Of a DNA stretch of 33,799 bases, positions 1 through 33,799 are shown in pieces (the first letter of the stretch is position 1; each line of letters begins with the position of its first letter). The stretch is from an uncultured Pseudomonadota bacterium. Lineage in GTDB: Bacteria; Desulfobacterota; Syntrophorhabdia; Syntrophorhabdales; Syntrophorhabdaceae. The position numbers and the translations under genes are program-made. The stretch spans positions 1 to 33,799 of the forward strand of contig CALMFJ010000049.1 in assembly GCA_937862865.1 (NCBI GenBank), read 5' to 3'. Under the pieces are notes generated by a model, which worked only from the letters and a program-made list of their open reading frames with translations, did no database searches and was not told the origin of the DNA.

Positions 1-1
1 C

Positions 2-52
2 TGCCAGCGGGTGGGAGGAGATGTGTATATCGGGTGCGGGATATACAAATAG
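2..52 (+). CDS. 3' end of an unknown protein gene (partial)
   Basis: Reading from base 2 gives a short open tail ending VGGDVYIGCGIYK before a TAG at 50-52. The glycine- and beta-rich composition looks like a real C-terminus. The gene would converge on the TPR-CHAT gene, and a bidirectional terminator lies between them, which fits. The other two plus frames give less protein-like tails. Only 16 codons are visible, so no family can be named and the frame choice is tentative. Confidence 0.3.
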   Translation, partial: CQRVGGDVYIGCGIYK

Positions 53-53
53 G

Positions 54-180
54 CGGCTAACGGCTAACGGCAAGAATCCCGCGACTAAAATTTAAGGTAA
101 AAAAAACCGGAAGGAAGATTCCGGTTTTTTTGTTGGACTATTATCCGGATGATGCGTTTTTTTCCGTTAGCCGTTAGCCG
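54..180. repeat. Heptamer-repeat inverted element, locus A
   Basis: Left arm 54-70 and right arm 164-180 are exact 17-bp inverted copies of one another, each made of a 7-bp unit (ctaacgg on one arm, ccgttag on the other). They enclose the terminator hairpin at 98-131. The right arm starts four bases beyond the stop codon of the TPR-CHAT gene. The same heptamer recurs at locus C (22677-22787). Confidence 0.85.
98..131. terminator. Bidirectional rho-independent terminator
   Basis: The stem CCGGAA/TTCCGG (107-112 with 119-124) extends through flanking A/T pairs, has a 6-base loop, and is flanked by an A-run on the left and a T-run on the right. It can stop transcription from either side, which suits the convergent genes here. 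Confidence 0.85.
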
Positions 181-183
181 TCC

Positions 184-3100
184 TCATTCCCCGTACAGCA
201 CGAACGCCGACCAGAAGAACGGGTGGTTGAATCCGGTTTTTTTGTCTTTCAGCAGGGCGATCTTTGCCGTGCGGAGGGCATCGATCTTGGACAGGTTCTT
301 GTCTATCAATCCTTCGTAGAACAGGGTCATGAGGTCGCGGGTCGGTTCGTCGGCAACGGACCAGAGGCTCACGAGGGCCGCCGGGCTGCCGGCGTACATG
401 ACCGCACGCGTGAGGCCGGTCACCCCTTCGGCATTGCTTACGTCCCCGAGGCCTGTTTCGCACGCCGAGAGGACCACGAGCCGCGCGTTGAAGCGGGTGT
501 TCATGATCTCACCCAGGGTCAGGAAACCGTCTTCCCTGTCGGACGGTATCTGGCTCAAGGCGATCGCCTGGAAACCGGGCTGCAGGATCCCGTGCGTGGA
601 AAAGTGAATGTACGAATACCGGGCCATTTCAGGGGATTTGGCTTTTTCTTCACTGGCGTTGATCCTGAGATATTTCTGGTGCCTGGCGCCGGTTTTATCA
701 TACAGGGAGTCTATCGCCTCGATCTCCTCGGCCGTACCCTTAAGACGCGTGAGCGTACCGCCGGACCGCAGGTACAGGTCCTTGACGAACACGGCGCCCG
801 GCGACGGATCTCCTCCGGCCGGTTTCGCCTTCCGGTCGGAGATCCGTTCGCCTTCCTTGCCCTCACCGGTTGCCGACTCCTTCCCGGCGGCATCGGTTTC
901 CTTGAGGTATTCCTGAAAATCGTAAACGGGATCCCCGAAACCGACGAACCCGCCCTGCGTATTGTCGGTGCTGTGCTGACTCCTGAGCACACCGAGGACG
1001 GTACCCGACTGAATGTATGTCATGGGATATTTTTCGACCATGAATATCTTTTCGCCGTTCTTTTCCGTTACGAGAGCCTCAAACGGGAGATACGCCAGAA
1101 TCCCCTGGGGGGCAATTATAAGCGTCTTTCCTTCTATATGCTCCTCGACCGGCTTCACGAGCAGGTCATACAGGTCCCGCGCGAGGTTTTCACGAAGGCG
1201 CTCGCCCTGCTGGTATGCCCGGATGTTCGCGAGCATTTTCTGCACGCGGGCTGTAATGTCCTCATATTTCGCCGGAAGCGTGACGATATGAAACCCGCTT
1301 TTCCCGATCACGAGGCAGTAGACACGCTTCTTGGTCAGGAAATATTCAAGCAGGGCCTCATTGTCTTGCAGGACATTGTCCTGGAGGGCCTTTGCGGAGA
1401 TCGGCCGGGGGTACTCTACCGACGCGTAGAGCGGGTTTTTGTAACGTATCTCGCGCGTCAGGGCGTCGAGCTTTTCCTGCGCCGCGCTCAAATTATTCCT
1501 GAGCTCTTCGACAAGCTTCTTGTCCGGGTACTTTGCCTGGTTCTCTTCGGCGAGCCGCTTCTTGAGCATCAGGGCCTTGTTTTCCAGCTGATCGCGTTCC
1601 TTCTTCACTTCAGGGTCGATGCCTTTTTCGAGGTCAACTCTCGCCTCTGCGAGCTGGTCGAGGAACATCCTCGCCTTCATTGCCTCAATGTACTGGAAAG
1701 CCTTTTCGCCCTCTTCTTTTTCAAGCATATACAGTGCGGCGTCTTCGTAATGGCCGTACACTTTTTCCATGTAGCTTCTTTTAAGCTCCGAAAATGCCGC
1801 CCGGGCGCGTACCTGTTCAAATTTTGCAAGCCCCTCATCATACAGGCGTATCGTCTCCTTCACATCGTCCCTCCGGCCCGAGACAGAAGCTTTTTTCAAG
1901 AGGGTCAAGCCCTGAGACTCTGCATCCTGCATCTGGCCGTAGAGATCGAGGGCCAGGTTGTAGTTCTCGTCTGCTTTTTCCAGGTCGGACGCCGAAAAGA
2001 AGACATCGCCGATCCCCTGGTAGGCATGCCCCATGTCGACGAGCGAATTTGCGGCCGTGAGGAGGCGCAGGGCCTCCCGGAACATATCGAGGGCCCCCAC
2101 CCTGTTTCCCCGTGCGAGATATATTTCACCGAGCGTCTTGTAGATGTCGCCCTGCCCGATAGGTTCGCGCGTTTTCTTGTAAAGGGCCATCGCCGAATTG
2201 AACATCGCGAGGGCATGGTCGGTCTTTTTGAGCCGGAGGTATGTTTCGCCCATTGTCCGGTATGTGTTTGCCTGACCGAGGGGGGAATTGGCCTTCACAT
2301 ACAGTCGCAGTGCATTCTCATAATACTGCATGGCGCGCGGGTAATCACCCGCGTAAAAATAGATGTCCCCGAGCGAGCGCTGTACATTGCCCTGGCCAAG
2401 GGGCTCGTTTGCCTCAACATACAGAGGCAGGGCCTTATCGTACATCTCAAGGGCCCGCGAAAAATTCCGGTTATAATACCCGATATCACCAAGGCCCTTA
2501 TAGATGTCCGCCTGGCCGACAGGCTCCTTCAGCTTCCGGTACAGGGGAAGGGCGGTTTCGTACGCCTCGGATACCGCGCTCAGGTTGCCCCTGCGAAGCT
2601 GGAGCTGGCCGATGCGCCGCAACGTGTCCGCCTGCCCGAGAGGATAATCGGCAGATCTGAACAATTCGAGCGCCTTCTGGTATGTCTCGAGCGCTTCGTC
2701 ATTCTTGCCGGTAAAGTAGGCGATGTCCGCAAGCCCCTTGAGCGTGTACGCCTCCCCGACGACAACGCCCGTTTTCCTGTAAAGGGTAAGTGCATTCCCG
2801 TACTGCCCGGCGGCCTCGTCGCTTTCCCCGGTCTTGAGGTCTATATCCCCGAAAGCGCGGTACACGTCCGCCTCTCCGGCCTGGTACGCGGCGCTTTTAT
2901 ACCGGGCGAGCGCAAGCTCGAGTGCGCCGAGGGCTGTCTTGTAGTCCCGCAGCCTCATGGCGGCGTATGCCATGCTGAGATAGACGTGCCCTTCTTCAAC
3001 GGGGGAGCCCTCCCGCGAAATTATCCGCCGTGATGTCTCGAGAAGCTTTTGTGCTGTCTTGCCTTCGCCCATCTGACTGTAGACGTCGGCCGTCTTCCGG

Positions 3101-3657
3101 GTAATGACCCCCCTCAAAATGTTCGGCCCGCTCCGGGAGTATATCTCCGCGGCCCTGTTATACATGAGGAGCGCATTCGTCGGGTTGCCCTGGTAGAACG
3201 CGGCATCGCCGTTCCCTTCGTAGGCGCGGGCCATGAGAATATCGCTCTCCGACCGGCGGGCAAGCGGCATGGAATCATCGTAAAGCTTGAGGGCACGGTC
3301 CGGCCGGGCAGTGAAGAGGAAATAGCCGGCGGCGCGAAGCATCATTTCTGTCAGTGCCTTTTCGTCGTTTTTTTTCCGCGCGCCCTCGAGGACCATATCC
3401 ACCAGTGTATCATCGCGATTGCCAATGGCCCGGTCCAGCACCTTTTCCAAAACGGGGGCCTTTATTTTTTCTTCATTGTCCGCGAACACTGTCCAGAAGC
3501 TGCTGCCCTCTTTATGCGCGCTGAAAAGCGCATCGGATATGCGCATATCCTCGTCTGTGAGGGGCGCCGCTCCGGCGGAATGGACATGGCCGGCGACAAT
3601 GAGGAAGAAAAACAGGGCGACAGCGAAAAGGGAAGATACATGTCTGAATGTGATCAT
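184..3657 (-). CDS. Exported TPR-CHAT domain protein (putative caspase-like protease)
   Basis: A 1157-residue protein. An N-terminal signal peptide (about residues 1-28, hydrophobic core FAVALFFFLIVAG) predicts export to the periplasm or beyond. Residues about 95-640 are a long tetratricopeptide array with roughly 40-residue units, many sharing a P-(L/I)-GQA/GQG linker. A coiled coil follows at about 685-740, then a CHAT domain (PF12770, caspase-like clan CD fold) at about 750-1157. The expected catalytic dyad is present: His1022 in HFSTHG and Cys1066 in LSACETG, so the protease should be active. A Gly/Glu/Lys-rich insertion sits inside the CHAT domain at about 920-955. The start ATG follows a GAGGG Shine-Dalgarno. 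The gene is the last of a unit with two small secreted peptides upstream. CHAT enzymes cut specific protein partners that are often encoded nearby. The actual substrate here is unknown. Confidence 0.93.
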   Translation of the reverse strand: MITFRHVSSLFAVALFFFLIVAGHVHSAGAAPLTDEDMRISDALFSAHKEGSSFWTVFADNEEKIKAPVLEKVLDRAIGNRDDTLVDMVLEGARKKNDEKALTEMMLRAAGYFLFTARPDRALKLYDDSMPLARRSESDILMARAYEGNGDAAFYQGNPTNALLMYNRAAEIYSRSGPNILRGVITRKTADVYSQMGEGKTAQKLLETSRRIISREGSPVEEGHVYLSMAYAAMRLRDYKTALGALELALARYKSAAYQAGEADVYRAFGDIDLKTGESDEAAGQYGNALTLYRKTGVVVGEAYTLKGLADIAYFTGKNDEALETYQKALELFRSADYPLGQADTLRRIGQLQLRRGNLSAVSEAYETALPLYRKLKEPVGQADIYKGLGDIGYYNRNFSRALEMYDKALPLYVEANEPLGQGNVQRSLGDIYFYAGDYPRAMQYYENALRLYVKANSPLGQANTYRTMGETYLRLKKTDHALAMFNSAMALYKKTREPIGQGDIYKTLGEIYLARGNRVGALDMFREALRLLTAANSLVDMGHAYQGIGDVFFSASDLEKADENYNLALDLYGQMQDAESQGLTLLKKASVSGRRDDVKETIRLYDEGLAKFEQVRARAAFSELKRSYMEKVYGHYEDAALYMLEKEEGEKAFQYIEAMKARMFLDQLAEARVDLEKGIDPEVKKERDQLENKALMLKKRLAEENQAKYPDKKLVEELRNNLSAAQEKLDALTREIRYKNPLYASVEYPRPISAKALQDNVLQDNEALLEYFLTKKRVYCLVIGKSGFHIVTLPAKYEDITARVQKMLANIRAYQQGERLRENLARDLYDLLVKPVEEHIEGKTLIIAPQGILAYLPFEALVTEKNGEKIFMVEKYPMTYIQSGTVLGVLRSQHSTDNTQGGFVGFGDPVYDFQEYLKETDAAGKESATGEGKEGERISDRKAKPAGGDPSPGAVFVKDLYLRSGGTLTRLKGTAEEIEAIDSLYDKTGARHQKYLRINASEEKAKSPEMARYSYIHFSTHGILQPGFQAIALSQIPSDREDGFLTLGEIMNTRFNARLVVLSACETGLGDVSNAEGVTGLTRAVMYAGSPAALVSLWSVADEPTRDLMTLFYEGLIDKNLSKIDALRTAKIALLKDKKTGFNHPFFWSAFVLYGE

Positions 3658-3765
3658 ACTATCAGGGACCCTCTGTTTGATATATTCAGGAAGCCTTACA
3701 TCAACCGCGTGTCAGGCGCCGCGCGTCACTCGCTGCCGTCGGACAAGCACCGTTCCGGCCTGTCC

Positions 3766-3945
3766 TCAAGGCGGCACAGGAACACGGTCTTCAGGTATCG
3801 CGTTCGCGTGGTCCCCGTCTATGATAGTCGGCACGGCGGGCGGGTCAGGGGGGTCTCGTCCTTTATCTGCAAAACACACATTTACGGATGCCGTCAGCGA
3901 CAATGCCAGCAGCAGAACAAAAGAAAACCGTCTCACAATATTCAA
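3766..3945 (-). CDS. Small secreted proline-rich peptide 2
   Basis: A 59-codon gene starting at TTG 3945, preceded by ACAGG. It has a classic signal peptide: basic NIVRR, then hydrophobic FSFVLLLALSLTASV, then a cleavage site VCFA followed by DKGRDPPDP. The predicted mature part is about 33 residues, acidic and proline-rich, ending VPVPP. Its junction CFAD...DPPDP matches that of the peptide encoded just upstream, so the two look like paralogues. It starts 23 bases after that gene's stop and lies about 110 bases before the TPR-CHAT start. No family is recognised. A longer in-frame ORF begins at 4038, but it would overlap peptide 1 and bury the signal peptide, so the internal TTG is preferred. 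The non-ATG start is the main uncertainty. Confidence 0.6.
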   Translation of the reverse strand: MNIVRRFSFVLLLALSLTASVNVCFADKGRDPPDPPAVPTIIDGDHANAIPEDRVPVPP

Positions 3946-3968
3946 CGCCTGTAAGGTCTTCCGTCTGC

Positions 3969-4097
3969 CTAGCGGGGCGCAGCTACAGTCGTCCCGGCCG
4001 CTTGAGGCGGTTTCGGATCCGGAGGATCGGCGAAGCACATGCTTGACACGGAGAGCATGACAAGCGCTGAGATAACGATCTTTGTGGCTAACTTCAT
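3969..4097 (-). CDS. Small secreted proline-rich peptide 1
   Basis: A 42-codon gene below the usual ORF size cut-off. ATG 4097 has an AGGGGG Shine-Dalgarno six bases upstream and lies about 45 bases downstream of a strong sigma-70-type promoter. It begins MKLATK, then hydrophobic IVISALVMLSVSSM, then CFA followed by DPPDPKPPQ, and ends TTVAAPR. This is a clear signal peptide with a mature part of only about 19 residues. The CFA-D-PPDP junction is shared with the next gene (CFADKGRDPPDP). It is the first gene of the unit ending in the exported TPR-CHAT protein. No family or function is known to me. A substrate, ligand or pro-peptide of the CHAT protein is possible but only inferred from position. 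Confidence 0.65.
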   Translation of the reverse strand: MKLATKIVISALVMLSVSSMCFADPPDPKPPQAAGTTVAAPR

Positions 4098-4148
4098 TGC
4101 AACCCCCTGTTCAGGCTATTACTGCCTGTAAAACCATGCCTTACAGAA

Positions 4149-4177
4149 AGGATAGTAAAAAGGACCGGAATTGTCAA
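4149..4177 (-). promoter_or_regulatory. Promoter of the peptide/TPR-CHAT unit
   Basis: On the minus strand TTGACA (4172-4177) is followed by a 17-base spacer and TATCCT (4149-4154). The -35 is perfect and the -10 matches 4 of 6. It predicts a start near 4141 and a leader of about 45 bases before peptide 1. No other good promoter was seen before the TPR-CHAT gene, so all three genes are probably co-transcribed. Confidence 0.7.
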
Positions 4178-4181
4178 TATA

Positions 4182-4201
4182 CCCCGGCAGGCGGGGATGA
4201 C
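4182..4201. repeat. REP-like palindrome
   Basis: A CCCCG/CGGGG stem around a short loop followed by ATGAC. It is the same layout as the ATTCCGG/CCGGAATGAC palindrome at 29166-29187 and the arms at 16060-16182, and is probably a diverged member of one dispersed family. Confidence 0.5.
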
Positions 4202-4373
4202 AGCGGGTGGTTTATGCCCGTGTTGTCCGTGCTCTCGTAAGGAGAGAAAAGGATTGTGACACAGCTCCCAATTTTTTTCCCGTATCTGTGACCTGAATCA
4301 TTTCGGGCCATTTATTTTCCCGCTATACTTTCTCCAGTAAGGGACGAATGATGGAAATCGATTTTATTTCTTC

Positions 4374-4441
4374 GAAGCAAAGAATTTGCTTCTGACTTAT
4401 CGGGGTGCGGGACGCCTCGGGAACTGACGCGCCCGGCATGC
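4374..4441 (+). promoter_or_regulatory. Structured mRNA leader before the 63-residue protein gene
   Basis: Two successive hairpins can form. The first is GAAGCAAA-gaa-TTTGCTTC (about 4374-4392). The second is a GC-rich stem GGG-a-CGC with GCG-CCC (about 4409-4434), extendable outward to 4441. An A-run and a strong AAAGGAGG ribosome site follow directly. This spacing would suit a translation-controlling leader. I could not match it to a riboswitch class I know, so the regulatory role is inferred from structure only. Confidence 0.35.
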
Positions 4442-4459
4442 AAAAAGGAGGCAAATAAA

Positions 4460-4651
4460 ATGATACGGGAAATAAGGTTTACTGTCACCGGCGAAGTGAA
4501 GAAACCGAAAAGGGGTGATTGGTTCCTGAATTCAAACGATCTTCCGATATGCGCGGCGCACGACTTCAATGTCACCAGGTTCCGCATGCTCAAAATGGAA
4601 ATGATCGACGAAGAGGGCCGGGCGGTAAGAGCAGGCCGGGCAGGTTTCTAA
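4460..4651 (+). CDS. Small hypothetical protein, 63 residues
   Basis: ATG 4460 is preceded by an almost perfect AAAGGAGG site eight bases upstream, and the gene ends just before a strong terminator, so it is very likely translated as a single-gene unit. The protein begins MIREIRFTVTGEV, followed by KRGDWFLNSNDLPICAAHDF and a charged C-terminal tail. It has no signal peptide or membrane segment and one cysteine. I recognise no family. A structured leader (4374-4441) precedes it, suggesting control at translation. Codon use resembles that of the neighbours. Confidence 0.6.
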   Translation: MIREIRFTVTGEVKKPKRGDWFLNSNDLPICAAHDFNVTRFRMLKMEMIDEEGRAVRAGRAGF

Positions 4652-4717
4652 AAACAGGCGGGAAGGCAAAGCGGTCCATTCAGGCAACTGCCGTACCTTC
4701 CCGCCTGTTTCATTTTT
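4652..4717 (+). terminator. Rho-independent terminator
   Basis: A 14-bp perfect stem, AACAGGCGGGAAGG (from 4653) paired with CCTTCCCGCCTGTT (to about 4709), has a loop of about 30 bases and is followed by TTCATTTTT. It closes the 63-residue protein gene. The long loop can hold a small inner hairpin (GGCA/TGCC). Confidence 0.8.
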
Positions 4718-4773
4718 CCTGTGGTAATCGTAACCCTTGTCGGGTAATATAAACTTTAAAAAGGACGGAACAG

Positions 4774-5205
4774 GTGAAGCTCGAACACATCGGCTTTGTC
4801 GTTGAAAAGATCGAAGAGTTTGCCCGGGTCCTGAAGGCTATAGGATTCGACGACATGACGCGTCCGGTGGCGGACCATAACAACAATGTGTATGCGTCGT
4901 TTGTGCCGATCGGCGGAAATGACGATGTCTATCTCGAGGTCCTTGAACCGGTCGATGACACGTCGGTTGTCTCCGGCTTCCTGAAAAGAACGGGTGGAGG
5001 TCTCCACCATTTGTGTTTCGAAGTGGATGATATAGAAAAAGCCTCGAAGGAACTCGAAGGGCTCGGCTTCAAAATGGTTTCCGGCCCGGCAATGTGCCCC
5101 GCGTACGACGAAAATCTGGACCGCACATGCGAAGGGGTTACAAAGATATCCTTTTTCCTGTTGCCGAACCGGCTGCTCATCGAGCTTTTGGAAAAAGGAC
5201 GGTAG
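4774..5205 (+). CDS. VOC-family protein, methylmalonyl-CoA epimerase-like
   Basis: 143 residues forming two beta-alpha-beta-beta-beta modules of the vicinal-oxygen-chelate (glyoxalase) superfamily. The usual metal ligands can be placed: His5 in LEHIG, Glu in VYLEVLEP, His in GLHHLCFEV and Glu in LLIELLE. Length and the LHHLCFEVDDIEKA segment resemble methylmalonyl-CoA epimerase, which interconverts the 2R and 2S thioesters in propionate metabolism. Sequence alone does not separate this from other VOC enzymes, and no mutase or carboxylase gene is nearby. Start is GTG 4774 with AAGGA upstream. It stands alone between a terminator and the AmpG-like gene, which follows after about 110 bases. Confidence 0.75.
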   Translation: MKLEHIGFVVEKIEEFARVLKAIGFDDMTRPVADHNNNVYASFVPIGGNDDVYLEVLEPVDDTSVVSGFLKRTGGGLHHLCFEVDDIEKASKELEGLGFKMVSGPAMCPAYDENLDRTCEGVTKISFFLLPNRLLIELLEKGR

Positions 5206-5319
5206 CAGCACGCGGCGGCGCGTGAGATAAGCGATGCACCGGGGCTTTGAGCGGTGCGACGGGGACCCTTCCCGGAATGTCCTGCCCGAAATTGAATAGT
5301 GAATAAAGAGAAAGACCGG

Positions 5320-6603
5320 ATGAATACTGTCTCCCAGGGCGGCGGGGTACTGACGAAAATAAAGAACTCACCCTACGTGCAGGCCTTTGCCAGCTATCGC
5401 ATGATCGTCATGGTCATTCTCGGTTTTGCGTCGGGCCTGCCGCTGCCGCTCACGTCGGGGACGCTTCAGGCATGGCTGACCACGGCAGGCGTCGACATAA
5501 AGATGATCGGCATCTTTTCCATCGTCGGCCTCCCCTATACACTGAAGTTCCTCTGGTCACCCTTCATGGACAGGTTTGTCCCGCCGTTTCTCGGCAGGCG
5601 CAGGGGCTGGATCGTCTGCACACAGGTCGCCCTCCTTGCCGGCATTGCCGTTATGGCCCTCATGTCGCCTCAGAGCATGCCCTTTGCGCTCGGCATTATC
5701 GCCCTGTGTGTCGCATTTTTTTCGGCCTCGCAGGATATCGTCGTCGATGCGTACCGGACGGATGTCCTGCCGGCACATGAGAGGGGCACCGGGGTTGCCG
5801 TTTTCATATTCGGCTACAGGATAGCGTTTCTGGTTGCGGGCGCCCTGGCCCTCATGATGGCCGACAGGGTGGGGTGGCAGAAAACGTATATTTTTATGGC
5901 GTGCCTCATGATCCTCGGCATGCTGGGGTCCTTCGCCGGGCGCGAACCGGACGGGAAGATCGTTCCGCCAAAGAACATGGGTGAGGCGGTGTGGGGGCCT
6001 CTGAAGGATTTCTTTTCGCGAAAATCGGCCGTCGTACTCTTGCTTTTTATTATTTTGTACAAACTTGGAGACGCGTACGCCGGGGCCCTGACAACGGCCT
6101 TCCTCATCCGCGGCGTGCATTTTACCCTGAGCGAGCTCGCGATCATCAATAAATTGATAGGCATCGTCGCGACGATCGTCGGGGCCCTTTTCGGCGGGAC
6201 CCTCATGGTCAAGATGGGCCTTTTCCGTTCTCTGTGGTGGTTCGGGATACTCCAGACACTATCGAACTTCTCCTTCATGGTACTCGCCGTTATCGGGAAG
6301 AGCTATACCGCGGCCATCGTTGCGGTCGCCTTCGAGAACGTCACGGGGGGAATGGGTTCGACCGCCTTCGTTGCCTTTGTTATGGCACTGTGCAACAAAA
6401 GGTTCACGGCGACCCAGTTCGCGCTCCTGTCGTCGCTCGCCGTCCTGGGGCGCGTCGTGATATCCCCGACGTCGGGGTATATCGTGACCTATGTCGGATG
6501 GGCCGTCTTTTTCCTGTTCACGGTAATAGCCGCACTGCCGGGACTGGCACTTTTGCTGTACCTGAAAAAGGATATTCTTTCGCTCGACACGGATGCATCG
6601 TAG
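5320..6603 (+). CDS. ampG: AmpG-type muropeptide permease (MFS transporter)
   Basis: A major-facilitator protein of about 427 residues with roughly twelve membrane segments. Signature stretches match the AmpG/PAT family: GFASGLPLPLTSGTLQAWL, the loop FLWSPFMDRFVPPFLGRRRG after helix 2, and SQDIVVDAYRTDVL. AmpG takes up GlcNAc-anhydroMurNAc peptides from the periplasm for cell-wall recycling; acetyl-CoA transporters share the fold, so the substrate is inferred. ATG 5320 has a purine-rich AGAGAAAGA upstream and puts the N-terminus in family position. An in-frame GTG at 5299 adds seven residues but lacks a ribosome site. A murein-amidase-like gene and a NagA-like gene lie within 2 kb, consistent with peptidoglycan turnover. 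Confidence 0.88.
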   Translation: MNTVSQGGGVLTKIKNSPYVQAFASYRMIVMVILGFASGLPLPLTSGTLQAWLTTAGVDIKMIGIFSIVGLPYTLKFLWSPFMDRFVPPFLGRRRGWIVCTQVALLAGIAVMALMSPQSMPFALGIIALCVAFFSASQDIVVDAYRTDVLPAHERGTGVAVFIFGYRIAFLVAGALALMMADRVGWQKTYIFMACLMILGMLGSFAGREPDGKIVPPKNMGEAVWGPLKDFFSRKSAVVLLLFIILYKLGDAYAGALTTAFLIRGVHFTLSELAIINKLIGIVATIVGALFGGTLMVKMGLFRSLWWFGILQTLSNFSFMVLAVIGKSYTAAIVAVAFENVTGGMGSTAFVAFVMALCNKRFTATQFALLSSLAVLGRVVISPTSGYIVTYVGWAVFFLFTVIAALPGLALLLYLKKDILSLDTDAS

Positions 6604-6674
6604 GCCGTTTTTACATTACCTTTCACGGACTTTCCCCTCGATAAAGATTTATTAAAGTTTTTTCATAAATTTCA

Positions 6675-6703
6675 TTGACAGGTTTTTTATACTGTGGGAT
6701 ACT
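6675..6703 (+). promoter_or_regulatory. Promoter of the cold-shock gene
   Basis: TTGACA (6675-6680), a 17-base spacer and GATACT (6698-6703). Transcription would start near 6710 and give a leader of about 105 bases before the start codon. Long structured leaders are typical of csp mRNAs, which are controlled by temperature-dependent folding. Confidence 0.65.
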
Positions 6704-6816
6704 GACAACGAAGTTTCGGAAGTCGCTGTCAGTAGTGATGAAGTTCCTCATGTACATGAACATCCACGACGCAGTTCCGTAATCTTCAAAAATATTTTAA
6801 GGAGGGGTTCAGCAAT

Positions 6817-7017
6817 ATGGCAAAAGGAACTGTGAAGTGGTTTAACGAGTCCAAGGGTTTTGGTTTTATAACTCAGGATGACGGTGTAGACGTTTTCGTT
6901 CACTACTCAGCGATCCAGGACTCAGGTTTCAAAACCCTTGCGGAAGGCCAGGAAGTGAATTTTGACGTTGTGAAAGGTCCTAAGGGACTTCAGGCTGCAA
7001 ACGTAACGAAAGTCTAA
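6817..7017 (+). CDS. Cold-shock protein, CspA family
   Basis: A 66-residue single cold-shock domain (OB fold). It has both nucleic-acid binding motifs, RNP1 as KGFGFIT and RNP2 as VFVHYSAI, and the usual [18 protein letters not shown] beginning. Such proteins melt mRNA secondary structure as RNA chaperones in the cytoplasm. The start ATG follows AAGGAGG. A strong promoter and a leader of about 105 bases precede it, and a hairpin follows the stop, so it is monocistronic. The sequence does not show whether it is cold-induced or constitutive. Confidence 0.97.
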
Positions 7018-7034
7018 AACCTAAAATTAAAATA

Positions 7035-7066
7035 GAGGGCCCGGTCCATGCCGGGTCCTTCAATAC
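7035..7066. terminator. Probable bidirectional terminator
   Basis: A stem pairing AGGGCCCGG with CCGGGTCCT (one G-T pair) around a 6-base loop lies between the convergent csp and amidase stop codons. The T-run is weak on the plus side. On the minus side the hairpin is followed by CTATTTTAATTTT, so it works better for the amidase gene. Confidence 0.55.
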
Positions 7067-7074
7067 GTTCAGTA

Positions 7075-7833
7075 TCAGGTCGTACTGTGGAAGATCTCGA
7101 GAAGGAACGACTGAGGTCTTAGCACCACGATTCCGGGTTTATCTGTCAGATAATTTACCAACAGGCGGTCTGTCACTTTACGCCACGGCCCTGCGGATGA
7201 GGCATGGCGCAGGTAGATGCCGTCATCATACTTGATGGCTATCCCGACGTGGGAGACGTCGAGCCCGTCAGTTTCCGTGTATATTCCGATATAGTCGCCC
7301 GTATCCAGGGCATCGAGGACCTCGCCGTCGATCAGGGCGGCCGGGATGTGCTCTATCATGCGCTCGACAACGGGAAGGCCGTCGAGAAAAAGGGTCCCGT
7401 CGGACCTGAGGTTGAGAGATTTCAAGCATCCCCGCACTCTTTCCCCGCCCACGTGCCTCGTGATGTCCTTTATGGACCCGCCGCTGTATTCGCGCCAGTC
7501 GGTAAAGAAGTGGTTGCGCATCTGATAGGACACGGTACCTGCCCTGTAGCGTACCCCCCTCAGTTTGTCGAGGAAATCCGCAAATGTGGAAGAGCGGCGC
7601 AGGGCCTCGACATAATCGAGGAATGTGAAGCAGTCGATCCCCGAGAGATCGACAACGAATTCTTCATCCGTGTCCGAGCTGCCGATGAGCGTTGACTCCC
7701 GGTAGGGCGTCTCCAGGAATTTCCCGGAAATATACTGGATGCGCTCTCCGACATCGTCGAGGCATTTTCCGGCGGCCAGCATAAGATCGATATCGTCCTG
7801 TGTCCATCTCCCGAGCGATATTCGTGCGCACAT
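7075..7833 (-). CDS. DUF1460 / N-acetylmuramoyl-L-alanine amidase-like protein
   Basis: 252 residues resembling the DUF1460 family (PF07313), an NlpC/P60-fold group of murein hydrolases. The probable nucleophile is Cys68 in LSGIDCFTFLDYVEAL and the probable catalytic His is His195 in DVSHVGIAIK, in the order expected for a papain-like amidase. Members cleave peptidoglycan-derived peptides from MurNAc or act on muropeptides. No signal peptide is visible, so it would act in the cytoplasm, which suits processing of imported muropeptides from the nearby AmpG. ATG 7833 lacks a Shine-Dalgarno. An extended -10 box lies only eight bases upstream, implying a leaderless mRNA. Family assignment comes from motif context, so the exact bond cut is uncertain. 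Confidence 0.8.
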   Translation of the reverse strand: MCARISLGRWTQDDIDLMLAAGKCLDDVGERIQYISGKFLETPYRESTLIGSSDTDEEFVVDLSGIDCFTFLDYVEALRRSSTFADFLDKLRGVRYRAGTVSYQMRNHFFTDWREYSGGSIKDITRHVGGERVRGCLKSLNLRSDGTLFLDGLPVVERMIEHIPAALIDGEVLDALDTGDYIGIYTETDGLDVSHVGIAIKYDDGIYLRHASSAGPWRKVTDRLLVNYLTDKPGIVVLRPQSFLLEIFHSTT

Positions 7834-7841
7834 AGTCTGTT

Positions 7842-7850
7842 ATTCTAGCA
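7842..7850 (-). promoter_or_regulatory. Extended -10 promoter of the amidase gene
   Basis: The minus strand reads TGCTAGAAT, that is TGn plus TAGAAT (7842-7847). No convincing -35 lies at the right distance. The box ends eight bases before the start codon at 7833, so transcription should begin at or next to the ATG. Confidence 0.45.
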
Positions 7851-7945
7851 CAAAAACGAACGCAATGTCCCACCGCACGTCATCTAACCCGCAAGGAAGC
7901 CGGGTCGCAATTCCCCGGGGTTGTCACGCCGACGGCAAAGAGACT

Positions 7946-7959
7946 GCGCCGGAATGACG
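7946..7959. repeat. REP-like half-site
   Basis: GCGCCGGAATGACG is identical to the end of the right arm of the REPIN-like element at 16060-16182. No matching second arm was found at this site, so it looks like a remnant. Confidence 0.45.
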
Positions 7960-8056
7960 TGAAAATTGTAAGTGTGACGGAGTCTCGGAACGCCGGAACG
8001 AGGGACCGGAAGGATCAGCCCTCACGTCAGTCCTGTTACTATTTTCACGGTAAACC

Positions 8057-8065
8057 TGTTATAAT
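8057..8065 (+). promoter_or_regulatory. Extended -10 promoter of the NagA-like gene
   Basis: TGTTATAAT is a perfect extended -10 box (TATAAT at 8060-8065). The -35 region is poor, as is usual for this class. The predicted start near 8072 gives a leader of about 26 bases to GTG 8098. Confidence 0.6.
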
Positions 8066-8097
8066 CGGTCCATGCCAACTATTCAGGGATATTGTCC

Positions 8098-8976
8098 GTG
8101 GTGCGTGTAACGGACGTCCATGCTCATGGTTTCGGGAAATACGATACGCGGACCGCGGACCCGGATGATATCCTTGCGATAGCCCGGCTCCACGGTTCAT
8201 CTGGTGTGGACGCGATAGTCCCGGCTGTGTATCCGTCATCGGTCGATACCATGAGGCAAAACATGGCGGCCATAAAGACGGCGATCGAATGTCAACGGCG
8301 CGATGCCTCCCTGAGGGCCGAAGGGAAAAGTGCCGCCGTTCTCGGCATCCATCTCGAAGGGCCGTTTCTCAATCCGGACATGGCTGGCGCGCTCTATGCC
8401 GGGTCCTTCCTCAGGCCGACGACCGACAATTACATGAGGATCGCCGACGGGTACGAAGATGTGATCAGGGTGGTCACGATAGCGCCGGAACTTGACGGCG
8501 CCCCTGCATTGATCAGGTTCCTGTCTGGCAGGGGGATAGCCGTCGGCATGGGGCATTCCAACGCGACGTATGCCGAGGCGGAGGCCGGTTACAGGGCCGG
8601 TGCGCGGGGCGTTACGCACGTTTTCAACGCGATGCGCGGCATTCACCACCGGGAGCCGGGGATCGCCGGCTTTTCCCTTATGGTCGAGGACATATATCTC
8701 GAGGTTATTGCCGACCCGTTCCACCTGTCCGACCGGCTGATTGAATTTATCTTCAGGACCAAGGACCCCGGGCGGATCATCATAGTCTCCGACATGGTGC
8801 GGACGTCGCCGGAAAAGACCGGGGACGAGGCGCGAAGGGACGGTACGGGAAGGCTCGCCGGCGGTTCAATGACGATCAGTCAGGCGGCAGAGCGCTTAAA
8901 GGCTCTCGGGATCGACCATGGCCGCATCGACCGGGCGATACGAGAGAACCCGGAAAAATATCTGGCTCTTCCCTGA
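8098..8976 (+). CDS. Minimal NagA-like N-acetylglucosamine-6-phosphate deacetylase
   Basis: About 292 residues of amidohydrolase barrel. NagA landmarks occur in order: DVHAHG (metal-binding start of the barrel), Glu87 in HLEGPF, His153 in GHSNAT, His174 in THVFNAM and Asp232 in IIIVSDM, then GSMTI. NagA removes acetate from GlcNAc-6-phosphate during cell-wall and amino-sugar recycling. Typical NagA has about 380 residues. This one lacks the N-terminal and C-terminal strands that form the small beta-sandwich domain and begins directly at the barrel. GTG 8098 is chosen because AGGGA lies at a good distance. The TTG at 8092 is too close to it. Substrate is inferred from motifs and from the AmpG and amidase neighbours. 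Confidence 0.82.
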   Translation: MVRVTDVHAHGFGKYDTRTADPDDILAIARLHGSSGVDAIVPAVYPSSVDTMRQNMAAIKTAIECQRRDASLRAEGKSAAVLGIHLEGPFLNPDMAGALYAGSFLRPTTDNYMRIADGYEDVIRVVTIAPELDGAPALIRFLSGRGIAVGMGHSNATYAEAEAGYRAGARGVTHVFNAMRGIHHREPGIAGFSLMVEDIYLEVIADPFHLSDRLIEFIFRTKDPGRIIIVSDMVRTSPEKTGDEARRDGTGRLAGGSMTISQAAERLKALGIDHGRIDRAIRENPEKYLALP

Positions 8977-8997
8977 CAGTTAATCCGTATTTTATAC

Positions 8998-9006
8998 TGC
9001 TATAAT
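8998..9006 (+). promoter_or_regulatory. Possible extended -10 promoter upstream of ffh
   Basis: TGCTATAAT forms a perfect extended -10 box (TATAAT at 9001-9006) with no clear -35. It could start a longer ffh transcript or an unannotated small RNA across 9013-9160. No SRP RNA or other known RNA was recognised in that stretch. Confidence 0.35.
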
Positions 9007-9158
9007 GAATGAATATTATGTGCTATGCTGTCTGACACTGTGGGCGGCGGGGCTGTAGCGGTTAAAAATCGTACACCAAATGATCTATATTTTCCCGGAG
9101 CATATACGTACAGGTTGTATTACATTGTATTCTGTGGTGGGTAACCCCTTAATTAACA

Positions 9159-9187
9159 TTGACTATCCGGGTCAATTCCATTAGAAT
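9159..9187 (+). promoter_or_regulatory. Main promoter of the ffh operon
   Basis: TTGACT (9159-9164), a 17-base spacer and TAGAAT (9182-9187), each matching consensus at 5 of 6. The predicted start near 9194 leaves a leader of only about ten bases before ATG 9204, which has no Shine-Dalgarno. Confidence 0.7.
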
Positions 9188-9203
9188 ATACCCCGCATAC
9201 ATT

Positions 9204-10535
9204 ATGTTCGAAAAGTTACAGGAAAGATTTGAATCGACCTTCAAGAAGGTTCGGGGATACGGTAAGCTTACCGAAAATAACATCAAGGAAACGCTGCGCG
9301 AAGTCAGAGTAGCGTTGCTGGAAGCCGATGTCAATTTTAAGGTGGCAAAGGATTTCCTTGAAAAGGTCAGGGAAAAGGCGATGGGCGAAGAGGTGCTTTC
9401 CAGCATCACGCCCGGCCAGCAGTTCGTCAAGATAGTCTACGATGAGCTTCGCGAAATCCTCGGCAGTGCGAACAAGCCCCTCGACGTAGCGGCCGCGCCG
9501 CCCGTGCCGGTCATGCTGATCGGCCTGCAGGGCTCCGGCAAGACGACGACGTCGGCAAAGCTTGCCATCCTTATCCGGAAGATGGGGCGTAAACCCCTGC
9601 TCGTACCTTCGGACATTTACCGCCCCGCGGCCATCGATCAGCTCGTCAAGCTCGGAAAGCAGATCAACGTGGAGGCGTTCACGATGGATGTCATCAAGGA
9701 CCCCGTCACGATCTGCAAAGAAGCCAGGATTTACGCGATGCGCAACGGCTACGATACGCTGATCATCGACACGGCCGGCCGGCTGCATATTGACGACGGT
9801 ATGGTGAATGAACTCGTCGAGCAGAAAAAAGCGCTCAACCCGAAGGAGACCCTTCTCGTCCTCGATGCGATGACAGGCCAGGATGCCGTGAGCATAGCCG
9901 GGGTGTTTAACGAGAAGCTGGGAATAGACGGCATCATCCTGACAAAGCTCGACGGCGATACCCGCGGTGGTGCGGCAATATCGATAAAAGCCGTAACGGG
10001 CAAGCCGATCAAGTTCATCGGCGTCGGTGAGAAGCTCGACGCACTCGAGCCGTTCTTCCCCGACAGGATGGCCTCGCGCATCCTCGGCATGGGCGACGTC
10101 GTTTCCCTCGTGGAAAAGGCCCAGGACATTTACGACGAAAAGCAGGCCCGGGAGCTCGAACGCAAGTTCCGCAAGGACGAGTTCACGCTCGAGGATTTCC
10201 GTGACCAGATACGCCAGATGAAGAAGATGGGGTCGCTCGAATCCATCATCGGCATGATACCGGGGATGAGCAAGCTCAAAGGAGCAATAAATTTCGCGGA
10301 GGCGGAAAAGGACATAAAGAAAACGGAGGCGATCATCAATTCGATGACGGTGAAGGAACGGGCGAAGCCCAACATCATCGACGGGAGCCGGCGGCTGCGC
10401 ATATCGAAGGGGAGCGGCACGCAGGTCCAGGATGTCAACGATCTCCTCAAGAAATACATGGAAACAAAGAAACTGCTGAAAAAATTTACGAAGGGAGGCG
10501 CAAAGGGCCTCCAGAGACAGCTTTTCATGAAATAA
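9204..10535 (+). CDS. ffh: Signal recognition particle protein Ffh (SRP54)
   Basis: 443 residues, the normal length. An N-terminal helical bundle (MFEKLQERFESTFKKVRGYG) is followed by the SRP GTPase with P-loop G107LQGSGKTT, DTAGRLH and TKLDGDTRGG. The methionine-rich M domain follows, with GMIPGMSKL and a basic C-terminus for binding SRP RNA and signal peptides. Ffh targets nascent membrane and secreted proteins to FtsY at the membrane. ATG 9204 starts at the conserved N-terminus. An upstream in-frame ATG at 9159 lies inside the promoter and is rejected. It leads the large translation operon, and rpsP follows after 12 bases. Confidence 0.98.
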   Translation: MFEKLQERFESTFKKVRGYGKLTENNIKETLREVRVALLEADVNFKVAKDFLEKVREKAMGEEVLSSITPGQQFVKIVYDELREILGSANKPLDVAAAPPVPVMLIGLQGSGKTTTSAKLAILIRKMGRKPLLVPSDIYRPAAIDQLVKLGKQINVEAFTMDVIKDPVTICKEARIYAMRNGYDTLIIDTAGRLHIDDGMVNELVEQKKALNPKETLLVLDAMTGQDAVSIAGVFNEKLGIDGIILTKLDGDTRGGAAISIKAVTGKPIKFIGVGEKLDALEPFFPDRMASRILGMGDVVSLVEKAQDIYDEKQARELERKFRKDEFTLEDFRDQIRQMKKMGSLESIIGMIPGMSKLKGAINFAEAEKDIKKTEAIINSMTVKERAKPNIIDGSRRLRISKGSGTQVQDVNDLLKKYMETKKLLKKFTKGGAKGLQRQLFMK

Positions 10536-10547
10536 GGAGGTGGGATT

Positions 10548-10802
10548 TTGGCTGTAAAATTCAGATTGTCGAGGTTTGGAGCAAAGAAGAAACCATTTTA
10601 CCGCATTGTCGTGGCTGAGGAGCGCTCCCCGAGGGACGGGAGATTTATCGATAAGGTCGGGTTTTATGATCCGCTCAAGAACCCGGCGCAGATAAGCCTC
10701 GACAAAGAAAAAATCAAGACGTGGTACGAAAAAGGGGTAAGGCCCACGAGGACCGTTGAGAGTCTGTTCAAGAGAGAGGGGGTTCTGAAGGAGCTTTCTT
10801 AA
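10548..10802 (+). CDS. rpsP: 30S ribosomal protein S16
   Basis: 84 residues with the S16 hallmark beginning AVKFRLSRFGAKKKPFYRIV and the motif ERSPRDGRFIDKVGFYDP. It is an assembly protein of the 30S body. Start is TTG 10548, forced by the conserved N-terminus and by AAGGAGGTG six bases upstream. It sits between ffh and the KH-domain gene, the standard arrangement. Confidence 0.98.
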   Translation: MAVKFRLSRFGAKKKPFYRIVVAEERSPRDGRFIDKVGFYDPLKNPAQISLDKEKIKTWYEKGVRPTRTVESLFKREGVLKELS

Positions 10803-10820
10803 ATCCTACGGAGGTGGATC

Positions 10821-11054
10821 GTGTTGAAAGAGTTGATCGAGTACATTGCGAAGGCATTAGTTGACAATCCTGATTCTGTAAGGGTCTCCGAAATTGAGGG
10901 GGAAAAGACGTCGGTTATCGAGCTGAATGTTGCCAAAGATGACCTTGGGAAAGTCATCGGGAAGCAGGGCAGAACTGCCCGGGCCATGAGGACGATATTG
11001 AGCGCGGCTTCGACAAAGGTCAAAAAGAGAGCGGTCCTCGAGATCATCGAATAA
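10821..11054 (+). CDS. khpA: KH-domain RNA-binding protein KhpA
   Basis: 77 residues containing one KH domain with the [15 protein letters not shown] loop (GxxG is GKQG). KhpA/YlqC proteins bind RNA, often as a partner of KhpB/Jag, and influence cell size and division in Gram-positive bacteria. The role elsewhere is less clear. GTG 10821 follows GGAGGTG. Its TAA stop shares one base with the ATG of rimM (TAATG), so the two are translationally coupled. Confidence 0.93.
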
Positions 11055-11551
11055 TGAAATGGGTCCCTGTCGGCCGTGTGGTGTCGGCAAGCGGTCTCAA
11101 GGGTGAGGTAAAGTTTTACTACTACAACGAGGTGAAGCAGGAATTTCTTGACTACACCTCGTTGTTTGCCCTTCAAGGCGACGGCCATAGAGAGTTGAAG
11201 CCTCAAGGGGCGAAGTACAGAAAGAATTTTTTTTATCTCTCATTTCGTGGGCTTTCAACAATTGAGGAGGTCTCCTTCCTGGTGGGCAAAGAACTTTTTG
11301 TCCGGGAGGACGACCTCCGGCCGTTAGATAGCGGCGAGTATTACGATTACCAGCTGATCGGGCTCGAAGTGATAAACGTCGAGGGCGCACGGCTCGGCAG
11401 GGTAAGGTCCGTCCTGCATACCGGCGCAAGCGATATCCTCGACGTGGCAGGGCAGCGCGAATACCTCATCCCGATGGTGGAAGGTTTCATCGTTGCGGTC
11501 AATATAGACAGGGGCACCGTCGAAGTGAGCATAGAAGGTCTGGCCGAATGA
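11054..11551 (+). CDS. rimM: 16S rRNA processing protein RimM
   Basis: 165 residues with an N-terminal RimM beta-barrel (VGRVVSASGLKGEVKF) and a C-terminal PRC barrel (EYYDYQLIGLEVINVEGARLG and YLIPMVEGFIVAVNID). RimM binds S19 and helps mature the 30S head. Start overlaps the khpA stop by one base, and its own stop overlaps the trmD start by four bases (ATGA), so synthesis is coupled. Confidence 0.96.
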   Translation: MKWVPVGRVVSASGLKGEVKFYYYNEVKQEFLDYTSLFALQGDGHRELKPQGAKYRKNFFYLSFRGLSTIEEVSFLVGKELFVREDDLRPLDSGEYYDYQLIGLEVINVEGARLGRVRSVLHTGASDILDVAGQREYLIPMVEGFIVAVNIDRGTVEVSIEGLAE

Positions 11552-12282
11552 AATTTTCGATACTCACGCTTTTTCCCGGCATGTTCGTGTCACCGCTCAG
11601 GGAGAGCATACTGGGCAAGGCCGCCGAAAAGGGCCTCGTCAGTTTCGACATCATCAACATCCGGGACTTTGCGGACGATCCCCACCGTTCGTGCGACGAC
11701 ACGCCTTACGGCGGGGGACCGGGAATGGTCATGAAGGTCGAGCCTATCGCGAGGGCCATCGAGCACGTCAAGGAAAAGAGCGGGAAGGCAAAGGTCGTTC
11801 TGCTGACGCCCCAGGGCCGCCGGTTCGATCACTTCACCGCTGAGCGCTTCGCCCGCTCACCGCACATCTGCCTTGTCTGCGGAAGGTACGAAGGGGTCGA
11901 CGAGCGCGTCCTCGAATACATCGACGAGGAGATATCGGTCGGCGATTACGTCACATCGGGTGGAGAATTCCCGTCCCTCGTCGTTATCGACGCGGCCGCC
12001 CGCTTTATCCCGGGTGTCCTCGGGAACGACGCGTCGGTCCATTCCGAGAGCTTCAAGGAGCCGCTCCTGGAATATCCCCAGTATACGAGGCCGGAAACAT
12101 TCATGGACCGCACGGTCCCGCCCGTCCTGCTTTCGGGGAACCATGAGGAGATACGGAAATGGCGGCGCAAGGAGTCGATCCGCAAGACGTTCCTCAAGCG
12201 GCCGGACCTCATCGAGGGATTTGAGGCATCAGAGGAAGACAGGCGTTTCATGCGTGAAATAATGGAGGAGATCCCTGAATAA
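11548..12282 (+). CDS. trmD: tRNA (guanine-37-N1)-methyltransferase TrmD
   Basis: 244 residues of a SPOUT-class knotted methyltransferase. Landmarks are FSILTLFPGMF at the start, DDTPYGGGPGMVMK, VCGRYEGVDERV, and the SAM-binding knot around SVGDYVTSGGEFPSLVVIDA. TrmD makes m1G37 in tRNAs reading CNN codons and prevents +1 frameshifts. The C-terminal helical tRNA-binding domain is complete. It lies between rimM (4-base overlap) and an RNA methyltransferase gene one base downstream. Confidence 0.98.
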   Translation: MKFSILTLFPGMFVSPLRESILGKAAEKGLVSFDIINIRDFADDPHRSCDDTPYGGGPGMVMKVEPIARAIEHVKEKSGKAKVVLLTPQGRRFDHFTAERFARSPHICLVCGRYEGVDERVLEYIDEEISVGDYVTSGGEFPSLVVIDAAARFIPGVLGNDASVHSESFKEPLLEYPQYTRPETFMDRTVPPVLLSGNHEEIRKWRRKESIRKTFLKRPDLIEGFEASEEDRRFMREIMEEIPE

Positions 12283-12283
12283 C

Positions 12284-12847
12284 GTGAGCGTCGGGGTTAT
12301 CCATTACCCCGTGTACGACAAACGCGGCGATATCGTGGCGACGAGCCTGACGAACCTGGAAATACACGATATGGCAAGAACATGCATGACTTTTGGCATA
12401 GACCTGTGCTATATTGTATCTCCTCTCGCGAGGCAGCGGGAGATTGCGGAAAAATTGGTCCATCACTGGGTGCACGGGTACGGGGCGACATACAACCCGA
12501 AACGGGGAAAGGCGCTCGAGAAAGTGAGGATCAGGCAGGATATCGATACGATGATCGGCGATTATGGCGATGGTCCGGGGCCGTTTGTCGTTGGTACGTC
12601 TTCCCGGGTGCGGGAAGGGAAAATGATGTCCTGCGGTGATTTCTACGACATTATTCAGGAGGGGCAGAGGCCCGCTCTTGTACTCTTTGGGACAGGCTGG
12701 GGCCTTGCCGAAGAGGTTGTGGAAAGGTGCGACAGAATGCTTGAACCCATCAGCGGCGCGGGCGATTATAATCATCTTTCCCTGCGTGTTGCACTGGGTA
12801 TTATACTGGACAGGATTTTTAGTCTAAGAGGAGGGAACCATGAATGA
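12284..12847 (+). CDS. SAM-dependent RNA methyltransferase (PF09936-like)
   Basis: 187 residues similar to the SPOUT-type RNA methyltransferase family found between trmD and rplS in Desulfobacterota and Thermotogae. It starts [29 protein letters not shown]. Towards the C-terminus come [15 protein letters not shown] and a [22 protein letters not shown] segment that resembles the SAM-binding knot. The target RNA is not known to me. GTG 12284 follows GGAGGAG. The last eight bases overlap rplS, whose ATG is at 12840, so the two are coupled. Confidence 0.85.
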
Positions 12848-13187
12848 GATGGTCGATATGCTTGAGAAAGAACATATGAGACTCGACCTCCCCGAGGTCG
12901 GCATAGGCGATAACGTAAAGGTCTATACACGGATTTTTGAAGGGGACAAAGAGAGGATCCAGATTTTTGAAGGCGTCGTGATCCGCAAAAGGGGCGGCAA
13001 CACCCGTGCGACATTCACGGTGCGCAAGGTGTCGTATGGCGTAGGCGTGGAAAAGACCTTTCCCGTTCACTCACCGCTCATCGACCGCATCGAGAGGGTC
13101 TCGAAGAGCAAGATCAGGCGCTCAAAACTGTATTACCTGAGAGAGTTGAGAGGAAAAGCGGCAAAGCTCAAAGAGAAGAGGGATTAG
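12840..13187 (+). CDS. rplS: 50S ribosomal protein L19
   Basis: 115 residues with L19 landmarks: [45 protein letters not shown] and [18 protein letters not shown]19 sits at the 30S-50S interface. The start overlaps the upstream methyltransferase gene by eight bases and has AGGAGGG upstream. Full length. Confidence 0.98.
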
Positions 13188-13196
13188 AAAAAATAT

Positions 13197-13778
13197 ATGA
13201 CCTGCCGGCTGACAGGCCTGGTTGGAGGGATAGACGAGGCCGGGCGGGGCCCGCTCGCAGGCCCGGTCGTTTCATCCTGTGTCATCTGGGAAAGAGTGCC
13301 GGAGGCGAAAAATGGTGTGACCGACTCGAAGCTCCTGACGGACAGGGAGCGGGTCGGTCTTTTTTCGTGGATCATGGACAATGCGCTGAGCGTCGGGATC
13401 GGCATGGCGACCCACGAGGAGATCGACACCCTGAACATTCTCAACGCAGCCATTCTTTCCATGGAACGCGCCTTCCGTGACGCGGGCATGGAACCCGATA
13501 TCCTGCTCATCGACGGCAACCGGGGGCTGCCGAATTACCCGCAGGCCCGGCCGGTGGTGCGCGGCGACCGCAAATGCTTTTTCATGGCGAGCGCCTCGAT
13601 CGTGGCGAAGGTCGTCCGTGACCGCGCCATGGACGAGTACGACAGGATCTATCCCCCGTACAATTTCAAGAGGAACAAAGGGTATCCGACCCGCGAGCAC
13701 CGTGCAGCCATAAAGGAGTTCGGCGTCACGCCCATCCATCGCAGGACCTTCAGGGGTGTCAGGGAATATTGTGGATAA
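13197..13778 (+). CDS. rnhB: Ribonuclease HII
   Basis: 193 residues, the usual size. The N-terminal GIDEAGRGPLAGPVV carries the first two acidic catalytic residues, LIDGN the third and VRDRAMDEYD the fourth. Further landmarks are SIVAKVVRDR and NKGYPTREH. RNase HII removes ribonucleotides from DNA and RNA primers. ATG 13197 has only a distant purine run upstream and probably depends on coupling with rplS, nine bases before. The end overlaps yraN. Confidence 0.97.
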   Translation: MTCRLTGLVGGIDEAGRGPLAGPVVSSCVIWERVPEAKNGVTDSKLLTDRERVGLFSWIMDNALSVGIGMATHEEIDTLNILNAAILSMERAFRDAGMEPDILLIDGNRGLPNYPQARPVVRGDRKCFFMASASIVAKVVRDRAMDEYDRIYPPYNFKRNKGYPTREHRAAIKEFGVTPIHRRTFRGVREYCG

Positions 13779-14124
13779 CAGGAAACTGGCAGGAAGGGAA
13801 GGGGAGGACAGGGCGGCGGCCGTCCTCAAAAAAGAGGGCTATAAGATCTTGCTGAGGAATTTCAAGAGCCGTTTTGGCGAGATCGATATCATAGCGGAAG
13901 AGAGCGGTTTTCTGGTCTTTGTCGAAGTGAAAAGGCGGACAGGACGGAATTTCGGCACATCCTTCGAGGCGATCGATTCCCGGAAAAAGCTCCACATCAT
14001 TCGCTCCGCGCAGATGTATCTCAAGATCAACCATTGCCTCGACAGGAGGATCAGGTTTGACGTGGTCGGGATAGACGGCGATAATGTAAAGGTGGTCAAG
14101 CATGCATTCGGAGATGACAGATGA
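13771..14124 (+). CDS. yraN: UPF0102 family protein YraN
   Basis: About 117 residues with the restriction-endonuclease-like core: LAGREGEDRAAAVLKKEGY, GEIDII and FVEVKRR. Function is unsettled; it is commonly paired with RNase HII. GTG 13771 is chosen because CAGGGA lies five bases upstream and the resulting N-terminus DNRKLAGREGE fits the family. GTG 13756 would add five residues. It overlaps rnhB by eight bases and larB by four (ATGA). Confidence 0.92.
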   Translation: MDNRKLAGREGEDRAAAVLKKEGYKILLRNFKSRFGEIDIIAEESGFLVFVEVKRRTGRNFGTSFEAIDSRKKLHIIRSAQMYLKINHCLDRRIRFDVVGIDGDNVKVVKHAFGDDR

Positions 14125-14864
14125 TCGATGAAAAGGTTATCGAGCTCTTAAGCGCGGTGGCCGACGGGAAGCTTTCGGTCGCAGATGCATATGAAGGCCT
14201 GAGGCACGTTCCCTACGATGATCTCGGGCATTCCAAGATAGACCATCACCGGCTTTTAAGGAAAGGGGTGCAGGAGGTCGTCTTCGGGGAAGGGAAGTCC
14301 CTTTCGCACCTGCTCGACATCGTCGGTTCTTTCAGACAGAAGGACCTCGATGTCCTCGTCACCCGGATCGGCGCCGGTGATGGAGAAGAGCTCGTACGGG
14401 CATATCCCGGGGGCGAATACCACGCGGATGCGCGGTGCTTCACCATACGCAAGGAGCGCCCGGCTGAAGGAAAGGGAATGGTCCTCATCGTATCCGCCGG
14501 GACGAGCGATGCGAAGGTTGCCGAGGAGGCGTATCAGACGTCGCTCTTCTTCGGCAACGATACGGAAAAACTGTATGATGTCGGCGTGGCGGGGATCCAC
14601 CGCCTCTTTCACAACATGGAAACATTGCGGCGCGCGCGGGTTATCGTTGTAGCGGCCGGCATGGAGGGGGCGCTGCCCTCCATCATCGCGGGCATCGTCG
14701 GGGTCCCCGTGATCGCCGTTCCCACAAGCGTCGGGTATGGTGCGAGTTTTTCGGGGCTGACGGCCCTTCTCGCGATGCTCAATTCGTGCTCCACGGTCGC
14801 GGTCTTCAACATCGACAACGGGTTCGGCGCAGCCTACTATGCAACACTGATAAACCGGTTATGA
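14121..14864 (+). CDS. larB: Nickel pincer cofactor biosynthesis protein LarB
   Basis: 247 residues with an N-terminal helical part (VIELLSAVADGKLSVADAYEGL) and a PurE-like domain (GMVLIVSAGTSDAKVAEEAY, AAGMEGALPSIIAGIVGVPVIAVPTSVGYG). LarB carboxylates and hydrolyses nicotinic acid adenine dinucleotide in the first step towards the nickel-pincer nucleotide of lactate racemase and related enzymes. It is coupled by ATGA overlaps to yraN upstream and larC downstream. larE and any LarA are not in the window. Confidence 0.95.
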   Translation: MIDEKVIELLSAVADGKLSVADAYEGLRHVPYDDLGHSKIDHHRLLRKGVQEVVFGEGKSLSHLLDIVGSFRQKDLDVLVTRIGAGDGEELVRAYPGGEYHADARCFTIRKERPAEGKGMVLIVSAGTSDAKVAEEAYQTSLFFGNDTEKLYDVGVAGIHRLFHNMETLRRARVIVVAAGMEGALPSIIAGIVGVPVIAVPTSVGYGASFSGLTALLAMLNSCSTVAVFNIDNGFGAAYYATLINRL

Positions 14865-16012
14865 AGATAATCTTTATAGACCCTGTTTTCGGGATCAGCG
14901 GCGATATGACGGTAAGTGCACTTGTCGATGCAGGTGTCCCGTTTGATGGCTTGCAAAGGGTCCTGAGCAAGGTGCCCGGCATTCCCTCCATGAAACCGGT
15001 CCGCCTCACCCGGGGCATTTTGAGCGGGGTCCATCTCGAGATCGGACGGTCTTCCCGGCATTTCTCCGTGGCGGAAATGGAGAAGATCATCACTTCTCTC
15101 GATGCCGGACAGAGCGTGAAGGATGACGCCCTCGGGATGCTCGCGCTGATCGTGAGCGCGGAGGCAAAGGTCCACGGGGTCTCGCGGGACAAGGTGCACT
15201 TCCACGAGCTCTCGCACATCGACACGGTCATCGACCTCGTTTCCGTCGCGTACGGGATGCGCTCCTTCGGCGGGGATGCAGTGTACTGCGGCCCCGTCCC
15301 CTGCGGCAGCGGCACGATCACGACATCGCACGGTGTCCTCCCGAACCCGCCGCCGGTCACTCTCGAGGTCCTAAAGGGCCATGAACTCATCTTCTATCCC
15401 GAGAACCTTGAATTGACGACCCCGACAGGGGCGGCCATCGTCGCGTATTATGCCCGGAAACAGGGCAGGGTGCCGCCGTTCAGGGAAATTGGCAGGGGCT
15501 ATGGCATGGGGACCTACGAGTCATCGCGCCCGGACGTCCTCAGGATCTTTGTTGGCGAGGCCGCCGGCCCGGTTTCCGACGAAGAGGCCCTCGTGATCGA
15601 GACGGACATCGACGACATGGAGATGGAATATCTCGGCGCGGTGATCGAACGCATCCGCTCCGCCGGGGCCATCGATGTCGTTCATTTCCCGGTGTCAATG
15701 AAGAAAGGAAGAACAGGCGTGAGGGTCAGCGTGACCGCGGATCCATCCCGGTTCGACACTATCGTTGAAACGATATTCGCCGAGACAACCACCTTCGGCC
15801 TGCGCTGGCGCACAAGCTCACGGCGCATCCTGCGGCGCGAAGAGACAACGATAACGACCTCACTCGGGCCCGTCCGCGTAAAAAAAGGGTTTGACAGATC
15901 GGGCGGCCTTATTAAAACTCATATAGAATTTGACGATGTTAAGAAAATTGCGGACGAGAAGAACATCCCGTACCGGGAAGCACTGAAACAAATAAGGAAA
16001 GAGACAGACTAA
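14861..16012 (+). CDS. larC: Nickel insertion protein LarC
   Basis: 383 residues. Landmarks are IIFIDPVFGISGDMTVSAL at the N-terminus, VHFHELSHIDTVIDLVS, GVLPNPPPVTLEVLKG, LTTPTGAAI and ETDIDDMEMEYLG. LarC is the CTP-dependent cyclometallase that inserts nickel into the pincer nucleotide. Start ATG 14861 overlaps the larB stop (ATGA), and the longer frame upstream from 14786 is rejected. Some LarC proteins are split by a programmed frameshift, but this one is a single uninterrupted frame. It ends the operon, about 50 bases before a REPIN-like palindrome. Confidence 0.95.
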   Translation: MKIIFIDPVFGISGDMTVSALVDAGVPFDGLQRVLSKVPGIPSMKPVRLTRGILSGVHLEIGRSSRHFSVAEMEKIITSLDAGQSVKDDALGMLALIVSAEAKVHGVSRDKVHFHELSHIDTVIDLVSVAYGMRSFGGDAVYCGPVPCGSGTITTSHGVLPNPPPVTLEVLKGHELIFYPENLELTTPTGAAIVAYYARKQGRVPPFREIGRGYGMGTYESSRPDVLRIFVGEAAGPVSDEEALVIETDIDDMEMEYLGAVIERIRSAGAIDVVHFPVSMKKGRTGVRVSVTADPSRFDTIVETIFAETTTFGLRWRTSSRRILRREETTITTSLGPVRVKKGFDRSGGLIKTHIEFDDVKKIADEKNIPYREALKQIRKETD

Positions 16013-16059
16013 TCGTCAGTCGTAAGTGGTAAGGTGCAACGGATCCAGCCCTTATCTTT

Positions 16060-16182
16060 CGTCATTCCGGCGCTTGACGCCGGAATCCAAGGTTTTTCTT
16101 CTGGGTCCTTTCGCAAGAATGAAACGGAGAAAAACTGATAGAAACCAAACCTTGGATCCGGGTGTCAAGCGCCGGAATGACG
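16060..16182. repeat. REPIN-like inverted pair of palindromes
   Basis: The left arm starts CGTCATTCCGGCGCTTGAC and runs on to GGAATCCAAGGTTT. The right arm is its inverted copy, from AAACCTTGGATCC to GTCAAGCGCCGGAATGACG. About 50 bases lie between. It sits between the convergent larC and dciA-like genes and can fold into a long hairpin, so it may also end transcription from both sides. Related fragments occur at 4182, 7946, 29166 and 33790. Confidence 0.8.
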
Positions 16183-16218
16183 ACGGGGGTCGCTTTTCAC
16201 GATCACGTCTTACGGTCT

Positions 16219-16527
16219 TTATTGCTTCAAAAAGAACCGTACATCCTTTATCGCTTCTTTTTGCAGCGCTTCCGCAATCTTCGCCTGTATGTCCGCCTTC
16301 ATGTACTTTACCTGTGCGAGCCATATGGGGTCGTCGACTTCGACGTAGAGTATTCCGCGGCTGATGCGGACGGGCTGGCAGTGGGCGGCGAGCTTTTCCC
16401 CTGTTATGCGGTCCCAGACGGCAAAGATCTTGATCGATGCAAGATCTTTGATGTTGAATCCTTTCAGGACCTTTTCAAGCGTCTCCTGAATCGGGGTGAA
16501 GCCCCTTTGTTTACGTGGTTTCTTCAA
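16219..16527 (-). CDS. DUF721 / DciA-like protein
   Basis: 102 residues matching the DUF721 (DciA) domain: PIQETLEKVLKGFNIKD, VWDRITGEKLAAHCQPVRISRGILYVEVDDPIWLAQVKYMKADI. DciA proteins load the replicative helicase DnaB in bacteria lacking DnaC/DnaI. In this group the function is inferred from the family. The start is TTG 16527, inside metG (17-base overlap), with no Shine-Dalgarno, so translation probably depends on ribosomes finishing metG. It is the last gene of its transcription unit. Confidence 0.82.
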   Translation of the reverse strand: MKKPRKQRGFTPIQETLEKVLKGFNIKDLASIKIFAVWDRITGEKLAAHCQPVRISRGILYVEVDDPIWLAQVKYMKADIQAKIAEALQKEAIKDVRFFLKQ

Positions 16528-18043
16528 TACGGGGAAACACCGGCGGTATTTTGTCGATCGCGGCCGTGTCCGACGGGGTATAGAACCCCATCTCCTCGTC
16601 CCAGTTCGACGTTTCGATCTGTTTGCCGATCCCGAGGGCCTTCCAGATCGCCTGCGATTTGACGGGCATGAAGGGGTTGAGGAGCATCGCGGCGATGCGG
16701 ATGCCGTTCCAGAGGTTGAACATCACGGTCTTGACGCGCACGTCATTTTCCCTGGCAAGTTTCCACGGTGCCTCGGTATCGATATACTTGTTCAGGATGG
16801 CCATGATCTCGAAGACATTGCCCAGCGCCTTGTGAAAGGCAAGAACGTCCATTTCCTTCCGGTATTCCCCGATAAGCCTCATTGTCGTTTCCTTAACGGT
16901 ATCGTCCATGCCGCCTGACCTTTCCGGCGTTTCGATCTTCCCTTTAAGGAATTTGCCGATCATCGTGACGGTCCGGCTTGTCAGGTTGCCGAAGTCGTTG
17001 GCAAGGTCGCCGTTTATCCGGTGGACTATGGCCTGTTTCGAAAAATCGCCGTCGAGGCCGAAGGGCACTTCCCTGAAAAGGAAGAACCGGAACTCATCGA
17101 CGCCATACGTGTTCATAACCTCATGGGGATCGATGACATTTCCCATGCTTTTTGACATCTTCTGTCCGTCGCGCGTCCACCACCCGTGCGCGAACACGTG
17201 TTTCGGCGGCTCGAGGCCGTACGACATGAGGAAGCTCGGCCAGTATACCGCATGGAACCGCAGGATGTCCTTCCCGATGAGGTGCACGTCGCAGGGCCAA
17301 AAGGTGTTGAACTCCTCGTCATTCTCGAGAAAACCGATGCCCGTCAGGTAGTTTGTCAGGGCGTCGAACCAGACGTAGACGACATGCTTCTCGTGGGATG
17401 GTACCTTGATGCCCCAGTTGAAGCTGGTCCTGCTTACGGAAAGGTCGCGCAGTCCGCCTTTGACGAAGCTCGCCACCTCGTTGTAACGGATGTCGGGCAT
17501 GACGAAGTCGCGGTGCTGCTCGAGGAGGTCGAGAAGGGGCTGTGTGTATCTTGACATACGGAAGAAATAGCTTTCTTCCTTGAGCTTCTCCGGCTTTCTC
17601 CCGCAGTCGGGGCACAGGCCGTCTTTGAGCTGCAGCTCGGTGTAGTAGCCTTCGCAGGGGACGCAGTACCAATCCTCGTATTCGCCGAGGTATATGTCTC
17701 CCTTGTCACGGACCTTCTGGAATATGTGCTCGACGACCTTCCGGTGGCGTTCCTCGGTCGTCCGTATGAATCCCGTGTGCGTGATGTTGAGCGTTTGCCA
17801 GAGGTCGATGAACCGGTTGACCATCAGGTCGGCATGTTCGCGGGGGTGTATGCCCGCCGCCGCCGCCGCTTTCTCCACCTTTTGCCCGTGCTCGTCCGTC
17901 CCTGTCAGAAAAAAGACGCGATAACCCTGCAGCCTTTTATAACGGGCCATGATATCGCCTGCTATCGTCGTGTAGGCGTGCCCTATATGGGGAACATCGT
18001 TAATATAGTAGATAGGCGTGGTTATGTAGTATTTTTTGTCCAT
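16511..18043 (-). CDS. metG: Methionyl-tRNA synthetase
   Basis: 510 residues of a class I synthetase. HIGH is intact (HIGH 19-22 in VPHIGHAYTT) and the second signature is KMSKSMGNVIDP. A single zinc knuckle is seen as CVPCEGYY...CPDC. It charges tRNA-Met in the cytoplasm. The chain stops after the anticodon-binding helical domain and lacks the C-terminal Trbp111-like domain present in longer forms; such short forms are common. It lies between ricT and the dciA-like gene. Confidence 0.97.
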   Translation of the reverse strand: MDKKYYITTPIYYINDVPHIGHAYTTIAGDIMARYKRLQGYRVFFLTGTDEHGQKVEKAAAAAGIHPREHADLMVNRFIDLWQTLNITHTGFIRTTEERHRKVVEHIFQKVRDKGDIYLGEYEDWYCVPCEGYYTELQLKDGLCPDCGRKPEKLKEESYFFRMSRYTQPLLDLLEQHRDFVMPDIRYNEVASFVKGGLRDLSVSRTSFNWGIKVPSHEKHVVYVWFDALTNYLTGIGFLENDEEFNTFWPCDVHLIGKDILRFHAVYWPSFLMSYGLEPPKHVFAHGWWTRDGQKMSKSMGNVIDPHEVMNTYGVDEFRFFLFREVPFGLDGDFSKQAIVHRINGDLANDFGNLTSRTVTMIGKFLKGKIETPERSGGMDDTVKETTMRLIGEYRKEMDVLAFHKALGNVFEIMAILNKYIDTEAPWKLARENDVRVKTVMFNLWNGIRIAAMLLNPFMPVKSQAIWKALGIGKQIETSNWDEEMGFYTPSDTAAIDKIPPVFPRIEETT

Positions 18044-18068
18044 TTGATCTCAAGCACCTTTCATATCA

Positions 18069-19070
18069 TCAGTTGCTGTTATTGTTCTTTTTTTGACTGA
18101 CAGCGGCGTTATTTCCCGCCTTATCGGGATCGGTGCGATCGGCCTGTCCCGGGCGGTGCGGCCTGGGATTGTTGTTCCCGTTCCTGTTCCGTTCCGGGGC
18201 GCCCTGCTGCTTCTCCCTCGCCTGGGGCTTCTCGCCGTCCCGTCTCTTCGGCTTATCGACAGGGTTTTGCGGCGGGGGATTTTTCGAAGGGTCGACCAGG
18301 GACACGTCGTTAAAGGGGAGGGTCACCTCTTTTCCCTCATCGAGCTGAACCGAAACAGTTCCTGCCAGGGCGTTATGCTTTACGACCTTTCCTTCGCCCT
18401 GCGGTGTTTTGACCCTTTTGCCGATACGGGGAAAGTTCTGCTTCAGCGCGAGATAGGTCTCATATTCATAGGCAAGGCAGCACATGAGGCGGCCGCAGAT
18501 ACCGGAGATCTTGGCCGGGTTCAGTGCCAGCCCCTGCTCTTTGACCATCTTGATGGACACAATGGAAAAATTATTGAGGAACCTCCTGCAGCAGACGGCA
18601 TTCCCGCAATTGCCGAGACCTCCCACGATCTTCGCTTCGTCGCGGACACCGACCTGCCTCAACTCGATCCTGATCTTGAATTCTTTGGCCAGCTCCTTGA
18701 CCAGTTCCCGGAAGTCCACGCGGTTCTCGGAGATGAAATAGAAAAGGAGCTTCGAACCGCCGAAGAGGTACTCGGTTGACAGGAGCTTCATCGGGAGCGA
18801 CATCTCCTGGATCTTCTTCCTGCAGAAATCGAAGGCGTAGGTCTCTTTTTCCTTCAGGGCCTGATGATCGCGGATCTCTTGTTCCGTGGCCTTTCGCGAG
18901 ATCTTCGCCAGGTTCGCCTTCCCGGTCTCCGCCGGCTCCGTAACAACGGTGCCGAGGCAGGTCCCTTTTTCGAGGTCGCTGATAATTACGTCCCCGGCCT
19001 TTATGTCTTCGGTGGCCTCCAGTTCAACTATACCGGTCAGCCTGTCTATATTAACGTAACAACTTTTCAT
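18069..19070 (-). CDS. ricT: PSP1-domain protein RicT (YaaT-like)
   Basis: 333 residues. The PSP1 core (about 60-230) has LFYFISENRVDFRELVKEL and the cysteine clusters GNCGNAVCCRRFL and GICGRLMCCLAYE. In Bacillus RicT similar cysteines help hold [4Fe-4S] clusters of the Ric complex that assists RNase Y in mRNA maturation. Residues from about 265 form an unusual low-complexity tail rich in N, P, R, K and Q that is probably disordered. Its ATG shares one base with the holB stop (TAATG). A tmk-holB-ricT-metG order is common, so the annotation is firm although the role outside Firmicutes is inferred. Confidence 0.9.
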   Translation of the reverse strand: MKSCYVNIDRLTGIVELEATEDIKAGDVIISDLEKGTCLGTVVTEPAETGKANLAKISRKATEQEIRDHQALKEKETYAFDFCRKKIQEMSLPMKLLSTEYLFGGSKLLFYFISENRVDFRELVKELAKEFKIRIELRQVGVRDEAKIVGGLGNCGNAVCCRRFLNNFSIVSIKMVKEQGLALNPAKISGICGRLMCCLAYEYETYLALKQNFPRIGKRVKTPQGEGKVVKHNALAGTVSVQLDEGKEVTLPFNDVSLVDPSKNPPPQNPVDKPKRRDGEKPQAREKQQGAPERNRNGNNNPRPHRPGQADRTDPDKAGNNAAVSQKKNNNSN

Positions 19071-20032
19071 TACCTGTTCCCTGTAATCTGGATCAGAAGG
19101 TTCTCAAAAATGAGCCATCGGTTTACATTATACCTCATTACACGGACGCTTTCCTGTATTCTTTTTATGGACCGTTCCACCCAGCCGGGGTCGTACCGTG
19201 TCGCATCGAGCTCGCCGGCGAGGTCGGTATTGACGATGCGCGACGCATCGCCCGTCTCGTACCGGACAAAAAGGTCCCGGAAAAAGGAAAGAAGAAAAGC
19301 GAGATGCATTGCCGCGGTCCTGTCGGTGCGCGATGCCATTTCTGCGACCGAGGAAGACGTGACAAACCCTGTTGTCTGTCCCGATATGATCCGGGCAAGC
19401 TTCAGCCTTATGGAGAAATTTTCATCATCGAGCCAGAAGAGCCCGCCCCCGATGCTCCCGAAGGATATCGAGGACAGAAGCGATGCCCTCTCGGGGCCAA
19501 TGTCCTTTGCATCATGGAAATAATTTTCAAGCTGTGCCGTCGAAAGAAGGGAGAACGGCACGCGGGTGCAGCGGGACCGTATCGTCATGGGTATGTCCCG
19601 TTCTGAAGACGTAATGATAAAGAAGTGATTGTTGGGTGGAGGCTCCTCGATCGTTTTCAGGAGCGCGTTTGCGGCTTCCGTGGTCATCGTCTCCGCATTG
19701 TCGATTATTATGGCCCTCTTTTCGGCTTCGAAGGGATGTTCCGATATCTCCTTCGATATGAGGCGCGAATCATCTATCCCGATGGAACCCTCGTTCTGAA
19801 TGACAACGAGGTCGGGGTGGCTTCCCCGTTCCAGCTTGAGGCACGGCCGGCATGTGCCGCATGCGTCGCGCGTCTCACAGAAGAGGTGCCGCACGAACTC
19901 GAGGGCCATTTTCCTTTTGCCGATTCCTTCCTGCCCGCAAAATAAAAAGGCGTGGGGAATGTTCTTATTTTCCAGGAAGTACTTCAGGAAGCGCTTTTGC
20001 CTGTCATGTCCGATGATGTTTTCAAATGCCAT
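19070..20032 (-). CDS. holB: DNA polymerase III subunit delta'
   Basis: 320 residues of the clamp-loader AAA+ fold. The P-loop-like CGQEGIGKRKMALEF is followed by a zinc-binding cysteine group (CETRDACGTCRPC), then IIDNAETMTTEAANALLKTIEEPP and SRCTRVPFSLL. Delta' opens and loads the sliding clamp with the gamma/tau subunits. Start overlaps the 3' end of tmk by 11 bases, and the stop overlaps ricT by one base. Confidence 0.94.
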   Translation of the reverse strand: MAFENIIGHDRQKRFLKYFLENKNIPHAFLFCGQEGIGKRKMALEFVRHLFCETRDACGTCRPCLKLERGSHPDLVVIQNEGSIGIDDSRLISKEISEHPFEAEKRAIIIDNAETMTTEAANALLKTIEEPPPNNHFFIITSSERDIPMTIRSRCTRVPFSLLSTAQLENYFHDAKDIGPERASLLSSISFGSIGGGLFWLDDENFSIRLKLARIISGQTTGFVTSSSVAEMASRTDRTAAMHLAFLLSFFRDLFVRYETGDASRIVNTDLAGELDATRYDPGWVERSIKRIQESVRVMRYNVNRWLIFENLLIQITGNR

Positions 20033-20642
20033 AGCTTTTCAGTGTGTTTTCCACCTTTGCCCTGATGAGGTTGTGGAGCGCTTCGATCTTGAGGTTCGCA
20101 TCGACGACGAAGAACCGTTTCGGGTCCTCCTTCGCGAGCTTTTCATACGCCGCCCGGACCCTTTGATGAAACGACAGGTCTTCCCCTTCTATCCTGTCCA
20201 TGTCCGATGAGGCGGCCCTGCGCCTCAAACCTTTTTCGACCGGGATATCGAGGAGGACCGTGAGATTCGGCCGGATACCTTTCGTTACCATGGTGTTGAG
20301 AGTGTCGATGGTGGCCGTATCTATCTTTCTTCCCGATCCCTGGTATGCGTAGGTGGCATCGGAAAAACGGTCGCACAGGACGATCCTGCCGTCCCTGAGG
20401 GCAGGCAGGATGACCTCATCGACGTGCTGCGCCCTCATTGCCATGATGATCATGAGCTCGCACAGGGGATCGACATCCATGTCCTTCTTCAGGAGAAGCT
20501 CGCGCATGGCTTCGCCGAATGGCGTCCCTCCGGGTTCTCGGGTCCTGACAACGGAATAGCCACGCCGGGCCAGGTGATCGGCCAAAAGCCCTGTCTGCGT
20601 TGTCTTGCCGCATCCCTCGATGCCTTCGAACGTTATCAACAT
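20022..20642 (-). CDS. tmk: Thymidylate kinase
   Basis: 206 residues, normal length. P-loop FEGIEGCGKTTQ, substrate loop RTREPGGTPFGEAMR and DRFSDATYAYQGSGR are all present. It phosphorylates dTMP to dTDP in DNA precursor synthesis. It follows efp after six bases and overlaps holB, so it is part of the efp-tmk-holB-ricT-metG unit. Confidence 0.97.
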   Translation of the reverse strand: MLITFEGIEGCGKTTQTGLLADHLARRGYSVVRTREPGGTPFGEAMRELLLKKDMDVDPLCELMIIMAMRAQHVDEVILPALRDGRIVLCDRFSDATYAYQGSGRKIDTATIDTLNTMVTKGIRPNLTVLLDIPVEKGLRRRAASSDMDRIEGEDLSFHQRVRAAYEKLAKEDPKRFFVVDANLKIEALHNLIRAKVENTLKSYGI

Positions 20643-20648
20643 GAGGCC

Positions 20649-21212
20649 CTATTTCACACGCTCAATGTATTGGCCCGTTCTCGTGTCCACTTTTACCTTG
20701 TCTCCCTCTTCAACGAAAAGGGGGACCTGCACAGTGTGTCCCGTTTCGAGGACGGCCGGTTTCGTGGCGTTCTGGGCGGTGTCTCCCTTGATCCCCGGCT
20801 CACACTGGGTGATCTTGAGGGTGACAAAGTTCTGTATGTCGACGCCGATGGTTTTTCCCTTGTAGAAAATGACGGTTATCACCATGCTTTCCTTCAGGTA
20901 GTTTTTGGCGTCCCCGAGGTTTTCCTCTTCGATGAATATCTGATCGTACGTGGCCTCATCCATGAAATGGTACTGCGTTCCTTCCTTGTAAAGGAACTGC
21001 ATCTGTTTCTCTTCGACGTCGGGCACTTCGGCCTTGTCACCCGACCTGAACGTCTTGTCGAGGACATTGCCCGTGATCAGGCTCTTCAAGCGGGTCCTGA
21101 CAAAGGCGCCGCCCTTGCCGGGCTTGACATGCTGAAATTCCACGATCGTGAACGGCTCGCCGTCCTGGATGATCCGTAAGCCCTTCCTGAATTCCGTTGT
21201 ATCGACGATCAT
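20649..21212 (-). CDS. efp: Translation elongation factor P
   Basis: 187 residues, three beta-barrel domains. The tip of domain I reads HVKPGKGGAFVRT with Lys33 at the position that is post-translationally modified in many bacteria. EF-P rescues ribosomes stalled at proline runs, which is relevant here because several window proteins are proline-rich. ATG 21212 has AGGAGGAAG upstream; the longer frame from 21263 reads through the repeat array and is rejected. tmk follows after six bases. Confidence 0.97.
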   Translation of the reverse strand: MIVDTTEFRKGLRIIQDGEPFTIVEFQHVKPGKGGAFVRTRLKSLITGNVLDKTFRSGDKAEVPDVEEKQMQFLYKEGTQYHFMDEATYDQIFIEEENLGDAKNYLKESMVITVIFYKGKTIGVDIQNFVTLKITQCEPGIKGDTAQNATKPAVLETGHTVQVPLFVEEGDKVKVDTRTGQYIERVK

Positions 21213-21245
21213 ATGCTTCCTCCTAATAAAACTGGCCAGTAAGCG

Positions 21246-21344
21246 GTAAGGAGTGAGGAGCAAGGAGTAAAAACAAAAGATCTGAGAATGTCTATTGTTT
21301 AACTCTTGTATTTTTCTCTGTCTCCTTACTCCTAACTCCTTACT
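21246..21344. repeat. Heptamer-repeat inverted element, locus B
   Basis: The left arm (21246-21269) reads gtaagga-gtgagga-gcaagga. The right arm (21322-21344), on the other strand, reads gtaagga-gttagga-gtaagga. They enclose about 52 AT-rich bases between the end of the M24 peptidase gene and the start of efp. The 7-bp period is clear, and units differ by one base. Confidence 0.8.
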
Positions 21345-21347
21345 ATT

Positions 21348-22418
21348 TTAAACCTTCATTATATCTTTTCTAATGCGAGTTAAGATCTGCGGTGTGTCTC
21401 CCGTTATTAGTATCATATCTTCCAGCCTTACGCCACCGATATTCGGCAGGTAGATGCCGGGCTCGATCGTGATCACCATGTTGTCCTCGAGGAGCCCCTT
21501 TGCCTGGGTATTGATCGCCGGTGCTTCGTGGACCGCGATCCCGACGCCGTGCCCGACGCCGTGGCGGAAATAATCACCGTACCCTTTTTCCTCTATGTAT
21601 CCCCGGACAACGCTGTCAAGCTGCCTGATCGGGGTCCCTGCCGCTGCCTTTTCGATGCCCAGCTTCCGGGCGTCATCGACTATCGTGTATATCTCAGCCA
21701 GTTGATCGGAGGTCTCGCCGATGCAGACGGTCACGGTCTCGTCGCTGCAGTAACCGTTGACGGTCGCGCCGAAATCGAGGATAACGGTATCGCCCTTCTT
21801 GAGCTTCCTGTCGCTCGGTTCGGCGTGGGGAAGGGCCGAACGCGGGCCGGATGCGACGATAGTATCGAATGACGGCCGTTGAGCGCCCCGTTTGCGCATG
21901 ATATGATCGAGCTCATCCGCTATGTCCTTTTCAACCGAGCCGGGCTTAATGACGCCCATAATATCGCCGAAGGCCTCGGTGGCAATCGTTATAGCATCCA
22001 TCATCACCGCAATTTCCCCGGCTTCCTTATTCTTGCGTATCTCTTCGATGGAGGAATTCATGGAAACAAGGCTGACCCCGGGGAGGCCTTCCGCCCATGC
22101 GCTGTATGTATTGTAAAGAACATGCGTCCCGTCGAAGCCCAGTTTGGAGATCTTGTATTTCGTGCATAACGTGTACAGAACGTCATAGCCGGGCCGCATC
22201 TCGTCAATATGGATGCCGTTCGTCACTTCCCGGGCATGTGTCATATAGCGGAAATCGACGATGAGGACGACATCTCCCCGGGTCACCAGAAGCATGCCCT
22301 CCGAGCCTCTGAAACCGGTCAGGTAGAAGATGTTGTCCATCCCCTTGAGAACGCAGCCGTCGAGCCCCATTTCCCTCAGGAGCTCCTGCAGACGCTCTAT
22401 GCCTGATTCGTAGCTCAT
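21348..22418 (-). CDS. M24-family aminopeptidase (Xaa-Pro aminopeptidase)
   Basis: About 356 residues: a creatinase-type N-terminal domain (MDNIFYLTGFRGSEG) and a pita-bread metallopeptidase domain. Five metal ligands are visible: two Asp in ILDFGATVNGYCSDE, His in GHGVGIAVHEAP, Glu in ITIEPGIYLP and Glu in GGVRLED. It should remove N-terminal residues before proline. ATG 22418 overlaps the stop of the upstream TPR gene (ATGA). ATG 22427, three codons earlier, is equally possible. The gene precedes efp, a frequent pairing. Confidence 0.93.
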   Translation of the reverse strand: MSYESGIERLQELLREMGLDGCVLKGMDNIFYLTGFRGSEGMLLVTRGDVVLIVDFRYMTHAREVTNGIHIDEMRPGYDVLYTLCTKYKISKLGFDGTHVLYNTYSAWAEGLPGVSLVSMNSSIEEIRKNKEAGEIAVMMDAITIATEAFGDIMGVIKPGSVEKDIADELDHIMRKRGAQRPSFDTIVASGPRSALPHAEPSDRKLKKGDTVILDFGATVNGYCSDETVTVCIGETSDQLAEIYTIVDDARKLGIEKAAAGTPIRQLDSVVRGYIEEKGYGDYFRHGVGHGVGIAVHEAPAINTQAKGLLEDNMVITIEPGIYLPNIGGVRLEDMILITGDTPQILTRIRKDIMKV

Positions 22419-22627
22419 CGCTTCCATAGCTTTTTGAAATTCTTCAGAACGCCTTTCTTCTCGTCTGCCTTGCATTGTTTCTTGAGGAAAGAAAGACGGC
22501 CGGCATAGGCCTTATTGCCCGGTTCCCGCCGCACAAGCTCGGTATATATCGTGACGGCCATGTCGATGTACCCCTGCTCGAGGTATATCTCTGCCAGCGT
22601 CGCGGATACCATAACAGGGGTTTCCAT
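22415..22627 (-). CDS. Short TPR-like protein, 70 residues
   Basis: One tetratricopeptide-like helix pair is visible (SATLAEIYLEQGYIDMAVTIYTELVRREPGN, followed by AYAGRLSFL), then a lysine-rich tail (KNFKKLWKR). A partner-binding or adaptor role is possible, but nothing specific can be said. ATG 22627 has no Shine-Dalgarno and lies 16 bases from a TATAAT box, so the leader is very short. Its stop overlaps the peptidase start, making it the first gene of that unit. Confidence 0.7.
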   Translation of the reverse strand: METPVMVSATLAEIYLEQGYIDMAVTIYTELVRREPGNKAYAGRLSFLKKQCKADEKKGVLKNFKKLWKR

Positions 22628-22643
22628 AAGGCATAAATATATG

Positions 22644-22649
22644 ATTATA
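22644..22649 (-). promoter_or_regulatory. Probable -10 box for the TPR/peptidase unit
   Basis: The minus strand has TATAAT (22644-22649) in a markedly AT-rich stretch (22628-22670) unlike its GC-rich surroundings. The -35 is unclear. An alternative pairing is TTGCTT-17-TATATT slightly nearer the gene, which would make the mRNA leaderless. Confidence 0.45.
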
Positions 22650-22676
22650 TTAATGAAAAAGCAAGATAAAAAGATC

Positions 22677-22787
22677 GGCGAACGGCTAACGGCTAACGGC
22701 TAACGGAAAAGACAAAAAACTGCGAGGACGAGGCAGGGCCAATTTTCTTGGTTTTTACCGTTCGCCGTTAGCCGTTCGCCGTTAGCC
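22677..22787. repeat. Heptamer-repeat inverted element, locus C
   Basis: The left arm (22677-22706) is gaacggctaacgg-type with unit ctaacgg repeated about three times. The right arm (22758-22787) is the inverted form ccgttag/ccgttcg, four units. They enclose about 50 bases. The right arm encodes the last residues and the stop codon of yqeC. The heptamer is the same as at locus A, more than 22 kb away. Confidence 0.85.
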
Positions 22788-23490
22788 GATAGTATATTCC
22801 ATATTTTGCCGCCGCGATCACCCCCTCGCCTATTCCCGTCTGCTCCATTATTTTTGCCATGAGTACGGCGGCCATGTGGCGGTGGGAGTAGGTGTCGTAT
22901 TTGTTGAGGACGACGGTCCGGTCCATTCCGGCCGTGCCTTTCAAGAGGGCGTCGTCCGAGAAGAGGCGCAGGAATATGTCGGGGTATACGAGCCGGGGGG
23001 TGAGGCCTGTGCGCTCGCGGAATAGCCGGCTGCGGAAGACGGCTTCCTCGAACGGCTTGAAAAGCCCGTCCATGCCGGCAACGATGAACACTTTTTCGGT
23101 ACAGGGCATGATGACGGGCTCGTAGTCCGCCGGGTACTTGAGGGGGCACTGCCTGGCGCCGTCAGCCTCGACGAGCACGACGTCATATGCATCGCCCAGG
23201 GATTTTACCTCATCGGGGGTAAGGCCGGTGAGCTTGCCGTGCTCCACCGTCTTTCCTATGCGGACAAACGCCGCGCCGCGCCCCTTCTTTTTCCAGTCCG
23301 CAAACGTGACGAACGGTTCCACGGCGAAGATCTTTGCCGTTGTGGCGATCGCCACGGTCTTTCGATGTTCCGTGCAGGACCGCGCCAGCTGTTCGGTCAG
23401 GGTTGTCTTTCCGCCGCCGCCCGTGAAGGACGCGAATTTAACTCCGTCGATCAGGCGGTACGGGTCATTCGTCCTTTGAATATGCAACAT
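22768..23490 (-). CDS. yqeC: YqeC family protein, selenium-dependent hydroxylase accessory
   Basis: 240 residues. The P-loop is G24GGGKTT in FTGGGGKTTLTEQLA, and LVEADGARQCPLK and VLNKYDT follow, as in the YqeC family linked to selenium-dependent molybdenum hydroxylases. The biochemical role is not established. The reading frame ends inside a heptamer array: the last residues RLTANG and the TAA are encoded by repeat units, so the natural C-terminus may have been replaced or trimmed. ATG 23490 overlaps the DUF2007 gene by 26 bases and has no good Shine-Dalgarno; a later start would still precede the P-loop. It ends the queD operon. Confidence 0.85.
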   Translation of the reverse strand: MLHIQRTNDPYRLIDGVKFASFTGGGGKTTLTEQLARSCTEHRKTVAIATTAKIFAVEPFVTFADWKKKGRGAAFVRIGKTVEHGKLTGLTPDEVKSLGDAYDVVLVEADGARQCPLKYPADYEPVIMPCTEKVFIVAGMDGLFKPFEEAVFRSRLFRERTGLTPRLVYPDIFLRLFSDDALLKGTAGMDRTVVLNKYDTYSHRHMAAVLMAKIMEQTGIGEGVIAAAKYGIYYRLTANG

Positions 23491-23719
23491 AGGGAAGGGT
23501 ACGGATCCGTTTTACTATATCAAGGGCACGGTTCTTGTCGTCCTCATGCACAAAAAGGGACGCATATCCTTTTTGCAGAATAAAAAGGCCGTCATATGCC
23601 GTGTCGTGGTGTTCCTTTATCGTGTACGATATTCCTTCTGCGTCGAGAGCACCCTTGATCATGTCCATCTCAAAGATGCTCTCTATCGTGTGTATGTTGA
23701 TCTGTTTATTTCTTTCCAT
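23465..23719 (-). CDS. DUF2007-like small protein
   Basis: 84 residues with a ferredoxin-like layout: a strand, a helix (IFEMDMIKGALDAEGI), strands around YTIKEHHDTAYDG and ASLFVHEDDKNRALDIVKRI. This resembles the DUF2007 'putative signal transducing protein' family, often a small regulatory or binding module. No catalytic residues are evident. Its start lies 14 bases inside the lipoprotein gene, and its end overlaps yqeC, so it is tightly coupled in the operon. Confidence 0.7.
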   Translation of the reverse strand: MERNKQINIHTIESIFEMDMIKGALDAEGISYTIKEHHDTAYDGLFILQKGYASLFVHEDDKNRALDIVKRIRTLPYVAYSKDE

Positions 23720-24176
23720 CCATGGGGTCCGGTCTTGTTATGGACCCTTTGTCTGCGGGCCCTACCCAGATTTCGAGCTCGGTCTGGAACGCTCCGCGGG
23801 AGATCTTGATATTACATGTCTTGTCATCCTTCACGTAGTTGAGCACGGTGTCCTTGTACCGGAAGCTGTTGATGTACCTCCAGCCGTTCTTCGACATATT
23901 GATCTTGAAGTAATTCTCGAGCGATGCGGGCTCGACGTTCCCGCTGAAGACGATAACGCCCGCTTTGAAAGCCGGCGTTTCGTACACGAAGCTTCGCTCG
24001 TTGACGATGTCGACCTCTTTCGGGACCGGCACGTCGGGGAAGCCGTAAAATTGCTGGTTAAATCCCTGCGGCTTGGACGGCGCCGGGGTATCGGAGGCCG
24101 TCTGCTTCTGCTGAAAGGCCGCGCATCCCGCACATATCAAGGACAATACGAAACAGATAACTATCAATTTTTTCAT
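23706..24176 (-). CDS. Putative lipoprotein of unknown function
   Basis: 156 residues. A lipoprotein signal is visible: KK, hydrophobic LIVICFVLSLI, then CAGC with Cys18 as the likely lipidated residue (Cys at -3 is slightly unusual). A disordered Q/P/S/T stretch follows, then a compact domain with VPVPKEVDIVNERSFVYETPAFKAGVIVFSG-type strands and NYFKINMSKNGWRYIN, which resembles small envelope proteins that bind or sense. I do not recognise the family. The ATG overlaps the folE2 stop (ATGA), although queuosine synthesis gives no reason for an envelope protein. Confidence 0.7.
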   Translation of the reverse strand: MKKLIVICFVLSLICAGCAAFQQKQTASDTPAPSKPQGFNQQFYGFPDVPVPKEVDIVNERSFVYETPAFKAGVIVFSGNVEPASLENYFKINMSKNGWRYINSFRYKDTVLNYVKDDKTCNIKISRGAFQTELEIWVGPADKGSITRPDPMDGKK

Positions 24177-24982
24177 ATGCTCCCTCCCTTTTTATCTCTT
24201 TCAAGATATGCATACGCACTGTGATTGTGTATGCTCTCGAAGTTCTCCGCTTCTATCGAAAACCACCGGACATTTGCGTCCTGCGACAATTTTTCCGAAA
24301 TATCCCGCACGACGTCCTCGACAAATTTCGGGTTGTCGAACGCATGCTCGGTTACGTATTTTTCATCCTCCCTTTTCAGGATCGAGTATATGTCGCTGCT
24401 GGCACTTTTTTCGATGATCGCGATAAGGTCTTCTATCCAGAAGAATCTCCGGGTGTTGACCTCTACCCGGGTGATCCCCCGCTGATTGTGGGCGCCGTGC
24501 TCGCTGATCTCCTTGGAACAGGGGCACAGGGTATTTATAGGCACCGATACGAAGACGATGAATTCCGTCATTCTATTGTGTGCGTCCATTGAGCCCCGGA
24601 AGCCGCACTGGTATTCCATGTAGCTTGGCGTTTTCGATACCGGGGCCTCCTTCTTGATAAAATAGGGAAAACTGACGGACATGTGCGCGGCCTCAGCGTC
24701 GAGCCTTGATTTCATTTCCCTGAGCAGGTCCGGGAAATTTTTCATGTTGATCATGTTCTTGTACTCGTGGAGGATCTCGACGAAGCGGCTCATGTGCGTG
24801 CCCTTGTAATGATGGGGCAGGTTGACGTACATGTCGATCGCGGCTATCGTGTTCTGATGGCCGTTCGCCCTGTCGAGGACCACGATCGGGTACTTGACGT
24901 TCTTCACTCCCACCTTGTCGATCTCTATCTCGCGCCCGTCGTACATGCTCTGGACGTCGGCCATTCCGGTCTTATCGTTCAT
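24173..24982 (-). CDS. folE2: GTP cyclohydrolase FolE2 (type IB)
   Basis: 269 residues of the FolE2/MptA family. Key stretches are GTHMSRFVEIL and, around the metal-binding Cys, NTLCPCSKEISEHGAHNQRG, followed by FVEDVVRDISEKL and ESIHNHSAYA. It makes 7,8-dihydroneopterin triphosphate from GTP, feeding folate and queuosine pathways. FolE2 can use metals other than zinc and often replaces FolE under zinc limitation. It overlaps queD by 11 bases, so the queuosine branch is the likely use. Confidence 0.96.
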   Translation of the reverse strand: MNDKTGMADVQSMYDGREIEIDKVGVKNVKYPIVVLDRANGHQNTIAAIDMYVNLPHHYKGTHMSRFVEILHEYKNMINMKNFPDLLREMKSRLDAEAAHMSVSFPYFIKKEAPVSKTPSYMEYQCGFRGSMDAHNRMTEFIVFVSVPINTLCPCSKEISEHGAHNQRGITRVEVNTRRFFWIEDLIAIIEKSASSDIYSILKREDEKYVTEHAFDNPKFVEDVVRDISEKLSQDANVRWFSIEAENFESIHNHSAYAYLERDKKGGSI

Positions 24983-25340
24983 ACGATGCGCTGGCCCTGT
25001 CTGATTCCCATACCGTGACCTTCTTTAAGGACACGCGGTCATTGCCCACGCGCTCCTCCATCTCCGAGAAAACGTACAGGGCAATATTCTCGGCCGAGCT
25101 TGCGCGCCCGGAGAAAAATGGTATGTCATTGATATATTTGTGGTCGAGAACGTCGAGGACCTCGTGAAGATGGCCCCTGAGGATGGTGAAATCCAACAGC
25201 ATCCCATCGTCCTGCAGATCGTCTCCGGCAATGGAAACCTCAACGGTAAAGTTATGCCCGTGCAGTTCCTCGCACTTCCCCTTATAGCCCACGAGCCGGT
25301 GCGCGGCGGCGAATGAATCTTTTACAGACAATGTGAACAT
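24972..25340 (-). CDS. queD: 6-carboxy-tetrahydropterin synthase QueD
   Basis: 122 residues of the PTPS fold. Zinc ligands are His14 (FAAAHRL), His27 and His29 (CEELHGHNF), with catalytic Cys23. LDHKYIND and SAENIALYVF complete the active site. QueD turns dihydroneopterin triphosphate into 6-carboxytetrahydropterin, the second step of queuosine/preQ0 synthesis, directly after the FolE2 step encoded next. Start ATG 25340 has no Shine-Dalgarno and lies five bases from the -10 box. QueE and QueC are not in the window. Confidence 0.95.
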   Translation of the reverse strand: MFTLSVKDSFAAAHRLVGYKGKCEELHGHNFTVEVSIAGDDLQDDGMLLDFTILRGHLHEVLDVLDHKYINDIPFFSGRASSAENIALYVFSEMEERVGNDRVSLKKVTVWESDRASASYER

Positions 25341-25345
25341 GCCAT

Positions 25346-25375
25346 ACTGTATCGTCTGGAAGGGGGGAAAGTCAA
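25346..25375 (-). promoter_or_regulatory. Promoter of the queD operon
   Basis: Minus strand TTGACT (25370-25375), 18-base spacer, TACAGT (25346-25351). The -10 ends five bases before ATG 25340, so the transcript should start at or next to the start codon (leaderless). No preQ1 riboswitch was recognised upstream. Confidence 0.5.
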
Positions 25376-25395
25376 GAAGATGGGTGATGGATGAC

Positions 25396-25510
25396 AGGCG
25401 ATAGGCAATAGGCGATAGGCTATAGTAAAATTATACCAAAAACCTAATACAAAATGGCGGGGCCCAACGTTAATGGTCAGGCTATGCCCATCGCCCATCG
25501 CCCATCGCCG
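25396..25510. repeat. Heptamer-repeat inverted element, locus D
   Basis: The left arm (25396-25424) has units ggcgata, ggcaata, ggcgata, ggctata. The right arm (25481-25510) read on the opposite strand has ggcgatg three times then ggcatag. About 55 bases lie between. It sits between the queD promoter and the rplC terminator. Confidence 0.8.
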
Positions 25511-25518
25511 GTTCACAT

Positions 25519-25543
25519 AAAAAAGCCCCGCAAAAGCGGGGCC
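25519..25543 (-). terminator. Rho-independent terminator of rplC
   Basis: On the minus strand GGCCCCGC-tttt-GCGGGGC is followed by a run of six T. It lies about 20 bases beyond the rplC stop codon. Confidence 0.9.
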
Positions 25544-25563
25544 TGTCAATTTACATGTTTTAT

Positions 25564-26214
25564 TTATTTTGCCGGTTTTTTGATGGCGCGCCTGATGACG
25601 ACGTACCCCTTTGAGGGGCCCGGGACCGCTCCCTCGATGAGGAGCAGGTTGACATCGCCGCGGACGTCGACGATCTTGAGGCTCTGGACGGTCACTTTCT
25701 TCGCGCCCATGTGCCCGGGCATTTTCTTGCCTTTCATAGTGCGGCCGGGGGTCATGTTCTGCCCTATCGAGCCGCCATGCCTGAAAGCTTCGTGCGATCC
25801 GTGTGTCGCAGGAGCGCCGCCGAAGCCGTGACGCTTCATAACACCGGCAAATCCCTTGCCCTTCGATGTTCCTGTAATGTCGACGAAATCGCCCGGTTCG
25901 AAGATATCGACGGAAAATATCGAGCCCACCTCGTTCGCCTCAAGGTCCTCGGGAGTGACCTTGAATTCCTTCAAGACCCTGGTCGGCGTGAGGTCCGCCT
26001 TTTTGAAATGGCCCGCTTCGGGTTTGTTCACGCGCTGGACCTTGATGACCTCGTCAAAACCGATCTGTACGGCGTTGTAGCCTTCTTTCTCAGCGCTTTT
26101 CTTCTGGACGACATAGCAGGGGCCTGCCTTTATGACCGTAACAGGAATGACATTCCCGTGTTCATCAAATATCTGCGACATACCGAGCTTCTTACCGATG
26201 AGACCTAACGCCAT
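25564..26214 (-). CDS. rplC: 50S ribosomal protein L3
   Basis: 216 residues. It begins ALGLIGKKLGMSQIFDEHGN and has the L3 signature FDVxTGTSKGKGFAGVMKRH-type stretch (seen as DITGTSKGKGFAG), HGSHEAFRHGGSIGQNMTPGRTMKGKKMPGHMG and a conserved basic C-terminus. L3 initiates 50S assembly and lies near the peptidyl-transferase centre. ATG 26214 follows GGAGGTG. Unusually it is monocistronic: it has its own promoter and terminator and is flanked by queD and an oppositely oriented HDOD gene, whereas rplC normally sits in the S10 operon. Confidence 0.97.
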   Translation of the reverse strand: MALGLIGKKLGMSQIFDEHGNVIPVTVIKAGPCYVVQKKSAEKEGYNAVQIGFDEVIKVQRVNKPEAGHFKKADLTPTRVLKEFKVTPEDLEANEVGSIFSVDIFEPGDFVDITGTSKGKGFAGVMKRHGFGGAPATHGSHEAFRHGGSIGQNMTPGRTMKGKKMPGHMGAKKVTVQSLKIVDVRGDVNLLLIEGAVPGPSKGYVVIRRAIKKPAK

Positions 26215-26240
26215 GATAGACACCTCCGAAAAATTGTAAC

Positions 26241-26269
26241 ATAATAGTCAAAAACTCCCCGAAAGTCAA
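26241..26269 (-). promoter_or_regulatory. Promoter of rplC
   Basis: Minus strand TTGACT (26264-26269), 17-base spacer, TATTAT (26241-26246), each 5 of 6 to consensus. The predicted leader is about 20 bases and includes GGAGGTG. Confidence 0.75.
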
Positions 26270-26342
26270 CATGAATTCGGCTGACCCCCCTTCTTTGGCC
26301 GTCCCGGGGCCATGCTGAAAATACAGGAAAACACTTAATGGA

Positions 26343-27188
26343 ATGTCCATACGTCCGAACAATATGTATATGCCCAATGCAAGCACGATACCGCGAGAGC
26401 AATTGATAAGCCGGGCGAGCGAGATCAAGATGATACCGACGCTCCATACCATCGCCGACAGGGTGTTCAGCGTCCTCGACAACAGCAATTCATCCTTCAA
26501 TGACCTCTCGGATATTGTCAGGTATGATCAGGCCATTACCTCGAAGATCATCAGTATTGCCAATTCCGCGTACTACAGCCGGGGGATCGAGATATTCAAC
26601 CTGCAGCGCGCAATGCTCACCATCGGGTTCGAAGAGGTCCGCGCCATAGTTACCTGCATTCTTCTCATGGACGGCATCATGAAACTGCTCAAGCTCAACG
26701 AGGAAGACCTTTTGAGCCTCTGGAGGCACTCGATCGAGGTTGCATGCGCGGCCCGCGTACTATCGGAACGCCTCATGCTCGAAGACCCGCAAAAGGCTTT
26801 TACCGCATCCCTCCTGCACGATATCGGCAGGATAATCTTCTACGCATTCTCCCCTGAGTACAAGGAAATGCAGGACAAGGCAAAACCGGGTACCGACCTC
26901 GCTGCGCTCGAGAGGGAGCACTTTGGGATAGACCACCAGGAGACGGGCCATATCATCGCCGTGAAATGGAAGTTCCCGGCCGATTTTGCGAAGGTTGTCC
27001 GCAATCATCACAAGCAACTTCCGGATGCCGGCGACGGGCTCTTAAGGCTTGTCGCTGCATCGGACCGTTTTTTCACGAAGGAACCGGGAGGCATCTCGCC
27101 GGAAGGAATGATCCTCGACAGGGAACGCGATGCGATAGCGTTCGAGGTGAAAAAAATAATGAAATTCATGCAACTGGACATACGATGA
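26343..27188 (+). CDS. HDOD-domain protein
   Basis: 281 residues, almost entirely an HDOD domain (PF08668), a relative of HD phosphohydrolases. Landmarks are IPTLHTIADRVFSVLDNSNSS, VRYDQAITSKIISIANSAYY, LQRAMLTIGFEEVRAI, ASLLHDIGRII and HHKQLPD. HDOD proteins usually act in signalling without enzyme activity. Here an HD pair survives in LLHDIG, so residual activity is not excluded. No good Shine-Dalgarno precedes ATG 26343, and in-frame ATGs at 26364 and 26370 are alternatives. Its stop overlaps the start of the kinase gene (ATGA), which ties it to that signalling protein. Confidence 0.9.
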   Translation: MSIRPNNMYMPNASTIPREQLISRASEIKMIPTLHTIADRVFSVLDNSNSSFNDLSDIVRYDQAITSKIISIANSAYYSRGIEIFNLQRAMLTIGFEEVRAIVTCILLMDGIMKLLKLNEEDLLSLWRHSIEVACAARVLSERLMLEDPQKAFTASLLHDIGRIIFYAFSPEYKEMQDKAKPGTDLAALEREHFGIDHQETGHIIAVKWKFPADFAKVVRNHHKQLPDAGDGLLRLVAASDRFFTKEPGGISPEGMILDRERDAIAFEVKKIMKFMQLDIR

Positions 27189-29101
27189 CCTGGAATAATG
27201 CCCGTACCGAAACGATGAAGACCGGATGGAACTTCTATCTGAGGGCCGTGGACAATTATTCGATAATCATGCGTATCATGGAGCTGGAGGGAAGAGACCT
27301 TCTTATCAGCGAGGCCCCGCGGATTTTTATCGAAGAATCGTTCTTCGACATGTGCACGATAATCGTCAATGGCGACGGGACTCTCCGGCAGGCTTTCTAT
27401 GCGGTGGACGACACGTTCGGCCCTGTCAACCCCGACGATATAAAGGGCCTCAAGCAGTGGACGGGAAAATCAAAAATCGTAGAAGACTGCCTGGACTACG
27501 GCACGCTCTATATTTATATGGTACAGCGTGACCTGGAGACCGTGGCGTACATCATCCTCGGAAAGCGGTACCGTGTGGACCTGAACCAATCCCAGATACG
27601 GGAACTTGAAGTTATCGGGGAGTTTTACGGCAGGGCATTGATGCGGGGCTCCCTTTTCGTGCGGACCTCGGATGCAACTGTGTTCGAGACTGTCCTCGGG
27701 TCTTTTCCTGATCCCCTCATACTTGTCGATCCGAACGGGTGTATCGGCTATGCCAACGAAAAAGCAAGAGAGCATTTCGAGACGAGGAAAGGATTTTTTC
27801 TCCATGAACGTGCGGACAGGGCGATACCGGGCCTTCCCGAGGCCCTTGTGAAAGACCGCAAGCCATTCAGCGGGGAAATAAATTACAGGTCGGACATGAG
27901 CTACAGGATGTACAGGGTCGAAAGCTTTGTGGTCCCCGAGACCAAGGGCGGTCAGTGGCTGGCCATAGTGTTCAAGGACGTTGTGGAGACAAAGGCCCAT
28001 GAAGAGGAAAAATTCTTAAGAAAGCGGAACGAAAGCGTGGGTATGCTCGCGGGCGGCATAGCTCATGACTTCAATAATATGCTGACAGGGATCCTGGGGT
28101 ACGCAGCCCTGATGAAAAAAATGGTCAATGACGTGCAGCTCGGCCGCTACGCGGAGGCGATAGAGAATTCCGCCCAGCGCGCTTCAGGACTGACGAAGCA
28201 TTTGCTGAACTTTTCACGAAGGCAAAAAAGGTCTGCCGGTCTTATGGAGATCAACCCGCTTCTTGACGACGTGCTGTTTCTGGTCAATAAAAGCTTCCAC
28301 AGTATCGAAATCGTGCGTGAGTTTGACAATGCGCTGCCTGCGGTCAAAGGCGACGAGGCTGAGCTTCAGAACGTTTTCCTCAACCTCTTCATCAACGCGC
28401 GGGACGCAATGGACGGCAAGGGGACCCTGCGGGTAGCGACGTCCAGGTACGGTACAGAGTATATATGTGTTCAAATTGAGGACACAGGAAAAGGGATCGA
28501 CGAAACACTCCGTCACAAGATATTTGAACCTTACTTTTCCACGAAGGGGGATGCCATCAATCTCGGTATGGGCCTCTATCTCGTGGATAAGGTCATCAAG
28601 GAGCACGGGGGTTTCATCGAGATCAAAAGCGAAACGGCGAAGGGGACCTGTTTCGAGCTTTACCTTCCGGTCCAATCGCAGCAGCCGGCTTCCGCCTGCG
28701 GGCCGCAGCCGGGATCAACCGAAAAGGCAATCGCGGGGAAGAGGGTCCTCATCGTCGACGATGAACAGCTTATACGGGAACTTCTGAAGAGTTGTCTCGC
28801 GGCAAAGGGAGCAAGCCTCCTTGAGGCGGAAAATGGCGAGGAAGCGCTCACCATCTACCGGCAACACGGGGATGCGATCGATCTGATCATCCTCGATGTG
28901 ATCATGCCCGGTATGAAAGGCGATGAGGTCCTGCGCCGGATCAGAAAAGACACCACCCCAATGAAGGTCATCATATCGAGCGGCTTTATGAGCGAAGAGC
29001 AGAGAAAAAAACTGAAAGAGCTCAATGTCGACGGTTTTCTGGACAAGCCCTTCAAAGGTGAAAGCGCATTGTCCATCATCGGGGAAGTACTTTCAAAATA
29101 A
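27185..29101 (+). CDS. Hybrid sensor histidine kinase with receiver domain
   Basis: 638 residues, no membrane segment. Order: an unassigned N-terminal domain (about 1-165, perhaps GAF-like), a PAS domain (about 170-280, PDPLILVDPNGCIGYANEKA), HisKA with phospho-acceptor His294 in GGIAHDFNNMLTGILGY, HATPase (NLFINARDAMDG, EDTGKGIDE, GMGLYLVDKVI) and a C-terminal receiver with Asp571 in LIILDVIMPG. It belongs to the large HDFNN kinase group. The receiver could act as a phosphate sink or relay. Translation starts at ATG 27185, overlapping the HDOD stop. Signal and output are not visible from the sequence. Confidence 0.94.
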   Translation: MTWNNARTETMKTGWNFYLRAVDNYSIIMRIMELEGRDLLISEAPRIFIEESFFDMCTIIVNGDGTLRQAFYAVDDTFGPVNPDDIKGLKQWTGKSKIVEDCLDYGTLYIYMVQRDLETVAYIILGKRYRVDLNQSQIRELEVIGEFYGRALMRGSLFVRTSDATVFETVLGSFPDPLILVDPNGCIGYANEKAREHFETRKGFFLHERADRAIPGLPEALVKDRKPFSGEINYRSDMSYRMYRVESFVVPETKGGQWLAIVFKDVVETKAHEEEKFLRKRNESVGMLAGGIAHDFNNMLTGILGYAALMKKMVNDVQLGRYAEAIENSAQRASGLTKHLLNFSRRQKRSAGLMEINPLLDDVLFLVNKSFHSIEIVREFDNALPAVKGDEAELQNVFLNLFINARDAMDGKGTLRVATSRYGTEYICVQIEDTGKGIDETLRHKIFEPYFSTKGDAINLGMGLYLVDKVIKEHGGFIEIKSETAKGTCFELYLPVQSQQPASACGPQPGSTEKAIAGKRVLIVDDEQLIRELLKSCLAAKGASLLEAENGEEALTIYRQHGDAIDLIILDVIMPGMKGDEVLRRIRKDTTPMKVIISSGFMSEEQRKKLKELNVDGFLDKPFKGESALSIIGEVLSK

Positions 29102-29103
29102 AT

Positions 29104-29234
29104 CGTTCCACGTTCTACGGTAAAAACCGTTCTACGTTCTACGTTAAAAAGACCAAAGACGCTAGATTCCGGCAAGCCGGAATGACGACCTTCCCCTGTA
29201 TCATCCGGGAATGAAACAACGCAGAACGCAGAAC
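29104..29234. repeat. Heptamer-repeat inverted element, locus E
   Basis: The left arm (29104-29144) is built from cgttcta units with an inner palindrome CGGTAAAAACCG. The right arm (29220-29234) is cgcagaa repeated, the inverse of gttctgc. A REP-like palindrome (29166-29187) lies inside. The element fills the gap between the kinase stop and the uvrC stop. Confidence 0.7.
29166..29187. repeat. REP-like palindrome
   Basis: ATTCCGGC-aa-GCCGGAAT followed by GACG. It is the cleanest copy in the window of the palindrome also forming the arms at 16060-16182. Confidence 0.65.
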
Positions 29235-29240
29235 CGGGAA

Positions 29241-30841
29241 CTATTTTTTAAGGTTTTCCTTCTTCCTCCACTGCCTGTGCGACGAGACGGCGAAGCGGTG
29301 GGCTTCATCGCGCATTCTGACTATTTGCTTGAAGACGGCAGAGGCCTTCGGCAGGGCGAGGTGGTTCTTGCGGGCGGGGATATAGATGACGTCCTCCATC
29401 CGCTTGCGGCCTTCCCCTTTGGCGATGGATATGATGTCCCCTTCGATGTTGCGGGACCGCAGCACTTTGTGCGCCGCGGCGAGCTGGCCTTTGCCCCCGT
29501 CTATGATGTAAAGGTCGGGCAGGGGGCCGAGCTCCGGATTGCCGATCCTGCGGGTTAAAACCTCGGTTATCATTGCAATGTCGTCAAGCGTATCCCCGCC
29601 GCGGATATGGAATACACGGTACTGGTCCTTTGACGGCTTGAAATTCGTGAAGACGGTCATGGCCCCGGTAGGGTTTTGTCCGGCTATGTGCGAGATATCG
29701 TAGACCTCGATGCGGCCGGGAGGGTTCTTGAGCCGGAGCGTGTCCCTGAAAGCCTCGTCGAGGGGCCGGGTGTCCGTTTCGTGGAGGTTCTCGATGGCAA
29801 GGCGGACCATATCCCGCGCCCCCCTGTGGCCGGGCCCGAGTATTCTTACCGGCGCCCTCTTTTTTTCGGTGAGATATCTTTCGAGGACGTCCCTGTTCTC
29901 CGGCTCTTCCGATATGATTATCTCGTCGGGGATCGGATGTGCCGAATAGTACTGGAACAGGAACGTCATCAGGGTCTCACCGGCGCCCTCCGCATAGAAA
30001 GTTTCCTTGTAAAGCCGCCGTGACAGGAGCACCCCTGCCCGCACGGTCAGCACAACGATGGAGATGACCTTCGCCCGTTCCGAAAAGGCCCAGACATCAC
30101 GGTTCTTGCCGAAATGCTCATGAACATTCTGTTTCTCCATCATGCCCTTGATGGCCGTGTAGCGTTCCTTGAGGACCTGGGCCGCTTCGAAATCCCATGA
30201 TGCGATCTTCCGGGCAATGTCCGATTCGATCGTCTTCAGGACCTTCTCGTCCCTGCCCGAGAGGAAATCCCTTACCTGCTCGATCGTCTTTGCGTATTCG
30301 GCCGCGTCGACGCGCATAACGCAGGGGCCCGGGCATTTCCCGATCTCAAACAGGATGCATGCCCTTTTCCTTTTCCGGAACACGGAGTCCTTGCATTTCC
30401 TGATGGGGTACACCTGCTCCATCAATTTAAGGATGTCCCTCACCTCGCGGCCGTGAGGGTAGGGCCCGAAATATATCGACCCGTCGTCCACTATCTTTCG
30501 TGTCGGGAAAAGGCCGGGATAATCGTCCTTTACCGTCAGCTTGAGGGAGAGATAGGATTTATCGTCCTTCAGGACGATATTGTACTTTGGGGCATGCTGC
30601 TTGATCAGGTTGTTTTCGAGGAGAAACGCCTCTTTTTCGTTCGCCGTGAGGATAAAATCGATGGACCGTATGCTCTCTACGAGCAATTTTGTCTTCGTGT
30701 CCTTCACATCGCTGCGAAAATAGCTCCTGACACGGTCACGGATATTCTTTGCCTTCCCGACGTAGATTATGCAGCCCGCGCCGTCTTTAAACAAATATAC
30801 GCCCGGTGACCCGGGCAGGCCGTCGAGAACGAGCTCCCCGA

Positions 30842-30845
<4 letters not shown>
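29241..30845 (-). CDS. uvrC: UvrC excinuclease subunit C lacking the HhH domain
   Basis: 534 residues against about 600 in the family. The GIY-YIG nuclease domain (PGVYLFKD...[17 protein letters not shown]) makes the 3' incision. The UVR motif ([16 protein letters not shown]) binds UvrB. The RNase H-like domain ([31 protein letters not shown]) makes the 5' incision. The chain ends [24 protein letters not shown], just before the helix-hairpin-helix pair that normally follows. No HhH sequence is found in any frame downstream, and a repeat element starts seven bases past the stop. It overlaps uvrB by four bases. Both nuclease centres are intact, so partial function is likely. Confidence 0.95.
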
Positions 30846-32830
<1,985 letters not shown>

Positions 32831-32839
32831 GGTGTAAAT

Positions 32840-32868
32840 AGTTTAATGTCCTTTAGGGCCTGTGTCAA
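32840..32868 (-). promoter_or_regulatory. Promoter of uvrBC
   Basis: Minus strand TTGACA (32863-32868, perfect), 17-base spacer, TAAACT (32840-32845, 4 of 6). It ends nine bases before the uvrB ATG. No LexA-like operator was recognised. Confidence 0.6.
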
Positions 32869-33005
32869 AAATATGAAAAGTGCGTCCGTTACCTTAAAGA
32901 TTGGCGTGAAAGTGGCGATATACCGTGTACGACATCATGGCGCAGAACAATACCGGCCACGATGAAAAAAAGTATGCTCGAAGCGCTGCCCTGAAACAAA
33001 AGCTC

Positions 33006-33034
33006 TTGACATGGTGATGCCAAAAGTTTAAAGA
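33006..33034 (+). promoter_or_regulatory. Possible promoter of the Lys/Pro-rich secreted protein gene
   Basis: TTGACA (33006-33011) with a 17-base spacer to TAAAGA (33029-33034, weak). A TATAAA also lies at 33052-33057. The region is AT-rich, unlike its surroundings. Confidence 0.4.
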
Positions 33035-33079
33035 TTTAAGCATAAATTATTTATAAAATCTAAACAGGAGGAAGGGGTT

Positions 33080-33691
33080 ATGAAAAAGGTTTTATTGTTT
33101 GCACTTGTCTTGCTGATTGGCATAGCTTTTGTCAGCACCGGTTTCGCGCAGGAAAAGGCAAAACCGGCACCGGCGGCAGAGAAGAAAGCGCCCGAGAAAG
33201 CACCGGCGCCCGAGAAGAAAGCGCCCGAGAAAGCCAAACCCGCCGCCGAAAAAGCTGAGCCGGCAAAGGAAGAAAAACCGGCAGCAGATACAGCAAAACC
33301 TGCAGAAAAACCGAAACCAAAACCAATCCCTGGTTTTGTCGGCAAAGTGACGGTCACAGAGTCTGTATATAAGACGGTCAGCGTAGAGCGCGGCAAAGAA
33401 GTCGTGACATTCGACGTCAGCGATGCCAAGTTTAAGGGCTACAAGAGCGCCGATAATATCGGCGTTGGCGACAAGATTGCCATGAAGTATGACAAGAAGG
33501 GCAAACTGACGGTCACCAAGATCGCAGCCGCCAAGAAGGCAAAAGCGGTAAAAGGGAAAGTAGCAAAACCGAAGAAAGAGAAGAAAGAAGAAGCTGCCGG
33601 CGAGCAGAAGCCTGCAGACGAGAAGAAGCCGGCCAAGAAAGCCAAGAAGGCCGCACCGAAGAAAGAGGAGAAGAAAGAAGAAGCAAAATAA
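33080..33691 (+). CDS. Exported Lys/Ala/Pro/Glu-rich protein
   Basis: 203 residues. The signal peptide is MKKVLLFALVLLIGIAFVSTGFAQ, cleaved after GFA. Residues about 25-85 are a repetitive EKKAPEKA/PAPEKKAPEKAKP linker. Residues about 85-150 (PGFVGKVTVTESVYKTVSVERG onward, VGDKIAMKYDKKGKLTVTKI) form a small beta-rich domain that looks OB-like. The C-terminus is a histone-H1-like lysine tail (AKKAKAVKGKVAKPKKEKKEE, KKPAKKAKKAAPKKEEKKEE). No family is recognised. The charged repeats suggest binding to envelope polyanions such as LPS or wall polymers, which is inference only. A strong AGGAGGAAGG ribosome site and a strong terminator indicate good expression. Confidence 0.85.
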   Translation: MKKVLLFALVLLIGIAFVSTGFAQEKAKPAPAAEKKAPEKAPAPEKKAPEKAKPAAEKAEPAKEEKPAADTAKPAEKPKPKPIPGFVGKVTVTESVYKTVSVERGKEVVTFDVSDAKFKGYKSADNIGVGDKIAMKYDKKGKLTVTKIAAAKKAKAVKGKVAKPKKEKKEEAAGEQKPADEKKPAKKAKKAAPKKEEKKEEAK

Positions 33692-33707
33692 CCTCTTTAC
33701 GACATAA

Positions 33708-33742
33708 CGAACCCCGCTTCCGCAAGGAGGCGGGGTTTTTTG
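33708..33742 (+). terminator. Rho-independent terminator
   Basis: ACCCCGC...GCGGGGT stem with a CTTCC/GGAGG extension (loop GCAA), followed by a run of six T. It closes the secreted-protein gene. Confidence 0.92.
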
Positions 33743-33744
33743 TC

Positions 33745-33775
33745 GGCGTAAGGCGTAAGGCGTAAGGCGTAAGGC
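33745..33775. repeat. Heptamer array, locus F (one arm visible)
   Basis: Unit ggcgtaa repeated four times plus ggc, directly after the terminator. The expected inverted partner arm would lie beyond the window end. A REP-like half-site (GTCATCCCGG, 33790-33799) follows. Confidence 0.75.
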
Positions 33776-33799
33776 TTCTACCACTGCCCGTCATCCCGG

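Follow-up and report, generated by a model that had tools for sequence, protein, structure and literature searches.

What are two tiny genes for putatively secreted peptides doing directly ahead of a gene for an exported caspase-like enzyme? The question is raised by a locus in a 33,799-nucleotide stretch (here called the window; contig CALMFJ010000049.1 of assembly GCA_937862865.1) from an uncultured member of the Syntrophorhabdaceae. The two peptide genes, pep1 and pep2, and the gene for a TPR-CHAT protein lie in that order as one gene unit, all on the minus strand (Table 1). Flanking genes encode a PhzF family protein, a methyl-accepting chemotaxis protein (MCP), an NrpR regulator and carboxyltransferase subunits; the full set of scanned neighbours also includes glutamate-synthase-like, LamB/YcsF, MFS and glyoxalase genes. 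The promoter that a preliminary description of this DNA had placed ahead of two tiny genes was identified at the matching place in all ten orthologous loci, and no conserved promoter was found in the pep2–CHAT gap of these ten loci. Judged from the sequence, pep1, pep2 and TPR-CHAT form one operon, kept together under one conserved promoter.

Table 1. Features of the peptide/TPR-CHAT unit in the window.
Feature	Position	Strand	Evidence
Sigma-70-type promoter, TTGACA-17-TATCCT	4149..4177	-	Consensus scan; all ten orthologous loci keep TTGACAATT and the -10 TAT
Ribosome-binding site of pep1, AGGGGG	4103..4108	-	Sequence; G-rich site at matching place in 10/10 loci
pep1, 42-aa exported peptide; predicted signal peptide 1-23 (CFA/D cut), mature DPPDPKPPQAAGTTVAAPR	3969..4097	-	10/10 orthologs, pN/pS 0.30
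pep2, 56-aa exported peptide from GTG; predicted mature DKGRDPPDPPAVP..., variable tail	3766..3936	-	10/10 orthologs, core pN/pS 0.10, tail 0.76
Exported TPR-CHAT protein, 1157 aa; N-terminal signal sequence, TPR repeats, CHAT domain	184..3657	-	Pfam, ortholog alignment, structure model
Probable intrinsic terminator downstream of CHAT, CCGGAA-TCTTCC-TTCCGG then TTTTTTTT	99..124	-	Direct sequence reading; absent from consensus scan listing

Both small ORFs bear the marks of protein-coding genes. Across ten genomes they showed synonymous bias, variable third positions and conserved ribosome-binding sites and starts, and frame +1 carried stops in every locus tested. Pooled pN/pS ratios were 0.298 for pep1, 0.509 for pep2 and 0.286 for CHAT, so neutrality, which the preliminary description had named as a test of the two ORFs, can be set aside in favour of purifying selection on both. 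Constraint was uneven: pN/pS was 0.25 in the pep1 signal peptide and 0.35 in its mature part, 0.10 in the pep2 core and 0.76 in the pep2 tail. Of the two lengths first given, 42 and 59 codons, that of pep1 stands; pep2 is better read as 56 residues from the GTG at 3936 (the TTG at 3945 would give 59), because its orthologs start at that codon, with GTG in seven of ten and ATG in the other three.

Pep1 consists of the predicted signal peptide MKLATKIVISALVMLSVSSMCFA followed by mature DPPDPKPPQAAGTTVAAPR, and pep2 of the predicted signal peptide MRRFSFVLLLALSLTASVNVCFA followed by a mature part that begins DKGRDPPDPPAVP. In the pep1 orthologs (n=10), C21, A23 and D24-P28 are invariant, the mature peptide has a total length of 16–20 residues, and its C-terminus is conserved as TI.LPG or TV.APR. 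Pep2 is built around the core DKGRDPPDPPxxP, whose end lies some 13 residues beyond the signal peptide and which has an invariant basic residue ahead of DPPDPP (KGR or KGK). The CFA cysteine was not taken for a lipoprotein site: by eye, no small residue precedes it. Profile comparison of the two peptides gave an hhalign probability of 94% (E 1.2e-7), in an alignment much of which is signal peptide; the proposal that they are paralogs is thus supported at the sequence level, with that reservation about what was aligned.

The third product carries the sequence marks of a CHAT-domain peptidase. Residues 824-1157 match Pfam PF12770 (E 1.1e-63, 215.8 bits against a cut-off of 24), and the dyad residues H1022 and C1066, already described as intact in the window, are present in all ten genus orthologs, each of which also has a hydrophobic N-terminal signal sequence as judged by eye. 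These genomes repeatedly encode exported CHAT proteins. PADLOC matched the window protein to a generic TPR model only. About 13-14 forty-residue TPR repeats span roughly residues 67-618; within the genus the concave helices of repeats 7-12 (residues about 339-555) are nearly invariant, the A helices being 94% conserved against 82% for the B helices. Across residues 461-520 this conservation holds for the genus, but the sister genus has diverged there (windowed residual z of roughly -2.6 to -3.0), a change that could reflect the general relaxation of a pseudo-enzyme. Among its top structural matches, the TPR model resembled the pheromone receptors NprR (5dbk; Z 28.4, rmsd 5.0, 350 aligned) and Rap proteins (Z 26.7-28.1; best 8rtc, Z 28.1, rmsd 5.0, 349 aligned). 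MalT and LGN, the latter a binder of partner peptides, scored close to these, so the fold is not specific to the RNPP family. A superhelical TPR domain of peptide-receptor type is present in the model, a fold that by itself shows no function. The AlphaFold model of the CHAT domain was unusable, with pLDDT mostly 25-45 from residue 894 to about 1100, and because of this low confidence no active-site inference was drawn from it.

How closely do the peptides follow this enzyme? All ten genus genomes with an ortholog of this CHAT gene, those of the window's bacterium and of nine related species, had the matching promoter, the same gene order and both peptides adjoining. Beyond these loci, neither the 39 family genomes nor a phylum sample of 395 genomes gave a convincing peptide match. 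Weak profile matches (G036, G060, G018, G034, G022, G029, G008:C4, G143, G212, G392 and G104) were inspected and rejected because they proved to be chance matches, antisense frames of other genes, or signal peptides and low-complexity stretches within longer, unrelated proteins. DPPDPP-coding DNA elsewhere in 60 relatives never lay within a short signal-peptide ORF, and no conserved signal-peptide micro-ORF was found upstream of other CHAT genes, whether of the genus, family or phylum.

Two sister-genus CHAT orthologs at the same PhzF-side locus lack the peptides; one carries H1022R and C1066D and the other H1022Q. Among direct CHAT orthologs, the intact dyad and the peptides thus appear to go together, in a comparison that rests on one sister genus and possibly on one event. 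TPR-CHAT loci without such peptides, which the preliminary description had held would speak against its proposal, do exist: genus CHAT paralogs, the sister-genus orthologs, and the dyad-intact relatives L094 and L141. Because dyad-intact relatives occur without them, the peptides represent an elaboration of a single genus and not a general requirement. One genome of 94% completeness (G009) lacks CHAT, the peptides and both neighbour genes, which hints weakly at loss of the whole block. Another (G001) was dropped as evidence of joint absence, because the genome is 66% complete and its contig breaks off within the MCP neighbour gene, on the side where CHAT would lie. A Fisher test of peptide against CHAT presence was set aside because the genomes are related.

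Functional coupling of the peptides with the exported CHAT enzyme is likely, given their strict co-occurrence and order in the genus, the common conserved promoter, purifying selection, and the lack of the peptides both elsewhere and next to the two sister-genus orthologs with a broken catalytic dyad. The partnership first proposed, with substrate, activator or product as candidate roles, is supported in part, and loses its generality through the peptide-less loci. Our tentative reading, to which we give a probability of roughly 0.4, is that the mature DPPDPP peptides act as ligand and/or substrate of the co-exported CHAT enzyme by docking in its TPR groove, making an envelope peptide–protease module. 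Sec would export all three products. Signal peptidase I would cut pep1 after Ala23, leaving DPPDPP (in the window, DPPDPK) as the new N-terminus, and pep2 in its mature form would start with DKGRDPPDPP; the basic residue before DPPDPP in pep2 may be a processing site that yields an N-terminus like that of mature pep1. The rigid proline core would then dock in the concave groove of TPR repeats 7-12, presenting the peptide tail to the His1022/Cys1066 site, where it would be cleaved, and/or switching the enzyme on another envelope target. The whole would resemble TPR/peptide pairs of the Rap-Phr type, but located outside the cytoplasm and with a caspase-like domain as its output. That the exported pair is a signal, sensed by the TPR groove to control or feed caspase-like proteolysis with Rap-Phr-like logic, is a more doubtful proposition.

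No described system of the peptide-pair plus exported TPR-CHAT form was found, and the nearest relatives each differ. Like the RNPP pairs of Firmicutes (Rap-Phr, NprR-NprX), the locus joins small exported peptides to a TPR protein of closely similar fold (Z 26-28), and RNPP peptides bind the concave TPR groove in extended form (PMC3601957). RNPP receptors, however, are cytoplasmic, need peptide re-import and act through phosphatase or DNA-binding modules (three-helix-bundle or HTH outputs), whereas TPR-CHAT is itself predicted to be exported, with a caspase-like domain as its output. Craspase of type III-E CRISPR pairs a caspase-like TPR-CHAT protein with a His/Cys dyad (Csx29) with a dedicated partner or substrate encoded alongside (Csx30). 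The partner is recognised by position and not by a cleavage motif, and the cleaved bond differs between orthologs, lying between A and S, L and D, or M and K (PMC11106740), so a cleavage site is not predictable from sequence here. Unlike Csx29, which is cytoplasmic, without signal peptide and RNA-guided by gRAMP/Cas7-11, all three products here have predicted signal peptides (that of TPR-CHAT by eye), and the partners, unlike Csx30, are peptides of 39-80 aa across loci. No CRISPR genes, gRAMP/Cas7-11 or Csx30 were found among the scanned neighbours. CHAT-family proteases are also encoded beside bacterial gasdermins, again with an adjoining partner gene; no gasdermin gene was recognised at the TPR-CHAT locus, where the partners are instead short, exported and proline-rich.

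The peptides might instead inhibit the exported CHAT enzyme, being made first, binding tightly and silencing it until removed, as securin does with separase. Their genes come first in the operon and their products would probably be made in excess, proline-rich segments resist proteolysis, and dyad-less orthologs would need no inhibitor and have no peptides. Separase complexes appeared among the Foldseek whole-chain matches of the model, but weakly (TM-score about 0.3, rmsd about 20 Å), and L094 and L141 manage without peptides despite intact dyads; we consider inhibition unlikely. It is quite unlikely that the peptides are independent secreted proteins, whether cell–cell signals or envelope components, that merely share the operon: neither the pep2 tail, which varies, nor the conserved C-terminus of pep1 points to CHAT on its own, but in the family and phylum samples the peptides never occur away from this gene, and the flanking genes offer no other partner.

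A regulatory leader is distinctly improbable. In such a scheme a ribosome stall at DPPDPP beside the signal sequence would regulate downstream translation, as SecM does with SecA; like SecM/ApdA-type arrest peptides, these are short signal-sequence ORFs upstream of a larger gene, with proline pairs, prone to stalling, whose codon position is nearly fixed. Proline-stretch stalling depends on EF-P and upstream context (PMC4176338). The criteria by which arrest leaders are sought call for a conserved C-terminal motif separated from the localisation signal by over 30 residues (PMC10987492), whereas DPPDPP lies only 0 to 4 residues past the predicted cleavage and the downstream gene is CHAT, not a localisation factor such as sec or yidC. 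A strong hairpin between pep2 and CHAT was seen in one genome (G008), but across loci this gap aligns poorly with no obvious common structure by eye, and the pep1 C-terminus is constrained too. That the ORFs are not genes at all, conceivable from their small size and proline-rich composition, is refuted by their substitution pattern in the ten genomes.

We know of no exported CHAT protein with a known ligand or substrate. The peptide-bearing TPR-CHAT unit appears, from its distribution, to be a genus-level elaboration, and its two tiny conserved genes, tied to one exported CHAT enzyme, provide concrete ligand or substrate candidates, short enough at 16-60 residues to be synthesised and assayed directly. 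The partners of orphan proteases can thus be identified from micro-genes that annotation overlooks. If the docking reading is true, peptide-controlled, caspase-like proteolysis outside the cytoplasm would be added to bacterial signalling.

On the minus strand of the window, which is a complete contig (G000:C49) of a 2.64 Mb genome in 172 contigs, a promoter is followed in order by pep1, pep2 and the TPR-CHAT gene. The protein belongs, by sequence, to the CHAT family. The preliminary description had read pep2 as 59 codons from a TTG at 3945; the ORF stands but another start is better supported, since orthologs begin at an aligned GTG or ATG codon, which is GTG 3936 in the window and makes a product of 56 residues more likely. 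Convergent with the CHAT gene lies a chemotaxis-type gene (in locus L041) with the unusual order HAMP, MCP signalling domain, C-terminal Cache sensor, and its equivalents at other genus loci share this order. The window contains short tandem heptamer arrays, made of CGGCTAA or its variants and frequently paired in inverted orientation with some 50–120 bp between them. Allowing at most one mismatch, CGGCTAACGGCTAACGG occurs at 66 places in the window's genome (overlapping matches counted) and its reversed control at 0.

Features of the window and of related loci
Feature	Position	Strand	Basis or remark
Promoter TTGACA-17-TATCCT	4177-4149	-	promoter scan
pep1, 42 aa	3969-4097	-	ORF
pep2, more likely 56 aa	start GTG 3936	-	start codon aligned across orthologs
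TPR-CHAT protein, 1157 aa	184-3657	-	Pfam CHAT, 215.8 bits
Hairpin and T run, 3' of CHAT gene	124-99	-	sequence
Heptamer array pair	54-70 and 164-180		flanks terminator 3' of CHAT gene
Heptamer array pair	22676-22706 and 22758-22792
Heptamer array pair	25396-25425 and 25486-25509
Heptamer array	33745-33775
Chemotaxis-type gene	L041 6337-7947	+	HAMP-MCP-Cache
Sister-genus CHAT ortholog (G021)	L042 7076-10570		H1022R and C1066D
Sister-genus CHAT ortholog (G029)	L043 8152-11592		H1022Q, Cys kept

Nine other genomes of the genus have a CHAT ortholog, 60–77% identical, and all nine have pep1 and pep2 upstream in unchanged order (pep1–pep2 gap 32–50 bp, pep2–CHAT gap 89–138 bp). All ten genus loci keep the promoter TTGACAATT...TAT, together with a ribosome-binding site rich in G. 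Pooled pN/pS values of 0.298 for pep1 and 0.509 for pep2 (CHAT, 0.286) bear out purifying selection over neutrality. By segment they are 0.25 (signal peptide) and 0.35 (mature part) in pep1, and 0.50 (signal peptide), 0.10 (core) and 0.76 (tail) in pep2; pep1 columns vary at codon positions 1/2/3 in 20/10/36 of 39. The genus alignment retains C21, A23 and DPPDP in pep1 and A23, KG, D and PPDPP in pep2, where R or K always precedes DPPDPP. Comparison of the two profiles supports the suggested paralogy (hhalign probability 94%, E 1.2e-7), with the caveat that signal peptide makes up most aligned columns. A conserved tail of the SDRGD type (SDRGDL, SDRGDS, SDRGDP, SDRSDF) closes pep2 in most of the genus (L004–L010) but is missing from the window, from G004, the window's closest relative, and from G008. 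The G008 locus (L011) carries a long near-perfect hairpin, AAAGACAGAGGCGGA...TCCGCCTTTGTCTTT, in the pep2–CHAT gap that could lower read-through into CHAT.

Peptide profiles matched 10 of 39 family genomes, each time at the CHAT locus, and none of the remaining genomes of the 395-genome phylum sample; weak matches in other genomes were rejected on inspection. Among 60 relatives, DPPDPP-coding DNA outside the locus never lay within a small signal-peptide ORF. The proposed pairing of TPR-CHAT with peptides holds for all ten genus loci but not for further CHAT genes, whether inside or outside the genus, nor for the sister-genus orthologs. Joint absence of both within the genus is weak evidence, as G001 is incomplete and G009 lacks the whole locus. 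The sister-genus orthologs (G021 and G029; 36–44% identical), which fall outside the genus clade in a tree, show no trace of peptides at their loci, have a broken dyad and are probably pseudo-enzymes, judging by the substitutions in the table; a PhzF-family gene adjoins the ortholog directly in G021 and one gene off in G029. Peptides are also absent at the dyad-intact outgroup relatives L094 (G029) and L141 (G385). Two histories suit this pattern: a gain of the peptides on the stem of the genus, or a joint loss of peptides and catalysis in the sister genus. Both fit a functional tie, but only about one independent event is involved.

We consider the peptides functionally coupled to CHAT, with a probability of roughly 0.7. 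Alternatively, they could inhibit the enzyme, or be independent secreted products. A role as translational leaders is opposed by the spacing rule with which known arrest peptides were identified (PMC10987492), which the small ORFs break.

For the coupled reading, signal sequences on all three products (judged by eye) would place the module outside the cytoplasm. Signal peptidase would cut pep1 after A23, exposing DPPDP, and give pep2 a mature N-terminus of DKGR-DPPDPP. AlphaFold2 predicted with high confidence a regular TPR superhelix of 40-residue repeats (residues ~67–618) and modelled the CHAT part poorly. Structural neighbours ranked near the top, NprR (Z 28.4), phage/Bacillus Rap (26.7–28.1), MalT (27.2) and LGN (~26), denote a common fold, which does not mean a common function. 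A helices line the groove of TPR superhelices (PMC3601957); in repeats 7–12 they are 94% conserved within the genus versus 82% for B helices. Residues 461–520 rank with the best-conserved stretches inside the genus but with the most divergent ones in comparison with the sister genus (z ~ -2.6 to -3.0). Because the constrained proline core and freely evolving tail of the peptides look like a docking element and a presented segment, we propose that the TPR groove would be their docking site and that they would serve the His/Cys enzyme as ligand and/or substrate, a mechanism to which we give somewhat less than even odds. In searches of the open-access literature we found no description of an exported CHAT enzyme with co-encoded micro-peptides. 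The system differs from Craspase in being exported with no CRISPR partner seen, and from RNPP receptors in being exported with CHAT as output domain; its mode of action may nevertheless be like that of either.
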